From Bacillus sp. (in: firmicutes) (lineage in GTDB: Bacteria > Bacillota > Bacilli > Bacillales > JACDOC01): a stretch of DNA of 64,000 nt. A program made the position numbers and the translations under genes. How positions within the stretch are numbered: position 1 is the stretch's first letter; each line of letters begins with the position of its first letter. Positions 1 to 64,000 of this stretch are shown here, in pieces. The DNA is taken from NCBI GenBank assembly GCA_017656295.1, contig JACDOC010000001.1:186001-250000 (forward strand), read 5' to 3'. The notes under the pieces are model-generated. The model did not search any database and was not told the DNA's origin. It worked only from the letters and a program-made list of their open reading frames with translations.

Positions 1-1
1 A

Positions 2-520
2 GCCGTTTTATCCATGGGTGATATTGTTACTTCCTCTTCGATTAAGATGGCGGGCGATAAGTTCGATATGGAAATTCTAAATTATATTAAGAAAAAATAT
101 AAATTGTTAATCGGTGAGCGGACAGCTGAAAATATTAAAATTAATATCGGTACCGTATTCCCGGGATCTCGTAAAGAAGAAATGGATATTCGCGGCCGCG
201 ATATGGTGACAGGTCTTCCACGTACGATTACCGTAAACTCTGAAGAAATTGAAGGAGCACTTCGTGAGTCGGTATCAGTTATTGTACAAGCCGCGAAAAA
301 CGTACTGGAAAAAACTCCACCAGAATTGTCTGCGGATATTATTGATCGTGGCGTTATTTTAACAGGTGGCGGTGCATTGCTTCACGGCATTGACCAACTG
401 TTAGCAGAAGAATTAAAAGTTCCGGTATTCATCGCGGATAATCCAATGAACTGCGTAGCCATCGGAACAGGCATTATGCTTGAGAATATAGACAAGATTT
501 CAGCAAGATATCTAGGCTAA
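2..520 (+). CDS. mbl: MreB-like cell shape protein Mbl, C-terminal part (5' truncated by window edge)
   Basis: This is the last ~172 residues of an actin-fold MreB/Mbl protein that polymerises under the membrane and guides lateral wall synthesis. The reading frame is open from base 2, so the start lies outside the window. Family features seen are the VILTGGGALLHGIDQLL phosphate-binding segment near the end and the preceding DIVTSSSIKMAGDKFD stretch. The choice of mbl over mreB or mreBH rests on the downstream flhO-flhP pair, the arrangement known from B. subtilis. A strong terminator follows the stop at once. Confidence 0.9.
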   Translation, partial: AVLSMGDIVTSSSIKMAGDKFDMEILNYIKKKYKLLIGERTAENIKINIGTVFPGSRKEEMDIRGRDMVTGLPRTITVNSEEIEGALRESVSVIVQAAKNVLEKTPPELSADIIDRGVILTGGGALLHGIDQLLAEELKVPVFIADNPMNCVAIGTGIMLENIDKISARYLG

Positions 521-548
521 GAGAAAGGGGCGACCTTTCTCTTTTTTT
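521..548 (+). terminator. Rho-independent terminator of mbl
   Basis: An 8-bp stem GAGAAAGG/CCTTTCTC with a GGCGA loop is followed by seven T residues. It starts directly after the mbl stop codon. Confidence 0.9.
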
Positions 549-700
549 ACAATGACACTACCCTGAAATAATTGTGGATAATTTTTACTGTTATTCGGAA
601 TGCTCTTAACAGGATGAACATTGCTCTTTGTGTTTCCGTTTTTCGCTGTTCTTTTTGTAAAGGCTATGTTATATGTCCAAGTTATTCATATGAAGCGAAA

Positions 701-788
701 GGCGGCGACTCCAGCGGGAACAAGAAGCCGCAAGACCCATACTTGAGCGTAGCGAGGGAAGCGGCTTTCCCGCGGAAAGCGTCCGCCA
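701..788. repeat. GC-rich hairpin-forming intergenic repeat
   Basis: In an AT-rich gap of about 490 bases, this stretch is GC-rich. Its ends are complementary: GGCGGCGACTCCAGCGGGAA on the left faces TTTCCCGCGGAAAGCGTCCG on the right, with smaller stems inside. From general knowledge this resembles a dispersed intergenic element of Bacillaceae genomes. An open frame across it has no ribosome binding site and is not credible as a gene. Confidence 0.5.
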
Positions 789-1011
789 CAAGCGAAATGT
801 ATAAATATGAAAAGTATCGTTTAACAGACCTTCATGCCAATTGCCATTAGCACATCGATGAATGACCATACGTAAGAGATTATTTTACGTAGATCACTAA
901 TAGTATTTTTGGCCTAGAAATGGAAATAAATTGGCCAAAATTAGGATACCGCTGTTCCAAAGAATGGCTTATAATAAATATGAGATATTGTAACGGTTTG
1001 AGGTGAATTTT

Positions 1012-1848
1012 ATGTTCCGCGGCTTTTACACGGTAGCGTCCGGTATGATTGCTTACCAACGAAAAGCAGAAATGCTTACGAATAATATGGCGAATGTACA
1101 TACTCCAGGCTTTAAAGCCGATCAATCAGCGATGCGCGCGTTTCCAGAAATGTTATTAAAACGAATCGATGAAATGACGATACCAACGGAAAAAAAGCTT
1201 AACATCTTAAAAACACCGACAGTTGGTTCACTAAATACTGGAGTTTATATGCAAGAAGCGATTCCGAATTTTAAGCAAGGGGACTTACAAGAAACGTCGC
1301 TTCCTACTGACCTTGCCTTACTCGATGTGCTCGTTCCTACATCAGAAGAGACCGGTTTAAATGGAGCGTTGTTCTTTACCATTCAACATCCAACAGACGG
1401 TCTGCGCTATACGAGAAACGGAAACTTTACCATAGATCCTGAAGGGTTTTTAACGACATCTGCCGGATGGTATGTGCTGGATGACGAAGGGAACCGCATT
1501 CAACTACCGAATGATGATTTTATGGTCCGACCGAACGGGGTAATTGAAGCGAACGGTCAAGAAATCGCCCAAATCGGTATTGCCTTTGCGGAAAATGTGC
1601 ATGCGTTACAAAAAGATGGCGAAGGGCTGTATCGTTTACCTGAAGGAACATTACCAAACGCCAATGAAGTGGACGGTGTGCAATATCAGTTACGCCAAGG
1701 GTTTATTGAACGATCCAACGTCGATCCAACGCGGACGATGACAGATTTGTTAACCGCGTTCCGAGCCTTTGAAGCGAATCAAAAAGTGCTCCAAGCATAC
1801 GATCGAAGCATGGAAAAAGCGACGAACGAAATTGGTCGCATTGGTTAA
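1012..1848 (+). CDS. flhO: Flagellar hook-basal body (rod) protein FlhO
   Basis: A FlgF/FlgG-like flagellar rod protein of 278 residues, in the usual range. The N-terminal rod motif is MFRGFYTVASGMIAYQ, followed by TNNMANVHTPGFKAD. The C-terminal signature NVDPTRTMTDLLTAFRAFEA is the conserved helix that assembles in the rod. The start at 1012 is preferred over an in-frame GTG at 1003 because GAGGTG lies at correct spacing before it. It is followed after 26 bases by a paralogue, giving the flhO-flhP pair. The symbol rests on order after mbl. Confidence 0.85.
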   Translation: MFRGFYTVASGMIAYQRKAEMLTNNMANVHTPGFKADQSAMRAFPEMLLKRIDEMTIPTEKKLNILKTPTVGSLNTGVYMQEAIPNFKQGDLQETSLPTDLALLDVLVPTSEETGLNGALFFTIQHPTDGLRYTRNGNFTIDPEGFLTTSAGWYVLDDEGNRIQLPNDDFMVRPNGVIEANGQEIAQIGIAFAENVHALQKDGEGLYRLPEGTLPNANEVDGVQYQLRQGFIERSNVDPTRTMTDLLTAFRAFEANQKVLQAYDRSMEKATNEIGRIG

Positions 1849-1874
1849 GGCGCATCAATTAGGAGGAAATAACG

Positions 1875-2711
1875 ATGAATCGAACGATGATCATAGCATC
1901 AAATACGATGAACCAGCTCCAACAACAATTGGATATCATTAGCCACAACATAGCAAACGTGGATACGACCGGATTTAAAAAACGCACGACACCATTTAGT
2001 GAACTCATGTATCAACAGTTTAACAATCAGCCGAATCTAGAGAAAGAAGTAGGCCGTCTGACGGCAGAAGGTATTCGTCAAGGCACGGGCGCAAAACTTG
2101 CTCAGGCAGCGCTAGTATTAACACAAGGCACATTAAAACAAACTGGTCGTGACTTAGACGTCGCTATTTTAGATAAACGGCAATTTTTCAAAGTACTCGT
2201 TGCTGACGAGGACGGTGGTACGTCCATTCAATTGACACGAGACGGTGCGTTTTACCTATCACCGGTTGGGGAAAATCAATTCATGCTTGTGAACGGAAGC
2301 GGATTACCCATCGTTGATGTGAATGAAAACATCATTACCTTCGGGGCTGATGCCAAAAAATTTACCATTAGCAATAATGGCGACTTCACTGTCCAATACG
2401 ATAATGGCGCACAAGAAACGTTTGAACTTGGGATGGTTTCGATTTTAAGGCCGCAATTTTTAGAGCAAAAAGGAAACGGACTGCTCGGAATGCCGGAAAA
2501 CGTGAACGAATTGGGTGAAGATGTATGGGTCGATTTAGTAGGTGAAAATCGAACGGACATTCAAGTCGCTCAAGGAGCTTTAGAACAATCGAACGTTGAT
2601 TTAGGAAAAGAAATGACGGATATGCTACAAGTACAACGCTCCTATCAGTTTCAAGCGCGGGCGATTTCCATAGCCGATCAAATGTTAGGGCTGATTAACG
2701 GCATCCGTTAA
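1875..2711 (+). CDS. flhP: Flagellar hook-basal body (rod) protein FlhP
   Basis: This is the second rod-type flagellar protein, 278 residues, paralogous to the gene before it. Seen are the N-terminal SHNIANVDTTGFKKR motif and the C-terminal VDLGKEMTDMLQVQRSYQF helix that defines FlgE/FlgG-like axial proteins. Such proteins are exported by the flagellar type III system and lack a cleaved signal peptide, which fits the sequence. AGGAGG lies 7-8 bases before the ATG. It is probably cotranscribed with flhO. Confidence 0.85.
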   Translation: MNRTMIIASNTMNQLQQQLDIISHNIANVDTTGFKKRTTPFSELMYQQFNNQPNLEKEVGRLTAEGIRQGTGAKLAQAALVLTQGTLKQTGRDLDVAILDKRQFFKVLVADEDGGTSIQLTRDGAFYLSPVGENQFMLVNGSGLPIVDVNENIITFGADAKKFTISNNGDFTVQYDNGAQETFELGMVSILRPQFLEQKGNGLLGMPENVNELGEDVWVDLVGENRTDIQVAQGALEQSNVDLGKEMTDMLQVQRSYQFQARAISIADQMLGLINGIR

Positions 2712-2726
2712 AGGAGGCGACATGAC

Positions 2727-2996
2727 GTGGCAGAAGAAGTTCAACAAATAGTGAAAACAAGGGAAGAAGTGAAAAAAGAAAAGAAGGAAGGCGAACCTTC
2801 TTCCCGTACGAAAAAACGAGTTCGAGTTCGCTTAATTCCAATTTGGTTACGTCTAATCATCGTGGTCGTTTTAACATTCGTTTCCTTGGTGGTAGGTGCT
2901 GTAGTCGGGTACGGGGTCATCGGTGACGGAAAGCCAAGCGATACATTCAAAAAATCCACATGGACGCATATTATTGATTTAGTGAATAAAGAATAA
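2727..2996 (+). CDS. epuA: EpuA-like small membrane protein (often labelled RNA polymerase subunit beta)
   Basis: An 89-residue protein with a charged cytoplasmic N-terminus rich in Lys and Glu (1-38), a single transmembrane helix at about 41-64 (LIIVVVLTFVSLVVGAVVGY) and a short external tail. This architecture, and its place between flhP and fabZ, matches the EpuA/DUF family that databases often misname as an RNA polymerase subunit. The start is GTG at 2727, with AAAGGAGG 9 bases upstream. A competing ATG at 2722 opens only a 9-codon frame. The molecular role is not established. Confidence 0.7.
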   Translation: MAEEVQQIVKTREEVKKEKKEGEPSSRTKKRVRVRLIPIWLRLIIVVVLTFVSLVVGAVVGYGVIGDGKPSDTFKKSTWTHIIDLVNKE

Positions 2997-3035
2997 CGCC
3001 GTGGAACATTAGTAGGTGTTGTAGGAGGAATGTTC

Positions 3036-3467
3036 ATGCTAGATGTACAACAAATTAAAGAAATTATTCCCCATCGCTATCCATTTTTATTAGTCGATAA
3101 AATATTAGAAATTGAAGAAGGCCAGCGTGCGGTTGGGATAAAAAATGTTACGGCCAATGAAGAATTTTTTAACGGTCACTTCCCAGACTACCCGGTGATG
3201 CCAGGTGTTCTCATCGTTGAAGCTTTAGCCCAAGTAGGCGCAGTTGCGATGTTAAAAAAGGAAGAAAACCGTGGACGGCTTGCCTTTTTTGCAGGAATCG
3301 ATAACTGCCGCTTTAAACGCCAAGTCAAACCAGGCGACCAACTTCGCCTTGAAGTCGAAATGATTCGCGTTCGTGGCTCTATGGGTAAAGGAAAAGGTGT
3401 CGCTACAGTCGACGGCGAAATCGTCTGTGAAACAGAAATAATGTTTGCGCTCGGTGACAAACAATAA
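3036..3467 (+). CDS. fabZ: 3-hydroxyacyl-[acyl-carrier-protein] dehydratase FabZ
   Basis: FabZ removes water from 3-hydroxyacyl-ACP during fatty acid elongation in the cytosol. The 143-residue hot-dog protein shows the signature [17 protein letters not shown] and the active-site segment [20 protein letters not shown], with the catalytic His (about 48) and Glu (about 62). The start at 3036 gives the family's usual MLDVQQI N-terminus and leaves 7 bases to GGAGG; the ATG at 3030 is too close to that site. It ends the mbl-to-fabZ block and has its own terminator. Confidence 0.95.
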
Positions 3468-3470
3468 CGT

Positions 3471-3501
3471 AAATCCCCCAAAGTGTTTTGGGGGATTTTC
3501 T
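3471..3501 (+). terminator. Rho-independent terminator after fabZ
   Basis: A stem of AAATCCCCCAAA against TTTTGGGGGATTT with a GTG loop is followed by TTCTT. Confidence 0.9.
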
Positions 3502-3546
3502 TATTGATATGTGTATTAAGTGTGGAAGCAAAGTGTCCAATAGGAA

Positions 3547-3647
3547 GTTTTATGAGCCAATGGCGGTGTCAATGTACCAAAATAAACGTTTTATGAACAA
3601 AACCAAAGTTCTATGTGACAAATAGGGCTTTATGTGTAAAACCATAT
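3547..3647. repeat. Degenerate tandem array, 20-nt period
   Basis: Five units start near 3547, 3567, 3588, 3608 and 3627. They share a core resembling GTTTTATGWRNCAAAA, for example GTTTTATGAGCCAA, GTTTTATGAACAAAA, GTTCTATGTGACAAA and GCTTTATGTGTAAAA. The array lies between the fabZ terminator and the next gene. It is one of six such arrays in the window. Confidence 0.6.
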
Positions 3648-3762
3648 TAATAAATAACAACTTTCAAAAATTAGTTGTCATAACTTCGTCGTTTTGGGTA
3701 AAGCTAACAAAAGACCGAATGACGGTCAATAATAAGAATAACTTAATGAAAGGGGTATAACG

Positions 3763-4083
3763 ATGAGCAAACGTTTGTTACACATCATCGGTGGCTCAGC
3801 ACTAGCGGCGATGCTCATGATTGGCTGTGCCCAAAACGACCAAGAACCACCTCCGCCAGCTGACGACGTAGTTCCAGATGTTGAAGAAGACATTAATGAC
3901 GATTTAAATGGTGATGATCAAGACATGATGGACAACAATGGAGACATGCTGGATAACAATGATGCAGAGAACGATGTCAACACACCTGGTGATGAGGATC
4001 CGACTCTAGACGATAATACGGAACAAGAGGAACTCATCGAGGATGAACGTGACCGTGAAGATCAAAACAATGTAGATCAATAA
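3763..4083 (+). CDS. Small acidic putative lipoprotein, function unknown
   Basis: A 106-residue protein with an N-terminal signal peptide ending in a lipobox-like LMIGC (Cys about residue 22), so it is probably anchored to the outer membrane face. After a PPPPADD stretch, the mature part is almost all Asp, Asn, Glu and Gln, predicted disordered and strongly negative. An AAAGGGG site precedes the ATG. It stands alone between its own terminator and a repeat array. I do not recognise a specific family. Confidence 0.65.
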   Translation: MSKRLLHIIGGSALAAMLMIGCAQNDQEPPPPADDVVPDVEEDINDDLNGDDQDMMDNNGDMLDNNDAENDVNTPGDEDPTLDDNTEQEELIEDERDREDQNNVDQ

Positions 4084-4087
4084 AAGT

Positions 4088-4113
4088 GAAGCAGGGATGA
4101 ACCCTGCTTTTCT
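4088..4113 (+). terminator. Rho-independent terminator
   Basis: A stem of GAAGCAGGG against CCCTGCTTTTC with an ATGAA loop, just after the lipoprotein stop. Confidence 0.85.
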
Positions 4114-4284
4114 CATTTACAGTCTTAATAAGAATCGCTATAATAAGGTAAAGTTTGAAAGGATATGGATGTATTACCATGAATTACTCTGGTCATTATT
4201 GTTTAATCATAGTACTTTTGGTAATGTAGATATGATATAGTAAAAAAGGTGAAAACAGTATTGATTAGGGGGTACTTAAAATAG

Positions 4285-4701
4285 ATGTTAAAAGACTTAG
4301 CTTCTGGAATAAAAATCAGCATCACTCGATCCATCATGACTGTTTTTGAACAATATATGGCAAGCATTCAATGGGATGAAGATAAATATAGCTTAGAGGA
4401 TTTTATTCAAGCGTGGCGTATGTATATTACCACGGCATCGACTTGGTACGATAAAGTGAGTGATGAAATCAAAGCGAATCCATCGTTTCATGAAGAACTA
4501 GCCCAAAAAATTAACGAAACGATTGAAAAAATATTAACAACCCCACCAACCAACGAACAGATGGAAGAAATTAATAGGCTTCAAAACGAACTCGGTATTG
4601 AAAAGGATTACTCATGTAAAGCAGAAGCGAAATACGTCCTTGACGTGCTCAACGAAGAAAAAAAGAAGCGTGAACAACATACAAAGTCAACTCCTGCTTA
4701 A
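4285..4701 (+). CDS. Conserved-looking hypothetical cytoplasmic protein
   Basis: A 138-residue soluble protein, apparently mostly helical, with no signal peptide and no recognisable motif. It ends in a Lys/Glu-rich helix (LNEEKKKREQ). An AGGGGG site lies somewhat far (about 13 bases) upstream of the ATG. It is flanked by its own terminator and stands convergent to ywpF. I do not recognise the family; its place between fabZ and ywpF suggests a lineage-specific insertion in a conserved block. Confidence 0.6.
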   Translation: MLKDLASGIKISITRSIMTVFEQYMASIQWDEDKYSLEDFIQAWRMYITTASTWYDKVSDEIKANPSFHEELAQKINETIEKILTTPPTNEQMEEINRLQNELGIEKDYSCKAEAKYVLDVLNEEKKKREQHTKSTPA

Positions 4702-4718
4702 AGCGGGGGTTTTTTATT
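4691..4718 (+). terminator. Rho-independent terminator
   Basis: A 7-bp stem CTCCTGC/GCGGGGG, including wobble pairs, with a TTAAA loop and six T residues. It overlaps the stop codon of the preceding gene. Confidence 0.75.
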
Positions 4719-4801
4719 TATTATGGTTGGAAACAGTCTTTTCATTCGGGAACCTTGACCTCAGATGAAATTTTCCCGGAACCTAACCCAATCCCCAGAA
4801 G

Positions 4802-4850
4802 AAAAAAGCTAACCCAACCAAGCTTCACAGCGATGTTGAGTTAGCTTTTT
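4802..4850 (-). terminator. Bidirectional terminator overlapping the ywpF stop
   Basis: AAAAAAGCTAACCCAAC pairs with GTTGAGTTAGCTTTTT across a 16-base loop. The T-run on the minus strand serves ywpF, whose stop codon lies inside the stem. Confidence 0.75.
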
Positions 4851-5281
4851 GATTGTTCTCGCTCTTTTAGGCGCGGCTTTTCTTTCATTTTTTCTTTAAA
4901 CGTATTGACAAGTGTTTGACCGGACAATCCTTCGTCGACTAAATTTTGTAACAATAGTTCTGCGTATTCACTGCGCGCTTTTTTGAGTTTTGCTTCGAAT
5001 AAGATGCTGAGGTGTTCATCCATTTTTTTTACGCAACGGATATGGCAGGTAAACAGAGCAGGATCGTTCGCTGCGTGAGTGATGACGACTTGTACTTCGA
5101 TATCGTTTGGTTGTTGTTGCAAGTCGCGGAAGTAATCGTAGTACGACCCATCAATAAAGGCTTCGATTAACCATGTCCGATTTTCATCTTCCTTATTAAT
5201 AATCAACCCATCGATCAATTCAATATTTCGAAGTTGATGCTCTTCGACGATGTGCAGCGAAATGATTTTAAAAGTTTTCAT
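4841..5281 (-). CDS. ywpF: YwpF-like family protein
   Basis: A 146-residue cytoplasmic protein that I assign to the YwpF family from its start MKTFKIISLHIVEE, its length, and its place beside ssbB as in B. subtilis. The body is a mixed beta/alpha domain (1-110), followed by a charged C-terminal helix. No catalytic motif is visible. The ATG has a good AAGGAGG site upstream on the minus strand. Function is unknown. It is divergent from ssbB across a 317-base gap that holds a K-box. Confidence 0.7.
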   Translation of the reverse strand: MKTFKIISLHIVEEHQLRNIELIDGLIINKEDENRTWLIEAFIDGSYYDYFRDLQQQPNDIEVQVVITHAANDPALFTCHIRCVKKMDEHLSILFEAKLKKARSEYAELLLQNLVDEGLSGQTLVNTFKEKMKEKPRLKEREQSKS

Positions 5282-5430
5282 ATCAATCCTCCTTAAGGAG
5301 TGTGAGGTAACGTCAACGACATTTCACGTCTAGATTTGAATTGATTATACCATACAAACTGGAAAATACTAAATGTTCTAATGAATGAAAGCACACGTGT
5401 CGAACGATGAAAAAAAATGAGGAAAATGGT

Positions 5431-5474
5431 AAAAATCGATTTTTAGATTCAATCTACGTTTAAAATTTGATTTT
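5431..5474 (+). promoter_or_regulatory. ComK-binding K-box upstream of ssbB
   Basis: Two AT-boxes of the form AAAA-N5-TTTT lie at 5431-5443 (AAAAATCGATTTT) and 5462-5474 (AAAATTTGATTTT). They are separated by exactly 18 bases, one of the spacings accepted for ComK dimers. The pair sits about 125 bases before the ssbB start. B. subtilis ssbB is a known ComK target, so this is likely a working competence switch. Confidence 0.7.
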
Positions 5475-5598
5475 CGCTAAGGAATTAAGTCATATTCACC
5501 TAAAAAGAGGCTCGAAAATCGAAATTTCCACATTTTACTATGCATCATAAAGCAAGTATGATGGAACTAACTTAGACGGAATGAGGTGAGATAGTAAT

Positions 5599-5955
5599 AT
5601 GATTAACCAGGTGACCTTAGTCGGGCGATTAACGAAAGATCCTCAACTTCGGTATACCTCGGAAGGCCGTGCGGTATTAAATGTGACGTTGGCGGTAAAC
5701 CGGCCGTACCGTAATGAAAATGGGGAGTCAACAGCAGATTTTGTGTTATGTACCTTATGGAATCGAACGGCCGAAAACACGGCTAAATATTGTCAAAAAG
5801 GATCTGTCTTAGGTGTTACCGGGCGGCTTCAAACGAGAAACTATGAAAACCAAGAAGGGAAAAAAGTGTATGTTACTGAAGTCATCGCGGATTCAGTCAA
5901 ATTTTTAGGGGGAAAGCCTGCAGAAGATCGTTCGCTGCATCCGTTAGAAAAATAG
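5599..5955 (+). CDS. ssbB: Single-stranded DNA-binding protein, competence type SsbB
   Basis: A 118-residue SSB with one OB fold ([20 protein letters not shown] at the N-terminus and aromatic/basic DNA-contact residues through about 105). It lacks the long linker and the acidic DDDIPF-type tip of housekeeping SsbA. This is typical of SsbB, which coats incoming single strands during transformation. The ATG has GAGGTGAG upstream. Short length, genomic position and the K-box all support SsbB over SsbA. Confidence 0.9.
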
Positions 5956-6032
5956 TGGCAGCCCTTATGTGCACAAGCCCCCGACAAAGGAGGTGATGCC
6001 ACGAAAAGGTTGGTGTAAGGAGGTGTGTTCAG

Positions 6033-6173
6033 GTGGAACCGATGTATCAACAAATTCGACGTACCGAGCTTCTTGTCCAAGATTTGATCCGCTTAGTCGC
6101 TAAAGCGCACGACCGAATATCGCAATTAGAAGCGCAAGTCACCGAGTTAACTGACAAAGCTCGTCAAAGTTGA
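6033..6173 (+). CDS. 46-residue coiled-coil peptide downstream of ssbB
   Basis: A GTG start with TAAGGAGG 9 bases upstream opens 46 codons reading roughly MEPMYQQIRRTELL then AHDRISQLEAQVTELTDKA. The second half has a clear heptad pattern, so the peptide likely dimerises. It follows ssbB by 77 bases and is closed by a terminator, so it is probably cotranscribed. Just upstream, another AAAGGAGG site precedes a 7-codon frame (ATG at 5994). I do not recognise a family. Confidence 0.55.
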   Translation: MEPMYQQIRRTELLVQDLIRLVAKAHDRISQLEAQVTELTDKARQS

Positions 6174-6249
6174 TTTGATTCATTCACATACTTGCCCCAA
6201 GAGAGAATCGTTCCTTGTATATCCCCTCTACGTCCTCGCAAATATAGCC

Positions 6250-6281
6250 GGCATCGTCCTTCCCGCCGGCTTTTTTCTTTA
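6250..6281 (+). terminator. Rho-independent terminator after the ssbB unit
   Basis: AGCCGGC pairs with GCCGGCT around a 12-base loop, followed by TTTTTCTTT. The T-run touches the end of the convergent XRE gene. Confidence 0.85.
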
Positions 6282-6677
6282 AATCTTTTCTTTTTTAAAA
6301 AACTGCGTTAAATGAACAAGTTGCTTCACCGATAAGTCCCGCTTTTTTTGTGGAAAATGATAAATCTCGACTAACGATTGTTGCAGCTCTGGATATTCCT
6401 TTAACAATTGATGAATTCGCTCTAAATCGGATTTTTCGAACCGTTCCCGCAGTACAGAGGCAGACGACTGAACGGTCTCTTCATCGGTAGGAAATAACGT
6501 GGTAATCGGCGCATCGTATACGTGTAAAATTTTTTCAATCATTTCCGCTGGAATCGATTGTTGGCCGTTCTCATAACGAGACAATGTCGCACGGGAAATG
6601 TTTAACCGTTTCGCGGCTTCTTCTTGTGTCAATCCTCGTAATTTACGAAGTTCCGTAATTTTATGTACAAGGGACAT
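6279..6677 (-). CDS. XRE-family transcriptional regulator
   Basis: A 132-residue protein with an N-terminal Cro/C1 helix-turn-helix at about 6-60 (LRKLRGLTQEEAAKRLNISR then ATLSRYENGQQSIP). The C-terminal half is charged and helical, perhaps for dimerisation. It is convergent with the ssbB unit and divergent from the next gene. A likely target is its own promoter in the 6678-6897 gap, where ATGTTCATAATATGAACGT is an imperfect palindrome near 6751. The ligand or signal is unknown. Confidence 0.8.
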   Translation of the reverse strand: MSLVHKITELRKLRGLTQEEAAKRLNISRATLSRYENGQQSIPAEMIEKILHVYDAPITTLFPTDEETVQSSASVLRERFEKSDLERIHQLLKEYPELQQSLVEIYHFPQKKRDLSVKQLVHLTQFFKKEKI

Positions 6678-6897
6678 TCATATTCACCCTTAATCTTTCA
6701 GACATTATTATTTTCAAGATAACGGTTTTTCCCGTTCATTTCCTGCAGATGTTCATAATATGAACGTCAATTTATGTTCATTTTTAAAAGCTCGCGAAAA
6801 AAAGATGAAGGAGATACGAAAAATTTGTAGAATAGTATGGAAGTAACAGGAAAATTGTACCATTTTCAATTATTTTGTAGGCCAAAAGGAGGGTGTC

Positions 6898-7395
6898 ATG
6901 CTGGTGAAAAGAAATATTTTACTTCGATCCGATGATGCATTGCCGCCACCAAATGAAAAATTTAGTCTCATTATGAAAGGAAAGAAAAATTTAAAAAGCG
7001 GATGGGTTATTGCCCCCAGCCTTTCATTTGCAGAAGCGCTTCAAGGAATTGCCTTATCGGATACAATGCTATCGCGTGAAGAACCAACTCCTTACCTGCG
7101 AATACCTCTACAGTCACCAAATTCCTGCCTGAAAGTTTGTATTCATACGTATCATGTCACCTGGGAAGTTCTTGTGACGATGGATGTCATGAAACGAATG
7201 TTAACGATTGAACAGATTTTTCCCTCAACACCGAAAATACCGGAGGAGATATTAGAAGAGTTGTATTCTTGTTTTCTTATTAAAAAAGGTTCCTCGATCA
7301 TGTGGTTAGGAAAGTGGAAGCAACCAAACGATCACAAAAAAGAACGGCTTTACTCTTTTCATATCGAAAGAGAAAAGCCGTCTCCATCCTCTTAA
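6898..7395 (+). CDS. Hypothetical protein, 165 residues, overlapping ywqA end to end
   Basis: A soluble protein without signal peptide or recognised motif. AAAAGGAGGG precedes the ATG at good spacing. The last codons overlap the stop of the convergent ywqA gene by 4 bases. Its 3' end contains a hairpin (ACGGCTTTACTCTTTT against AAAGAGAAAAGCCGT, 7344-7382) that probably ends ywqA transcripts from the other side, so coding and terminator functions overlap. Family unknown. Confidence 0.6.
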   Translation: MLVKRNILLRSDDALPPPNEKFSLIMKGKKNLKSGWVIAPSLSFAEALQGIALSDTMLSREEPTPYLRIPLQSPNSCLKVCIHTYHVTWEVLVTMDVMKRMLTIEQIFPSTPKIPEEILEELYSCFLIKKGSSIMWLGKWKQPNDHKKERLYSFHIEREKPSPSS

Positions 7396-10142
7396 GTTAA
7401 TGCGAGTAAAGAATAAAGTTCCTCGTCTGAGAGTTCTGTGACCCATTGCTCGGATTGAATAATTTGGTCATTTAACGATTGCTTTTTTTCAAGCATGATG
7501 TCAATTTTCTCTTCTAATGTGCCGACAGTAATCAATTTATGAACGTGGACAAACCGTTGTTGACCTATTCGATAGGCACGATCGGTCGCCTGATGTTCAA
7601 CCGCCGGATTCCACCACCGATCATAATGGATGACATGATTCGCTGCCGTTAAGTTGAGTCCCGTTCCTCCTGCTTTTAAGGATAAAAGAAAAATCGGAAA
7701 TTCGCCTTCTTGGAATCGTTGTACATAGTCATCTCGTTGTTGTTTGGGCATGCTCCCGTTTAAAAACGGGACGTCTATTCCGAAGTGTTTTTTGATGACT
7801 TGTTGAATTATTTCACCCATTTTCAAGTATTGGGTGAATAGAAGGCACGCTTCGTTTTGATCGAGACAAGCGGTAATCAGGTCCAACGTTTTTTGTAGTT
7901 TTTCGGATCGTTTTAGCAAATTGGCTGGCGCTGTTTCTTTTAAGTAAAGGGCCGGATGGTTACACAACTGTTTTAATTGATTGAGCATTTGCAACACTTT
8001 CCCTCGACGTTCCAAACCGGTTAACGTTGGTATTTCCGCAAACGTATCTTGAATGAGTTGTTCGTACAGGGCTGCTTGTTCATCCGTTAACGGACAATAT
8101 TCTTTTTGTTCGAGCTTATCCGGTAAGTTCAAGGCTACTTCTTTGTCCGTTTTTAAGCGGCGGAGGAGGAACGGACGAATGAGCTTCTGCAACGCCTGGA
8201 TACGGTCCACTTCTTCGTCGCGTTCAATCGGAACGATAAACCGTTTTTGAAACTGGGCAAACGATCCTAAATAGCCGCGATTCATAAAGTCAAAAATGGC
8301 CCACAATTCGCTCAACCGGTTTTCCATTGGCGTTCCTGTTAACGCAATATGGTGCTGTCCTTTTAGCTTTCGGATGGCTCGGGATTGTTTCGTGTTGGCG
8401 TTTTTAATGTTTTGTGCTTCATCTAAGGCAATCGTGCTCCATTTTACGCTTGAGAGTTCATCAAAATCTAAATGAGCTAAGGTGTACGTCGTCAAAATGA
8501 CATCAGACGAAGCGGCCCATGTGGTAAAATCTTCGCCTTTTGTCCGGTGACTTCCGTAATGCGTCCCGACACGAAGGGAGGGAGCAAATCGCTCAAGCTC
8601 CCGCTGCCAGTTTCCAAGCACCGATGTCGGGCAAATGATGAGGGCAGGAGTGTCGGGAGCTTCTTTTTCCCGTACGTGTAACAAATACGCAATCAATTGA
8701 ATGGTTTTTCCAAGACCCATGTCGTCAGCTAAGCAAGCCCCAAAGCCGTGTTCGCGTAAAAAATAGAGCCAGCTCATTCCGAACTGCTGGTACGGTCGTA
8801 AGGTCGCTTGTAAGTCGAACGGTGTTGGCAAAAGCGGAATGTCTTTAGGATTCGTTAATTGGCGAAGCCATTGTTTTAACGAGCGGCTTAACTCAAATTG
8901 CAATTTAGCTAATTCGCGTTCGTCTTCCGTATCGGTTACAACGAGCGGTTCGTCGCCAAGTTGTTGATGGAGCAAGTCGGACATCGAAACGCCTTTCTCC
9001 TTCGCTTCTTCCATCAATATTTTCAACCGTTGAATCAATCGATGGTCTAATTGCACCCATTGGCCATTGATGCGCACAAGATTTCGTTTTTCGTGAACGA
9101 GCTGTTGAAATTCTTCTTCAGACAACTCTTTCCCGTTAATCGACAAGCGCCAATCAAAATCAAGGAGCGCATTCATTCCTACATACGACCGGTACGTCTC
9201 TTGTTTGACCGTTGCTTTTACTTGCACGGAGGCTTTTCGAATCGATTCCCACCAGGACGGAAGGAAAATCGGTACCCCAAGAGCGGTTAATGTTTCGCTA
9301 GAAGACGATAAAAAGGTCCACGCTTCTTCATCCGATAAGCGGTCTTTCATCTGGCCATCTTCATAAAGCCATGGAAACAGACGCTCCCAACGGGTTTGTT
9401 CTTGTTCGACAGCTCGAATATGTTTTTTCCAACCGCGTGGCAACGAACTCGAAAGGGGAAAAATGGCTTCACTGTTTCGTTCTTTTAAAACGGTTTCCAA
9501 GTGCCATTCCGTTGCGCCTTCTTCCGGCTCGGACAATCGTAGCCCAATGGTAAACGGAAGCGGAGTGTCATTTCCTCTCAGCCATTCCTGCCATTTTTGT
9601 TCATCAAAGTAGGCGACAATTTCTTGCGGAGAAAGCTGTTCTTGGGCCGCGTGCTTGTTAACAAGGTTCTCCATACTTTCTGTCACAATCGTTTGTAAAA
9701 ATAATCGTGCCGATTGCTCTTCGCTTTTAATTGTCCAGACTTTTTTGTCATCGACTTGAGCGAACAGTTCTTCCGGTAGGCTCCAAAGTAGTTTGGTCCC
9801 GTCTTCGCTGACTGTCGGCTGAACTTTCGCATTTTGTATGGCCTTATAAACATCTGGTCCTACGTCATGGAGAACTTGTAACGGTTCATCCCACTCCCAC
9901 GGTAAAAAGGAGTTATACGTTCGGCGTCCGAATAGAGATAACAGGTCCCAGGCGCTAATGACGAACCCGATATCCCGCCCTTCCGTTTTGGTTTCCAGCA
10001 TCGATCCGTAAAAGCTTTCCTCATGCCAAATAAACAGCTTTTTCAAATTCATCGTTCCGATATGTTCGTTCGGAGTGTAAATGAAATAACGGGAACGACT
10101 TAATTTTTTTATAGACACGAACAGTATATTAACCGTTAACAT
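7392..10142 (-). CDS. ywqA: SNF2-family DEAD/DEAH-like DNA helicase/translocase YwqA
   Basis: A 916-residue Swi2/Snf2 ATPase. The N-terminal ~430 residues are the bacterial SNF2-associated region. The ATPase core follows with Walker A CLADDMGLGKTIQLIAYLL, motif II LDEAQNIKN, motif III ALTGTPMENRL, then the helicase C-domain with SLKAGGTGLNLTAANHVIHY and the arginine-finger motif DRAYRIGQ. Such proteins move on double-stranded DNA and remodel bound proteins. It overlaps the end of the upstream SWIM gene by 14 bases, so the two are cotranscribed and probably act together. The physiological role is not settled. Confidence 0.9.
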   Translation of the reverse strand: MLTVNILFVSIKKLSRSRYFIYTPNEHIGTMNLKKLFIWHEESFYGSMLETKTEGRDIGFVISAWDLLSLFGRRTYNSFLPWEWDEPLQVLHDVGPDVYKAIQNAKVQPTVSEDGTKLLWSLPEELFAQVDDKKVWTIKSEEQSARLFLQTIVTESMENLVNKHAAQEQLSPQEIVAYFDEQKWQEWLRGNDTPLPFTIGLRLSEPEEGATEWHLETVLKERNSEAIFPLSSSLPRGWKKHIRAVEQEQTRWERLFPWLYEDGQMKDRLSDEEAWTFLSSSSETLTALGVPIFLPSWWESIRKASVQVKATVKQETYRSYVGMNALLDFDWRLSINGKELSEEEFQQLVHEKRNLVRINGQWVQLDHRLIQRLKILMEEAKEKGVSMSDLLHQQLGDEPLVVTDTEDERELAKLQFELSRSLKQWLRQLTNPKDIPLLPTPFDLQATLRPYQQFGMSWLYFLREHGFGACLADDMGLGKTIQLIAYLLHVREKEAPDTPALIICPTSVLGNWQRELERFAPSLRVGTHYGSHRTKGEDFTTWAASSDVILTTYTLAHLDFDELSSVKWSTIALDEAQNIKNANTKQSRAIRKLKGQHHIALTGTPMENRLSELWAIFDFMNRGYLGSFAQFQKRFIVPIERDEEVDRIQALQKLIRPFLLRRLKTDKEVALNLPDKLEQKEYCPLTDEQAALYEQLIQDTFAEIPTLTGLERRGKVLQMLNQLKQLCNHPALYLKETAPANLLKRSEKLQKTLDLITACLDQNEACLLFTQYLKMGEIIQQVIKKHFGIDVPFLNGSMPKQQRDDYVQRFQEGEFPIFLLSLKAGGTGLNLTAANHVIHYDRWWNPAVEHQATDRAYRIGQQRFVHVHKLITVGTLEEKIDIMLEKKQSLNDQIIQSEQWVTELSDEELYSLLALT

Positions 10143-11727
10143 GCGTTAATTTTCCCCTTTCTAGTTCCTCCTGAAACGCGCGCAATCGTTTTGTTTCCTC
10201 TTGAAGTGTAGTAAGGAAGAGCTCCCACTGGTCAAGCCGTTTTAATTTTTTATAAATGGTATGTAGTTTTTTTATATATTTCACCGCTAGTTTGTAATGC
10301 TGCCGGGTTCGCTGATTGACATGATAGTGTACGGTATCATGGTAGAGCGGAAGTAAAAGCTCCGGTGCTTCCTTTTGAATCGTTCGTAATTCTTCGGTAG
10401 GAAGGTCGTCTGCCCGGTGGCCCATGTACAGCTGCAATTCAACCCATTGTTGATAGGCTCCTTGCTCATATAACAAGTCGCTATAGTGATAGTAACTATA
10501 AGGAAGAGTGACGCGCATCAACCGTTCCATTTGCTTCGGATGTTCGTTTACAATGCCGTACCGTTTGAATTGTTGAAGAAGCGACTGGATGTACCGAGTT
10601 CGTAAATAGTTCGTTTCCAGCGTTTGTAAAAAGGGCTCAAGCGAATGTTCGATCCACGTTAACAATCGGCTCATACGCTTAGAGTCATTCAATGAAGCCA
10701 ACCATTCAATCCACCACGACACATAATAAAGAACATCAGGCGCAGCAAGGGAAAAGAATTTTTCCGCCAAGTCGTCATTTTTTAAAAGAAGCGAATGATG
10801 GACGTTTGCCAAAATATTAGGCATCCGCAGATCCTGTAACGTCTCCATCTCTTCCTGCCGCCAAGTAGCTTTGGTAAACACATCCGTCCATAAAAAGCGA
10901 TAGACGTCGAAGTAAAACGGGAAAAGATCATCATCCCATGCTATAAAGTCTCGAGCCCACGTCCGAAGTTCCGAAAGAAACGGATCAAACGAAAAAGGTA
11001 GAGGATGAGGAAGGTTGTTCACGGCTTTTTCCGCCATCTCTACTAAGTAATGAAAATGGGAAAACACACTGCGCTCCAATTCATTTTTAGAAAAATTCCA
11101 CGTCCGTGTTTCCTCGCGTAACTGATGTAAGAGCCAACAAACGGAATATAAACGGTATAACTTTTTCATTTCCTCTTCGACGGGCTCAGTTTGTCGAATC
11201 CGTAAAAAATACGAGTCGAGGAGGTTCATCAAAAGGTAAGGATTTTTCTGGACAACGGCCGAATCGAACGTCGCAAATGCCTCGGTTAACCGTTCGTTCC
11301 ACGCTTCGACCGAATGGGAGCGAAAACGTTGTTCTTTTTGTTTTAACAACGTAGACGCTCGTTGAAGTTGCGAAAAAATGTTTGTAGTCGAACGAGACTT
11401 TTTCCATTCTTCAATCCAACGCGTTACGCTTTTTGACCGGCTGTATAACGAAAAAAAAGCCGCCAACAAGTGCGGACAATCCGGTTCCTTACAATCACAA
11501 CGAGACAAATAAAAGTCATCCACATCAATTGAACCAGTGAACTTCGTGCCGTAATCATCTACATAGAACTTTAAAAATAAGCTTTCATGTTCGTCGCTCC
11601 ACTGTACATGTCGTTTATGATATAGATAAAATGCCCTATTTACCTTTTGTTGATCCTTCACATCGGAAGAATCTAACCGCTCCTCCCAATACGTTGCCCA
11701 CTCATCTAATACGACCGCACGTATCAA
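10129..11727 (-). CDS. ywqB: SWIM zinc-finger protein YwqB
   Basis: A protein of about 532 residues with a SWIM-type zinc finger at residues ~75-95, seen as YLSRCDCKEPDCPHLLAAF (CxC...CxH). The rest is helical and charged, as in other SWIM proteins coupled to SNF2 ATPases. TTG at 11727 is preferred as start because GAAGAGG lies 7-8 bases before it; an in-frame GTG at 11736 overlaps that site. It is translationally coupled to ywqA. SWIM domains bind DNA or proteins, so it may target the translocase. Confidence 0.8.
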   Translation of the reverse strand: MIRAVVLDEWATYWEERLDSSDVKDQQKVNRAFYLYHKRHVQWSDEHESLFLKFYVDDYGTKFTGSIDVDDFYLSRCDCKEPDCPHLLAAFFSLYSRSKSVTRWIEEWKKSRSTTNIFSQLQRASTLLKQKEQRFRSHSVEAWNERLTEAFATFDSAVVQKNPYLLMNLLDSYFLRIRQTEPVEEEMKKLYRLYSVCWLLHQLREETRTWNFSKNELERSVFSHFHYLVEMAEKAVNNLPHPLPFSFDPFLSELRTWARDFIAWDDDLFPFYFDVYRFLWTDVFTKATWRQEEMETLQDLRMPNILANVHHSLLLKNDDLAEKFFSLAAPDVLYYVSWWIEWLASLNDSKRMSRLLTWIEHSLEPFLQTLETNYLRTRYIQSLLQQFKRYGIVNEHPKQMERLMRVTLPYSYYHYSDLLYEQGAYQQWVELQLYMGHRADDLPTEELRTIQKEAPELLLPLYHDTVHYHVNQRTRQHYKLAVKYIKKLHTIYKKLKRLDQWELFLTTLQEETKRLRAFQEELERGKLTHVNG

Positions 11728-11888
11728 CCAAAACACCTCTTCACGAAAAATCTCTCCCCATTATATCACACGTCAAACGCGAAATATGTCATCTTCTTGG
11801 TGGACAATTTATTCCAAGTATGTCCATATACAGAGACACTCACACCTAGCCTTCATTAAATGTGGAATTTTTCGGAAGTGCCAATCCC

Positions 11889-11920
11889 AAAAAAAGAAAC
11901 CGCCTGCGTGATCAGGCGGG
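11889..11920 (-). terminator. Rho-independent terminator of the alkaline phosphatase gene
   Basis: On the minus strand CCGCCTG and CAGGCGG form a stem followed by TTTCTTTTTTT. It lies about 110 bases past the phosphatase stop, with a degenerate repeat array between. Confidence 0.8.
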
Positions 11921-11974
11921 TAACTTTTGGGAAGTAGAAAAAATTTTCAAAGTGGAAATAACGTGCTTAGTTGG

Positions 11975-12060
11975 CCGGTTACTTACTCGAGAAGCAGAAT
12001 TACTTACTATAGTCGGAAAAGAAAATTACTTGCTTTTTAATAAAGTAAAAAAATTACTTG
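11975..12060. repeat. Degenerate tandem array with AATTACTTRCT core
   Basis: Four units, GGTTACTTACT, AATTACTTACT, AATTACTTGCT and AATTACTTGCC, recur at 21-27 base steps. The array overlaps the last codons of the alkaline phosphatase, so the protein end (FFTLLKSK) is encoded by repeat sequence. It is less regular than the other arrays. Confidence 0.45.
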
Positions 12061-13723
12061 CCGATATAGCTCCCCTAAAAGGTACGAGAGGAGACGGAAT
12101 GTACATCGTTTCTCCGGTAAACACGTTCACTCCTGGTTGGGACACTTTTTTGTCATTTTTCCAATAAAAGTTTTTGTTTTTCGGGTAGCGGAATTCGACG
12201 CCGTCCTTTTTGGCGACCATGACGATATTTTCTTGATCTGACGTATCGAGGGAGACATCATACCCTTGTTGCTTAAAATACGTAACCCCATCGACGAACA
12301 ACACATTCGTTGCATGCTCTAAAGACAGGCCTAAAAAATGGGCGACCTTCTTCGCTAAGTCGATATTGTTGAGAAGCCCTGTTGGTTTTTCCGGTCCATA
12401 CGCATATAAAAACACGTCTTCTCCGGTATGGCCGTGAGTGGTAAAGCCGAGATGGGCTCTTTTAGCCATGATGTCGGCTAATACTTCTTCGATATGGGTC
12501 GCATTAGCAATCCGACCCCATTCATCGATGGTTAATTCATTTAGTCCATACAATTTTACCACTTCTTTTAAATTCCCTTTGTCTTCGTCTAATTGGGACA
12601 AAGCCCCCGTTACGGTGAGCTTTGCTTTTTTTAACGGACCAATCACCTTGGATTTTGCTACTGTTTTATAGGTGTCATCCGTATCCGGATTGCCGATTGT
12701 CAGCCCACCTGTACCGTGGTCCGTAACGGCAATAACGAGCGTATTCCCGTCTTTTTTCGCAAACTTAATAGCTTCGCCTACCGCTTTATCAAATGCAAGT
12801 ACTTCACTCACCATACCGACTGGGTCGTTTTTATGCGCCGACCAATCGACTTTGCTTCCTTCGACGAATAAAAAGAAGCCTTGTGGGTCTTTTGAAAGAA
12901 GGGAAATCGATTTTTCCGTCATCTCCGCTAATGACGGTTGAGGAAGGTCGAGGTATTTGCGGTCGATGTCATATGCCATATCGCTATCGGCGAACGTTCC
13001 CCACACAGGAAGTTGCTTGACCGATTTCAGCTCATTCCGCGTTGTCACCACTTGATAGCCTAAGTTCTCGAGTTCGCCCCACAAATTTTCTCCATCTTTT
13101 CGCCCGTGAATCGGTTTGTCTTGAGGATAACCTTTCCGTAGGCCCGGATGATCTTTTTTCCATTCGTTTTGTGGAATTAACGGCCCTTTTCCGCCTCCTA
13201 ACACGAGGTCGAGTCCTTGATACACTTGCTGTTCAGCAATGTCATCGAAATGTTCCCGATTTGTTACATGGGAAGAAAAAGCGGCAGGCGTGGCATGCTG
13301 AATCGGGGAGGTGGCTACCAATCCAACCGCCATCCCTTTTTGCTTCGCTCCTTCTAAAACGGTAGCCACCGGCCGGAGATAAGCAGGAGTTTGAACCTCT
13401 TTTCCTTGAAACACCGGCACAAGTCCCACGACATCCGCCATTGTTTTCTTGCCTGTAGCCATGGCTGTCGCTGCTGCGGCAGAATCCGTAATGATAGATG
13501 ACTTAGAATACGTTTGTACCCCGCCAACTAACAGCTCATCTAAAAATAGAGGGTTTCCTTTGTACCATCTTGCTAACGTCACTGCATCTGCGCTCGTCCC
13601 GTCCATTACCATAAAAATAACGTTACGTTTTTGTGCTACTTCCTTCCCTTGGGCTGGTATACTAGAAGACCAACTAACGGAAAAAACAACAAATAAACAC
13701 ACGATTTGTAGAAAACGACTCAT
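12026..13723 (-). CDS. Secreted alkaline phosphatase
   Basis: A 565-residue alkaline phosphatase of the PhoA superfamily that frees phosphate from phosphomonoesters outside the cell. It begins with a signal peptide (FLQIVCLFVVFSVSWSSSIPAQG). Seen are the metal site FMVMDGTSADAV, the nucleophile motif ITDSAAAATAMATGKKT with catalytic Ser, the QHATPAAFSSHVTN segment, VTDHGTGGL and the late TTHGHTGEDVFLYAYG motif. It is longer than PhoA of E. coli, with a C-terminal extension of ~110 residues. It has no SLH domain. A weak GGTGG site precedes the ATG. Phosphate control is likely but no Pho box was identified. Confidence 0.9.
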   Translation of the reverse strand: MSRFLQIVCLFVVFSVSWSSSIPAQGKEVAQKRNVIFMVMDGTSADAVTLARWYKGNPLFLDELLVGGVQTYSKSSIITDSAAAATAMATGKKTMADVVGLVPVFQGKEVQTPAYLRPVATVLEGAKQKGMAVGLVATSPIQHATPAAFSSHVTNREHFDDIAEQQVYQGLDLVLGGGKGPLIPQNEWKKDHPGLRKGYPQDKPIHGRKDGENLWGELENLGYQVVTTRNELKSVKQLPVWGTFADSDMAYDIDRKYLDLPQPSLAEMTEKSISLLSKDPQGFFLFVEGSKVDWSAHKNDPVGMVSEVLAFDKAVGEAIKFAKKDGNTLVIAVTDHGTGGLTIGNPDTDDTYKTVAKSKVIGPLKKAKLTVTGALSQLDEDKGNLKEVVKLYGLNELTIDEWGRIANATHIEEVLADIMAKRAHLGFTTHGHTGEDVFLYAYGPEKPTGLLNNIDLAKKVAHFLGLSLEHATNVLFVDGVTYFKQQGYDVSLDTSDQENIVMVAKKDGVEFRYPKNKNFYWKNDKKVSQPGVNVFTGETMYIPSPLVPFRGAISASNFFTLLKSK

Positions 13724-13862
13724 ACAAGCACCACCATTATAAATTTGTACTGTATTACATTTTTGTTAAGCTTTTGGATATTAGTTTATTGATTTGACCA
13801 GATGTTATACAATTAGTACTTGGATGAATGGATGGGGCAAAACAGAAGACGGGGGGATTCAT

Positions 13863-14756
13863 TTGAGAATTAAAAAAGCGATCATACCAGCGGCCGGGTT
13901 AGGTACACGCTTTTTACCAGCAACAAAAGCGCAGCCGAAAGAAATGTTACCAATTGTAGATAAACCAACCATTCAATACATTGTCGAAGAAGCGGTCGCA
14001 TCTGGTATTGAAGATATTATGATCATTACCGGAAGAGGAAAACGGGCGATAGAAGACCATTTTGACAAGTCTTATGAACTGGAAGAAACGCTAGCGAAAC
14101 GTGAAAAGTGGGAGCAATTAGAAGAAATCCAATCAATTGCGAACTTAGCGAACATACATTATATAAGACAAAAAGAACCTAAAGGATTAGGACATGCGAT
14201 CCATTGCGCCAAAACATTCATCGGTAACGAACCATTTGCTGTTTTACTTGGAGATGATATTGTCGAAGCACCAACCCCTTGTCTCAAACAAATGATTGAT
14301 ATCTACGAATCGTTAAACGAACCAGCATCCATTCTTGGGGTTCAAGAAGTGCCCCGCGAAGATGTATCAAAATATGGAATCATCGAACTTGCCGAAAAAG
14401 TAGGTTCAAATTTATATAAAATCGAAAACTTAGTCGAAAAGCCGTCAACCGAAGAGGCACCTTCCACGTACGCCATCATGGGAAGGTACATTTTACAACC
14501 AGAAATCTTACACATTCTCGAAACCCTTCCGCCAGGAGCTGGGGGAGAAATCCAACTTACCGACGCCATCCAACAGCTGGCACAACGACAGTCTGTATAT
14601 GGATTTTATTTCACTGGAAAACGCTACGACGTCGGTGACAAGCTTGGATTCATCAAAGCGACGATTGAACTCGGGTTAAAACGGCCGGACTTGCGGGAGG
14701 AGTTATTAGCGTATTTGGAAGGAATCATGACAGTAGAGAAGGGAACATCTGTATGA
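13863..14756 (+). CDS. galU: UTP-glucose-1-phosphate uridylyltransferase
   Basis: Makes UDP-glucose from glucose-1-phosphate and UTP. The signature [20 protein letters not shown] and the [13 protein letters not shown] motif are present. The product is 297 residues from a TTG start at 13863, which has GGGGGG 5-6 bases upstream and gives the standard N-terminus; in-frame sequence reaches back to 13794 but has no site. It opens the wall-polymer operon and overlaps ugd by 4 bases (ATGA). UDP-glucose here likely feeds the dehydrogenase encoded next. In B. subtilis the equivalent is gtaB. Confidence 0.93.
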
Positions 14757-16072
14757 GAATTGCCATCGTAGGAACAGGTTATGTTGGATTAGTCACAGGG
14801 GTTTGTTTAGCAGAAGTTGGACATCAGGTGACATGTTTTGACATTAATGAAGAAAAAATCGAATTCCTTTGTAGCGGAACATCTCCCATTTACGAACCGG
14901 GATTAGAAGAATTTATGAAAAAGAATATGGAAGAAGGCCGGTTATTTTTTACTTCTTTGCCTGATGAAGCGTACAGGCAGGCGGAGGTTGTTTTTATTGC
15001 CGTCGGGACACCAGAGAAGGAAGATGGTTCTGCTGACCTTCGATATATTGAAAAAGCAGCAATCACCATTGCTCAACATGTCAACAATGACGTGGTCGTT
15101 GTTATTAAAAGTACCGTTCCAGTAGGAACAAATGAAAAAGTGGAACAACTGTTAAAAACGAAGGCACCAAATGACATCACCATTCGAGTGGTGTCGAATC
15201 CGGAGTTTTTACGCGAAGGTTCCGCCGTGTACGATACGTTTCATGCGGATCGCATTGTGATTGGTGCGAATGACGAAGAAGCGGGAAATCTAGTTGAAAA
15301 AATTTACGAACCATTCCACCTTCCTATTCTTCGAACCGATATTCGGAGTGCGGAAATGATTAAGTACGCTTCTAATGTCTTTTTAGCTACAAAAATTAGT
15401 TTTATTAACGAAATAGCAAATTTATGTGAAAAAACGGGAGCAGATATTGAAGACGTGGCGAAGGGAATGGGAATGGATCAACGAATTGGTGCGAAGTTTT
15501 TACGTGCAGGGATTGGTTTTGGCGGCTCTTGTTTTCCGAAAGACACAAAGGCTCTTCAAAAAACAGCTGCTGAGCACAACTACCAATTCCATATTCTCGA
15601 TGCTGTCTTGCAAGTAAATAACATCCAAAAAGGTAAACTTTATGAAAAGGCAAAAACGATTTTTCCGTCCTTACAAGGAAAAAACGTTGCAGTCTTAGGA
15701 CTCGCATTTAAACCAAATACAGATGATATTCGAGAAGCACCAGCTTTAGAACTATTGCAACAGTTACTATTGGATGAGGCCAACGTTCGAGTTTACGACC
15801 CGATTGCAATGAAAAATGTTAAAAAAATATTTGGTGATAAGCTGACTTATGCACCATCCATTGAAGAAGCGATTAAAGAAGCAGAAGTAACGTTTATTGT
15901 GACAGAGTGGAAAGAAATTAAAGAATTTCCATTAACAAAATACAAGCAATTGATGAAGCAACCATTAGTTATTGATGGTAGAAATTGTTATAATCTTAAA
16001 GAGGCTGAAAAAGTAGGATTACCATACATGTCAATTGGCCGAAAATCCGTTCATATTGATCCTTTAGCTTGA
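14753..16072 (+). CDS. ugd: UDP-glucose 6-dehydrogenase
   Basis: Oxidises UDP-glucose to UDP-glucuronate with two NAD+. The 439-residue protein shows the Rossmann motif [20 protein letters not shown] at the N-terminus, [15 protein letters not shown], the helix with [18 protein letters not shown], the catalytic Cys in [16 protein letters not shown] (about residue 260) and the C-terminal [16 protein letters not shown] domain. It is coupled to galU by an overlapping ATGA. A glucuronate unit in the wall polymer is therefore expected. Confidence 0.93.
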
Positions 16073-16191
16073 TAGTCATTGGGTCGAACGAAAAGTGAAT
16101 ATTTTCGACAGAACCTATCATAATAAGTTAATTTTCGCTATAATATCATCTAGATTGCACAATTTATTGGTTGAAAGGAAGTAATCTTTCT

Positions 16192-17466
16192 ATGTTTAAC
16201 AAAATCTGTGTTGTAGGTTTAGGATATATCGGATTACCGACTGCTGTTATGTTTGCCAACCATGGTGTAAAAGTTCATGGGGTAGACATTAACGAAAAAG
16301 CGGTCAATATGATTAAAAATAAACAACTGCATATAGAAGAAAATGGACTAGAAGAACGTTTAATCCAAGCAATTGATTCTGGAAACTTAACGGTTTCTAC
16401 AACTCCGGAAGAAGCGGACGTATTTATTATTGCTGTTCCTTCACCAATTAATGAGGATAAAACAGCGAACTTAGAATACGTTCGTGCAGCCACAGCGTCG
16501 ATTGTTCCTTACGTTCGCCGTGGAAACTTAGTGATTTTAGAATCCACCGTTCCTCCTCGTACGGTAGAAGATATCATGATTCCAGAGCTCGTGAAATCTG
16601 GGTTAGAAATCGGGGAGGAATTATTTGTTTCCCACTCACCTGAGCGTGTCATTCCAGGTAAAGTATTTGAGGAGTTAGTCAACAACGATCGTATTGTTGG
16701 CGGTATTAACGAAAAATCGGCTCAACTAACAAAAGAATTATATGAAGTATTTGTAAAAGGAACGATTCACTTAACGGATGCCACAACAGCTGAGCTCGTT
16801 AAAGTTATTGAAAATACGTACCGTGATGTAAACATTGCGTTTGCAAATGAGCTTGCCAAAATTAGCGAAAAAATTGGCGTGAACGTGTGGGAAGCCATCA
16901 AATTAGCGAACTATCATCCACGGGTCAATATCCACTTGCCAGGACCAGGAGTAGGTGGTCACTGTATTGCGGTTGACCCATGGTTTTTAGTAGAGCTACA
17001 GCCGGATTTAGCTCAAATCATCCATTTAGCGCGTCGTACAAACGATTCGATGCCGAAATTTACAGCTGATAAAGTTCGTTCGATTTTAGAAAAGCATCAA
17101 ATTCAACATGGTCGTGTAGCGGTATTAGGACTTGCGTTTAAAGCGAACATTGACGACATGCGCGAAAGTCCTTCCCTTCAAGTGATTAAGCATTTAGAAG
17201 AGTACGGCATTGACTATATAGCTTATGATCCACACATTAAGGAAAATAAGCTGCCAAAACAAACCCAACATTTAGAAGAAGCGATTGCTCATGCTGACGT
17301 GGTGTTAGTCTTAACGGACCATCAGAAGTTCAAAGCATTAGATCCTGAACGATTTGCAAAACATATGCGTAGCAAAATTGTGATCGATACGAAAAACTGT
17401 TTAGACCGTGAGCGTTGGGAGCAAGCAGGCTTTGAAGTCAATGTTTTAGGAGATACGAAAAATTAA
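16192..17466 (+). CDS. wecC: UDP-N-acetyl-D-mannosamine dehydrogenase-like nucleotide sugar dehydrogenase
   Basis: A second nucleotide-sugar dehydrogenase, 424 residues, with the WecC/VipA type N-terminus CVVGLGYIGLPTAVMFA, motif AVPSPINEDKTANL, VSHSPERVIPG, catalytic Cys in GPGVGGHCIAVDPWF and GLAFKANIDDMRESPS. Its likely product is UDP-ManNAcA, a common acidic sugar of secondary wall polymers. A C-6 dehydrogenase for a related HexNAc is possible. The ATG at 16192 is chosen because AAGGAAG lies before it. A 119-base gap from ugd may contain a separate promoter. Confidence 0.82.
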   Translation: MFNKICVVGLGYIGLPTAVMFANHGVKVHGVDINEKAVNMIKNKQLHIEENGLEERLIQAIDSGNLTVSTTPEEADVFIIAVPSPINEDKTANLEYVRAATASIVPYVRRGNLVILESTVPPRTVEDIMIPELVKSGLEIGEELFVSHSPERVIPGKVFEELVNNDRIVGGINEKSAQLTKELYEVFVKGTIHLTDATTAELVKVIENTYRDVNIAFANELAKISEKIGVNVWEAIKLANYHPRVNIHLPGPGVGGHCIAVDPWFLVELQPDLAQIIHLARRTNDSMPKFTADKVRSILEKHQIQHGRVAVLGLAFKANIDDMRESPSLQVIKHLEEYGIDYIAYDPHIKENKLPKQTQHLEEAIAHADVVLVLTDHQKFKALDPERFAKHMRSKIVIDTKNCLDRERWEQAGFEVNVLGDTKN

Positions 17467-17491
17467 TCGTCTGACCAGAATAGGTGATGAA

Positions 17492-18199
17492 ATGAAGGAA
17501 ACATTTCTTGGAGTAGATGTGAGTAACCAAACGTATGAGCAATTAACGGAACAATTGTTTCAAGATATTGCTCAAAAGAAAAAGTCGTTTATCGTCGCGA
17601 TTAATCCGGAAAAAATTATGAAGGCGCAGAAGGATGAACAGCTGCGCCAACTTCTCAATCGGGCGGATTATCAAATTCCTGATGGCATCGGTGTCGTCAT
17701 TGCCTCCATTTTAAAAGGAGGACGTATCCGTCAACGAGTGACTGGAATTGATATGATGCTTAAGCTGTGCGAAGAATCTGCCAACCGAGGAAAGACGATT
17801 TTCTTATATGGAGCCAAACCAGGAGTTGCTGAAGAAGCGAAAAAAAGCTTAGAGCAGAAATTCCCTGGGATCCAAATTGTCGGGACGATGCACGGCTATG
17901 AAAAAAATGAGGAAATCATTAAGGACGCGATCAATAAGGCCAACCCAGATATTTTATTTGTCGCTTTAGGAAGCCCAACGCAAGAATATTGGATTGTCAA
18001 CCATATGAACGAATTAGCCCCGTCCATTTTCCAAGGGGTCGGAGGTTCGTTTGATGTCATTTCCGGTCGAATTAAGCGAGCTCCCATACTCTTCCAAAAG
18101 CTGGGCCTTGAGTGGTTTTATCGTTTGATGAAAGAACCGTGGCGTTGGCGCCGACAACTCATTTTACCGAAATTTATCATTAAAGCGTTACGAGATTAG
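17492..18199 (+). CDS. tagA: WecG/TagA/CpsF-family glycosyltransferase
   Basis: A 235-residue GT26-family enzyme. Members add ManNAc or a related sugar to an undecaprenyl-diphosphate-linked GlcNAc at the inner membrane face, the second step of many wall polymers. Family motifs seen are AINPEKIMKAQ, YQIPDGIGVVIASILKGG, VTGIDMMLKLCE, FLYGAKPG and LGSPTQEYWI, with the basic C-terminal membrane-contact region GLEWFYRLMKEPWRWRRQ. It sits between the ManNAcA dehydrogenase and the flippase, consistent with linkage-unit synthesis. The exact donor is unknown. Confidence 0.85.
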   Translation: MKETFLGVDVSNQTYEQLTEQLFQDIAQKKKSFIVAINPEKIMKAQKDEQLRQLLNRADYQIPDGIGVVIASILKGGRIRQRVTGIDMMLKLCEESANRGKTIFLYGAKPGVAEEAKKSLEQKFPGIQIVGTMHGYEKNEEIIKDAINKANPDILFVALGSPTQEYWIVNHMNELAPSIFQGVGGSFDVISGRIKRAPILFQKLGLEWFYRLMKEPWRWRRQLILPKFIIKALRD

Positions 18200-18213
18200 A
18201 AGGGATACTCACC

Positions 18214-19725
18214 ATGTCGAAGCTTAAAATCGCCAGTATTTTGTTTTTACTATCGACATTTTTTCTGAAATTTTCGAGCATGTTGAGGGATTTGGTCATA
18301 GCCGCATTATTTGGTGATTCGTATGAGGCAGGTGCCTATATTGCGGCAATGACCATTCCGAATGCCCTCATTTTATTTATGCTAACCGGAATGAAGGATG
18401 CCTTTCTTCCGAGTTATTACAAATATGATCGTCTCGGTAAAGGTTTTTCCCATTTAACCAATATCGTCAAAGGGACGTTTTGGATTAGTTTTATCATTGC
18501 GATCATTGGGGCCCTTCTTTCTCCTTGGCTCGTCCGTGTTTTATATCCTGAATTCGGGCAATATGAACACGGCTTTGCAGTCGCAGGGTGGACAGCAGCC
18601 GTTTACTTTTTATCCATCGCCCTTGTAGGGGTCAATGCCGTATACGAAGGGTACTTTGATGCACAAAAGAAATTCTCGTTTTCGACGTTTTCCCAAACGA
18701 TTGTCGTGTTAACAACGATTGGCAGTGCGATTATTTTCCATGACCAGCTAGGGATTTATGCTGTACCCATCGGATATCTTGTCGGAACGATTTTTTCTTT
18801 TGTCATCAAATTGATTTACTTATCGCCGAGAAAAATGTTAGCTTGGAAGCAAAAATTAGACGTCCAAGAAGTAAAGGCGTTTTATGCGATTTTCATGCCT
18901 GTTGGACTGACGATTGCTGTCGGACAAATTAACTTGATGGTTAATACGTTATTTGCGGCTCATTTTGGGGCAGGAGTTGTGGCCAATTTAAACTATGCGT
19001 TTCGATTCGTGAATATTCCACAAGCGATTTTTGGCGTCACCATTGCCACGATTGTGTTTCCGATTTTAGCTCAAGCGCAATCCAATAGAGATGAAAGGTT
19101 GTTCCGCTTAGGAATTGAGCGGGGACTTTCTTATATGTTCCTTTTTCTCGCACCGACGATTGCGGGCATGATGTTATTAATGGAACCTCTCATTCAAGTC
19201 GTTTATGAACGGGGAGCATTCGATGCAAATGCCACTGCTCAAACGAGTTACTTTGCATTGTTTTATGTAGGATCCGTTCTGTTTTATAGCATCCAAGCCG
19301 TGATTGCCAAAGGCTTTTATACCCTTGAAAAAGGGCATTTAATGATGCGCATTGGATTCATTTCAATTGTTATCAATATTATTTCGAACTATTTCTTGTC
19401 CCAATGGATGGGACCGAGTGGATTAGCCCTGTCAGCGTCGGTTGTTGGTTTGATTTATTCATCAATGACATTTTTGACATTGTATAAAATATCCGGCGGC
19501 TTCGATTTAAAACGTATTGCTATCGAATACGGGAAAGTTATTGGGGCTGTCACGGTTATGACCATCTTGTTATGGCAATTTATCCAATATGGTTGGCTAA
19601 CCGAATGGCATTCAGCCGTGTATATCATGGTGATGGCGATCATCGGTGGAAGTCTATATTTCCTCACATTATTCGTACTTCGTAGTCAATCCCTGAAAGA
19701 ATTATTGTCCAAAGGAGGGAAATAA
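18214..19725 (+). CDS. murJ: MurJ/MviN-like lipid flippase
   Basis: A 503-residue polytopic membrane protein of the MOP superfamily with about 14 hydrophobic segments. MviN/MurJ character is shown by FFLKFSSMLRDLVIAALFGD near the start and by MTIPNALILFMLTGMKDAFLP. In this operon, between a TagA-type transferase and a polymerase, it more probably moves the polymer repeat unit than lipid II, so it may be a Wzx equivalent. Only 14 bases separate it from the preceding gene. Confidence 0.78.
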   Translation: MSKLKIASILFLLSTFFLKFSSMLRDLVIAALFGDSYEAGAYIAAMTIPNALILFMLTGMKDAFLPSYYKYDRLGKGFSHLTNIVKGTFWISFIIAIIGALLSPWLVRVLYPEFGQYEHGFAVAGWTAAVYFLSIALVGVNAVYEGYFDAQKKFSFSTFSQTIVVLTTIGSAIIFHDQLGIYAVPIGYLVGTIFSFVIKLIYLSPRKMLAWKQKLDVQEVKAFYAIFMPVGLTIAVGQINLMVNTLFAAHFGAGVVANLNYAFRFVNIPQAIFGVTIATIVFPILAQAQSNRDERLFRLGIERGLSYMFLFLAPTIAGMMLLMEPLIQVVYERGAFDANATAQTSYFALFYVGSVLFYSIQAVIAKGFYTLEKGHLMMRIGFISIVINIISNYFLSQWMGPSGLALSASVVGLIYSSMTFLTLYKISGGFDLKRIAIEYGKVIGAVTVMTILLWQFIQYGWLTEWHSAVYIMVMAIIGGSLYFLTLFVLRSQSLKELLSKGGK

Positions 19726-19755
19726 GCGTCTTCTAGGAAAGAGGCTCAAAACGTT

Positions 19756-21021
19756 ATGAAAAAGCTAGCATTTATTTCGAAAATAAACCAATTAGATACG
19801 TTTTCACCTTACTTTTTTCTTCCTTTTATCTTGTTGCTCTACTTTTTCACGAGCTTATTCGATTTCCATCGATTTGAATATTTTGAAGTGAAGGAAAATG
19901 TTTGGGGACCGGTTTTTGTGGGGTTATTATCCTATTATGCGGCCGTCTATATTGCGGATAAGCGAAATTGGACGTTCCCGAGGTTTGGGCTGTCCTTTTT
20001 AAAAGGGAAAACGTTTATCTTTTTATATATTTTAGGTGCAATTGGATTAATCGCTTACCTTATTATGCTGTTCACAGGACAAGTAGGCATTACCGACGAA
20101 TCCGTTCGTCGTAATTTAGATCCAAAGCTAAACTTTTTAAGCTCGTTCTTATGGTTTTCAGTGATCTTTTTATTGTGCCGTCGTATTTTGCTCGAAAAAG
20201 ACTTAACGAATAAGAAAAAGTTCATGTATGGCGGCATTTTGTTTGTTGTGTTCGTTCTATTTATTTTAATGGGCTACCGTACACCGATTATCGTCATGTT
20301 CTTTACATCGTTTATCGTGTTTCACTACATTATTAAGCGCATTAAATTAACATGGTTTTTAACAACGTTATTTGTTATAGGTGTGGTGTTCTCCTTATTT
20401 GGCTTTTTCCGTATTGTAACAGAGGACCAAACAAAAGAGTTTAATAGCCGTCAAGGTCCGGATGTAGAACTTTCGGAAAAAGAAGTGAATGAAGACTTAA
20501 TTATTCAACGAAAAATTAATGAGACACCAAAATGGATTCGAGCATTGAACTCGGAAAGTGTCACAGGACATATTGTGTTAAGTAAGCTCATGGAATATAC
20601 AGAAATTCATGGCTACTTAAAAGGAGATTTACACAAAGCGATCTTTTCAACGGTACTTCCTGGTGAGCAGTTGTCCCCACGGATGATGGTTACCGGTATG
20701 GTGAACTCGTTATCAGTGGACGACGGAAAATATATTACTCGCCCTGGACGTACAACGACCCCAACGTTTTTAGGCCAGCTGTACGTTGAGGGAGGCTATG
20801 TAGCGATTGTGATTGGATTTGTCTTATACGGCTTCTTAATTTCGATGTTATATAACCAAATGCGAAACACAGGTATTAAATCGTACCAAACAGTCGGCTA
20901 TGCGTTTATTACGACGATTTTTGCCATTTCCATGCATACCGGGTTACTCGATTTAGTCTTCCTGCTCATGATTGGATATGCCATCGTGTCTACAAGCATC
21001 GAAAAGGAAATTGTTAAATAA
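19756..21021 (+). CDS. Wzy-like oligosaccharide repeat-unit polymerase
   Basis: A 421-residue integral membrane protein with about ten hydrophobic segments and a large external loop (about residues 220-330) rich in charged residues. The pattern, and its position as the last gene after a flippase, fit an O-antigen/EPS polymerase of the oligosaccharide repeat unit family. It would join flipped units into the long secondary wall polymer. There is no clear catalytic motif by eye, so the assignment depends on topology and context. Confidence 0.72.
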   Translation: MKKLAFISKINQLDTFSPYFFLPFILLLYFFTSLFDFHRFEYFEVKENVWGPVFVGLLSYYAAVYIADKRNWTFPRFGLSFLKGKTFIFLYILGAIGLIAYLIMLFTGQVGITDESVRRNLDPKLNFLSSFLWFSVIFLLCRRILLEKDLTNKKKFMYGGILFVVFVLFILMGYRTPIIVMFFTSFIVFHYIIKRIKLTWFLTTLFVIGVVFSLFGFFRIVTEDQTKEFNSRQGPDVELSEKEVNEDLIIQRKINETPKWIRALNSESVTGHIVLSKLMEYTEIHGYLKGDLHKAIFSTVLPGEQLSPRMMVTGMVNSLSVDDGKYITRPGRTTTPTFLGQLYVEGGYVAIVIGFVLYGFLISMLYNQMRNTGIKSYQTVGYAFITTIFAISMHTGLLDLVFLLMIGYAIVSTSIEKEIVK

Positions 21022-21073
21022 ATAGGAAATGTAAATAATAATTGTGATTAAGTACCAATAGTGGTAAAATATA

Positions 21074-21203
21074 ATCAGATAGGTAAATCCATCTGAAAAA
21101 AGGAAGATCTCGGTTGGTAGCCCCTGAAAAACGTCGGAACGTTTTTCTCCCTTTTTTCACATATGGTCGATGGGAAAAGGCTTCATGCCTTTTCTCTTTT
21201 TTA
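21074..21203 (+). ncRNA. Structured 3' element with terminator after the wall-polymer operon (family unknown)
   Basis: TCAGAT/ATCTGA forms a first hairpin (from 21074). TGAAAAAAGG (21094-21103) pairs perfectly with CCTTTTTTCA (21150-21159), enclosing a motif GGTAGCCCCTGAAAAAC and an inner AAAAACGT/ACGTTTTT hairpin. A terminator follows: GAAAAGGC/GCCTTTTC with a T-run to 21203. The motif GGTAGCCCCT plus a downstream GGTCGATG recurs at 51.69-51.79 kb. I know no RNA family that fits. Confidence 0.45.
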
Positions 21204-21339
21204 GTTAGTAAAAATTTATCTCTAAATGGGGGACATTTAAAAAACGAAGGCAGTCTCCTTTGCCGAAAAAACTTGGCAACAGCCAAGTTTTTCTGCCGAT
21301 TTTGCATACTGCTCTGGAGCAGCTGAATGTTGCCGACAA

Positions 21340-21590
21340 AGCTAAAGAGTTGCTTATAAATGTTGATTTTTCTCATAAAGTCGGGGGTTTTCCCATAGAC
21401 TTGAGATCTTTTCCCATAAATCAGAAGTTTTTTCTCATAAATATCGAATGATTTCTCATAAAGAGGAAGGGTTGCTCGTAACATTAGAATTTTTCCATAA
21501 AAATCGGAGCCCCGAGAATTGCAAAAGCTTAAGAATTGTTCAAAATGATAGAGTTTTGCTCATAAAGAAGAAGTTTTTCTCATAAATGTA
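21340..21590. repeat. Degenerate tandem array, about 20-22-nt period (TTTCTCATAAA type)
   Basis: Units with a core such as TTTCTCATAAA or TTTTCCCATAAA recur: GCTTATAAA, TTTTCTCATAAAG, TTTTCCCATAGAC, TTTTCCCATAAAT, TTTTCTCATAAAT, TTTCTCATAAAG, then after a break TTGCTCATAAAG and TTTCTCATAAAT. Read on the minus strand the core is TTTATGAGAAA, close to the core of the 3.5-kb array. No ribosome binding site or stable gene was seen. Confidence 0.55.
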
Positions 21591-21682
21591 CCATCAAGAA
21601 ACAGATCCGTAGCTAGTAGCTGCGGTCTTTTTTATTTTGGAACTGAAGAAGTAGGATAAAAATACTATCAGATAATTAATAA

Positions 21683-22010
21683 TGTGAAAACTGCAAATAT
21701 TGTACGAAGTGCAAAACCAGAGGAAGAAAGTGCAAAACATATTGTACGAAGTGCAAAACCAGAGGAAGAAAGTGCAAAACATATTGTGCGAAGTGCAAAA
21801 CCAGAGGAAGAAAGTGCAAAACATATTGTGCGAAGTGCAAAAATCAGAGGAGAAAGTGCGAAACATATTGTGCGAAGTGCAAAACCAGAGGAAGAAAGTG
21901 CAAAACATATTGTGCAAAGTGCAAAACAACAGGTAGAAACTGCAAAACAAATTGCGCTAACTGCAAAACATAAGGTACAAACTGCAAAACATATTCAGTT
22001 TACTAAAAAA
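21683..22010. repeat. Tandem array of 21-nt units (AAAGTGCAAAAC core)
   Basis: Half-units GAAGTGCAAAACCAGAGGAA and AAAGTGCAAAACATATTGT alternate to form a ~42-nt higher-order unit repeated about five times, then decay into AAACTGCAAAACA forms. Because 21 is a multiple of 3 and stops are absent from the unit, several frames on both strands stay open. None has a ribosome binding site. It occupies the convergent gap between the wall-polymer operon and slaP. Confidence 0.75.
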
Positions 22011-22070
22011 ATGGCTAGAAATTACAAATAGGCCGACTCCATTATACGAGCCAGCCCTAATTTCATGTAG

Positions 22071-22988
22071 TTACTTTTGCTCCACTTGCTGAACCGGTGC
22101 TACTTTCCAAGAAGAAAGGTCAGGATGTTCTTTTAACACCAACTGTTTTGGAAAAATAAATGTCCAAGGTTTACTTGTATTGGCTTTCACGACTAAATCA
22201 TTTAACTTAAAACCACCTTTGGCAACAACATCTCCTTTGGCGTCATAAACCATTAAAGGTAATTGTTGTATTGTAAGATGCTTATGGCTACCATTTCGAA
22301 TGAGTAGTGAAACGTGGAGATTGCCTTCCGAATCGAATTGGGATTGAATCCCCATGAAATTCACTTCACCAGGCTTTGGCGGCGTTAAATTTTTCACCAG
22401 TTCCTCTAGCTTTTCTTTTTCCGTATCGGCTAAGCTTTTTTCCCAGCTTTCTTCTAGGTCGAGAGTATGAGGCTTTTTCTTCGGTTGCAATTCAAACGCT
22501 AGCTTCCAATCGGTTTGCGGAAACTCCGTAGCCAATAAATGCTCTTTTTCAAAAACAAACTGCCATGGTCGACTACTTTCGGCAGGAATTTCCCCTAACA
22601 CGGACAAGTCAAACACTTTACGGCCAAGCTTTTCCCCGTCTGGTCCAATAAGTAGAAGCGGAGTGACACCGAGCTTAATCGCTTTTGGTAAACTATTTCG
22701 AACGAAGGCCGTCACGATGACGCTTTCGTTCACTTTCTTAAGCTCAACACCAGCTATCGAGAGCTGATTTTCCTTTAACGGTGTCAGTTCGTTATTTAAA
22801 AACTGAAAATAATACTTTTCTTCTGGACTCACTTGCATATCAGGATGAAACGATAATTTCGTCTTCACTGCTTTTGATTCATTACCATTCGTGCTTTGTT
22901 CTTCTTCTAACAGTTCATTTGATTCGATGGTACTATCTTGTCCTTGCTTCACTAATTGATCTTCTCTTCGTTTAAAAAAGCGTAGCAT
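22071..22988 (-). CDS. slaP: Accessory Sec system S-layer assembly protein SlaP
   Basis: A 305-residue protein that I assign to the S-layer assembly protein family linked to SecA2 in S-layer-forming Bacillus. It has a charged N-terminal region (1-75) and two duplicated SLAP modules (about 85-165 and 200-295), each with an NGS- or NSLP-type turn and a conserved ending: SRPWQFVFEKEHL in one, SKPWTFIFPKQLVL in the other. No signal peptide, so it acts inside the cell. It is the second gene after secA2. The second ATG (22988) is favoured since AGGAGG touches the first. Confidence 0.82.
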   Translation of the reverse strand: MLRFFKRREDQLVKQGQDSTIESNELLEEEQSTNGNESKAVKTKLSFHPDMQVSPEEKYYFQFLNNELTPLKENQLSIAGVELKKVNESVIVTAFVRNSLPKAIKLGVTPLLLIGPDGEKLGRKVFDLSVLGEIPAESSRPWQFVFEKEHLLATEFPQTDWKLAFELQPKKKPHTLDLEESWEKSLADTEKEKLEELVKNLTPPKPGEVNFMGIQSQFDSEGNLHVSLLIRNGSHKHLTIQQLPLMVYDAKGDVVAKGGFKLNDLVVKANTSKPWTFIFPKQLVLKEHPDLSSWKVAPVQQVEQK

Positions 22989-23006
22989 GTTCATACCTCC
23001 TAAAAG

Positions 23007-23040
23007 GAAAGGGAATAGAGCAATCCTCTAGTTCCCTTTC
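23007..23040 (-). promoter_or_regulatory. Intercistronic hairpin between secA2 and slaP
   Basis: GAAAGGGAATAGAG pairs with CTCTAGTTCCCTTTC with one bulge and a 5-base loop. The stem contains the secA2 stop codon and ends just before the slaP ribosome binding site. There is no long T-run, so it may slow decay or weaken readthrough to slaP. Confidence 0.5.
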
Positions 23041-25409
23041 TCCTCTTCTTGTTTTCGTTCCATTTCTAACGAATAAATTAAGTTTCCGACTTGATGGCTA
23101 ACGTCCCGTTCGATTTGATAATACATGTAAGTGAATAGTTCCAATCCTTCGCGTTGATATTGACGCATCGGATCTTCTTGACTATAGCTGCGAAGACCAA
23201 TTCCCTCTTTCAATTTTTCCATCGCGTCAATATGTTGCAGCCAGTGATGATCGGTTACACTCAGCAAGAAACGTCTTACGGATTGGACAGTGCTGTCTGT
23301 GTCTAAATATCTTTCTAATAGCTCTAGATATTTGTCTAATTGTTTCTGAGCGATTTTCTTCATTTCTTTTTTATCCAACTCGTCCGTTTCAAACGAAAAG
23401 TTTGCAAACGGAATCGCTTTATTTAACTGCTCACTTAAGTGTTTTAAGTTCCAAGCTTCTGGTTCTTCATCGTCAGGGCACGTCCGATCAAATTCAGCAT
23501 CCACGTAAGACGTAATCATTTTTTTCGTAATCGTTAAAAGATCATCGGACTTGAGCAGCTTGTTTCGTAAATCGTAAATGGTGTTACGCTGTACGCTTAA
23601 GACATCATCTAGTTTTAAGTTGTATTCACGAATCGAGAAGTTGACTCCTTCGCAAATACGCTGCACGCGGTCGACAAACTCTAAGATGTCTTTGTTTAAA
23701 ATTTCCCCGTCATCGGCTACTTTAAGGGACGGTTTCAATTTTTCTAAGTCTTCACTGGCGTAACGCTTAAACATATCGTCTTCAAGGGAAATATAAAATT
23801 GCGAAACTCCTGGGTCCCCTTGACGACCGGAGCGACCTTTTAATTGATTGTCGATCCGGCGCGATTCATGTCGTTCAGTACCGAGCACGAACAAGCCACC
23901 TAATTCTTTAACCCCTTCCCCAAGCATAATGTCTGTTCCGCGCCCGGCCATGTTGGTTGCGACAGTAATTTGTCCTTTTTGACCGGCAAGTGAAATCAGT
24001 TGGACCTCTTGTTCGATACTTTTCGCGTTTAACAGCTCAAACGAAAGCCCTTCTTTTTTCAAATATTCTCCGACTTTTTCCGACTGTAAAATGGACGTTG
24101 TTCCAACAAGGACCGGTTGCCCCGTCTGATGAATTTCCTTCACTTTTTTCGCCACTGCTTTGTATTTGGCGTCTATCGAGATAAACACTTTGTCTGGAAG
24201 GTCTTTTCGAATCACCGGTTTATTCGTCGGAACTTGAATGACATCCATACCATATAGCTCTTGGAACTCTTTTTCTTCTGTTTTCGCAGTACCGGTCATC
24301 CCTGCAAGCGTTGGGTACAGACGGAAGAAGTTTTGAATCGTAATGGATGCTTGGGTTTTGTTTTCTTCAGTCACCTCAAGCCCTTCTTTCGCCTCAATGG
24401 CTTGATGAAGACCGTTACTTAACGTACGACCTTCCATCGGGCGTCCAGTGAACATATCGATGAGCAGCACTTTTCCGTCTTTAACAATATAATCGACATC
24501 CCGTTGGAACATCACTTGTGCTCGTAACGCTTGGATGACGTAGTGATAAAGCGTTTGATGCTCAACGTCGTACAGATTATCAATATCGAATCCACGTTCA
24601 ATTTTCGAAATTCCTTCGTCAGTAAAATTAACCGTCTTCGTTTCAATGTCGTAAATATAGTCGACCCCTTCTTTAAACGTCCGAATGATGCGGGCGCATA
24701 AATAGCTTAATTCGGAGCTTACTCCGGTTTTCCCCGCAATAATGAGCGGTGTTTTCGCTTCATCAATAAGAACGCTGTCTACTTCGTCAATAATGGCGTA
24801 ATGGAACGGTCGTTGGACACGCTGACGAAGATCATACACCATATTGTCCCGAAGATAGTCAAAACCAAATTCGTTACCGATTCCATATGTAATATCTGCT
24901 TCATAGGCGAGTTTCTTTTGCTCCGGTGGCATGAGCGGTAAGTTCAGTCCAACCGTTAGCCCTAAAAATTCGTGAATTTGTCCAATAAGGTCACGGTCGC
25001 GACGTGCTAAGTATTCGTTGACCGTAATGACGTGAACCCCTTTTCCTTCTAACGCACGCAAATAGCTTGGAAGGGAGGCGACTAACGTTTTTCCTTCCCC
25101 GGTTGGCATTTCAGCAATATTTCCTTCAGCTAAGACAAGTCCACCGATCAGCTGAACATCAAAATGGCGCATACCGAGCGTCCGTTTAGCAGCTTCACGA
25201 ACGACGGCAAACGCTTCTGCTTGGATGTCAAAAATCGTTTCTCCGTTCGCTAATCGATTTTTAAATTCGATCGTTTTATGTCGAAGCTCTTCGTTTGAAA
25301 GCTTTTCCATCTCAGGTTCAAGTCTATTTATTTCATGAACAATCTTTTCATATTTTTTAAGTTTCCGTTCTTGCGAGTTTCCTACTATGTTTTTAATTAA
25401 CGTAAGCAT
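23028..25409 (-). CDS. secA2: Accessory Sec translocase ATPase SecA2
   Basis: A 793-residue SecA paralogue that drives export of a subset of proteins, here probably the S-layer and SLH proteins. Seen are Walker A MPTGEGKTLVASLPSYL, the DEVD box AIIDEVDSVLIDEAKTPLII, GRGTDIMLGEGVKELGG and KGRSGRQGDPG. It lacks the long C-terminal Zn-binding tail of SecA1, which supports SecA2. ATG at 25409 is chosen as AGGAGAGG lies just upstream and it gives the usual MLTLIKNIVG start. Linkage to slaP and the S-layer gene matches the known S-layer export loci. Confidence 0.92.
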   Translation of the reverse strand: MLTLIKNIVGNSQERKLKKYEKIVHEINRLEPEMEKLSNEELRHKTIEFKNRLANGETIFDIQAEAFAVVREAAKRTLGMRHFDVQLIGGLVLAEGNIAEMPTGEGKTLVASLPSYLRALEGKGVHVITVNEYLARRDRDLIGQIHEFLGLTVGLNLPLMPPEQKKLAYEADITYGIGNEFGFDYLRDNMVYDLRQRVQRPFHYAIIDEVDSVLIDEAKTPLIIAGKTGVSSELSYLCARIIRTFKEGVDYIYDIETKTVNFTDEGISKIERGFDIDNLYDVEHQTLYHYVIQALRAQVMFQRDVDYIVKDGKVLLIDMFTGRPMEGRTLSNGLHQAIEAKEGLEVTEENKTQASITIQNFFRLYPTLAGMTGTAKTEEKEFQELYGMDVIQVPTNKPVIRKDLPDKVFISIDAKYKAVAKKVKEIHQTGQPVLVGTTSILQSEKVGEYLKKEGLSFELLNAKSIEQEVQLISLAGQKGQITVATNMAGRGTDIMLGEGVKELGGLFVLGTERHESRRIDNQLKGRSGRQGDPGVSQFYISLEDDMFKRYASEDLEKLKPSLKVADDGEILNKDILEFVDRVQRICEGVNFSIREYNLKLDDVLSVQRNTIYDLRNKLLKSDDLLTITKKMITSYVDAEFDRTCPDDEEPEAWNLKHLSEQLNKAIPFANFSFETDELDKKEMKKIAQKQLDKYLELLERYLDTDSTVQSVRRFLLSVTDHHWLQHIDAMEKLKEGIGLRSYSQEDPMRQYQREGLELFTYMYYQIERDVSHQVGNLIYSLEMERKQEEEKGN

Positions 25410-25541
25410 AAATAGCCTCTCCTCACAAATGATTCCTTTTGCATCAAATTTTAGTATAGCACTGTTTCCGAAGACTTTCATTATTTGAAAGAAAAGATAC
25501 CAAAGGAAGTATTTACCAATAATAAAATATATGTTTTAATA

Positions 25542-25575
25542 AAAAATAGAAAAATATGAAACTTTTTCTATTTTT
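25542..25575. promoter_or_regulatory. AT-rich inverted repeat in the secA2/subtilase divergent region
   Basis: AAAAATAGAAA faces TTTCTATTTTT across a short loop, 45 bases before the subtilase start. It could be a shared operator or a 5' UTR hairpin of the subtilase message. Confidence 0.35.
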
Positions 25576-25619
25576 ATCCGTTATATAAAAGTGACGGAAA
25601 TTTTTTTAGGAGGGGTATT

Positions 25620-28600
25620 GTGAAAAAATGGGTAAAAAAAGGTGCCCTCATTAGTGCCTCCGCTGCATTAATGGTACCTACAGTTGCAGCTGCAGCCGAA
25701 TTTAGTCCATTGGAAAAAGAAAAAACTCTTAAACAACCAGACTTATTAAAAGAGTTGCTCAAAGGCGAAAAAGAACAAAAGATGGCGGCGTACAAAAAAC
25801 AACAAGAAACAATGAAGGAACAACTGAGTACGGATACGCTAATTGTGAAGTATGAATCGAAGTTGTCACGAACGATTCATCGAAAAGCTGGAACAAAGGT
25901 CATTCGTTCCATTCCAGCGTTAGGATATGACGTCGTTCAACTTTCCAAAGGACAAAAAATGCAAGATGTCATGCGTTACTATGCCCAACAGGATGGAGTA
26001 ACGCTCGTCCAACCTAGTGTTACATACAAGCAACTTGGATTTGGTGATCCAAAAAAAGATCAAATGTATCATCTTGATTTATTACAAATTGATAAGGCGT
26101 TAGAGCTTGCTGGTGATCATGAAGTAACGGTAGCGGTCATCGATACAGGAATAGACTTCAATCACCCTGACCTTAAAGCACAAGTATTGCCACCATACAA
26201 TGCGGTGGAACCGGCAAACGCTACGTTTACAGATGTTCATGGAACACATGTTTCCGGTATTATTGCTTCTACCGCTGATAACGGTGTAGGAGGACACGGC
26301 ATTTCCCCGAAAGCTAAAATTTTACCAATTGACGTATTTAATGGTGCATGGGGAGCCAGCGACTATGTGATTGCGGAAGCGATTCTATATGCCGTTGAAC
26401 ATGGGGCCGATGTGATTAACATGAGCCTTGGGGGTTACTTTAATTCTCCTGTCCTTGAAGAGGCGGTTCAAAGGGCGATTGACGCTGGTGTAACCGTTGT
26501 TGCCGCAGCTGGTAACGAATCATGGGATGAGTATTCGATTCCTGCATCCTATGAAGGAGTTATTAGTGTTGGAGCAACGAATGATAAAAATGAACTGGCG
26601 GAGTTTTCGAACTATGGACCATCCGTTGATCTCGTGGCACCAGGTGAAGCGATTTACAACACGGTTTACGACTATTTAAAAGGTGGTTCAGCATTTGAAA
26701 AGTTAAGCGGGACATCTATGGCGTCTCCAGTGGTTGCGGGAGTTGCCGCATTATTAAAATCAAAGTATCCAGACTTAAAACCGTATGAAGTAGAAGCGAT
26801 TTTAGAGCGGACGGCAACCGACTTAGGAGAAAAAGGGTATGACTTAAAATATGCCAACGGCTTAGTCAACCCAGTCAAAGCGTTGCAATATGATATCAGT
26901 CAATTACCGAAAAGGTATGATTATAATGAAGACGACCTAGTCTCGCTTGCAGAAAAACTATCTGAAGATGGACCACAAGTGAAAAAAGGGGTTTTTGCCC
27001 AACCAGAAGAGATTCATTGGTATAAAATCGACTTACAAAAAGGCGAATACGTACAAACCGTACTTGAAGGTGCTAAAAAATACGATTACGCCATGGAGTT
27101 TTATTTCTATCCGTCTAATGGAAAAGACAAAGAAATCAAACCGCTGAAAGTCAATGACGTAAAAGCGGGGGCTACCGAAGGATATTTATATAAAGCAGAA
27201 AAAGACGGAACGCTTGTTATTGGTGTGAAGGATGCGAACGGAAACTACAGTACAAGCGGAAAATCAACCTATACATTTACGGCAGAAAAGGTGACCGAAT
27301 TACAAGTAGATGAAGCATCTAAAGAGAATCTAATGCCACTAGCCATACCGTACAATTCTAGTGAAGATGAAAACGGTCCATTTACGTTAGCGTCTACAGA
27401 TCATGAGAGCGATAAAGACTACTTCACCTTTACGGTTGATACACCTCAACTGATTTCATTTGACCTTACCGCCATTCCTGGGGTGAATGCCTCATTAGCG
27501 GTTTACTTTAAAGAAGATTTAGAGATGGAATATCCTGAGGATTTGCCTCCTTATGAGTTCTATGGGCCATATCCGATTGGGCAAGCGAACCAAGGAGGGA
27601 TTGGTGAGGGAGAAAAACTTGTCTTTGAAGCGATGCCTGGCATCGAATACGTTTTAGAAGTATCCAATGAATCAAATTATTTCTTCTTTGATCCGTTCTA
27701 TAATGGGCTCTTCCCAGACATGTCAACTCGCCAATCAAACATTCCGTATACATTGACAGCTGATGTCCTTCAGTTACCACCTGATGAAGACGGAATACCA
27801 ATGGAATATGGCATGTTGGAAGAAAAATTTATTGAAGGAGATATCACAGAGGAACAGTATAAAGAAAAGAAACGGGAACAATTTGAAACATTCGCGTCAT
27901 CAGATGAAGAAGAGATGTACTGGAACTATATGGAACCAGAGCGAGTCAATATGATTATGTCGAACGCCGTTCCATATGAAATCGGTCAAGAAACAAGCGC
28001 TTATTTCCAACAAGCTTGGGATGAAGACCATTTCATCTTTACGGCCCCATCTGACGCCATTTATGAGTTAGGGATTGAAGCTGGGGAAAATCAATTCCTA
28101 TGGGCAACGCTGTTTGAATACGATGAAAAACATAATGATTTAATTCCGATTGCTGATATTTCTATCTACTACTATCTCTACTTATATGGCGGTTTGAATA
28201 ATGAAGAATTAAAACAAGCAGTAGCTTTAGAAAAAGACAAGACGTATGTCCTCCGTGTCGTCAACGAATCGTATGGATCGTTCTCAACAGAACCGTATAC
28301 CATTCAATCCAAAAAACTAATGACAATTCCAGAAGAAAAGGATACGGATGAAAATGAGATGATCCGTGCGAAAACATTAAATTTACATGCACCAACCGAG
28401 AACTATTTCATTTATCAAGACGATATTGATTTCTATTACTACAAACATCGAGATGAAGAAGGATTGCTAAGCTTACAAATCACACCTGAGAAGCTGACCA
28501 AAGAAGATAAAATGTATATGCCAAAATCATTACAAAACGAATTAATTATTGGCGGAGTGATTGTTGAGGACACGAACGGAAATATGATCATTGATGAAGA

Positions 28601-29150
28601 AGAAAGCAGAAAGGCATTGTACTTTGAACCAAGTTATTTAAGCACGAGCTATGAAGTGAACAAATCATTCAAAGTGAAGAAAAATGCCGGTTACTTTATT
28701 GTGGCGTACAATTACAATTGGGGCAGAGTATCTATTAAACCGTACCAAATTCAACTGCTTGTCCATACTGGTAAGGACGAAGATGCTGGTTCAACAGTAA
28801 CAAACAATATTCCTTCTAAACCAATTGTATTGAAAGGCAAAAACGGTCAATACGACGCGAAAGGATTATTTAACGCTGGATTTGGCTTCGGTGATAAAGA
28901 TTTCTATCAATTAACGCTGTCTAAAGATGCCGTTGTTTCCTTTACGTTAAAAACAGATGAAACGTTAGACGGAAAAGTAGCGATTTATGATCAAAACGGC
29001 ACACTTCAACAAGAGTTTGATTACTATGGTACTGGTGACTCGGAAGAAGGAACCTTACATCTGAAAAAAGGCACGTATTATATCGAAGTGAGTGAATCGT
29101 TAGGCCGTGCAAGCACAAATCCTTATGAATTAAAAGTAAACGTAGAATAA
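25620..29150 (+). CDS. Large secreted subtilisin-like (S8) serine protease
   Basis: A 1176-residue exported protease. It has a signal peptide (1-26), an I9-type propeptide (~70-145), then the S8 domain with triad Asp175 (AVIDTGIDFNHPDL), His207 (DVHGTHVSGI) and Ser366 (LSGTSMASPVVAG); Asn299 fits the oxyanion hole. From ~430 to the end lie repeated beta-sandwich modules similar to bacterial pre-peptidase C-terminal domains, each with DxDYFTF- or DKDFYQLTL-like signatures. GTG start with TTAGGAGGGG upstream. Divergent from secA2 and next to the S-layer genes, it may process surface proteins or degrade external protein. Confidence 0.88.
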   Translation: MKKWVKKGALISASAALMVPTVAAAAEFSPLEKEKTLKQPDLLKELLKGEKEQKMAAYKKQQETMKEQLSTDTLIVKYESKLSRTIHRKAGTKVIRSIPALGYDVVQLSKGQKMQDVMRYYAQQDGVTLVQPSVTYKQLGFGDPKKDQMYHLDLLQIDKALELAGDHEVTVAVIDTGIDFNHPDLKAQVLPPYNAVEPANATFTDVHGTHVSGIIASTADNGVGGHGISPKAKILPIDVFNGAWGASDYVIAEAILYAVEHGADVINMSLGGYFNSPVLEEAVQRAIDAGVTVVAAAGNESWDEYSIPASYEGVISVGATNDKNELAEFSNYGPSVDLVAPGEAIYNTVYDYLKGGSAFEKLSGTSMASPVVAGVAALLKSKYPDLKPYEVEAILERTATDLGEKGYDLKYANGLVNPVKALQYDISQLPKRYDYNEDDLVSLAEKLSEDGPQVKKGVFAQPEEIHWYKIDLQKGEYVQTVLEGAKKYDYAMEFYFYPSNGKDKEIKPLKVNDVKAGATEGYLYKAEKDGTLVIGVKDANGNYSTSGKSTYTFTAEKVTELQVDEASKENLMPLAIPYNSSEDENGPFTLASTDHESDKDYFTFTVDTPQLISFDLTAIPGVNASLAVYFKEDLEMEYPEDLPPYEFYGPYPIGQANQGGIGEGEKLVFEAMPGIEYVLEVSNESNYFFFDPFYNGLFPDMSTRQSNIPYTLTADVLQLPPDEDGIPMEYGMLEEKFIEGDITEEQYKEKKREQFETFASSDEEEMYWNYMEPERVNMIMSNAVPYEIGQETSAYFQQAWDEDHFIFTAPSDAIYELGIEAGENQFLWATLFEYDEKHNDLIPIADISIYYYLYLYGGLNNEELKQAVALEKDKTYVLRVVNESYGSFSTEPYTIQSKKLMTIPEEKDTDENEMIRAKTLNLHAPTENYFIYQDDIDFYYYKHRDEEGLLSLQITPEKLTKEDKMYMPKSLQNELIIGGVIVEDTNGNMIIDEEESRKALYFEPSYLSTSYEVNKSFKVKKNAGYFIVAYNYNWGRVSIKPYQIQLLVHTGKDEDAGSTVTNNIPSKPIVLKGKNGQYDAKGLFNAGFGFGDKDFYQLTLSKDAVVSFTLKTDETLDGKVAIYDQNGTLQQEFDYYGTGDSEEGTLHLKKGTYYIEVSESLGRASTNPYELKVNVE

Positions 29151-29159
29151 TAACATAAT

Positions 29160-29193
29160 AGGTCAAACCAATTCGTTTGGTTTGGCCTTTTTC
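29160..29193 (+). terminator. Rho-independent terminator of the subtilase gene
   Basis: AGGTCAAACCA pairs with TGGTTTGGCCT (with a G-T/A variation) around ATTCGTT, followed by TTTTTCTT. Confidence 0.85.
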
Positions 29194-29281
29194 TTCTGTA
29201 TAATTCTTGTTGTCTATGAAATTACAAATGGAAGGTTTATAATAAGAAAAAATAGGAAAATGAAGGAAGGGAGAAACAGAC

Positions 29282-31744
29282 ATGAGGATGAAACCGTGGA
29301 TCCCGTTTTTGTTTGTGCTCTTTTTGTCATTAGGTATTGAGGTACATGTAAAAGCACACGTCATCGACGAGACAAAAACTTACAAAATACAAAACTACGA
29401 AAACTACTATCCGTTAATTCAGTCGTATACCGGCGAAAGTGGAGTGACGTTTGAAAGTTATAGTCCGAAATGGAATCAAATCAGCCAGCTCCAAGCACTT
29501 GAAAAGGAACTGTTACAAAATAAACATGGGGAAGAGCTCGCCTACCTAGATAAAGTGATGATTTTCCCTGATTACCCGACGGGGGATAACAGCATTTTAG
29601 GACAATACTTCGCCCAATATTATGTGTATGGAAACGGCCAATTAGAGTACGATGATGGTCGCGTGATTCATCTATATGGTGGAAATGATTTTACGACCGT
29701 AGAGGACGTGGCGTATACCCTCTCTCATGAGTACGGTCACCATTTTACATATTATTATTTCATTCAAAAAGAACAACTGCTCCCTGATGATTGGCTGAAA
29801 TCGGAGTACGTTTATTCACGAGCATTGAATCAATATGCCAACATTCATGATGATGGTAGTGGTCCCTACAGATGGAATTTAGCTGAAATTGCCGCCGAAG
29901 ACTATGTACAGCTGTTTGGATCAGAAACAGCTATTCAACAATCCTTACCGATGAATACGGACATTTCCTCACCGTTTGAGACACCAGACGTTCAAGCGTA
30001 TTGGAAGAAGATATTAGGGAATGGATATGAGCCGAAAGAAGTGTTACGCTTATACTTAACAGACTTTCATAAAGACCCTTATTATTCGTATTACGATGTA
30101 CAATTTACAATTGCCAATTTAAATCAACCTGCTTATATTCGTGGGGAAGGAGATTTTTCTAAGGGGTATTCTTCTTATCTCACCACCATCCGACCGGAAA
30201 GTAAAGGACAAGCGTGGGTGTATCAGCAGGAGCTGCCTTATCAGCAGACAGGTTGGATGCTCGATGGCAGTGTTAATGAGACGATAACTGTCCAAGCCAT
30301 CTCTTATGAAGACCAAGGGTTTAACCAAGGATCGGCTTTCTTAAAGCTACCGCTCAATAATTTACCGCAACTCGTTACAACCGAAGAACAATTAAAAAAA
30401 GAAAATGTTCGTTATTACACAATAGCCGAGAAAAAGCGAATGTTAACCGAAATCGCTAATGAAAAAGGAATTCCAGCCGAAATTTTAAAAGCGATTGCTT
30501 TTGTAGAAACGGGCATGAAGCAATTTGATGAAGAAGGAAACCCGATTGTGTCAGAAGATGGCGGTATTGGAATGATGCAAGTGACATTGTCTGATGAGGA
30601 AATGTCAGCGAAAGGAATTGACAAAGAAAAACTGATGTGGGATACGCGGTACAATATTGAAGTTGCCGCAGATATCTTGTTAGAAAAATGGAACTATTCC
30701 TTTTTACCGAAAGTAAACGACCATCATAAAAACTACATTGAAGATTGGTATTTTGCTGTAATGGCTTATAACGGGCTGTCGAAACGAAACGATCCAAGTA
30801 TCGAACAAGAAGAAACACCTTACCAAGAACGGGTGTTGGAGGTGATTCGAAATTATAGTTTACTAGAAATCGGAGAAACGCCAGCACTCGATATTCGTTA
30901 TACAAATCCTGAAAAACCGGATGTGATGGTGTTTCCGGAAGGAGATTACGTCTGGCCAACGAAAACGCGTACGCGTCAAAACTTCCAAGTGGGGGATGTC
31001 GTCTATACGTTTAATCCGTATGCCGCGTATTCGAACGTTCGAGATGGAGTCGATGGTGACGTTCGCTTACGAGCAGAGCATTATACACCAGTCAAAATCG
31101 TAAGCGGTCCGTACGAAACAGAAAAAAATCCAAACAATCAATACGTGATGTATGAAGTGGAAGGAAACGGATTCACTGGGTATATTGCATCGAGTAATCT
31201 TATGTATTCTGACACAATAAAACTTTTCCCGGATATTGTTCGCGGAGAAGTGGCACGAGCTGTGGCTTATTTACAAAACTTAGAGGTGATTAATGGATAT
31301 ACGGATGGTACGTTTCGTCCGAACGAACCGTTATTACGTCGTCATGCGGCAAAACTGCTCGTAAAGGCGTTAGGACTCGAGTTGCCTGAAGACTATCAAG
31401 TAAAAGCAACGGATATGAAACCAGGCGATCTTGGTTATGACGACATGGCGATTACTGAAGCGTATGGATTAATGGGGAATGGAGGAAAACTTCGACCAGA
31501 TGAACATTTAACTCGTGCGCAAATGGCCGCTATTTTAGTGCGGGCGTTTGGTCATTTGATGGAGAAACCAACAACGAAATATTCGTTCCAAGATGTGGAC
31601 GAAACGTTCTGGAACTATGAGGATATTAACACATTAGCACATAATAAAATTACGATTGCTGACCCGTTCCGTCCAAGTACGACCGTTACACGCTCGCAAT
31701 TTGCCTTATTTTTACAACGGACGTTACAGTTGGAGGAAAACTAA
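29282..31744 (+). CDS. SLH-anchored fusion of HExxH metalloprotease-like and lytic transglycosylase domains
   Basis: An 820-residue exported protein with a signal peptide (1-24). Residues ~90-260 carry a zinc motif SHEYGHHFTYYY (His149, Glu150, His153) with Glu202 or Glu206 in AEIAAEDYVQLFG as a candidate third ligand. Residues ~395-545 form a goose-type/SLT lytic transglycosylase: catalytic Glu409 in AIAFVETGMKQF and the GGIGMMQVTL and AVMAYNG motifs. An SH3-like linker (~560-645) leads to three SLH domains (~650-820). It is likely held on the wall polymer, where it opens peptidoglycan or processes surface protein. Start may be 29282 or 29288. Confidence 0.82.
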   Translation: MRMKPWIPFLFVLFLSLGIEVHVKAHVIDETKTYKIQNYENYYPLIQSYTGESGVTFESYSPKWNQISQLQALEKELLQNKHGEELAYLDKVMIFPDYPTGDNSILGQYFAQYYVYGNGQLEYDDGRVIHLYGGNDFTTVEDVAYTLSHEYGHHFTYYYFIQKEQLLPDDWLKSEYVYSRALNQYANIHDDGSGPYRWNLAEIAAEDYVQLFGSETAIQQSLPMNTDISSPFETPDVQAYWKKILGNGYEPKEVLRLYLTDFHKDPYYSYYDVQFTIANLNQPAYIRGEGDFSKGYSSYLTTIRPESKGQAWVYQQELPYQQTGWMLDGSVNETITVQAISYEDQGFNQGSAFLKLPLNNLPQLVTTEEQLKKENVRYYTIAEKKRMLTEIANEKGIPAEILKAIAFVETGMKQFDEEGNPIVSEDGGIGMMQVTLSDEEMSAKGIDKEKLMWDTRYNIEVAADILLEKWNYSFLPKVNDHHKNYIEDWYFAVMAYNGLSKRNDPSIEQEETPYQERVLEVIRNYSLLEIGETPALDIRYTNPEKPDVMVFPEGDYVWPTKTRTRQNFQVGDVVYTFNPYAAYSNVRDGVDGDVRLRAEHYTPVKIVSGPYETEKNPNNQYVMYEVEGNGFTGYIASSNLMYSDTIKLFPDIVRGEVARAVAYLQNLEVINGYTDGTFRPNEPLLRRHAAKLLVKALGLELPEDYQVKATDMKPGDLGYDDMAITEAYGLMGNGGKLRPDEHLTRAQMAAILVRAFGHLMEKPTTKYSFQDVDETFWNYEDINTLAHNKITIADPFRPSTTVTRSQFALFLQRTLQLEEN

Positions 31745-31746
31745 TA

Positions 31747-31781
31747 AATCCCCGCTTTCACTGAGGAAAGCGGGGATTTCT
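31747..31781. terminator. Bidirectional terminator between two convergent SLH genes
   Basis: AAATCCCCGCTTTC pairs perfectly with GAAAGCGGGGATTT around ACTGAG, with T-rich sequence on both sides. Confidence 0.9.
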
Positions 31782-32768
31782 TTAGTATAGAACTCTGTAT
31801 AAGAAAGCAATAAATTGAGCTCTTGTCACTTTATCGTTCGGTCGGAACGTGCCATCACTATATCCTTTCGTAATTCCTAAAGAAGCGAGAATTTGAATAT
31901 CATGATAGGCCCAATGATCCGATGGAACGTCGGTAAATGAAACCTTTTGGTTTCCTTTAGTTAAATCAAAAGCGCGAACAAGTATTGCTGCCAGTTGGGC
32001 ACGAGTTAACGGTTCGTCCGGGCGAAATTGATTTTGACTTCCGTAAAAAATGCCTTCATTTTTAACTGCGTTCACGACACCAACCGCCCAATGAGAAGAT
32101 GGGACATCCATAAAGGCGCCATTCCGATTGTTGAGTTGTAAATCGAGCGCTTGGCTAATAAAAGCGGCAACTTCCCCACGGGTAATCGGTTCGTTCGGAA
32201 GAAAATAGCTATCTTCGTAGCCGAGCAGAAGATGATCTTTTGCTAACGTGTTAGCTGCTTCAAACGCGAAATGGTTTTCGGACAAGTCTTGGAAATATCC
32301 TGCATCGAGTTCGTAGTCAAGGACTCGTCGAGCACCAAGATAGCGATGTTTCCAATAATAAGGATCGTCTAACTTAGAAACGATGACTCCTTTTGAAGAA
32401 GAAGAATGAATAAACTCCCCATTTCCTATGTATATACCTGCATGGGAAACGCCAGAACCATATGTATGAAAAAAGACGAGGTCTCCAACACGAAGTTTGT
32501 CTTTTGAAACAGATTCTCCTACACCGTACATTCCTTTTGTAGTCCTTGGAAGGTTAATATCTAGTTCTTTAAATACCGTGACAATAAATCCAGAGCAGTC
32601 AAATCCTTTGGCGCTTGTTCCGCCCCATTGATATGGAACACCTTCAAACTTTTTAGCGACAGGAAGTAATCGATCATAATTTTGCAGCTCTTCCGCTTCC
32701 GCTTGATGAAAGGCCGGTACTAACAAGGAAACTGCTAAACTACCGGACACCAATACTTTTCGAAGCAA
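31782..32768 (-). CDS. NlpC/P60 cell-wall peptidase with three SLH domains
   Basis: A 328-residue secreted wall hydrolase. After a signal peptide (1-24) comes an NlpC/P60 domain (~30-145) with catalytic Cys in GTSAKGFDCSGFIV and His in VSHAGIYIGNGEFIH; these enzymes cut D-Glu-diamino acid bonds of stem peptides. Three SLH domains fill 150-328 (LGYEDSYFLPNEPITRGE, FRPDEPLTRAQLAAIL, GYSDGTFRPNDKVTRAQF). TTG at 32768 is chosen: AAGGGAGAGG lies before it and the signal peptide starts correctly, whereas upstream in-frame ATGs have no site. Faces the transglycosylase fusion gene. Confidence 0.85.
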   Translation of the reverse strand: MLRKVLVSGSLAVSLLVPAFHQAEAEELQNYDRLLPVAKKFEGVPYQWGGTSAKGFDCSGFIVTVFKELDINLPRTTKGMYGVGESVSKDKLRVGDLVFFHTYGSGVSHAGIYIGNGEFIHSSSSKGVIVSKLDDPYYWKHRYLGARRVLDYELDAGYFQDLSENHFAFEAANTLAKDHLLLGYEDSYFLPNEPITRGEVAAFISQALDLQLNNRNGAFMDVPSSHWAVGVVNAVKNEGIFYGSQNQFRPDEPLTRAQLAAILVRAFDLTKGNQKVSFTDVPSDHWAYHDIQILASLGITKGYSDGTFRPNDKVTRAQFIAFLYRVLY

Positions 32769-32953
32769 CGTTACCTCTCCCTTTCGTTGTCGAAATGTTC
32801 TTGCATATAATCGTATCATGAAATAACAATATTCGATTTTACATTTATGTAACAATTAGACAACAATAGAAAGAACTAGTGTAATATTTTTTATTGTAAG
32901 TGAGAATTTTGTAAAAATTCCTTTAAAAAGATCGAAAAATTCACCTAAATCCC

Positions 32954-32981
32954 TTGCATAAAATGACATTTCTTGTAGAAT
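32954..32981 (+). promoter_or_regulatory. Candidate upstream promoter of the S-layer gene
   Basis: TTGCAT and TAGAAT are separated by 16 bases in the long AT-rich region before the S-layer gene. It is weaker than the promoter at 33059. Confidence 0.4.
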
Positions 32982-33058
32982 AAGATGTAGTTGGGAAAAA
33001 ATTTGTTCATAAGGAAGTAAATTATAAAATGAGTTATATTTACTAACGAATCAAATGA

Positions 33059-33087
33059 TTGACATTTTTGTCACGAACTTCTATACT
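33059..33087 (+). promoter_or_regulatory. Sigma-A promoter of the S-layer gene
   Basis: A consensus TTGACA and TATACT lie 17 bases apart. Transcription would start near 33094, leaving a leader of about 100 bases that contains a 14-bp hairpin. Confidence 0.75.
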
Positions 33088-33107
33088 ATTATCTGTAATT
33101 GTTACCA

Positions 33108-33156
33108 AATTAGTTTAAGAGTTTTATAATAAGGTACATAGACTCTTAAACTAATT
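33108..33156 (+). promoter_or_regulatory. 5' UTR stem-loop of the S-layer mRNA
   Basis: AATTAGTTTAAGAG (33108-33121) is perfectly complementary to CTCTTAAACTAATT (33143-33156) across a 21-base loop. It lies between the promoter at 33059 and the start codon. Such leader hairpins are known to lengthen the life of S-layer mRNAs. The loop contains TATAAT, so a second promoter cannot be excluded. Confidence 0.55.
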
Positions 33157-33195
33157 GAAATAATTTGAAACATAGAAAAGGGAGGAAAAAATTAG

Positions 33196-36100
33196 ATGGC
33201 TAACCAACCAAAGTCTTACCGCAAATTTTTAGCTGGTTCGGTTTCTGCTGCTTTAGTAGCATCTGCGATCACTCCAGTTGCTGCTGCTGAAACTCCAGCA
33301 TTCTCTGACGTACCAGCAGATTCTTCTCATGCTGAAAACATTGCAAAAGCTGTAGAACTAAACCTTCTTAAAGGTTTCGAAGATGGTACGTTCAAACCTA
33401 ACCAAAGCATTACTCGTGGTCAAGTTGTAAAAACATTAGCTCGTTACTTAGAATCTATTCACGGTGAAGTGGATACTTCTGACGTAGAACCATTTGCTGA
33501 CGTACCAGCTGACTACGCTGACCAAGAGCTTTACGAAGCTTCTTTAATTGTTAAGAAGTTTGACGCATTCCAAGGTGCGGACGGAAAACTTCTTCCAAAC
33601 AACAAGATCTCTCGTCAAGCAATGGCTAAAGTACTAGTAAACGCTTTTGGCCTTGAAGAGCTTACAGATGTTGAGTCTAAAGTAACTGACTTAGACCAAG
33701 CAGACGAGTGGGCTCGTGAATACATCCAAATCCTTTCTCAACATGGTGTTACAAATGTTGAGAAGTTCAATCCTAAATCTGACGTTTCTCGTGCACAATA
33801 TGCTAGCTTCCTAGTTCGTGCGGTAGAAGCTGCTGCAGTTGATGTAGTAACTGTTGCTGATATCGAAGAAGTAACAGTTGTTGACACTAACACAATTGAA
33901 GTAGTATTCAATGGCGAGTTAACTGAAGTTAACGCTGAAGACTTCTCCATCGAAGGCGTTGAAATCGAGTCTGTTGAAATCAAAGACGAAGCAGCTGCAG
34001 CTGAAGAAGCAGTAAAAACAGTTGTAGTTATCAAAACAAAAACTGCTTTAGAAGAAGGTAAATCTTACACTGTAGCATTCAAAGGAGAAACTTCTGAGAA
34101 AACAACAGTAGAAGTGCCTGTATTTACTCCAGCGGTTGAGAGTGTAAGTGCGAATAACCTTAAAACAGTTACTATTACTTTCAATAAAGCTGTAGATAAG
34201 GACACAGTTGATGTAGATGGAACATCAAACGACACAGTAAAAGTGTATCGTAACGGATCATCTACAATGACTGCTCTAGCTGGCAGCCAGCTTTCTGAAG
34301 ATGGAAAAACTTTAGTATTAGAGTTTACATCTTTAGGTCAGTCTGATGAATTAAAGATTGTTGTAGATGGATTAAAAACTAAAGACGGCGTTGAATTTGA
34401 AAAGTATGAAGAAACTGTGACTGTTACAGATACTACAGTTCCAACTCTTGACACAGTTAATGTATTAAACTCAAAAACTATCGAAGTTTATACTTCTGAG
34501 CCAATTCAACCACTTGCTGTTGGTGGATATTCTTCTCGTACAGAAGTAAAAGTTGACGGTGTATCTTTACCTGTAAAAGTTACTAACGATTCATTAAACA
34601 ACAAGTTAGTACTCGAATTTGGTAGCAAAATTGCTGTTGGTGAACACACATTAACTTTAGATGGCTTTAAAGACTATGCAAACTTCAAAGCAGGAAAAGC
34701 TGAATTTTCATTTGAAGTAGTCGAAGATACAACTGCTCCAGAAATCGTAAAAGCTGAAGCACTTGATAAAGATACTGTGAAGATTACTTTCAGTGAGCCA
34801 GTTGATGTATTAGGTACTATTGAAGTTAATGGTGTTACTTCATTCTCAAGCACTACATGGTCAACTGATAAGAAAGTATTAACTCTAAAGGCGGCAGACC
34901 TATTTGATTTAGGTTCAACTGTAGAATCTAAAATTAAGTATAAAGGTACAAAAGACGTCGAAGGAAACGAAGTAACTGAAGAGAAAACTTTCGTATTCCA
35001 AGCGGCTGATGATACTACTAAACCGGTTGTATCTTCTGTTGAAGTGAAAGATGGCAATGCTGTAGAAGTTACATTCTCAGAGTCATTATCTGAAACTGGT
35101 ACTGTAACAGTTAAAAACGATAAAGGAACAGTAATCGTCAACAAATTAGCAGTTCCTGCTTTAGACTCTGACAACAAAGTAACATTTACATCTTCACAAT
35201 TAGGTTTAAGTAACAATGGCGGCACTTATACACTAATCTTTGAAGGTGCTAAGGACAACTCAGTTCGTAAAAATGAAGCAGATAAATATGAAACAACTAT
35301 TACTGCAAAAGACATTCAAAAACCTACTGCGGATGTATACTATAAAGAAGCAGGTAAGTTGACAGTAGTATTTGATGAAGAAATGGATGCTGCTACACTA
35401 GCTAATAAAGCTAACTATATTGTTAACTTAGGAAGTGGCGACCAATACTTGTCTGCTATCACTGGTGCAGAGGTAAGTGTTGCTCCTGACAACAAATCTG
35501 TTGTATTAACTATCCCTGGTTCTACAGCATCTACAACTGTTAAAGTACAAGGTGTTAAAGACGTTGCAGGTAATATTGTATCTAACTTCAACGTTGCTAT
35601 TACACCAACTGATATTTCTGCATATACATTCACTGCTTCTGATATCAGTACTGTAGAAGCTATTTCTAAGAACCAAGTTAAGGTTACATTAACTAGCAAA
35701 ACATTCTCTACAGTAGATCCAAGTACATTCGTACTATACGATGGATTAGCATCAAACTCTAACTCTAAACTTGTAGCAACTAAGGCAGAGTTAAGTGCTG
35801 ATAAAAAATCAGTTACTTTAACTTTAAATGCTAACTTAGATGGCATTGCTCAAGTTGACGGTGGAGCCGTATATCTAGGTGTTGCATCTGGAAACGAATT
35901 AACTAAAGACCAATACGGTAAACCATTAACAATTGATCCAGCAACTCGTATTCTTGTTGATGATAAAATTGCTCCAGAACTTACTAAGATTGAAAAAGTT
36001 GCTAATTCTAAGAACCAATTCAAACTTGTATTCTCTGAAGCAGTTACAGAAGACGCAACTGGTCTAGTTAAAAACGACTTAGTAATTAAGAAATCTGATG

Positions 36101-36999
36101 GTACAATCTTAGCTGATACTGACTATAAAGTTAGTGATGTAGAAGCTACTAAATCTAACGAATTAGTAGTAACAATTACTGGTGGAGTAGATGATGGATT
36201 AGAAACATTCACTGTTTCAATGCCAAACTCTCGTTACCTACATGACGGTACTGTAGGTGGAGCTACTTCAACTGGTAATGTATTAAAACCATTTGCTGAA
36301 ACTACAGTAAGCAATGTTGAGATTGATCTAACAGCTCCAACAATCGTTGCTGCTGTTTCAAAGGATACAGATGGTGACGGATCTGTAGATGCAGTAGAAT
36401 TTACATTCAGCGAAAATGTAGATGATAGTACATTTACTGCAAGTGACTTTGTGTTCTCTGATGATGACTTTACTACACAAGATGCTGGTGCCACAATTAA
36501 TACTGGTACAACTGCTGATGACAATAAGTTCACAGTAGAATTTACTGCATCAAACATTGATACTACTGCAGCTATCAAATACAAATTTACTGCTGCTAAT
36601 GGTGGATCTGATTTATATGGTAATACTCTAGCAGCTGTTGCAACTCCTGTTGCTACAACTGATGGTGCAGCACCGGTATTAATTTCTGCTGATGCAACTT
36701 CAGCAAATGCAACAAGTATAACATTAGTTTTCTCTGAAGCTATTGTTGATGCGTCTGGTTCTGCACTTACAGCATCAAAATATGCCATTAGTGGAATTGC
36801 TGTAGATGGTTCTCAAGCTGTTACTTCTGTAGCAACTGGTGGAACTGCTAACGATAATACGCTTATGTTAACAGTAGATGCTTTAGCTGCTAGTGGTGAT
36901 GTAACAGTAACAGTATCTGAAGCAGGTGTGTTTGTTGATGCTGCTGGTAATACAAGTGCAGCTAGCCAATCTGCTACAGACTCTGACATTACAAGCTAA
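33196..36999 (+). CDS. Main S-layer protein with N-terminal SLH domains
   Basis: A 1267-residue surface protein. The signal peptide (1-31, ending TPVAAAE) is followed by three SLH domains (~33-78, 97-150, 158-212; GFEDGTFKPNQSITRGQ marks the first), which bind the pyruvylated wall polymer. The rest is a chain of Ig-like beta modules with recurring strings such as KITFSEPVD, VTFSESLS, LVFSEAVTE and FTFSENVDD, ending in small low-charge repeats. GGGAGGAAAAA precedes the ATG. Strong promoter, long leader, a uniform T-rich codon choice (GTA, GCT, ACT) unlike neighbouring genes, and size mark it as the abundant lattice protein. Confidence 0.92.
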   Translation: MANQPKSYRKFLAGSVSAALVASAITPVAAAETPAFSDVPADSSHAENIAKAVELNLLKGFEDGTFKPNQSITRGQVVKTLARYLESIHGEVDTSDVEPFADVPADYADQELYEASLIVKKFDAFQGADGKLLPNNKISRQAMAKVLVNAFGLEELTDVESKVTDLDQADEWAREYIQILSQHGVTNVEKFNPKSDVSRAQYASFLVRAVEAAAVDVVTVADIEEVTVVDTNTIEVVFNGELTEVNAEDFSIEGVEIESVEIKDEAAAAEEAVKTVVVIKTKTALEEGKSYTVAFKGETSEKTTVEVPVFTPAVESVSANNLKTVTITFNKAVDKDTVDVDGTSNDTVKVYRNGSSTMTALAGSQLSEDGKTLVLEFTSLGQSDELKIVVDGLKTKDGVEFEKYEETVTVTDTTVPTLDTVNVLNSKTIEVYTSEPIQPLAVGGYSSRTEVKVDGVSLPVKVTNDSLNNKLVLEFGSKIAVGEHTLTLDGFKDYANFKAGKAEFSFEVVEDTTAPEIVKAEALDKDTVKITFSEPVDVLGTIEVNGVTSFSSTTWSTDKKVLTLKAADLFDLGSTVESKIKYKGTKDVEGNEVTEEKTFVFQAADDTTKPVVSSVEVKDGNAVEVTFSESLSETGTVTVKNDKGTVIVNKLAVPALDSDNKVTFTSSQLGLSNNGGTYTLIFEGAKDNSVRKNEADKYETTITAKDIQKPTADVYYKEAGKLTVVFDEEMDAATLANKANYIVNLGSGDQYLSAITGAEVSVAPDNKSVVLTIPGSTASTTVKVQGVKDVAGNIVSNFNVAITPTDISAYTFTASDISTVEAISKNQVKVTLTSKTFSTVDPSTFVLYDGLASNSNSKLVATKAELSADKKSVTLTLNANLDGIAQVDGGAVYLGVASGNELTKDQYGKPLTIDPATRILVDDKIAPELTKIEKVANSKNQFKLVFSEAVTEDATGLVKNDLVIKKSDGTILADTDYKVSDVEATKSNELVVTITGGVDDGLETFTVSMPNSRYLHDGTVGGATSTGNVLKPFAETTVSNVEIDLTAPTIVAAVSKDTDGDGSVDAVEFTFSENVDDSTFTASDFVFSDDDFTTQDAGATINTGTTADDNKFTVEFTASNIDTTAAIKYKFTAANGGSDLYGNTLAAVATPVATTDGAAPVLISADATSANATSITLVFSEAIVDASGSALTASKYAISGIAVDGSQAVTSVATGGTANDNTLMLTVDALAASGDVTVTVSEAGVFVDAAGNTSAASQSATDSDITS

Positions 37000-37007
37000 T
37001 TGGGCTG

Positions 37008-37078
37008 GGTGCCTGTCACCGCCCGAAGTATGTCGAAAAGCTCTGCGGAGAGAAATCTCTGCAGGGCTTTTCTTTTTC
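37008..37078 (+). repeat. Terminator-bearing REP-like repeat, copy A (after the S-layer gene)
   Basis: Begins GGTGCCTGTCACCGCCCGAAG, continues TATGTCGAAAAGCTCTGCGG and closes with a hairpin GAAAAGCTCTGCGGAGA/TCTCTGCAGGGCTTTTC plus TCTTTTT. It starts 8 bases after the S-layer stop and probably acts as its terminator. Confidence 0.8.
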
Positions 37079-37378
37079 CTTTCTTCAATTAAAAAGAAAA
37101 AGGCAAAGCGATCAATGGCTTTACCCTGAAATGGATGATATCTAGTCATCTGAAACTTTAATCAAACTTCTTCTCTTTTCCGTTTTATTTCGTTTCCAAA
37201 TATACGAACGATATAGGATAATGCAGACACTTGTTTACATTTTTAATTTCATCGGAAACCTAACATATGGTAGTCTTAGGTTAAAATATGATGGATTTAC
37301 GAACATTGCATTTTTGACCTTATTTTAAAAAACTTTATTATAGGAGGTAACACAAAAATAATATCAGGGGGGAAACCA
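37079..37378. other. AT-rich gap before an accessory gene
   Basis: No gene was recognised in these 300 bases. They hold A-rich sequence after the repeat and a GGGGGG ribosome binding site near the next start. A promoter for the next gene must lie here, but I could not pick one. Confidence 0.5.
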
Positions 37379-38083
37379 ATGACTCAGTTCGATTATTCAA
37401 AAAGAGCGATTGTTTTCTTAGATATTTTAGGATTTAGGGAAATTGTCTACAAAAGTTTGTCAGATGATAAAGAAAAGAATAATTTATTTCAAGTGTTAAG
37501 ATATATAGAGGAACAACGGAAAGAACAAGATAATTATGCAATTATTTATGTAGATGGGGAAGAAAGAAATAGAATTAATTTGGATATTTCTGAGCGTAGG
37601 GTAACCACTTTCTCCGATAGCATTGTTATCTCTTATCCTGATGACGATGATGGACGAATGAGTTTATTATGGGAAGTTGTCTTGATTCAATGTTATTTAG
37701 GAAGAAAAGGGTATTTAACCAGAGGCGGCATAACACACGGGGACTTATACCATAAAGACAATATAGTTGTTGGTCCAGCGATGATAGAGGCATATGAGCT
37801 TGAAAGTAAAGTGGCTAATTATCCACGGGTTATATTATCCGTTGATTATTTTGAGAAAGTAAAGAATGTACAAGATGTACAATTATTTAATTTATTAAAA
37901 CAAGATAGAGATGGATTTCATTTCACTAATTTTGCTTGTTTGTACAAAGAAAAGGAAATGAAAGACCTAAAAAGTTATGCTACAAAAGAAATTAATTCGA
38001 CTAAAAATAAAGCTGGTATTTATGCAAAGCTTTCTTGGCTAGTTGATTACTTAAATGACATTAGTAATAACAAGGGGCTATAG
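37379..38083 (+). CDS. Accessory protein with class III nucleotide-cyclase-like sequence pattern
   Basis: A 234-residue soluble protein. The pattern IVFLDILGFREIV (Asp15), TTFSDSIVISYP (Asp80) and LTRGGITHGDLYHKDNIVVG, followed by AYELESKVANYPRVILS, resembles the metal-binding Asp, second Asp and GIHxG loop of class III nucleotide cyclases. The fit is by eye only, and a non-cyclase relative of the same fold is possible. GGGGGG site before the ATG. It is bracketed by two terminator-bearing repeats, uses AT-rich codons unlike core genes, and looks acquired. No effector gene such as a TIR or 2TM protein lies next to it. Confidence 0.45.
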   Translation: MTQFDYSKRAIVFLDILGFREIVYKSLSDDKEKNNLFQVLRYIEEQRKEQDNYAIIYVDGEERNRINLDISERRVTTFSDSIVISYPDDDDGRMSLLWEVVLIQCYLGRKGYLTRGGITHGDLYHKDNIVVGPAMIEAYELESKVANYPRVILSVDYFEKVKNVQDVQLFNLLKQDRDGFHFTNFACLYKEKEMKDLKSYATKEINSTKNKAGIYAKLSWLVDYLNDISNNKGL

Positions 38084-38093
38084 ATTGAGGATC

Positions 38094-38165
38094 GGTGCCT
38101 GTCACCGCCCGAAGTATGTCGAAAAGCTCTGCGGAGAGAAATCTCTGCGGGGCTTTTCTTTTTTA
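38094..38165 (+). repeat. Terminator-bearing REP-like repeat, copy B
   Basis: Almost identical to copy A (GGTGCCTGTCACCGCCCGAA then ...TCTCTGCGGGGCTTTTC and T-run). It starts 10 bases after the stop of the cyclase-like gene. Confidence 0.8.
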
Positions 38166-38273
38166 TTTATATAATGAAAAAAAGGAAAGATAAAAAACAA
38201 AGGCGAAAATCAATACTCATGAAATTATGATGCTACAATGGGATCAAAAGGAAAAAGGAAAGGAAGATGTAAG

Positions 38274-38702
38274 GTGAGAGATCCAAAACGGATACCAAAA
38301 ATTTTATCTTTACTCCAAGTGATTTGGGAACAGCAACCAAATGTGAGATTTCATCAACTTATTTCTAATTTGCAGGATGAGTATTCTAAACAGAATAATG
38401 GCTATGGCAGAAAAGAAGCCGCTGGTGATACTAACGATCTTGATTTTTTCTACTTAGAAGATGAGCAGTGGGAGGATTTTTTAGAAACTATCGTGAAGAA
38501 TTTAAAAAAGGAAGAAAAAAGCGAATTGGATAGTGATGATACGGAAAGCCGGACCCCTGTATCCGATGAAGTATTTGAACAACGAGTGAAAGAGATAGCA
38601 GAATTGTTGTCTGAATTTGGTTTCGAAAAAGAAAAAGTTGATAATTTCGTGGAAGCGGCAAAAAAGCAGATCCAAGCATCACAAAAAGAGGGAACAAATT
38701 AA
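38274..38702 (+). CDS. DUF1040-like accessory protein
   Basis: A 142-residue cytoplasmic protein starting MRDPKRIPKILSLLQVIWEQ, followed by FHQLISNLQDEY and FFYLEDEQWEDFLE, the pattern of the small DUF1040 family (RDPKRI start). The C-terminal half (95-142) is a charged helix that looks added. GTG at 38274 gives this N-terminus and has AAGGAAG upstream; in-frame sequence extends to 38238. Function unknown. It is one of three small genes each fenced by a terminator repeat. Confidence 0.55.
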   Translation: MRDPKRIPKILSLLQVIWEQQPNVRFHQLISNLQDEYSKQNNGYGRKEAAGDTNDLDFFYLEDEQWEDFLETIVKNLKKEEKSELDSDDTESRTPVSDEVFEQRVKEIAELLSEFGFEKEKVDNFVEAAKKQIQASQKEGTN

Positions 38703-38756
38703 TTTGATGAAATACTGGTTACATCTTGAGTTGACTGCTACTCTCAAAATAGGGGT

Positions 38757-38825
38757 TGCGTGCCTGTTACGATATGTCGAAAAGCTCTGCAGAGAGAAGT
38801 CTCTGCGGGGCTTTTCTTTTTTTAA
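38757..38825 (+). repeat. Terminator-bearing REP-like repeat, copy C (shortened head)
   Basis: The head is GCGTGCCTGTTACGATATGTCG, so the CACCGCCCGAAG part is missing, but the terminator hairpin (GAAAAGCTCTGCAGAGA/TCTCTGCGGGGCTTTTC plus T-run) is intact. Confidence 0.75.
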
Positions 38826-38993
38826 TAATTAGAAAGGGAAAGATCGTACACTAAATTAAATTTATACTTCTTAATTACAGATGAAAAAAGTTACCAATGC
38901 GTTTTTTATGGTATAGAGGATGGTTGCATTATGTATTAATTATCTAGTTAATGGAAATAAATGTTCTTATTCCAACACGAGAGGATAAAGGAC

Positions 38994-39305
38994 ATGGATT
39001 ATATAAATATGGACGTTATTGCATTTAAATACCATTTTCAAGAGGCAAAATTAGAAGCTTGGTATGAAAATGTGGGTGAACCGGAGCGGTATCGATTATA
39101 TCACGCAGTAGTTCTGAAGAATACTTCGAATAATAACTGGTTTCTTGGTTCATTATGCGTTTATAACCCGAGTAAACAACGATATGAACATATGATGAGA
39201 ATGTATTCAACAGTTTTATTGGATGAGATTGCGAATAAGATTTTAATGCAGACTCAAATAAATATATATATCGATAACAAACATAAATTCATTATATCTG
39301 TTTAA
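38994..39305 (+). CDS. Hypothetical protein, 103 residues
   Basis: A small soluble protein (MDYINMDVIAFKYHFQEAK start) with aromatic-rich middle section (YRLYHAVVLKNTSNNNWF) and beta-rich character. ATG at 38994 has GAGGATAAAGG upstream and is preferred over the in-frame ATG at 38961. I do not recognise the family. AT-rich like its accessory neighbours. Confidence 0.45.
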   Translation: MDYINMDVIAFKYHFQEAKLEAWYENVGEPERYRLYHAVVLKNTSNNNWFLGSLCVYNPSKQRYEHMMRMYSTVLLDEIANKILMQTQINIYIDNKHKFIISV

Positions 39306-39433
39306 AAAAGAATCATCGTCTCTTTGTATCGAATTTTGCTTAAATTGACTCTATATTTTTGCGCAAAGCATATTTGCGGTTATCCGACCATTTCTCATCG
39401 TGAGTTACTATCATTAATTTCAATACCAACGTT

Positions 39434-39515
39434 GTAGAAAATGAACAAAAGTTTTTCTACTCCAAGTTTAAACAATTGTTGTAGAAATTATACTCTAGTT
39501 AAAAATTTTTTCTAC
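39434..39515. promoter_or_regulatory. Two GTAGAAA/TTTCTAC inverted repeats before a recombinase fragment
   Basis: GTAGAAA at 39434 and 39481 face TTTCTAC at 39454 and 39509. The spacing of the first pair is 13 bases and of the second 21. They lie 45-125 bases before the recombinase start and may be operators or recombination sites. Confidence 0.4.
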
Positions 39516-39558
39516 ATATTCTTTGTACATTTAAAAATAATCAGGAGGATGAAGCAGT

Positions 39559-39912
39559 TTGAGTTTTACACAGAAAGGTTTACTCACTGCCATTAGTTAT
39601 TGTCGTAAATCTATTAAGGTAAAAGGTCTATCTGTTCATGAAAGTGTTCATTATCAGCAGTCCGCAAACCAGCAGTATGCGGAGTTAAACCGGCTTGAAA
39701 TTGTCAAAGAATATAGCGATGTTGGTTACTCTGGAAAAGATACAAATCGTCCAGAGCTTCAAGAGATGCTAAACGATTTAAAGTCAAGAGCAGTAGTTGC
39801 TGATGTGCTTATTGTGTATTCAGTAGACCGCCTAAAGGATCGGTGCCTGTCACCGCCCGATTTTTGTCGAAAGGTTGGTGATTGTGAAAGGATGAGTAAG
39901 GGGGTAAAATAG
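39559..39912 (+). pseudogene. Truncated serine recombinase (resolvase N-terminal domain)
   Basis: The first ~94 codons encode a large-serine-recombinase type catalytic domain: AISYCRKSIKVKG, EIVKEYSDVGYSGKDTNRPELQEM and VLIVYSVDRLKD, with TTG start and AGGAGG upstream. The conserved YSVDRL(S/A)R motif is cut after RLKD; the sequence then passes directly into the repeat head GGTGCCTGTCACC and ends 23 codons later. The catalytic Ser region and all DNA-binding domains are incomplete or absent, so it cannot be active. Confidence 0.8.
39842..39880 (+). repeat. REP-like repeat fragment, copy E, at the recombinase breakpoint
   Basis: GGTGCCTGTCACCGCCCGAT followed by TTTTGTCGAAAGG. It has the head of the repeat family but not the terminator hairpin, and lies exactly where recombinase homology stops. 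Confidence 0.75.
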
Positions 39913-39955
39913 ATTTTAGGGAACAAATGTTCTTTGTAAAAGGAGTGATGGATGG

Positions 39956-41485
39956 TTGACAGTGAAAGTGATGAGCGTTGGATTGAAAGGATTAGAAGGG
40001 TATCGGGTGCAGGTGGAAGTTCAGGAGGTGCCGGGGGTTACGGCGATGGTGATTGTTGGTTTGCCGGATGCGTCGGTGAAAGAGGCGAAGGAACGTGTTT
40101 CAGCAGCGCTTTACTCTTTTGGCATCGATTTTTTAGATAAAAAAATCATTATCCATTTGTCTCCACCGGAGCGGAAGAAACATAGCCCGATGTTTGATTT
40201 GGCGATGGCGATCGGGATTTTAAAGTCGAAAGGTCATATCAAAGACTCCATTTCTCCGGATGAGGCGTTTTTAGGAGCTTTATCGTTAGATGGAACGGTT
40301 CAGCCGGTGGACGGCATGCTTCCAGCGGTATTAGCGGCAAAAAAGCTTGGTTTTAAAAGAATTTATCTCCCCTATGATTCCACACTTCCTCTTCATCATT
40401 TGAAAGATGTCGATTGCATCTTTGTTCGGACATTAGAAGAAACCGTTCAATGGCTGCAAGGACAATATATTCTACCCTTATCTCCCCAAAAAACTACTCC
40501 CGAACACTTTCATTCTCCATTTAAGAATAACAGAGATTTTCAGCATATTATTGGTCATCATCAAGCAAAGCGAGCGTTAGAAATCGCTGCGGCAGGCGGG
40601 CATAACGTGTTAATGGTTGGACCTCCTGGCTGTGGAAAAAGTTTATTGGCCGAAACATTTCCGACGATTCTCCCGCCACTTTCTGACGATGCACAACTGG
40701 AAGTGATTAGCTTGTATCAGCTAGCAGGGGAACCATGTGTGGATGGAGGAAATCCACCATTTCGTCATCCTCATCATTCCGCTTCATCGGTCTCTTTAAT
40801 TGGTGGGGGAACGCAGCCAAAGCCTGGTGAAGTGTCGCTGGCCCATCGCGGTATTTTGTTTCTTGATGAAATGGCAGAGTTTACAAAAAAGACATTGGAC
40901 ATGCTTCGTCAGCCATTAGAGACAGGGAAAGTGACGATTAGCCGCATTTCTTCGACAGTGACTTATCCTGCTGACTTTATTCTGATTGGGGCAATGAATC
41001 CGTGTCCGTGTGGATATTTAGGATCAAGAATGCGCTATTGTACATGCAGTCCGAAACAAGTTCAAGTCTACCGCCATCGTGTGTCAGGACCGGTTTATGA
41101 TCGAATGGATGTTTTATTATCATTGGAAGTCATTGATTTTACAAGAGAAATGAAGATCTCGGAGTCTTCGGAAACAATAAGAAACAGAGTAGAAGAAGCA
41201 CGAAGAAAGCAATATGAACGTTACGGGGAAGAAATGACGAATGGGCGTGTTCCCTTTGAATTATTAATGGAAAAAAGCCCGCTCACCAAAGGGCAACGGC
41301 AACTGTTACAGCAATGGGCATCTCAGCATCAATGGAGCAATCGTGTACAAACGAAAATTATTCGTTTAGCGAGAACGATTTCTGATTTAAAAGGTGCAAA
41401 AGAGATAACGGATGAGTCGCTTTGGGAAGCGATGACACAACGACGACTAAAAACATATACGAAGCAACAAGTAACAGCGAGGTAA
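39956..41485 (+). CDS. comM: YifB/ComM-family Mg-chelatase-like AAA+ ATPase
   Basis: A 509-residue AAA+ protein. The N-terminal ChlI/Lon-protease-like domain (1-170; VIVGLPDASVKEAKERV) is followed by the ATPase core with Walker A MVGPPGCGKSLLAETFP, Walker B RGILFLDEMAEF and sensor region AMNPCPCGYLG with the Cys cluster CTCSPKQVQVY. ComM in Gram-negatives is a branch-migration helicase in natural transformation, and a similar role is plausible. TTG at 39956 with GGAG upstream gives the family start MTVKVMSVGLKG. The gene is intact although it lies in an accessory patch. Confidence 0.88.
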   Translation: MTVKVMSVGLKGLEGYRVQVEVQEVPGVTAMVIVGLPDASVKEAKERVSAALYSFGIDFLDKKIIIHLSPPERKKHSPMFDLAMAIGILKSKGHIKDSISPDEAFLGALSLDGTVQPVDGMLPAVLAAKKLGFKRIYLPYDSTLPLHHLKDVDCIFVRTLEETVQWLQGQYILPLSPQKTTPEHFHSPFKNNRDFQHIIGHHQAKRALEIAAAGGHNVLMVGPPGCGKSLLAETFPTILPPLSDDAQLEVISLYQLAGEPCVDGGNPPFRHPHHSASSVSLIGGGTQPKPGEVSLAHRGILFLDEMAEFTKKTLDMLRQPLETGKVTISRISSTVTYPADFILIGAMNPCPCGYLGSRMRYCTCSPKQVQVYRHRVSGPVYDRMDVLLSLEVIDFTREMKISESSETIRNRVEEARRKQYERYGEEMTNGRVPFELLMEKSPLTKGQRQLLQQWASQHQWSNRVQTKIIRLARTISDLKGAKEITDESLWEAMTQRRLKTYTKQQVTAR

Positions 41486-41490
41486 AAAAG

Positions 41491-42063
41491 ATGGGACGAC
41501 AAAAGCGGATTTGGGTACCTAATCGGTTTTATCACATCGTTTGCCGTGGAAATCGACGTGATCCCCTATTCAAGGAAACGAATGATTTTCTCGCTTTTCT
41601 TCATATCCTTCACCAGCTTCACGAAAAAATCCCTTTCGAAATAGCTGCATATTGCCTTATGACGAATCATTTTCATTTGCAGCTGCGCTCACAACATGAA
41701 TCAATTTCTAAAGTCATGGCGCTTATGAATAAACGGTATGCGAATTACTATAATACTCGCTATTGTTTGACGGGACATGTATTTGAAAAGCGCTACTTTA
41801 GCAAATTAATTGACAATGATAACGGAATGTTGGAAGTGAGTCGATATATTCATCTCAACCCTGTAGAAGCTCATATGGTTCATACCCCCGAACATTACCG
41901 CTGGAGCAGTTTCTATTTGTACATGTATCCAAAATCTCTACCACCCTCATTTATGAATATTGACGCATTATTAGATTACTTTTCAGGAACAAAAATAGAG
42001 CAGAAGAAAAAATATGTTGAATTTGTGAGAGGATACGATTCCGCTCATACAAGTAGCTTATAG
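41491..42063 (+). CDS. REP-associated tyrosine (Y1) transposase, RAYT
   Basis: A 190-residue HUH-fold single-strand transposase of the IS200-like TnpA_REP group. It shows the N-terminal WVPNRFYHIVCRGNRRD, the HUH motif in YCLMTNHFHLQLR and the late YIHLNPVEAHMV with catalytic Tyr region (RYANYYNTRY before it). ATG at 41491 has GCGAGG just upstream and begins 5 bases after the comM stop, so the two are likely cotranscribed. It has no flanking IS ends, as expected for domesticated RAYTs. A REP-like copy lies 32 bases past its stop. Confidence 0.85.
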   Translation: MGRQKRIWVPNRFYHIVCRGNRRDPLFKETNDFLAFLHILHQLHEKIPFEIAAYCLMTNHFHLQLRSQHESISKVMALMNKRYANYYNTRYCLTGHVFEKRYFSKLIDNDNGMLEVSRYIHLNPVEAHMVHTPEHYRWSSFYLYMYPKSLPPSFMNIDALLDYFSGTKIEQKKKYVEFVRGYDSAHTSSL

Positions 42064-42094
42064 TGATAAAATGGACTGTTTGCCTATTGGGCTT

Positions 42095-42175
42095 GGTGCC
42101 TGTCACTCCCCGAAGTTTATCGATATATGTCGAAAAGCTCTGCGGAGAGAAATCTCTGCGGGGCTTTTCTTTTTC
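42095..42175 (+). repeat. Terminator-bearing REP-like repeat, copy D (after the RAYT gene)
   Basis: Head GGTGCCTGTCACTCCCCGAA, an extra TTTATCGATA, then TATGTCGAAAAGCTCTGCGG and the same terminator hairpin with T-run. Confidence 0.8.
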
Positions 42176-42291
42176 ATTCCCATTTGTTTTCCGGTTATAC
42201 AATTTCTCCATTTCATTTTTTGCTGAGATGGTTATTTGTTGATTTCTTTTGTATCTTAAGGGTTAAGTTTTTAGAGCTTTTTTATGTCGTA

Positions 42292-42326
42292 GTCTCCCAC
42301 CTTTAAGCCGAGTATAGGTGGGAGAG
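42292..42326. repeat. Hairpin near the end of dctB
   Basis: TCTCCCACCT and AGGTGGGAGA flank a 13-base loop. Without a clear T-run on either side it is a weak terminator; the sequence recalls subterminal hairpins of IS200/IS605-type elements, but no transposase is adjacent. Confidence 0.4.
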
Positions 42327-42357
42327 ATTCATTTATATATTTTGAGAATTACATTGT

Positions 42358-43419
42358 TTAGTAATGTTTCATGTCTTTAATTAGCTGCTTTGTTTCGAAC
42401 CAAGGTAAATATTGTAGCATTGGTTCCTCGATTTCATTAAGAAATTCTTCATAAAGAGGCTGTAACTTTTCTTTCCATTCCTCTTTTTCGCTCTCGGTTA
42501 AAGTATGGATATAGAGAGTTTTATCTTGTTTAAGTATGTCGAGCTGCTGCTTGTTCATTTGTTCAGCCTGTTTTTCCATCCATTCAGTTGCTTCTGCTAA
42601 TGCTTCTGTAATAATATCCTGCTGCTCCTTGGTTAATCTGCTCCAAAATGCTTCATTCATTAGCACTGCATAGCCTAAATAAGCATGATTACTGATGGTA
42701 ATGAAAGGCTGGACTTCATAAAATTTTTTTGTGTAGATGTTCGAAATAGTGTTTTCTTGTCCATCTAACATTCCATGATATAAAAAACGATATGTTTCGT
42801 TAAAGGGGATTGCTTTAGTGGTTGCACCGAGCAATTCAAATTGACGTTGAATAACCGGGCTTGGCATTGTTCGAAAACGCAGACTTTGAAAATCGCTTGG
42901 ATTTTTCAATGGTCGAACACTATTTGTCATTTGCTTAAAGCCGTTTGCCCAAAAAGCAAGACCATGAATGCCCAACGGTTTCAATTCATTGAATAAAGAC
43001 TCACCAAGTTGTCCGCGTAATGCCTCATTTGCTTCTTTTTCATGTTTAAAGATAAAAGGCAGGTCAAGTACTTGCCAAGAAGGGCTAAGGGATGTCAGTT
43101 TGGAAAATGCGGGTGCAATCATTTCGATGTCCCCTTTTTGCAAGGCTTTAATCTCTTCTTCATCCGAATATAGCATTGCATTCGGATATACTTCCACTTT
43201 TATGGCTCCATTTGATTTTTCATGTACAAGTGATGCAAAGATTTGTGCCGCTAAACCTTTCGGAGTATGTTCCGCTACCACGTGGCTAAAGCGGATGACT
43301 AAATGATCCTGCAATCCTTCTTGCTCATCGTCATAAGGAAATGATGAATGTTCCCGTTCCCACAGCCATATCCAGCTGAATCCACTTAATACGATAAGGA
43401 ATATGACCCACTTTTTCAT
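42358..43419 (-). CDS. dctB: TRAP-type DctP-family binding protein, probable sensor partner DctB
   Basis: A 353-residue extracytoplasmic dicarboxylate-binding protein of the DctP family. It has an N-terminal membrane/signal segment (KKWVIFLIVLSGFSWIWLW, no lipobox), then the conserved HVVAEHTPKGLAAQIF, GDIEMIAPAFSKL, NSVRPLKNPSDFQSLRFR (sugar-acid/carboxylate Arg) and GMLDGQENTISNIY motifs. It is divergent from the kinase gene with 65 bases between starts. In B. subtilis a DctP-like protein (DctB) assists kinase DctS, and this gene fits that role; the transporter has its own binding protein. Confidence 0.8.
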   Translation of the reverse strand: MKKWVIFLIVLSGFSWIWLWEREHSSFPYDDEQEGLQDHLVIRFSHVVAEHTPKGLAAQIFASLVHEKSNGAIKVEVYPNAMLYSDEEEIKALQKGDIEMIAPAFSKLTSLSPSWQVLDLPFIFKHEKEANEALRGQLGESLFNELKPLGIHGLAFWANGFKQMTNSVRPLKNPSDFQSLRFRTMPSPVIQRQFELLGATTKAIPFNETYRFLYHGMLDGQENTISNIYTKKFYEVQPFITISNHAYLGYAVLMNEAFWSRLTKEQQDIITEALAEATEWMEKQAEQMNKQQLDILKQDKTLYIHTLTESEKEEWKEKLQPLYEEFLNEIEEPMLQYLPWFETKQLIKDMKHY

Positions 43420-43484
43420 ATAGTTCACCGCCGTCTTATTGTATACTCAAATTATAAAGTAAAATTCAGAATGGATGAACTGTT

Positions 43485-45089
43485 ATGAAAAAAGGGAACT
43501 CCATTTCTATTAGATGGAAAGTCATGTTTCTTACAATGGTAATTGTACTTGTATCAGTAGGTGTAGGTGGTGTAGTGCTAATTGGTCATATGATTCAGCT
43601 AAAGGAAGAATCGCTTGCGGAACGGGCGATGATGACAGGGAAAACAGTAGCGCAAATTCCTCAAGTAATAGAACATATTGAGAAAAAAGAAGGATGGCGC
43701 ATCATACAGCCGATTGTTGAACGGATACGTATCATTCATCATGCTGATTATATTGTCGTGATGAACATGAATCGTGTACGTTATGCACATCCTTCCGATT
43801 GGAAAGTTGGAACCGTTTCAAAAGGGGAAGATGAAGCTGCAGCCTTTGCTGAACATACGTACACATCAAAAGCAAAGGGAGTTGAAGGAGTGGCTGTTCG
43901 CGCTTTCGTGCCAATTATGAACGAGAGACATGAACAAGTGGGTGTCGTTGTTGTTGGACAGTTATTGCCTTCTGTATGGGATTTGTTTAAGGAGATTCGG
44001 TATGAGATAGCACTTACCATCGTGATCGTTTTAGGATGTGGGCTACTAGCATCGCTATGGTTTGCGTCACATGTGAAAAAACAAATGTTTCAACTCGAAC
44101 CTCATGAAATTGCCCGTTTACTTGTGGAACGTACCGCAGCATTTCATGCCATGCATGAAGGGGTTATAGCGATTGATAAGCATGAGCGAATTACGATAAT
44201 CAACGAAAAAGCAAAACAAATGATGCAAATTGTGGGGGATGTAGTCGGTAAACCAATTCACGAAGTCATTCCTGATACACGTTTGCCAGAAATTTTATTG
44301 ACGAAACAGTCCGTTTTTCAGCAAGAGATTATTGTAGGAAATCAGTTGATCGTAAGTAATCGAGTCCCGATTGAAGTAGATGGAGAAGTGGTTGGGGCAG
44401 TTGCCATTTTCCAAGACCGTACAGAAGTAGCGAATATGGCAGAAGAGTTAACCGGGGTTCGTGCTTTTGTTGAAGCTTTGCGCGTTCAAAATCATGAATA
44501 TATGAATAAATTACATACGATTGCTGGTTTGATTCAATTAGATAAAGCAGAGGAAGCATTAAAATTTGTTTTTGAAGAGACAGAGGAACAGACAGCATTG
44601 CTTCGTTTCGTGCGCTCCAATATTAATGATGAAAGCATTGCAGGTTTGTTATTAAGTAAAGTATCGAGGGCAAGGGAGCTTGGTATTTTCTTAATGATTG
44701 ATACAAATAGCCGTTTGCTCCATTTTCCGCCGCGGCTTGACCGTCATGACTTTGTTATCTTGCTAGGTAATCTTATTGAAAATGCCTTCGATGCTTGTCA
44801 AGCAAGTGGAAAAGAAGAACAACTTGTTGAAATGTATATTGGTGAACATCACGAACAGCTTTATATCGTCATCGAAGATAATGGAATTGGAATGACAGAA
44901 GATGTACAAAAATATATGCTCGATTACGGCTTTACAACGAAAAGCGGTTCTCATCGAGGGGTGGGGATGTATTTAATCGCGAACATCTTGAAAAAAAGCA
45001 ATGGTCAAATGGATATTGATTCACAAATCAACATCGGCACAACCATCACCATTACATTTCCGATACAAACAAAGGGGGAAACGGTATGA
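43485..45089 (+). CDS. dctS: DctS/DcuS-type membrane sensor histidine kinase
   Basis: A 534-residue CitA/DcuS family kinase. Two transmembrane helices (~13-33 and ~170-192) enclose an external sCache/PAS domain, followed by a cytosolic PAS (~215-310), the H-box VQNHEYMNKLHTIAGLIQL with His337 as likely phosphoacceptor, and a HATPase domain (LIENAFDA, DNGIGM, GVGMYLI). It should sense C4-dicarboxylates, perhaps with DctB. It overlaps the response regulator by 4 bases. Confidence 0.88.
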   Translation: MKKGNSISIRWKVMFLTMVIVLVSVGVGGVVLIGHMIQLKEESLAERAMMTGKTVAQIPQVIEHIEKKEGWRIIQPIVERIRIIHHADYIVVMNMNRVRYAHPSDWKVGTVSKGEDEAAAFAEHTYTSKAKGVEGVAVRAFVPIMNERHEQVGVVVVGQLLPSVWDLFKEIRYEIALTIVIVLGCGLLASLWFASHVKKQMFQLEPHEIARLLVERTAAFHAMHEGVIAIDKHERITIINEKAKQMMQIVGDVVGKPIHEVIPDTRLPEILLTKQSVFQQEIIVGNQLIVSNRVPIEVDGEVVGAVAIFQDRTEVANMAEELTGVRAFVEALRVQNHEYMNKLHTIAGLIQLDKAEEALKFVFEETEEQTALLRFVRSNINDESIAGLLLSKVSRARELGIFLMIDTNSRLLHFPPRLDRHDFVILLGNLIENAFDACQASGKEEQLVEMYIGEHHEQLYIVIEDNGIGMTEDVQKYMLDYGFTTKSGSHRGVGMYLIANILKKSNGQMDIDSQINIGTTITITFPIQTKGETV

Positions 45090-45769
45090 TACGAGTATTG
45101 CTTGTTGAAGATGATCCGATGGTTCAAGCGGTAAACGCTCAATTTGTTTCAAAAGTGGGTGGATTCGAAGTGGTTGGTACAGCAATAACAGGGGAAGAAG
45201 CATTAATGAAGCTGGAGGAACTTAAGCCCGATTTAGTATTGCTAGATATTTATATGCCTAAACGCGATGGAAAAGAAACAATACGCGAAATACGAATGAG
45301 AAATGAACTCGTTGATGTCATTGTTATATCGGCTGCAAACGACGCGGACACGGTACGTGAAATGTTACGACATGGAGCAATTGATTATATTATAAAACCG
45401 TTTCAGTTTGAACGTATTCAGCAAGCATTAAAACGATATGAGAAACTTCGAAATGACCTCAATCAAAATAAGACGATAGCACAACAACAAGTGGACTGCT
45501 GGCTATATGCTAACTCAAAGCCTGTGCACACCAGTTTACCGAAAGGCTTGCAACAGCAAACGCTTCGTCAAGTTATGCTGTATTTAGAAACGCAAGTAGT
45601 TCCGCGGTCTGCTGAAGAAACAGCAGAAGCAATCGGCATCGCAAGAGTAACAGCAAGAAGATATTTAGAATATTTAACGGAAGCAGGTGAAATAGAAAGA
45701 GATGTTCAATACGGGACCATTGGCAGACCGATTCACAGATACATGTTGAGAACAAAAAGACCAAAATGA
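45086..45769 (+). CDS. dctR: DctR/CitB-type response regulator
   Basis: A 227-residue regulator. The receiver domain (1-120) has the acidic pocket VEDDPM, phosphoacceptor Asp54 in DLVLLDIYMPKRDG and Lys in YIIKPFQ. The C-terminal DNA-binding domain (~165-227) carries AEAIGIARVTARRYLEYL, the helix-turn-helix of the CitB/DcuR group. It is translationally coupled to the kinase and most likely activates the TRAP operon that starts 75 bases downstream. Confidence 0.88.
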   Translation: MIRVLLVEDDPMVQAVNAQFVSKVGGFEVVGTAITGEEALMKLEELKPDLVLLDIYMPKRDGKETIREIRMRNELVDVIVISAANDADTVREMLRHGAIDYIIKPFQFERIQQALKRYEKLRNDLNQNKTIAQQQVDCWLYANSKPVHTSLPKGLQQQTLRQVMLYLETQVVPRSAEETAEAIGIARVTARRYLEYLTEAGEIERDVQYGTIGRPIHRYMLRTKRPK

Positions 45770-45800
45770 ACAATATATTCTAAATATTTATTCTATTTCT

Positions 45801-45814
45801 TGTAAGCGCTATCA
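45801..45814 (+). promoter_or_regulatory. CcpA catabolite-responsive element (cre)
   Basis: TGTAAGCGCTATCA fits the cre consensus TGWNANCGNTNWCA at every fixed position. It lies 31 bases before the dctP start, so carbon catabolite repression of the TRAP genes is expected. Confidence 0.7.
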
Positions 45815-45844
45815 TGTAAAAAACAAGGAATGGAGGAGTTTTTT

Positions 45845-46864
45845 ATGAAGAAAATGTGGTTAGGATGGGTTTTTACGCTCATTCTAGTGTTATTAGTGGG
45901 ATGTAGTTCTTCTTCATCTTCAACGAGTGAAAATACATCAAGTGATAAGCCGATTGTTATTAAATTTTCTCATGTTACATCACCAGATAGTCCAAAAGGG
46001 AAAGCAGCAGAGTTGTTCAAAAAATTGGCAGAGGAGCGCACGGATGGTCGCGTGAAGGTAGAAGTATATCCTTCTAGCCAATTGTTTGATGATGATAAAG
46101 CGTTACAAGAACTTCCAAGAAATACGGTGCAAATTATTGCTCCATCAGCTACTAAACTCGTAAGCTATGATCCTGCTTTCCAAATTGTTGATTTGCCATT
46201 TTTATTTACAAGTGATGAGGCAGTTTATAAGTTTTTTGATGGAGAAGGCGGACAGAAACTGTCTAAAAAACTAGAAAAACATAATATTAAGGTGCTAGGT
46301 ATGTGGGCGAACGGCGCGAAGCATTTTACAAATGCGAAGCGTCCTTTGAAAACGCCAGAAGATTTTAAAGGATTAAAGTTCCGTACACAAACAGGAAAAG
46401 TGTTGGAAAAGCAGTTTGAAGTACTCGGCGCATCAGCCGTTCCGATGGCATTTGCTGATGTATATGTTGCATTACAGCAAGGAACAATTGATGGACAAGA
46501 AAACACGTTTAATAACATTGATACACAGAGCTATGCTGAAGTTCAAAAATATTTAACCGTTTCTGGACATGGAAGATTAGATTATCCTGTGTTAACGAAT
46601 GCAAAGTTTTGGAATGAACTTCCTGAAGATATCCGTACAACATTAGAAGAAGTATTTGAGGAAGTGACTGTCCAGCAAAGAAAATGGTCAGAAGAATTAA
46701 ATCAACAATCCTATGAAAATTTGAAAGAAAGCGGTTTAGAAGTGTATGAGTTAACAGAAGAAGAGATTAAACAATTCCAAGAAGCAATGCAGCCAGTATA
46801 TGACGAATTTTCAGACACAATTGGCAAAGATTTAATAGAACTGGCGAAGAAATTGAATGAATAA
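45845..46864 (+). CDS. dctP: TRAP transporter C4-dicarboxylate-binding lipoprotein DctP
   Basis: A 339-residue substrate-binding lipoprotein: signal peptide with lipobox LLVGC (Cys about 20), then KFSHVTSPDSPKGKAAELF, NTVQIIAPSATKLV, NAKRPLKTPEDFKGLKFRTQ (carboxylate-binding Arg) and QGTIDGQENTFNNI. ATG at 45845 has GGAGGAG upstream. It is the first gene of the transporter and is paralogous to dctB at 42.4 kb. The substrate class (malate, fumarate, succinate) is inferred from family and regulators. Confidence 0.9.
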   Translation: MKKMWLGWVFTLILVLLVGCSSSSSSTSENTSSDKPIVIKFSHVTSPDSPKGKAAELFKKLAEERTDGRVKVEVYPSSQLFDDDKALQELPRNTVQIIAPSATKLVSYDPAFQIVDLPFLFTSDEAVYKFFDGEGGQKLSKKLEKHNIKVLGMWANGAKHFTNAKRPLKTPEDFKGLKFRTQTGKVLEKQFEVLGASAVPMAFADVYVALQQGTIDGQENTFNNIDTQSYAEVQKYLTVSGHGRLDYPVLTNAKFWNELPEDIRTTLEEVFEEVTVQQRKWSEELNQQSYENLKESGLEVYELTEEEIKQFQEAMQPVYDEFSDTIGKDLIELAKKLNE

Positions 46865-46892
46865 CAACCTGGAGATATTCCAGGTTGTTTTT
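46864..46892 (+). terminator. Intra-operon terminator between dctP and dctQ
   Basis: ACAACCTGG pairs with CCAGGTTGT around AGATATT, with TTTTT after. Partial readthrough would give more binding protein than permease. Confidence 0.75.
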
Positions 46893-46909
46893 GCAAGGGG
46901 GAAATGAAG

Positions 46910-47431
46910 ATGAGTCGATGGAAAGATTGGATTGAAGCTGTAGAAGATTGGCTTGCAGGATTACTGATTGCAGGGGGACTTGGGTTAATTTTTATTGGGG
47001 TAGTAATGCGTTATGTATTCAATGCACCACTGAGTTTTGTAGAGGAGTACTCTGGTTACATGATTGTTTGGGGAGCCATGATTGGAGCGGTCGTGGCGCT
47101 TCGTGATAATCATCATATTCGTGTTGATATGTTGTATCAAATTTTACCGCAACGTTTTCAAAAAAGTGTAGATCTATTTGCTAATACCATGGGTCTGTTA
47201 TTTGCGCTGTTTCTTTTTGTATTTGGAATTAAAGGTATTTTTTTAGATGAGTTTAGTGTGTATCGGATGAATTTAGTATCTATCGGCCAAGGAGTTGCTT
47301 TATGGAAAATATATCTTGTTATGCCGTTAATCGGATTGCTGCTGACAATTCGATTTATCGTGCGTATTGTTCGCCTGCTAAAAGGGCTGCCAGAGTCAGA
47401 TATAGAGCATAAGGATGTGGAAATGAAATGA
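46910..47431 (+). CDS. dctQ: TRAP transporter small permease DctQ
   Basis: A 173-residue membrane protein with four hydrophobic helices, the DctQ layout. The family pattern VVMRYVFNAPLSFVEEYSGY and GAVVALRDNHHIRVDML is seen. ATG at 46910 is preferred over 46904 because of spacing from AAGGGGG. It overlaps dctM by 4 bases and forms the complex with it. Confidence 0.88.
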   Translation: MSRWKDWIEAVEDWLAGLLIAGGLGLIFIGVVMRYVFNAPLSFVEEYSGYMIVWGAMIGAVVALRDNHHIRVDMLYQILPQRFQKSVDLFANTMGLLFALFLFVFGIKGIFLDEFSVYRMNLVSIGQGVALWKIYLVMPLIGLLLTIRFIVRIVRLLKGLPESDIEHKDVEMK

Positions 47432-48699
47432 TTACAGTCGGATTGTTTCTAGTTTTTGTACTACTCATGTTGCTGCGTGTTCCTGTTGCATTTGCGCTAG
47501 CTTTATCCGCACTTATTTTTTTACCTTTCTTTAACTTTCATTACGAGAGTGCAGTAATTGAAATTTTTTCTGCTTTAAATCATACATCATTGATGGCGAT
47601 TCCAGGTTTCGTTTTTGCTGGCATTATTTTAGCGAGAGGGGGAATTTCTAAACATTTAATCGAAGGATTGCGCGCGTGGGTTGGACACTTACCTGGAGGA
47701 ATGGCGGTCGTCACCATTTTAGCATGTATGATTTTTGCGGCGATTTCTGGATCGAGTCCTGCTACGGCTGCAGCCATTGGGTCCATTATGATTCCAGGAA
47801 TGGTGCAAGCGGGTTACAGTAAAAAATATGCGATGGGCTTAGTGGCAGCCGCTGGAACACTTGGAATTCTTATTCCGCCAAGCATTCCGTTAATTATGTA
47901 TGGATATGTTGCCGAACAGCATGCCACTATTAGTAAATTGTTTATGGCAGGAATGATTCCAGGTGCTTCCTTAACAATCATTTTAATTATATCCGCTATT
48001 TTCTATGCACGCCGTCATGGATTTGGAAAAGGAGAAAAAGCATCATGGTCTGACCGTTGGCGTTATTCATTAAAGGCACTTCCAGGAGCACTCATGCCTG
48101 TCATTATTCTTGGTTCTATTTATACAGGGGTGGCCACTCCGACAGAATCATCGGTCATTGCTGGTGCTTATGCCATCATCGTATCGGCTCTCTTGTATAG
48201 AGAATTGCCATTCTCATCATGGCGTCCTATTTTACGAGAAACCATTCATATTAGTTCGATGATTTTTATGATTATCGCTGCGGCGATTTTGTTTAAGCAA
48301 TATTTAACACTGGCACAAGTTCCGCAAACTATTGCCCATTGGATTATTGATCATCAATTCAATAAGTGGGTATTCATTATTTTAGTAAACCTACTATTCT
48401 TTGTTTTAGGGACGTTTTTAGAAGCCATTGCCATCATTTTAATTACATTGCCAATTTTCTTACCAGTCCTTCACGATATGGGAATTAACGTATATCACTT
48501 TGCGATTATTATGACCGTTAACCTCGAAATCGCTATGATTACACCGCCAGTTGGGCTGAATCTGTTTGTCGTCAGCGGTGTAGCCAAAGAACCGCTCGAA
48601 AAGGTAATCCGAGCTATCTTGCCGTTTCTATTCATCATGTTAATTGAACTAATCATCATTATCGTGTGGGAAGATTTGTCGACATTTTTAATTCGTTAG
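47428..48699 (+). CDS. dctM: TRAP transporter large permease DctM
   Basis: A 423-residue polytopic protein of about 12 helices that carries out Na+- or H+-driven uptake. The DctM signatures LMAIPGFVFAGIILARGG, FAAISGSSPATAAAIGSIM, LGILIPPSIPLIMYG and TPTESSVIAGAYA are present. It is fused by ATGA overlap to dctQ and closes the operon. Confidence 0.92.
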   Translation: MITVGLFLVFVLLMLLRVPVAFALALSALIFLPFFNFHYESAVIEIFSALNHTSLMAIPGFVFAGIILARGGISKHLIEGLRAWVGHLPGGMAVVTILACMIFAAISGSSPATAAAIGSIMIPGMVQAGYSKKYAMGLVAAAGTLGILIPPSIPLIMYGYVAEQHATISKLFMAGMIPGASLTIILIISAIFYARRHGFGKGEKASWSDRWRYSLKALPGALMPVIILGSIYTGVATPTESSVIAGAYAIIVSALLYRELPFSSWRPILRETIHISSMIFMIIAAAILFKQYLTLAQVPQTIAHWIIDHQFNKWVFIILVNLLFFVLGTFLEAIAIILITLPIFLPVLHDMGINVYHFAIIMTVNLEIAMITPPVGLNLFVVSGVAKEPLEKVIRAILPFLFIMLIELIIIIVWEDLSTFLIR

Positions 48700-48729
48700 C
48701 GCCAATCGTTAAGGTTGGCGTGTTTTTTT
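48700..48729 (+). terminator. Rho-independent terminator of the TRAP operon
   Basis: CGCCAA/TTGGCG stem with a 9-base loop and a run of seven T residues. Confidence 0.85.
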
Positions 48730-48775
48730 ATGTATAGATAGTGTCGAATACAAAATATCGGGAAATATATTTATT

Positions 48776-49356
48776 GGTTCATCACCATAAGTCGTGGATG
48801 ACAAATTCTTTATCTTATGCTTCCGGTTTCTAAACGGATACGTAAAAAGAAACGTTCATCATTGCGATATCCATAAGCACGACGTTTAAGAAGTTTAATT
48901 TTATTGTTTGTTCCTTCCATGACTCCATTAGACAATGATAAAAAAGCACAGGAAAGAAACACTTCTTCTTTGGTGAGAAGCGTATTAACGATTTTTCTCA
49001 TGACCGAACAACGATTCCGGACAAAAGTTGGACCCAATCGTTCCATCGTCGTTTGGCTTGTGTCATCGAAGTCGACTTCAACACATAACGGATGTGTTGA
49101 AGCCCTTTATAAAGTTGAGATAAGTTGTCGTCTTGTAAGCACCATTCTCGAACTTGTATCCGTTCTTCTTCACTTAATAAACCCAGCTCTGATGTAAGAA
49201 GACGATTCATATGGCGGACGGTTTGATGTTTTCCTTTCTTGTCTAAATAGTAGCGACGACGCATTAAAGCATCTGTTATCAGTTGAATGACATGAAATCG
49301 ATCGAGCACGTGAATCGCTTTGGGAAATACCTCTTCAATGGCCTCTTGTTGGGAAT
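48776..49356 (-). mobile_element. ISL3-family insertion sequence relic with broken transposase
   Basis: The minus strand encodes the C-terminal ~180 residues of an ISL3-type transposase: PKAIHVLDRFHVIQLITDAL, then a frameshift near 49015, then NGVMEGTNNKIKLLKRRAYG and YRNDERFFLRIRL. A terminal-repeat-like end (GGTTCATCACCATAAGTCGT) lies at 48776. The N-terminal half is missing; homology stops exactly at a REP-like fragment at 49357. It is inactive. Confidence 0.8.
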
Positions 49357-49400
49357 GCGTGCCTGGTGTATAAGATAATAATGTCGAAAGGTTTTTCTTG
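49357..49400. repeat. REP-like repeat fragment, copy F, at the ISL3 breakpoint
   Basis: GCGTGCCTGGTGTATAAGAT then AATAATGTCGAAAGGTTTTT. It resembles the head of copies C and E and lacks the terminator hairpin. The ISL3 homology ends where it begins. Confidence 0.5.
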
Positions 49401-49458
49401 ACATAAAAAAAGACCCCAGCTTACTTCTTGTTGTAAGATAGAGATACCGGGGATAAAC

Positions 49459-49980
49459 CTAGAAAAAGTATTAATCGTGGCAATTGATGCAGCTAAGTTT
49501 TTTCAAAAAGCTTTAATTTGTAATTATTTAGGTGATGTAATAGAAAAACCATTTTTCTTTGGTATCAATCAGAGTGGCATTCAGGATCTTTGTTCAAGGA
49601 TAGAAAAAGCTAAAAATGAAGTGTTAGCTGAACGTATTTTTATTGGTGTGGAGGCTACAGGTCACTACTATGAGGATATCGTAAGGGAATTAGGGAAATT
49701 TGGATATGGGGTTACTATTATTAATGCGGCAACAGCCTATGAAGAGAGAGCAAGAGCTTTAAACTGGAGTAAAACAGACGATCTAGACCTTTATGCGATT
49801 GCCCATGCATTAATTCAAAATAAAGGAATGGAAAATAAATTACCAGAAGGAATTCATCGACAGCTCAGGATCCTCACTCGCGCAAGTGTGGTTTATTTTA
49901 TTCTAATAATTTATATTGCGATGGATAGGTTTCTAAATCAATTTTTTAATACTAGAGATAAACTTAAACAAAGTAAGTAA
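49459..49980 (+). pseudogene. IS110-family transposase, N-terminal fragment
   Basis: Encodes the DEDD catalytic part: VLIVAIDAAKFFQKALICNY (first Asp), IFIGVEATGHYYEDIV, ALNWSKTDDLDLYAIAHALI and LPEGIHRQLRILTRA. After LTRA (about 49886) the sequence diverges into low-complexity residues and ends, so the C-terminal transposase_20 domain with its Ser is missing. IS110 elements lack clear inverted ends, and none are seen. Confidence 0.8.
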
Positions 49981-50256
49981 AAAAGACCGAAAATTTAGAT
50001 ATAATATTTCAACTGATCTGGTAGGTGCGTTTAACCTTAAACAATTTATTGTAACAATCAACAAAGCAGTTGATTAAGAAACAGCTAATAAGCTCTTAGT
50101 GGCTTAGAGTGCTGTAACTATGTTCTATATAAAAACATGTAAAAAATGTAGATAAATACGACAATAGGAAAATACTATTTTTAAAAAATTGTAATATTTT
50201 GTAGAAACATGACATAAAAAATGGTAGTATAAAAATGTTAGAAAATTTAATATATA
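49981..50256. other. AT-rich gap upstream of a riboswitch
   Basis: No gene is recognised. The region is AT-rich, with GTAGAAACATGACATAAAAA and GGTAGTATAAAAAT near its end; the latter could be a -10 region for the riboswitch transcript. Confidence 0.4.
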
Positions 50257-50354
50257 AGTGATAAAGGCAAACTTATCGAAAGGTAGGGACGCAAAGCTAC
50301 GGGTCTAAAGTTCCAATGAACGATGATCGCCGGGCCGCCACAACGTTTATCATT
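50257..50354 (+). ncRNA. Cyclic di-GMP-I (GEMM) riboswitch
   Basis: The core matches GEMM-I in order: AAAGGCAAAC, a GAAA-capped hairpin (TTATCGAAAGGTA), GGGACGCAAAGCTACGGG, TCTAAAG and the receptor-side GATCGCCGGGCCGCC. TGATAAA (50259-50265) and TTTATCA (50346-50352) close the P1 stem. The base at the G20-equivalent position is G, as expected for c-di-GMP. A terminator and an SLH gene follow. Confidence 0.88.
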
Positions 50355-50379
50355 TTGTCTTGTCTTATTTTGTTTTGGA

Positions 50380-50408
50380 TGGCTGCCCAAAAAAGGCAGC
50401 ATTTTTTA
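50380..50408 (+). terminator. Leader terminator (riboswitch expression platform)
   Basis: GGCTGCC and GGCAGC flank a CAAAAAA loop and are followed by TTTTTT. It lies between the aptamer and the SLH gene, so it is the probable switch for transcription. Confidence 0.75.
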
Positions 50409-50437
50409 TTACTAACTTGTTTATGGGAGGGGTCAGT

Positions 50438-51637
50438 ATGAAAAAATTCATTTCTTTTATTCTTGTATTCATTTTAGTAATGTCAGCGTTCCCATCGATG
50501 TCGCCATCCGCAGCGACGAAACAAAAATTTTCTGATGTCCCAACGGATTATTGGGCATATAATGAAATCCAATACTTATCAGATTTTGGTATCATTAAAG
50601 GCTATTCAGATGACACGTTTAAACCATCTAAACCTGTTACAAGAGCACAGGCTGCTGTGATGATTGCTAGAGCTTTAAACCTATCACTTGAAAACCATCA
50701 AAATCATTATTATGACATTCCAAGTGACTTTTGGGCGGTAAAGGAAATTGCCGCAGTTACGGAGGAAGGGATTTTTCCTGTATTTGAAAAGTTTGAGCCC
50801 AATCTTCCTCTAACACGTGATATTATGGCATATGTATTAACTAATGCTTACTATTTGCCTAACTTCATCGATGATTTAAAATTTACGGATATCGATTATT
50901 CCAATAAATATAGAGAAAATATTGCAGCTCTACTTTCCAACCGAATAACAACAGGATATATGGACAATACATATAGACCAAAAGGCACAGTGACCCGTGC
51001 ACAGTTTTCAGTCTTTATGTCGAGGGTCTTGAATCCTGACTTCCGTAAAGGTACCGCTTTGAATAAAGAGCTTATTTATACCTTAACTGATCAAGAATTT
51101 AAAGAAGCGATTGCATTAGGAGAGCAGGATGAGGAAGAATTAAAAACATATTTTTGGCAAAATTACTCTTTGCCATTTAAGAGAAAAACATATGATGCAA
51201 TAGAGCCTATGACAGCGATTGTAACACCTTATATGTATACAGTTTTTGCTTCTGCGGGTTCTAAGCAACTAGGAGAAAAATTGCCAGATGTGAAAACAGC
51301 CAAATCAATATTAAGAGAAGAGTATCCAGTCGAATTGATATACTTTTTAGTTGAGACTTATGAATACCCAGGTGAGCAAAAAGAAGATAGCGTATATATT
51401 ATTCAAGATCACATTCAAAGAGAGCCATTAAAAATAGAACAAGTTAATAATGAATTAAGCTCTATTACTGATCCAGAGTCTGGGGAAGAACTTATTTTCA
51501 ACTCATATTTAGTTGCATTTGATGCTTCTGTTCTTGATTTTGAACAGCCTGCTACACTTGAAGTAATGGTTGAGGATGTTCCAAACTATCGAGTGAATAC
51601 ATTTGAATATGAAATTAATTTTAGTGATTATCAGTAA
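50438..51637 (+). CDS. SLH-domain surface protein under c-di-GMP riboswitch control
   Basis: A 399-residue exported protein: signal peptide (1-27), three SLH domains (~28-80, 85-140, 145-200; GYSDDTFKPSKPVTRAQ and GYMDNTYRPKGTVTRAQFS mark them) and a ~200-residue C-terminal domain with no motif I recognise. The ATG at 50438 has GGGAGGGG upstream; the in-frame ATG at 50360 lies inside the leader terminator and is unlikely. Codon use is AT-rich. Its leader places its expression under c-di-GMP. Confidence 0.82.
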   Translation: MKKFISFILVFILVMSAFPSMSPSAATKQKFSDVPTDYWAYNEIQYLSDFGIIKGYSDDTFKPSKPVTRAQAAVMIARALNLSLENHQNHYYDIPSDFWAVKEIAAVTEEGIFPVFEKFEPNLPLTRDIMAYVLTNAYYLPNFIDDLKFTDIDYSNKYRENIAALLSNRITTGYMDNTYRPKGTVTRAQFSVFMSRVLNPDFRKGTALNKELIYTLTDQEFKEAIALGEQDEEELKTYFWQNYSLPFKRKTYDAIEPMTAIVTPYMYTVFASAGSKQLGEKLPDVKTAKSILREEYPVELIYFLVETYEYPGEQKEDSVYIIQDHIQREPLKIEQVNNELSSITDPESGEELIFNSYLVAFDASVLDFEQPATLEVMVEDVPNYRVNTFEYEINFSDYQ

Positions 51638-51674
51638 AACAGGAAGGAATGTCTATAAGTACACCCTAAAATGG

Positions 51675-51793
51675 GAGTCATTCACAGATGGTAGCCCCTA
51701 AAAACAATCAGACTGTAAATGACTCACCAACCAAAAACTTACCGCTACTATAAATTACGTGATACATTTTCTCCTTTTAGGGGTCGATGTATC
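51675..51793 (+). ncRNA. Structured element with possible kissing loops (family unknown)
   Basis: Hairpin 1 pairs GAGTCATTCACAG (51675) with CTGTAAATGACTC (51713-51725), 12 of 13 bases. Hairpin 2 pairs GATACAT (51761) with ATGTATC (51787-51793). Loop 1 holds CCCCTAAAA (51695-51703), the exact complement of TTTTAGGGG in loop 2 (51775-51783). The motifs GGTAGCCCCT and GGTCGATG are shared with the element at 21.1 kb. Confidence 0.5.
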
Positions 51794-51823
51794 AATATCA
51801 TGATTTTTTATAAATTATGGATT

Positions 51824-51836
51824 GGTGCCTGTGGTC
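51824..51836. repeat. Short REP-like head fragment, copy G
   Basis: TTGGTGCCTGTGG resembles the first bases of the REP-like family; nothing else of the repeat is present. Confidence 0.35.
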
Positions 51837-51862
51837 AATTCCTAAAAAAAAATAGATATTAA

Positions 51863-51900
51863 GATGCAATATGCTCCCTAAATTCTACAGGGGGCATATT
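51863..51900. repeat. Imperfect hairpin before an SLH gene
   Basis: CAATATGCTCCCT faces AGGGGGCATATTG around AAATTCTAC, with TTTAATTTTG after. It could be a terminator of unannotated RNA or an IS end remnant (TATAGAACC follows). Confidence 0.4.
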
Positions 51901-52080
51901 GTTTAATTTTGTATAGAACCGAAGAATCATCCTAAATTTTTTTAATAGAATAACTAACATTCTACAGGCACAAACATTTGAATCTACGAATTATGAAATA
52001 ATGAAAAATATATATTATAGGAATTATATAGTAAAATAATAATGTAAAAAAATGGCTTATTTAGTTAAGGGAGTGGTGAA

Positions 52081-54012
52081 ATGAAGATTTTGAATAAGAC
52101 AATCCTATTCTTGTTGATTTCTTTTTTTGTACTTGCTTGTTCACATTTACTTCCTGTAGAAGCAGGCGAAAAAGAAATTAAAGTAGGAGTCGTAGTTTCA
52201 GCACTAAGTGAGGAATATGCCTTTATTGAGCGGCCAGGTGGTTACAATCATGGGGTTTATATTATGCCAAAATCCATTGGTTCTTCCATTAAAAACAAAC
52301 GCATTAAAACAAAAATCCTTCTAGAAAGCCTCGGGTATGAAGTAGCGTACATTAATGATCAACAACTAAGTAACGTTAATGAATTAAAGAAGTATGATAC
52401 TGTGTTTTTTCCTAACACAGTGATGATGTCTAAACAACAACGGGAAGCTGTTAGAAAATATATCAAAGATGGTGGTGGCGCAATTTTTGCCTTTGCATTT
52501 GCACGAAATGAGAGTGCTCACTTTCCTTATAAAGACACAGACTTAGATCTAACGCCGCTTATATACGATACGAAGACGTGGATTTGGGAGTGGGATAATG
52601 TAAGCGAGTTGTTCCAGTCCGCTTTTGTTAACGATGTAATGGTTGGAAATGCGAAGATGACTAGTACGGGAAATCATCCAATAGTTAAAAATACGAAAAA
52701 ACAAATCGGTACATCAGAAGTGGTCATCCAAGATATGAGATACAACATGTATGGGCCAACATGGATTGAGGTTATTAACCCATATCCAAATAGTTATGTC
52801 ACGCCGTTATTACAATACAGCTATATTGGTTATTCGAGTGTGCCTAAACATACGCCAATTGGAACGGGAGCGGCTTATGCAATCGAATACGGAAAAGGAA
52901 AAGCTGTATGGTTTGGTTTTCAGCCGTTAAATTATATAGCTGTCCCTAATGAACGTTCGAATGAATGGGATGTCCAAAATCCAAAAGGCCGAAAAGAGGT
53001 TAGAGGGGAAGCATGGGACGGTTTAATTGGCGGCGATGTGCTGAAAGTCTTCCTTGATGAGTCCGTGAAGTGGACATCTCACCCGTTGGACACTTTTCAT
53101 TCGATAAACCGGGACGTTTCGATTCGCTTAAGCGACGTTCGAGCGTATCCACGAGCAAATGATTATGTCGTTTACGCAACAATGACCAGCAAAAATGAAG
53201 GAAACGTAATTACAAGAGGCACGATGACTGTGCAACTGATCGATCCTTCTGGAAAAGTAAAAGACACTTATGAAAAATACATAGTAGGCATTATACCTCT
53301 TGGTGCAAGCTATCCAGAGAAAATTCAGTTATTTTTACCGAAAAATCCAGTGGAAGGAAATTATCGATTGGTCGCTACCTATCATACGGGAAGAAGGAAT
53401 AAAGATGGACTAAGCATCGCAGCAGACTCTAAAATTATTTCCATCACAAATAACCGCAGTCAAGCGACAATAAAAGATGGCGCTGTCTTTTCGGACGTTT
53501 CTTCATCCTTTTGGGCCAAAAAAGATATTAATCATCTATTTAACTTAGGTATCTTCAATGGCTATAAAAATGGTACATTTCGCCCTAATCAACCAATAAC
53601 GAGACTAGAGGCAGCAACCGTTCTAGTTCGTTCTCTCGGGTTATCTACTAAAAATCGTCCAGATCCAAAGTTAGTAGATGTAAAACCAGGTCAAGAAGGC
53701 TACGACATTATCGCAACGGTTGTGGATCAAGGAATATTTAGCGGCTCGAACGGTTATTTTCGTGCAAACAATCCGTTAACCCGAGAACAGATGGCAAAAA
53801 TTTTGGTGAACGCCTATCAGTTAACAGGCACCGAAACAGTTTCCTTTAAGGATGTAGAGTTAAATCGCTGGTCGTATCCATACATTTCTGTCTTAAAAGC
53901 CAATAAAGTGACAAATGTACAAGAACATTTCCGACCTACTGAGAAAACAACCCGCGCTCAGTTTGCTGCCTTTGTAAGAAGGTCTATGCTAATGTCTCAT
54001 TTTACTCAATGA
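52081..54012 (+). CDS. SLH protein with N-terminal class I amidotransferase-like (GATase/ThuA-type) domain
   Basis: A 643-residue exported protein. After a signal peptide (1-28) a Rossmann-like domain (~30-310) reads KVGVVVSALSEE, ILLESLGYEVAYINDQ, KYDTVFFPNTVMMSKQQREA, YIKDGGGAIFAFA and GKGKAVWFGFQPLNYI, the pattern of trimerisation/GATase-like folds, without a clear nucleophile Cys. A beta domain (~345-455) follows, then three SLH domains (465-640; GYKNGTFRPNQPITRLEA). GGGAGTGG precedes the ATG. Likely a surface enzyme or ligand-binding protein of unknown substrate. Confidence 0.75.
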   Translation: MKILNKTILFLLISFFVLACSHLLPVEAGEKEIKVGVVVSALSEEYAFIERPGGYNHGVYIMPKSIGSSIKNKRIKTKILLESLGYEVAYINDQQLSNVNELKKYDTVFFPNTVMMSKQQREAVRKYIKDGGGAIFAFAFARNESAHFPYKDTDLDLTPLIYDTKTWIWEWDNVSELFQSAFVNDVMVGNAKMTSTGNHPIVKNTKKQIGTSEVVIQDMRYNMYGPTWIEVINPYPNSYVTPLLQYSYIGYSSVPKHTPIGTGAAYAIEYGKGKAVWFGFQPLNYIAVPNERSNEWDVQNPKGRKEVRGEAWDGLIGGDVLKVFLDESVKWTSHPLDTFHSINRDVSIRLSDVRAYPRANDYVVYATMTSKNEGNVITRGTMTVQLIDPSGKVKDTYEKYIVGIIPLGASYPEKIQLFLPKNPVEGNYRLVATYHTGRRNKDGLSIAADSKIISITNNRSQATIKDGAVFSDVSSSFWAKKDINHLFNLGIFNGYKNGTFRPNQPITRLEAATVLVRSLGLSTKNRPDPKLVDVKPGQEGYDIIATVVDQGIFSGSNGYFRANNPLTREQMAKILVNAYQLTGTETVSFKDVELNRWSYPYISVLKANKVTNVQEHFRPTEKTTRAQFAAFVRRSMLMSHFTQ

Positions 54013-54018
54013 AAAAAA

Positions 54019-54054
54019 CTACCCCAACATACCATGAATGTTGTTGGGGTAGGA
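54019..54054 (-). terminator. Hairpin with minus-strand T-run
   Basis: CTACCCCAACA pairs with TGTTGGGGTAG across a loop. The T-run lies on the minus strand, so it may end transcripts coming from yknX through the repeat array. Confidence 0.6.
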
Positions 54055-54220
54055 ATCTTGTTATATATCGTATAAATGGGATAAAAATTGTCATCCAACC
54101 TCTGATGTCAATCATTTCCACTCTAGTAAAAAAAATATTCCATCCCTTTTTATATTAAGTTGTATATACTAGGGGACTTGATTATTTTTATCATTTCTGT
54201 GATTGAAACTCGATTCTAGA

Positions 54221-54412
54221 ATAATGAAACTGCAAGCCAAACGTCGGAAAGTGCAAGCCAAACGTCGGAAAGTGCAAGCCAAACGTCGGAAAGTGCAAGC
54301 CAAACGTTGGAAACTGCAAGCCAAATGGTGGAAACTGCAAGCCAAACGTCGGAAACTGCAAGCCAAACGGTAGAAACTACAAAACAAACGGGATAAACTA
54401 CAAAACAAGGAA
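54221..54412. repeat. Tandem array of 21-nt units (CGTCGGAAAGTGCAAGCCAA core)
   Basis: Nine units of 21 bases, each close to AAAGTGCAAGCCAAACGTCG, slowly decaying to AAACTACAAAACAAACGGGA. The core AAASTGCAA is the same as in the 21.7-kb array. It fills the convergent gap between the SLH gene and yknX. Open frames across it are artefacts of the period. Confidence 0.8.
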
Positions 54413-54509
54413 CACAACTGCCACAATAAAAGCTAGCCTAACCTCAAAAAGAGTGATTATAACTAATAAAAAAGCAGGCCTCCTGATTAGAAGACCTACC
54501 TTTTTAACA

Positions 54510-55697
54510 TTACGGCATCCGGTTCGTACCGAGAAAACCGTACACAAGATATTTCCAATGTTTTTTTTTGTATGTTGATTTTTTGAAAATAGGGTCAATC
54601 TTCGTATGAGGGAAAAGAACAGGTGATTTGTTTTCCTGCACCTTTTCTGGGTTCGCGACTACTAGTTGATTTTCACTCAACCCGTCTGCTACTGCCACAT
54701 ACGTTTCTGTTTCTAGACCTAACGTTACAGGCTGTTTTACTGCTTGTCCTTTTCCATTCATCGTCCATACGAACGCTTGATTCTTCCCGTTTTTCACACT
54801 TGATAAGTGAACCGACATCACGGACGGAGCTGTTGCCGTGATGATTTCCATATTAACCTTTTTTCCAAACGGTAGTTCCATGTCGTCGACATCATTTAAT
54901 TGCACTGTTACAGGATACATTAATTTTTCTTCTTTCTCTTCTGGAAATGGAGAAACCGCAGTAACCGTTCCTTCGGCAGTTGTTTCGTTATCTAATTTTA
55001 CTCGGACAGTCATTCCTTTTTCTAATTGGTCAAGGTCTGCTTCTTGGACGTTTCCTTTCACGACCGGTTCATCCACAATAATTGTCATGATTGGATTGGT
55101 TAACGAATAATTAATTGAGCGGATAATACCATCGACTGGACTTTGTTCCGTAATGATTGTTTCGTTCCCGTTCAAACTTAACAATTGGTTTTCTAATGAA
55201 TCGATCTCTGCTTCAATAACGTTTAGTTCATGTTGCTTTTGAAAAATTTCTGTCTGTAAAGCGACTTTTGTCCCCGTGTTAGTTTCCTCATTTGCTTCTT
55301 GTTCATCTAATATGTCTTCTAGTTCTTCAATGAACTCTTCTAAACTATCGGCCTCTTTCTCTAATTGGTCCATTCGTTCTTGTAACTGAAGTGTTATGTC
55401 ATCCGTATCATCTGTTCGATATTGAAATAGAGGATCGCCTGATTGAACAAATTCCTCCTCATCGACGAGAAACTGTTCAAACGAGCCTTTTCGCTCATCA
55501 AAATAGATGTGATATTCGTCAGCCGGCGTTACTTTTCCTTTTGTAGATACAATTTGCTCCAAATCTCTGATTTTCACTTCATCCCATTCACTTATGAAAG
55601 AATAGCTCGTAATCGGAGAATCTTTTTTGACTAGTAAACATACATTCAAACCGACGAGAAGGAAAAGCACACTCCATCCAATCCATGTTTTTTTCAT
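54510..55697 (-). CDS. yknX: Membrane fusion/efflux adaptor protein YknX-like
   Basis: A 395-residue HlyD/RND-adaptor type protein: one N-terminal membrane helix (~7-24), a barrel-sandwich half (~60-90), a long coiled coil (about 95-170, LQERMDQLEKEADSLEEFIE), the returning lipoyl half (SPVDGIIRSINYSL) and beta-barrel and C-terminal parts (VRVKLDNETTAEGTV). It lies 12 bases after the Yip1-type gene, as yknW-yknX in B. subtilis, where YknWXYZ forms an ABC exporter. The ATPase and permease yknYZ are not in the window. Confidence 0.75.
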   Translation of the reverse strand: MKKTWIGWSVLFLLVGLNVCLLVKKDSPITSYSFISEWDEVKIRDLEQIVSTKGKVTPADEYHIYFDERKGSFEQFLVDEEEFVQSGDPLFQYRTDDTDDITLQLQERMDQLEKEADSLEEFIEELEDILDEQEANEETNTGTKVALQTEIFQKQHELNVIEAEIDSLENQLLSLNGNETIITEQSPVDGIIRSINYSLTNPIMTIIVDEPVVKGNVQEADLDQLEKGMTVRVKLDNETTAEGTVTAVSPFPEEKEEKLMYPVTVQLNDVDDMELPFGKKVNMEIITATAPSVMSVHLSSVKNGKNQAFVWTMNGKGQAVKQPVTLGLETETYVAVADGLSENQLVVANPEKVQENKSPVLFPHTKIDPIFKKSTYKKKHWKYLVYGFLGTNRMP

Positions 55698-55709
55698 ATG
55701 AGCCCTCCT

Positions 55710-56375
55710 TTAAGAGAACAATGTCGAAACATCGACAAAAGCGAGTATTGTTTGAGTCAATAGTAAAAACACATGCCAACAAACGACCATAAAGAGGACT
55801 TTCATTCGTGAGGTGTCCGTCAGTTGTTTTAAAAAGTCATACGTGATCTTGATCGATAAAACAAAAAAGATCGAGATTCCACCAGCCAAATAAATGACAA
55901 GAGTTGGCAGTTCAAGTGTTTGTGCTACAACACCTAGCGATAGTGGCGACGAAAACCAAGGTAAATGAAACACGTACATAAGGAGGATGTTCACCACTCG
56001 CTCTAATAAAAAGATCATTAAAACAAACGTTTGTATAATCACAAGCTTTCGATAAGGGATGTCGGTTAATGACCAATAAATAAGCGCTGGGGCGAATAGT
56101 AGAAATAAAGCAATGACAATCCCAGCAAACATCTTTCCAAGCGTAAATAATGAAAGTTTTATATAGATCTTATCTAAACCAGTATTTGGGATTTCTTTTA
56201 CAATCGGCTCTGTCCCAATGCCTAGCAATCCACTTACCCCGTATATAACGGCACTACAAAATAAAAGAAGGACTACACGTGCCCATACACCATAAAAAAT
56301 TTCGGCTTTATGTAATTGATAGCTGGCGACGTCTCGTTTGAACAAGCCTTGCCATAATTTTAAACGATAGGACAT
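55710..56375 (-). CDS. yknW: Yip1-family membrane protein YknW-like
   Basis: A 221-residue protein with five to six hydrophobic segments and the Yip1-type spacing; the N-terminal ~25 residues are cytosolic. In B. subtilis YknW assists assembly of the YknXYZ exporter that protects against SDP toxin. AGGAGG precedes the ATG. It starts the yknWX pair on the minus strand. Confidence 0.7.
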   Translation of the reverse strand: MSYRLKLWQGLFKRDVASYQLHKAEIFYGVWARVVLLLFCSAVIYGVSGLLGIGTEPIVKEIPNTGLDKIYIKLSLFTLGKMFAGIVIALFLLFAPALIYWSLTDIPYRKLVIIQTFVLMIFLLERVVNILLMYVFHLPWFSSPLSLGVVAQTLELPTLVIYLAGGISIFFVLSIKITYDFLKQLTDTSRMKVLFMVVCWHVFLLLTQTILAFVDVSTLFS

Positions 56376-56484
56376 CTAATCCCTCCTAGATAACAATTCT
56401 AAAACTATCAATCTAACACTTCCATTATACACCATTTATCGACAGGTCATAGGAACGAAAATTGTCGAAAATATACTATTAGGT

Positions 56485-56523
56485 ACAATAAAAAGTGCCG
56501 TTTGAAGTCACGGCACTTTTTAT
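56485..56523 (-). terminator. Bidirectional terminator after an SLH gene
   Basis: AAAAAGTGCCGT and ACGGCACTTTTT surround a short TTGAAGTC loop. It ends the SLH gene on the minus strand. Confidence 0.88.
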
Positions 56524-56524
56524 A

Positions 56525-57421
56525 TTAATTTTTTACAAAATTAGTATGTGAATATAGCTTGATGTTGTTCATTTCGGTTACATAATAAACGAGATCAGGT
56601 GAGAAATATAAACCGATTTGGGCAGTATCTTTTGCTTTTAAAGAAAATTCATCGGCTGTGAATTCAAATAGTCCTTCCGCTATAATTTCACCATCTGCTG
56701 TGACAGCAACCATAGTATCTCTTAACTCCACAGGATAATCAAAATTATTTTTGAATTCTACTAATAGAGTGAGTCCTCCCTCTTGATCCCACTCATAATT
56801 GATTGGATTTATCAGAACGGTTTGTTTGAAGGAATCATTGAGAATTCTTGCCATAAACGCAGCGAACTGGGCTCGTGTTAAATTTCCGTTAGGACGATAT
56901 GTAGCGTCAGGGTAACCGGTCGTTATATGATTATCAAATAAACTAGATACGTAGTCGTAAGCCCAATGATCATACGGCACATCAGTAAATTCAGAATCGT
57001 ACACATATAAAAGGTCATATGCTTCTGCAAGGATTTTCGCCATTTGGCCTCTTGTCAATGTATCCCATGGTTTAAAATAGCCATTACTTCCAGTCATAAT
57101 TCCTTCATCTGCTAATGTAGCAGCGTATTCATAGCCATAATCGCCTGGTTTAAGATCTTTAAAATTTGGATTTGGACGATTTTCTGTGCTTAGACCGAGG
57201 CCTTTCACTAACATCTCTGCCGCTTGCATTCGTTTAATCGGGTCATTTGGCCCAAAATTCCCGTCCTTGTATCCTCTAATAATTTGATTTTCTACAAGAA
57301 AATGAATTTCATCGTAAGCCCAAAAGTCTTCCTTTACATCTGGGAAATTAGTGGCGGCTGACGAGTTCATGCTAGGTAACAGGAACCATGTTGTAATAAA
57401 AAGAATCATAATCCGCTTCAT
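56525..57421 (-). CDS. SLH-domain protein with SLAP-like C-terminal domain
   Basis: A 298-residue exported protein: signal peptide (1-23), three SLH domains (~25-75, 85-140, 145-198; GYKDGNFGPNDPIKRMQ and GYPDATYRPNGNLTRAQF) and a C-terminal beta domain (205-298). The last domain, with VEFKNNFDYPVELRDTMVAV and FSLKAKDTAQIGLYFSPDLV, resembles the repeated modules of SlaP (NSLPKAIKLGVTPLLLI...). The similarity is by eye. Likely a minor wall-polymer-bound protein. Confidence 0.78.
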   Translation of the reverse strand: MKRIMILFITTWFLLPSMNSSAATNFPDVKEDFWAYDEIHFLVENQIIRGYKDGNFGPNDPIKRMQAAEMLVKGLGLSTENRPNPNFKDLKPGDYGYEYAATLADEGIMTGSNGYFKPWDTLTRGQMAKILAEAYDLLYVYDSEFTDVPYDHWAYDYVSSLFDNHITTGYPDATYRPNGNLTRAQFAAFMARILNDSFKQTVLINPINYEWDQEGGLTLLVEFKNNFDYPVELRDTMVAVTADGEIIAEGLFEFTADEFSLKAKDTAQIGLYFSPDLVYYVTEMNNIKLYSHTNFVKN

Positions 57422-57545
57422 ACATGACCCACCTTTTTATAGTTCATAATCATGTCTATTATATAATTCTAGTAGAGTAAGGAAGAATGGGAAGATTATA
57501 CCGTTTTTTCCACAATATATTTTGTTTTAAAAAAATGTTTGCTAC

Positions 57546-57636
57546 TATGGAGTAGGGTACAATCAGGGAAACCTGATGTCACAAAGCTATAGGGGCTAAG
57601 GGGATTCCTATGCCAGCCAGCTGCCATTACCATTAA
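57546..57636 (+). ncRNA. Second cyclic di-GMP-I (GEMM)-like riboswitch
   Basis: ATCAGGGAAACCTGAT is a GAAA-capped hairpin, followed by GTCACAAAGCTATAGGGG, CTAAGG and CCTATGCCAGCCAGCTGCC, in the order and spacing of GEMM-I. By hand alignment the base equivalent to Vc2 G20 looks like A, not G, so ligand choice is uncertain. P1 is weak (ATGG/CCAT). Confidence 0.72.
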
Positions 57637-57654
57637 ACAGGAGGAAAGGTAATG
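57625..57654 (+). promoter_or_regulatory. Start-codon-masking hairpin (riboswitch expression platform)
   Basis: CATTACC (57625-57631) can pair with GGTAATG (57648-57654), which contains the start codon; the ribosome binding site AGGAGG lies in the loop. CATTACC also overlaps the 3' arm of the aptamer P1, so ligand binding could free the start. Confidence 0.5.
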
Positions 57655-58905
57655 AAAAGAAAATTTTTAATGAAAGCATGCCTTTTTGTTTCATTATTTT
57701 CTTTAATGGTGTCTGCACCTATTTCTGCAGCTAGCCCATTATCATCGGAAGAAGAGGTATCCCAATTAAAGAAAGGCAAACCAGAAAAGCCAGACAAGGA
57801 ATCAGGTAAGCCAGAAAAACCTGAAAAAGATTACGATAAACCAGAAAAAGATAAAGATAAAGAAAAACCAGAGAAACCTGAAAAAGAGAAAGACAAACCT
57901 GAAAAAGACAAACCAGAGAAAGAAAAGGATCATCCAGGAAAAAAAGATAAAGATAAACCAAATAAAGAAAAAGGAAAAATTAAGAGAACAAATAGTATTT
58001 CAAAACGTTTAGATAAAATTGAAGAAAAAATTAATGAAGTGTCAAACGAAATAACTGAATATTATTCAACGGAAGAAAACGGGGAAGAAACCGAGTCAGA
58101 AAATGAAACTGGTTCAACGGAAGAAGAAACAACGGAAACTGATCAAGAAGAAAGTACAGACGATTCCTCAATTAAAGATGAGAGTTCCGTGAACGATGAG
58201 GGAAGTAATGCTGAAGAAGGAGCGGAAAATACGGAAGATTCTTCATCTGAAGAGGATGCTACAAACGATTCGGTAATGGATAAAGTAGATGGTTCCCAAG
58301 AGGAAACTACCGAAAATCCAGACAATACAGGATCAGAAGATGAAAGTGGAGTTGAATCGAAGGAAACAGAGGAACATTCTAGTTTATTCAATTCTGGTGT
58401 CCTAGTTATAGAAGCAACATTAATTGACGGCGTAGATGAAGAAGAGGATGAAACAAAAGATATCACAGAAGAAAATGACGACATCGATGAAGATGAAGAG
58501 TCAGACGAAGGCGACACAGAGGATAGTGAGGATCGTTCCCAAAGTTTTATTGGCAAATTAAATGCTCAAATTAACAAACTTCATGCAGTGAAAAAGCAAA
58601 TTAAAAACCTTAAGAAAAAAGTAAGCGAAGACGATGCTGAAGTCACAGCATTAGAACAACGTGCAGAAGATTTAATCCAGCTAGCCCAATCTGAAATTGA
58701 ACGAGTAAAGGAATTACGTGCAGGAAAGACGGTTCCATCAGTTGAGGATGAACCCGTAGAACAAGAAGAAGGTTTAGATCAAACTGAAGACGATACGAAT
58801 AAGCAAGAAGAATCAACCGAAAATGAAGAAGTACAAGATGAACAAGATACTGATTTTCCAAATGAAAATCCAGAACCAACAGCTGAAGAAGAAAACTTAG
58901 AATAG
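57652..58905 (+). CDS. Secreted low-complexity protein with KPEKP repeats and acidic region
   Basis: A 417-residue exported protein: signal peptide (1-27), Lys/Pro/Glu repeats (~36-115, PEKPEKEKDKPEKDKPEK type), an acidic Ser/Thr/Glu-rich region (~125-305), a coiled coil (~310-365, KLHAVKKQIKNLKKKVSEDD and EQRAEDLIQLAQSEIE) and an acidic tail. There is no LPXTG, SLH or enzyme motif. The charge alternation would suit contact with the wall or the lattice. It lies behind the second GEMM-like riboswitch, so it may be a c-di-GMP-controlled matrix or surface component. Confidence 0.72.
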   Translation: MKRKFLMKACLFVSLFSLMVSAPISAASPLSSEEEVSQLKKGKPEKPDKESGKPEKPEKDYDKPEKDKDKEKPEKPEKEKDKPEKDKPEKEKDHPGKKDKDKPNKEKGKIKRTNSISKRLDKIEEKINEVSNEITEYYSTEENGEETESENETGSTEEETTETDQEESTDDSSIKDESSVNDEGSNAEEGAENTEDSSSEEDATNDSVMDKVDGSQEETTENPDNTGSEDESGVESKETEEHSSLFNSGVLVIEATLIDGVDEEEDETKDITEENDDIDEDEESDEGDTEDSEDRSQSFIGKLNAQINKLHAVKKQIKNLKKKVSEDDAEVTALEQRAEDLIQLAQSEIERVKELRAGKTVPSVEDEPVEQEEGLDQTEDDTNKQEESTENEEVQDEQDTDFPNENPEPTAEEENLE

Positions 58906-58912
58906 TAGTTAA

Positions 58913-58947
58913 GGAGGTATGCAGATATGAATTTGCATACCTCTTTT
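58913..58947 (+). terminator. Rho-independent terminator, also intron insertion target
   Basis: AGGAGGTATGCA pairs with TGCATACCTCT around GATATGAATT, with TTTT after. The group II intron relic begins at 58950. Confidence 0.8.
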
Positions 58948-58949
58948 AT

Positions 58950-59062
58950 GTGTGCCCGGCATGGGTGTAATCTATAGGGTGAAAGTCCCGAACTGCGAAG
59001 GTAGAAGTAGCAGTTAGCTTAACGCAAGGGTGTCCGTGGTGACGCGGAATCTGAAGGAAGCT
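58950..59062 (+). mobile_element. 5' end relic of a group IIC intron
   Basis: Begins GTGTGCCCGGCATGGGTGTA, continues TCTATAGGGTGAAAGTCCCG, AACTGCGAAGGTAGAAGTAG, CAGTTAGCTTAACGCAAGGG and TGTCCGTGGTGACGCGGAATCTGAAGGAAGC in short stretches, the domain I start of Bacillus/Oceanobacillus IIC introns. It sits right after a terminator hairpin, the usual IIC target. All later domains and the intron protein are missing. Confidence 0.8.
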
Positions 59063-59071
59063 TTTTGAAAG

Positions 59072-59280
59072 AATCAATAATACGACAAAAGTCATCAAGC
59101 GAAACGACTATGGATATAAAAACTTCAAGAGATTTCGAGCAAGAATCTTATTAAGACATCAGTATAAAGGAATGGGTCTACATATAGGATAGGGGTGGCC
59201 TGATTTCTTTACCACCCCAACATTTGATGGAGAACCTTTATTTTTATGAAATTCTTTACCCCAACATTTAGTATAGAACC
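59072..59280 (+). mobile_element. ISL3-family relic: transposase C-terminus and two element ends
   Basis: A frame encodes INNTTKVIKRNDYGYKNFKR and FRARILLRHQYKGMGLHIG before TAG at 59186, the ISL3 C-terminal motif. Two similar ends follow: ACCCCAACATTTGATGGAGA at 59212 and ACCCCAACATTTAGTATAGA at 59257. The 5' part of the element is gone and abuts the intron relic. Confidence 0.7.
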
Positions 59281-59444
59281 TAAAATAAAAAGGGCTAGCC
59301 ATCCAGTTGGGAAGGGGATGACTAGCCAACCAAAGTATTACCGCGGAATTTATTCTACAATATTCGACAAAATTTGTCGAATGTAATTTATGGTAGGATT
59401 GGAATACTTTAAAGTGGTAGGGGAGTAATCTAGTGAGGGACACT

Positions 59445-59496
59445 AGTGAGGGACAGTCCCGCGTTGCTTTAAAGCAACGCGGGACTGTCCCTCACT
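59445..59496. repeat. Perfect 52-base palindrome, terminator-like
   Basis: AGTGAGGGACAGTCCC with GCGTTGCTTT on the left is mirrored without a loop on the right, centred on TTTAAA at 59470/59471. A partial unit (TAGTGAGGGACAC) precedes it. It lies 25 bases from the end of the LCP gene and may end its transcript or form a cruciform. Confidence 0.85.
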
Positions 59497-59520
59497 CCTT
59501 TAAACTATTAAAGATTCACT

Positions 59521-60465
59521 CTAATCGTTAAGTTCAAGGTGCTTTTTTAATAATGTTTGCACTCTTTCTTTTTCTTCATCAGACACGATGAGATACCATA
59601 CCGAGTTGATCGTTTTTCCGCTTCCAGAGATTTGGTGGCGGTCGATATGTTTTCCAGCTTCTCGGTAGTTTTTCTGAATTTCGACCATTTCTTCAAACGA
59701 CATATTTGTTTTTACGTTTTTACTTATCGCGTTAAAAATATCTCCGTAGTTCCACAAGCTTGAAATGCTTGCGCCTTTTTTGATGACCCCTTGTATAATT
59801 TTTTGCTGACGATCTTGGCGGCCGAAATCTCCACGCGGGTCCTGTTTGCGCATACGTGAATATAATAAAGCTTCCTCGCCGTTTAACGTAATTTCCCCTT
59901 TAGGAAAATGGACTCCTCCATACGTAAACGAAAAATCATTCTGAACCGTCACTCCATCGACCGCATCGACAATATCTTTAAATCCTTCCATGTTCACTTG
60001 AATATAGTAATCAATCGGGATATCTAAAAAGTTTTCCACCGTGGCGATAGCCATATCTACACCACCAAACGCATACGCATGGTTAATTTTATCTTTAACC
60101 CCTTTACCGACAATCAACGTTCGCGTATCCCGTGGAATGCTGACCATTTGAACAGAAGGCTCATTCGGATTTACCGTCAACACAATCATTGTATCGGAAC
60201 GTCCGCTGTCATTTTTTCGCTCATCGACACCAAGGAGCAACACCGAAAAAGGTTCTTTTTTCTCCAACTTCAATTCTTCTTCACGTTTACCCGACTTCAC
60301 TCGCTCAATCGGTTCGTGGATGGTTTCAATGGCTTTATTTAAAGAATGATAAACAGAATACGCATACGCTCCTCCAGCTATCAAAACAAAGAGGAAGAAC
60401 ACCCCGATCCGTTTCCACCAGCGCTTTTTCTTTTTTTTACGCTCACTTCGCAATTGATTTGCCAT
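59521..60465 (-). CDS. LytR-CpsA-Psr (LCP) wall-polymer ligase
   Basis: A 314-residue type II membrane protein: basic cytoplasmic N-terminus (RSERKKKKKRWWKR), one helix (~22-42) and an external LCP domain (~65-310). Family motifs are SVLLLGVDERKNDSGRSDTM, MVSIPRDTRTLIVG, KINHAYAFGGVDMAI and LYSRMRKQDPRGDFGRQDRQ with catalytic Arg. LCP proteins transfer undecaprenyl-linked polymers to peptidoglycan, so it probably anchors the polymer made at 13.8-21 kb. ATG at 60465 is preferred over 60471 by spacing from AAAGGAA. Confidence 0.88.
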   Translation of the reverse strand: MANQLRSERKKKKKRWWKRIGVFFLFVLIAGGAYAYSVYHSLNKAIETIHEPIERVKSGKREEELKLEKKEPFSVLLLGVDERKNDSGRSDTMIVLTVNPNEPSVQMVSIPRDTRTLIVGKGVKDKINHAYAFGGVDMAIATVENFLDIPIDYYIQVNMEGFKDIVDAVDGVTVQNDFSFTYGGVHFPKGEITLNGEEALLYSRMRKQDPRGDFGRQDRQQKIIQGVIKKGASISSLWNYGDIFNAISKNVKTNMSFEEMVEIQKNYREAGKHIDRHQISGSGKTINSVWYLIVSDEEKERVQTLLKKHLELND

Positions 60466-60918
60466 ACTCATGTTCCTTTCTTCGTCACACGAAAATATTT
60501 ATTCTATTTTAATTGTAGATTATTTGAAACGAACCACCTTGACAATGGTTATTGTTCCACTGAAATGAAAATTTTAGCAGAATATTTATTTTGTGTTAGT
60601 ACACTTGATTATTAGGTCTGTTTGAATCTTTCATATGATTGGATGATTACAGAAATAATATTTATTATTCCGTATAGATGGAATAATTTGATTTAATAGG
60701 ACTACGACAAAGCTGATCGCCGATTTATTAAAAAATTAAGTTTAAACATAACCAAAGCTATTCATATGTTGTAAAAGTTCTAAAGTCCACTTGAAAAGTA
60801 AAACTTATGTATTTGAAATAGTGGAAATAATTAATTTTTACAACAATATACAATTTCTGGAGTAATTGTGGTAAAATTGGTTTAGTATTTATTTATACGT
60901 CATAAGGAGGAAAAAGCC
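60466..60918. other. AT-rich gap, no gene recognised
   Basis: About 450 bases between the LCP gene and the broken membrane protein gene. It is AT-rich and contains no frame with a ribosome binding site and no repeat I can define. Confidence 0.5.
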
Positions 60919-61241
60919 ATGCGAGGGAGATTAATTAATGATGCAGGTGTAACCAAGGAAGTTAAAATAGGTTTTAGCTCTTTGGATTTTTCCCGGCACT
61001 ATTTAGAGGAGATTTGAAGTGGGCGGCTATTATGTTTATTACTGCAACAGTAGTTGGATTGTTTACTCTTGGATTTGGAGCCTGGATTCCTGGTATTATT
61101 TTTTCATTTGTTTATAACAAAATATACATAAAAGAATTATTAGAAAAAGGATACCGCCCTGCAGATGAGCAGACAAAAACTGAATTACAATCTAGAGGAA
61201 TTATTTCTACGGTATCAACATCACAAAACGTTAATGCATAA
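60919..61241 (+). pseudogene. Frameshifted small membrane protein
   Basis: The first frame (ATG 60919, AAGGAGG upstream) gives MRGRLINDAGVTKEVKIGFS and stops at 61017. The downstream frame encodes GFFPALFRGDLKWAAIMFIT then FGAWIPGIIFSFVYNKIY and KELLEKGYRPADEQTK, with a membrane helix or two. The two parts look like one protein joined by a short deletion near 60978, where residues between GFS and GFFPALF are missing. A terminator follows at 61257. Confidence 0.6.
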
Positions 61242-61256
61242 CTTTATTTAAAAACT

Positions 61257-61303
61257 TGAGGCTGATCTTATTTTTACATTTTATTAGATCAGCCTTATAT
61301 ATT
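61257..61303 (+). terminator. Rho-independent terminator
   Basis: AGGCTGATCT pairs with AGATCAGCCT around a 17-base AT-rich loop, followed by TATATATTTTT. Confidence 0.75.
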
Positions 61304-61497
61304 TTTAAATCCGTATCTCCTGTTCTAACCCCTCTTATAATCCGCTTTAGATGACACCCATTAGTTTTACTTACCGATTTTAAAGATATAAAAATGTATA
61401 GTAAAATACTTTTTCTAGTTATCGAGCATACGAGCAACCTCGATGATAAAAAGGAAATAAATCATAAATGGCGAAATAATTACTTAAGACAAGGTCT

Positions 61498-61543
61498 AAA
61501 TAAACGTTTGTTTAATCCAAGATATAAATAAACGTTTGTTTAA
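61498..61543 (+). promoter_or_regulatory. Twin 18-nt direct repeats, operator-like
   Basis: AAATAAACGTTTGTTTAA occurs at 61498-61515 and 61526-61543, starts 28 bases apart. Each copy includes the inverted repeat TAAAC-GTTT-GTTTA. They end just before the endonuclease ribosome binding site (GGGAGGC). Confidence 0.65.
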
Positions 61544-61564
61544 ATAAAGGGAGGCTTTCCATTG

Positions 61565-62512
61565 ATGAAAAATGAGGAGAGACAGATGCAACAATTAGTG
61601 ACGAATTATTTCTCCGAACAACAAGAAAGGCAAGTGAACGATCGTCTTCGCACTTCGCTTCTTTTATTAAAAAATCAAGAGAAAATTCGGCAAGATCCCA
61701 CCCATTATTATAATGAAGAAAGTGATATAAAAGACATTCAAACCTATTATAAAGATGTTAGCCATCCAAATAAATCTGCGACGGAATTGTTTCACCTTTT
61801 TCATGAACTAGTCAAAACAACGCATAAAAACCAATTACCTTATTCCATCAGTAAAGACCGCTATTTATATCCATGGGTCGATTTGCAACCGGATGGATCG
61901 GTGAAAAGTATTTATTCTGGGGAAAAAGAGGATCCGCAAAAGCTCATTCAGGAAGACTTTTTAACGAATCAAAAAAGGTATGTCCAATTCCAATCCCTTT
62001 TAAAACAAGTGAAAAAGAAGGACTCTACCTTATTGAAAAAAATGAAAATTATTGATAGGGAACTAAAGTATAATACAGAACATATTGTTCCCCAATCTTG
62101 GTTTCATGCACGTGAACCAATGAAAGGCGATTTGCATCATTTATTTGTCTGCCATCCTACTTGCAATTCAAGAAGGTCCAATTACCCCTATGCTGACTTT
62201 TCTTTTTATCAACCCGAATTACCAACAGAAAAAATCCGCAATCATTGTGGGATCGTCATGGACGGACGCTTCGAACCTGAATACGGAAAAGGCGCCGCTG
62301 CTCGAGCGATGCTGTACTTTCTTTTACGCTACCCAAAGGCCATCAAAAAAAGCTTCTTAGAACAAATCGATCTTCGTTTACTCATCCAATGGCATGAAGC
62401 ATTCCCTGTCACCATCTATGAAAAACACCGCAACCAAGCCATTTATCACATTCAAGGAAACCGTAACCCGTTTATTGATTTTCCAGATTTGGTACATGAA
62501 ATTCATTTCTAA
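61565..62512 (+). CDS. Endonuclease I family nuclease
   Basis: A 315-residue protein with the endonuclease I (beta-beta-alpha metal) signature NTEHIVPQSWFHAREPMKGD then LHHLFVCHPTCNSRRSNYPY, with His in HIVPQSW as likely general base and DLHH/N as metal ligands. Unlike secreted relatives such as Bsn it has no signal peptide and starts with charged helices (ERQMQQLVTNYFSEQQERQ), so it may be cytoplasmic or released on lysis. ATG 61565 has GGGAGGC upstream. Two operator-like repeats lie directly before it, suggesting tight control. Confidence 0.82.
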   Translation: MKNEERQMQQLVTNYFSEQQERQVNDRLRTSLLLLKNQEKIRQDPTHYYNEESDIKDIQTYYKDVSHPNKSATELFHLFHELVKTTHKNQLPYSISKDRYLYPWVDLQPDGSVKSIYSGEKEDPQKLIQEDFLTNQKRYVQFQSLLKQVKKKDSTLLKKMKIIDRELKYNTEHIVPQSWFHAREPMKGDLHHLFVCHPTCNSRRSNYPYADFSFYQPELPTEKIRNHCGIVMDGRFEPEYGKGAAARAMLYFLLRYPKAIKKSFLEQIDLRLLIQWHEAFPVTIYEKHRNQAIYHIQGNRNPFIDFPDLVHEIHF

Positions 62513-62553
62513 GTCAACAAACCGATATTTCTATTATGATGGGAGTTATGCTT

Positions 62554-63514
62554 TTGATAAAAAAAGAACGTAAAATTCCTCTTATTCTCCAAAAATATGA
62601 AGCTTTGCTACGAAGGCTTCCGGCAGCTCATCCGAAACGGGAACTGATTGAAAAAGAGCTATCGAAAAGACGTGCAGGATATGAAGGAGAGAAGTCAATC
62701 GACTACTATCTAAATGAGATTTCGAAGGATCGTTACTTTATTTTTCATGATCTGCGGCTACCGATAGGCGATTCCTTTGTTCAAGTTGATATGGTATTAC
62801 TATCCGCATCCTACCTGCTGATTCTCGAAGTGAAAAATATAAAAGGGACCCTTTACTTAGATCCTTATATTCAACTGCTTCGAGTGATTGATTCAGAAGA
62901 AGAAGCGTTTCCGGATCCGATTTTACAAACGGAACGGCAACAGAAGAAGTTAATTTCATGGCTTACCTCTTACCAGTTACCGATGCTTCCTATCGAGTTT
63001 CTCATTGTGATTAGCGATTCTCAAAACCGCTCCTCCCCATAAAAGGATTCCCCCAATGGTCATCCGTGCCGCCCATTTACCTCACAAAATCGAAGCCTTT
63101 GAAAAAATGTACCGGGAAGAGAAAATAACTAGAAAAGAAATGAACAAAATCTCCCGTCTTTTTCTCAAACAACATACCTCGCTCAATAGTGATGTTTTAT
63201 CGGTCTTTCACCTATCAAAGGATGACATCCTAACAGGTGTCCACTGCCCGAACTGTTATACACTGCCTAATTTGAAACATACGCACCGCAATCGCTGGAC
63301 ATGTTCCAAGTGTCATACGATTCATCCTGATGCCCACATCGCTGCATTACGCGACTTTGCACTTTTACTTGGAACGACCATTACTAATCGAGAGTGTAGG
63401 CGGTTTTTGCATTTAACTTCTGTACCGTCAGCAGCAAAACTGTTAGCAGCAATGAATCTCGATTATACTGGCACATTCCGTGATCTAAAATATGTTTTGC
63501 CTCTCATTGAATAA
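62554..63514 (+). pseudogene. NERD-domain nuclease-related protein with frameshift
   Basis: The first frame (TTG 62554, GGGAG upstream) encodes IKKERKIPLILQKYEALLRR, GYEGEKSIDYYL and the NERD core DMVLLSASYLLILEVKNIKG, ending at a stop at 63040. The second frame runs from APPHKRIPPMVIRAAHLPHK to the end and includes a small zinc-ribbon (CPNCYT...WTCSKCHTIHP). One base too many or too few near 63025-63040 separates them. If joined, the product is ~320 residues, normal for NERD proteins. It may be a true break or a sequencing error. Confidence 0.75.
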
Positions 63515-63526
63515 GGAAGGTGAGTC

Positions 63527-63712
63527 ATTGTGAACGGAAAGAAAATTATGTCTAACAGAAAGAAAAATATTCGGAACTGAAAGAATTGCATTAAACGGAA
63601 AGTAATTTAGGTCAAACGTAAAGTAAAATTAGCGGAACGTAAAGTAAATTGCATTAAACGTAAAGTAAATTTTCTCGAACTGAAAGTAATTACGTCAAAC
63701 AGAAAGAGAAAT
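63527..63712. repeat. Tandem array of about 21-nt units (CGTAAAGTAAATT core)
   Basis: Nine units such as CGTAAAGTAAATTGCATTAA, CGTAAAGTAAAATTAGCGGA and CGGAAAGTAATTTAGGTCAA, mostly 21 bases with a few of 19-22. It begins 12 bases after the NERD gene stop. The core AAAGTA resembles AAAGTGCAA of the other arrays. Confidence 0.7.
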
Positions 63713-63828
63713 TGACTTATAGTAGCGCTCGCCGCCGAATGGCATTAATCTACTGCTGGGACGTTCGGCATCAATCTCAAATGTTGGCGTCGATAGTTTC
63801 GAGATCTGTATATGGCTCATGACGAAAC

Positions 63829-63861
63829 GAAAGGGGAACACGTAGGCGTCCCCTTTTTTTG
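63829..63861 (+). terminator. Rho-independent terminator near the window end
   Basis: AAGGGGA pairs with TCCCCTT around ACACGTAGGCG, followed by a run of T. The 110 bases before it (63716-63828) hold no gene I recognise and could be a small RNA. Nothing is recognised from 63862 to 64000. Confidence 0.7.
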
Positions 63862-64000
63862 TTTATCGTGGAAAATAAAGGTTCTATTTGGTGAAAAAAG
63901 AACTACACAACAAAAATCAGATATTTCTTGAAAATACTAAAAATTATCTATATCATTTCTTTCATTAATTAAAGTATATTTAATAATGCGAAATGAAGAA

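Follow-up and report, generated by a model that had tools for sequence, protein, structure and literature searches.

The stretch of DNA analysed here (the window; 64,000 nucleotides) comes from a Bacillus sp. genome assembly of 3.1 Mb in 60 contigs that is 99.9% complete. Its plus strand carries an aptamer of the class I cyclic di-GMP (c-di-GMP) riboswitch family at 50256–50342, followed by an intrinsic terminator at 50382–50407, a ribosome-binding site recognized by its sequence at 50425–50432 (GGGAGGGG) and a gene that runs from an ATG at 50438 to a stop at 51637 and encodes a 399-residue secreted protein with SLH domains. With the terminator and the ribosome site lying between it and the ATG, the aptamer occupies a 5’ leader position and an expression platform is present. 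Directly upstream of the riboswitch are two open reading frames (ORFs) that by eye resemble broken transposase genes (48810–49309 on the minus strand and 49477–49980 on the plus strand).

Aptamer, terminator and target gene

The scan with the Rfam model RF01051, which the initial annotation had proposed as a check of its GEMM-I aptamer, gave a plus-strand match at 50256–50342 that covers model positions 1–87 of 87 (i.e., the full length), with a score of 81.9 bits (gathering threshold 35 bits) and an E-value of 1.4e-14 for the window. The covariance score is thus not low, the aptamer is borne out, and the coordinates first given were correct to within 1–2 bases. RF01051 is the best-scoring family of its clan at this site, where no other Rfam family exceeds its cut-off, and the pocket letters are those of an ordinary c-di-GMP-I aptamer (ACGCAAA, versus ACGCGAA in the consensus of the variant RF03167), the letter that distinguishes the GGC family (RF03167) being absent. 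The predicted ligand of this class I aptamer is c-di-GMP. A structured RNA known upstream of SLH-domain genes in Synergistaceae, Clostridia and Negativicutes, the SLH motif RNA, resembles the present leader in this respect (PMC6429828), but it is another RNA, it is not a c-di-GMP aptamer, and it has no match here. Given the RF01051 E-value, the lead over the other clan families and the missing GGC letter, it is extremely improbable that the leader holds a different kind of RNA, whether the SLH motif or an aptamer variant of the c-GAMP or GGC type.

The terminator consists of a GC-rich stem of 6 bp (50382–50387 with 50395–50400) and the tract ATTTTTT, with six T at 50402–50407. It is the sole terminator-like site in 49900–50800, a segment in which shuffled sequences average 0.2 such sites, which agrees with the earlier placement of a leader terminator between the aptamer and the SLH gene. 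Because only 37 bases separate the stem from the ATG at 50438, an internal promoter is unlikely. The ORF tool placed the gene start at a TTG at 50360, a candidate that we rejected as unlikely because the frame would run through the terminator.

The target gene matches PF00395 with an E-value of 9.7e-32, and the genome domain scan resolves three SLH stretches in a protein that begins with an apparent signal peptide; the S-layer protein Sap carries SLH domains related to these. No Pfam family covers the C-terminal ~200 residues of the protein, for which a search of 396 other order genomes also gave no relative. The AlphaFold model of the protein alone has a mean pLDDT of 37.7 and was set aside. 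The initial annotation had tied a surface-layer-associated protein to c-di-GMP; the aptamer class, the terminator and the SLH target all stand, and ‘S-layer’ is better read as ‘SLH-anchored surface protein’.

We consider it highly probable that the riboswitch controls the SLH gene. The genome encodes seven GGDEF domains, and c-di-GMP can therefore probably be made; that the ligand would exert this control in cells is what we infer from the sequence. A decayed riboswitch, with a conserved aptamer, an unresponsive platform and expression that depends on how often polymerase passes a fixed terminator, is quite improbable in view of the high aptamer score over the full length and of a terminator, a ribosome site and an ORF that are all intact, even though 5 of 16 predicted c-di-GMP riboswitches of C. 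difficile gave no sign of function (PMC6200980), apparent transposase remnants lie just upstream, and the alternative folds described below are nearly equal in energy.

Folding of the leader and the sign of the switch

Constrained folding pairs the 5’ strand of an extended P1 helix (50260–50267, plus strand) with 50338–50339 and 50346–50351. In the lowest-energy fold of 50256–50388, the aptamer 3’ strand GGCCGCCA (50333–50340, plus strand) takes the terminator’s 5’ side as an alternative partner, the pairing strand being TGGATGGCT at 50376–50384 (plus strand), which was delimited by folding and complementarity, reads TGGaTGGCT and takes in the first half of the terminator’s 5’ arm. In RNA ending at 50388, from which the terminator’s 3’ arm is absent, this antiterminator is the lowest-energy structure at -27.3 kcal/mol, versus -25.6 kcal/mol for the intact aptamer, a lead of 1.7 kcal/mol, and the complementarity of the two strands is better than that of 98.6% of strand shuffles. 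A coarser complementarity test, which used a simple terminator finder and high-scoring aptamers only and is taken only as supporting evidence, gave p 0.055 for this leader, which counts against the OFF reading given below, and 3’-strand pairing at p ≤ 0.05 in 15 of 66 terminator-bearing leaders across the order. Such pairing is a real design in the order and is not universal. The aptamer and its terminator have no bases in common. In the full-length leader, folding favours the terminator with or without the aptamer, and the switch must therefore act during transcription.

These features point to an OFF switch of the type represented by Cd1 (Cdi-1-3), which precedes the flgB operon of C. difficile. 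At low c-di-GMP, the aptamer 3’ strand would pair with the 5’ side of the terminator and RNA polymerase would read through; when c-di-GMP is high, ligand binding would keep the 3’ strand in the aptamer, the terminator would form and the surface protein would not be made. The OFF sign is favoured because the antiterminator is the lowest-energy fold before the terminator’s 3’ arm is made, and because the aptamer and the terminator share no bases, unlike in the ON switch pilM, where the two structures are mutually exclusive (PMC9262584). As in Cd1, the class I aptamer stands apart from the terminator, with which it can coexist, and the antiterminator is drawn from the aptamer 3’ strand and the terminator’s 5’ side; in Cd1, too, the terminator prevails at full length, the antiterminator being only transiently stable (PMC9262584). 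The two systems differ in that Cd1 governs flagella, whereas the present target is a surface protein, and in that the ligand response of Cd1 has been measured. In C. difficile, those class I switches that function do so as OFF switches (PMC6200980). One further likeness is Cdi-1-2, before CD630_27970 of C. difficile, which combines a class I aptamer, a surface protein and negative regulation by c-di-GMP (PMC6200980), although its target is a calcium-binding putative adhesin that this paper does not describe as an SLH protein and its host belongs to another branch of the phylum.

The modelled energies are not by themselves sufficient to fix the polarity, and there is a weaker ON fold. The same riboswitch could act as an ON switch if, without ligand, the 5’ P1 strand paired with the linker and the terminator formed, and if, with ligand, the freed linker paired with the terminator’s 3’ arm to give read-through. 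In the ligand-free ensemble, the 5’ P1 strand is indeed strongly paired with the linker, and this fold prevails at most of the lengths between 50370 and 50404, with the antiterminator reaching a probability of ~0.35 at most, at 50388; moreover, the linker can also bind the loop and the 3’ arm of the terminator, at -8.6 kcal/mol. The OFF reading is also weakened by Bc2, located before cap in the Bacillus relative B. thuringiensis, which likewise joins a class I aptamer and a terminator to a surface adhesin and is an ON switch (PMC4933901); Bc2 differs from the present leader in that its ON sign is proven and its target is a collagen adhesion protein. Three points nevertheless speak against an ON switch: with the aptamer in place, the terminator beats the linker pairing by 7.8 kcal/mol; this pairing uses the terminator arm that is made last and so gains no head start; and the terminator is compatible with the aptamer, which is not the case in pilM (PMC9262584). 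We therefore regard ON polarity as unlikely and OFF polarity as probable, and the complete reading, in which a class I c-di-GMP riboswitch controls transcription termination of the SLH gene as a Cd1-type OFF switch, as fairly likely. No relative with the same leader was found among the order genomes, and the nearest protein relatives (L073–L075) have no RF01051 match in the flanks examined, so that covariation lends the expression platform no support.

The surface-protein region and the other aptamers of the genome

The whole genome contains four RF01051 matches, three of which lie within 14 kb on the contig of the window, at C1:236256, 243546 and 250026 (window 50256, window 57546 and 26 bases beyond the window end), and each of these three precedes a gene for a secreted protein. 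All SLH domain matches of the genome (27/27) fall within 80 kb, C1:217226–297190 (window from 31226 on), and the same stretch holds its single PF04230 (CsaB-like) gene, at C1:291931; for these reasons we take C1:217–297 kb to be the SLH region of the genome. The CsaB-like gene would provide the means of pyruvylating the wall polymer bound by SLH domains, the polymer being its presumed substrate. Two neighbouring genes also match PF00395, one on the plus strand without an aptamer of its own (52081–54012) and one on the minus strand (56525–57421), divergent from the second aptamer. Between them, on the minus strand, a short ORF (54169–54426) is composed of tandem repeats of CSFRRLA and CTFRRLA and is probably a repeat tract, not a gene.

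The second class I aptamer (57546–57628, plus strand) matches RF01051 over its full length with 65.8 bits (E 1.2e-10) and stands before an ORF at 57652–58905 (plus strand) for a protein that is charged and repetitive, bears a signal peptide and matches no Pfam or NCBIfam family. Folding places the start codon of this gene in a hairpin (CATTACC/GGTAATG; 57626–57654, plus strand), the 5’ arm of which overlaps the predicted P1 of the aptamer. Because P1 and the start-codon hairpin share bases in these models, translational control is suggested for this second switch, perhaps with an ON sign. The third aptamer matches RF01051 with 80.3 bits and, within L005 4027–5657, precedes the gene for a secreted DUF5667 protein, with the ribosome site of that gene inside a strong hairpin; strands able to swap with P1 are visible in its leader. 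Taken together, the three leaders could form a c-di-GMP-controlled surface locus in which the platforms (a terminator, a start-codon hairpin and a ribosome-site hairpin) differ in sign or threshold, a reading that we hold only tentatively. If it were true, a single messenger would exchange one group of secreted or wall-bound proteins for a different one.

The fourth of the genome’s aptamers (C10:2685), accompanied by a terminator, stands before folE and the genes for a double PTPS protein, an SDR reductase and an RsbW-like ATPase (L006 2686–9033); other genes of the locus include those for a HAMP protein and a STAS protein. In seven other genomes of the order (L056/L189, L058, L068, L077, L134, L153 and L179), such an aptamer immediately precedes folE and PTPS, and one of the seven has a tandem of three aptamers; the SDR and ATPase genes are also present in five of these loci, namely those covered far enough. 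The arrangement suggests that pterin synthesis may be under c-di-GMP control. In the papers searched, we found none that joins c-di-GMP, a riboswitch, GTP cyclohydrolase and pterin. The E-value assigns this fourth aptamer (L006 2686–2776) to the GGC variant RF03167 under the Rfam clan rule, whereas RF01051 gives more bits; since the distinguishing G is absent, we rejected the variant and read the aptamer as ordinary c-di-GMP-I, which automatic annotation would probably mislabel as RF03167. The conserved link between c-di-GMP and pterin may deserve more attention than the SLH riboswitch.

Recurrence in the order and biological meaning

The comparison set comprised 397 genomes of the order, with none other from the same genus or family. 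RF01051 is present in 351 of the 397, and 154 distinct aptamers (the four of this genome and high-scoring ones from the others) were examined for the genes behind them. An SLH gene comes first behind 4 of the 154, i.e., the leader at 50256 and three others, two of them in one genome (L117 and L120) and one in another (L168), with RF01051 confirmed in each case. Inspection of the sequences revealed a hairpin with a U-tract between the aptamer and the SLH gene in all three. The combination of aptamer, terminator and SLH gene is thus uncommon and recurrent in the order. In the literature searched, a scope outside which most subscription journals lie, no earlier account of an SLH gene under a c-di-GMP riboswitch was found.

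These results make it likely that c-di-GMP controls an SLH-anchored protein directly through RNA. The genome has three flagellin matches, with flagellin genes at C1:316–323 kb, and a motile state is therefore likely. If the OFF polarity holds true, the SLH protein would belong to the low-c-di-GMP, motile state, which would be unexpected for a biofilm adhesin. The riboswitch before the SLH gene gains in interest because a surface-protein gene cluster has three such sensors within 14 kb: with three of the genome’s four switches gathered there, the locus is marked as a c-di-GMP-responsive surface region, and a single strain offers three testable leaders.
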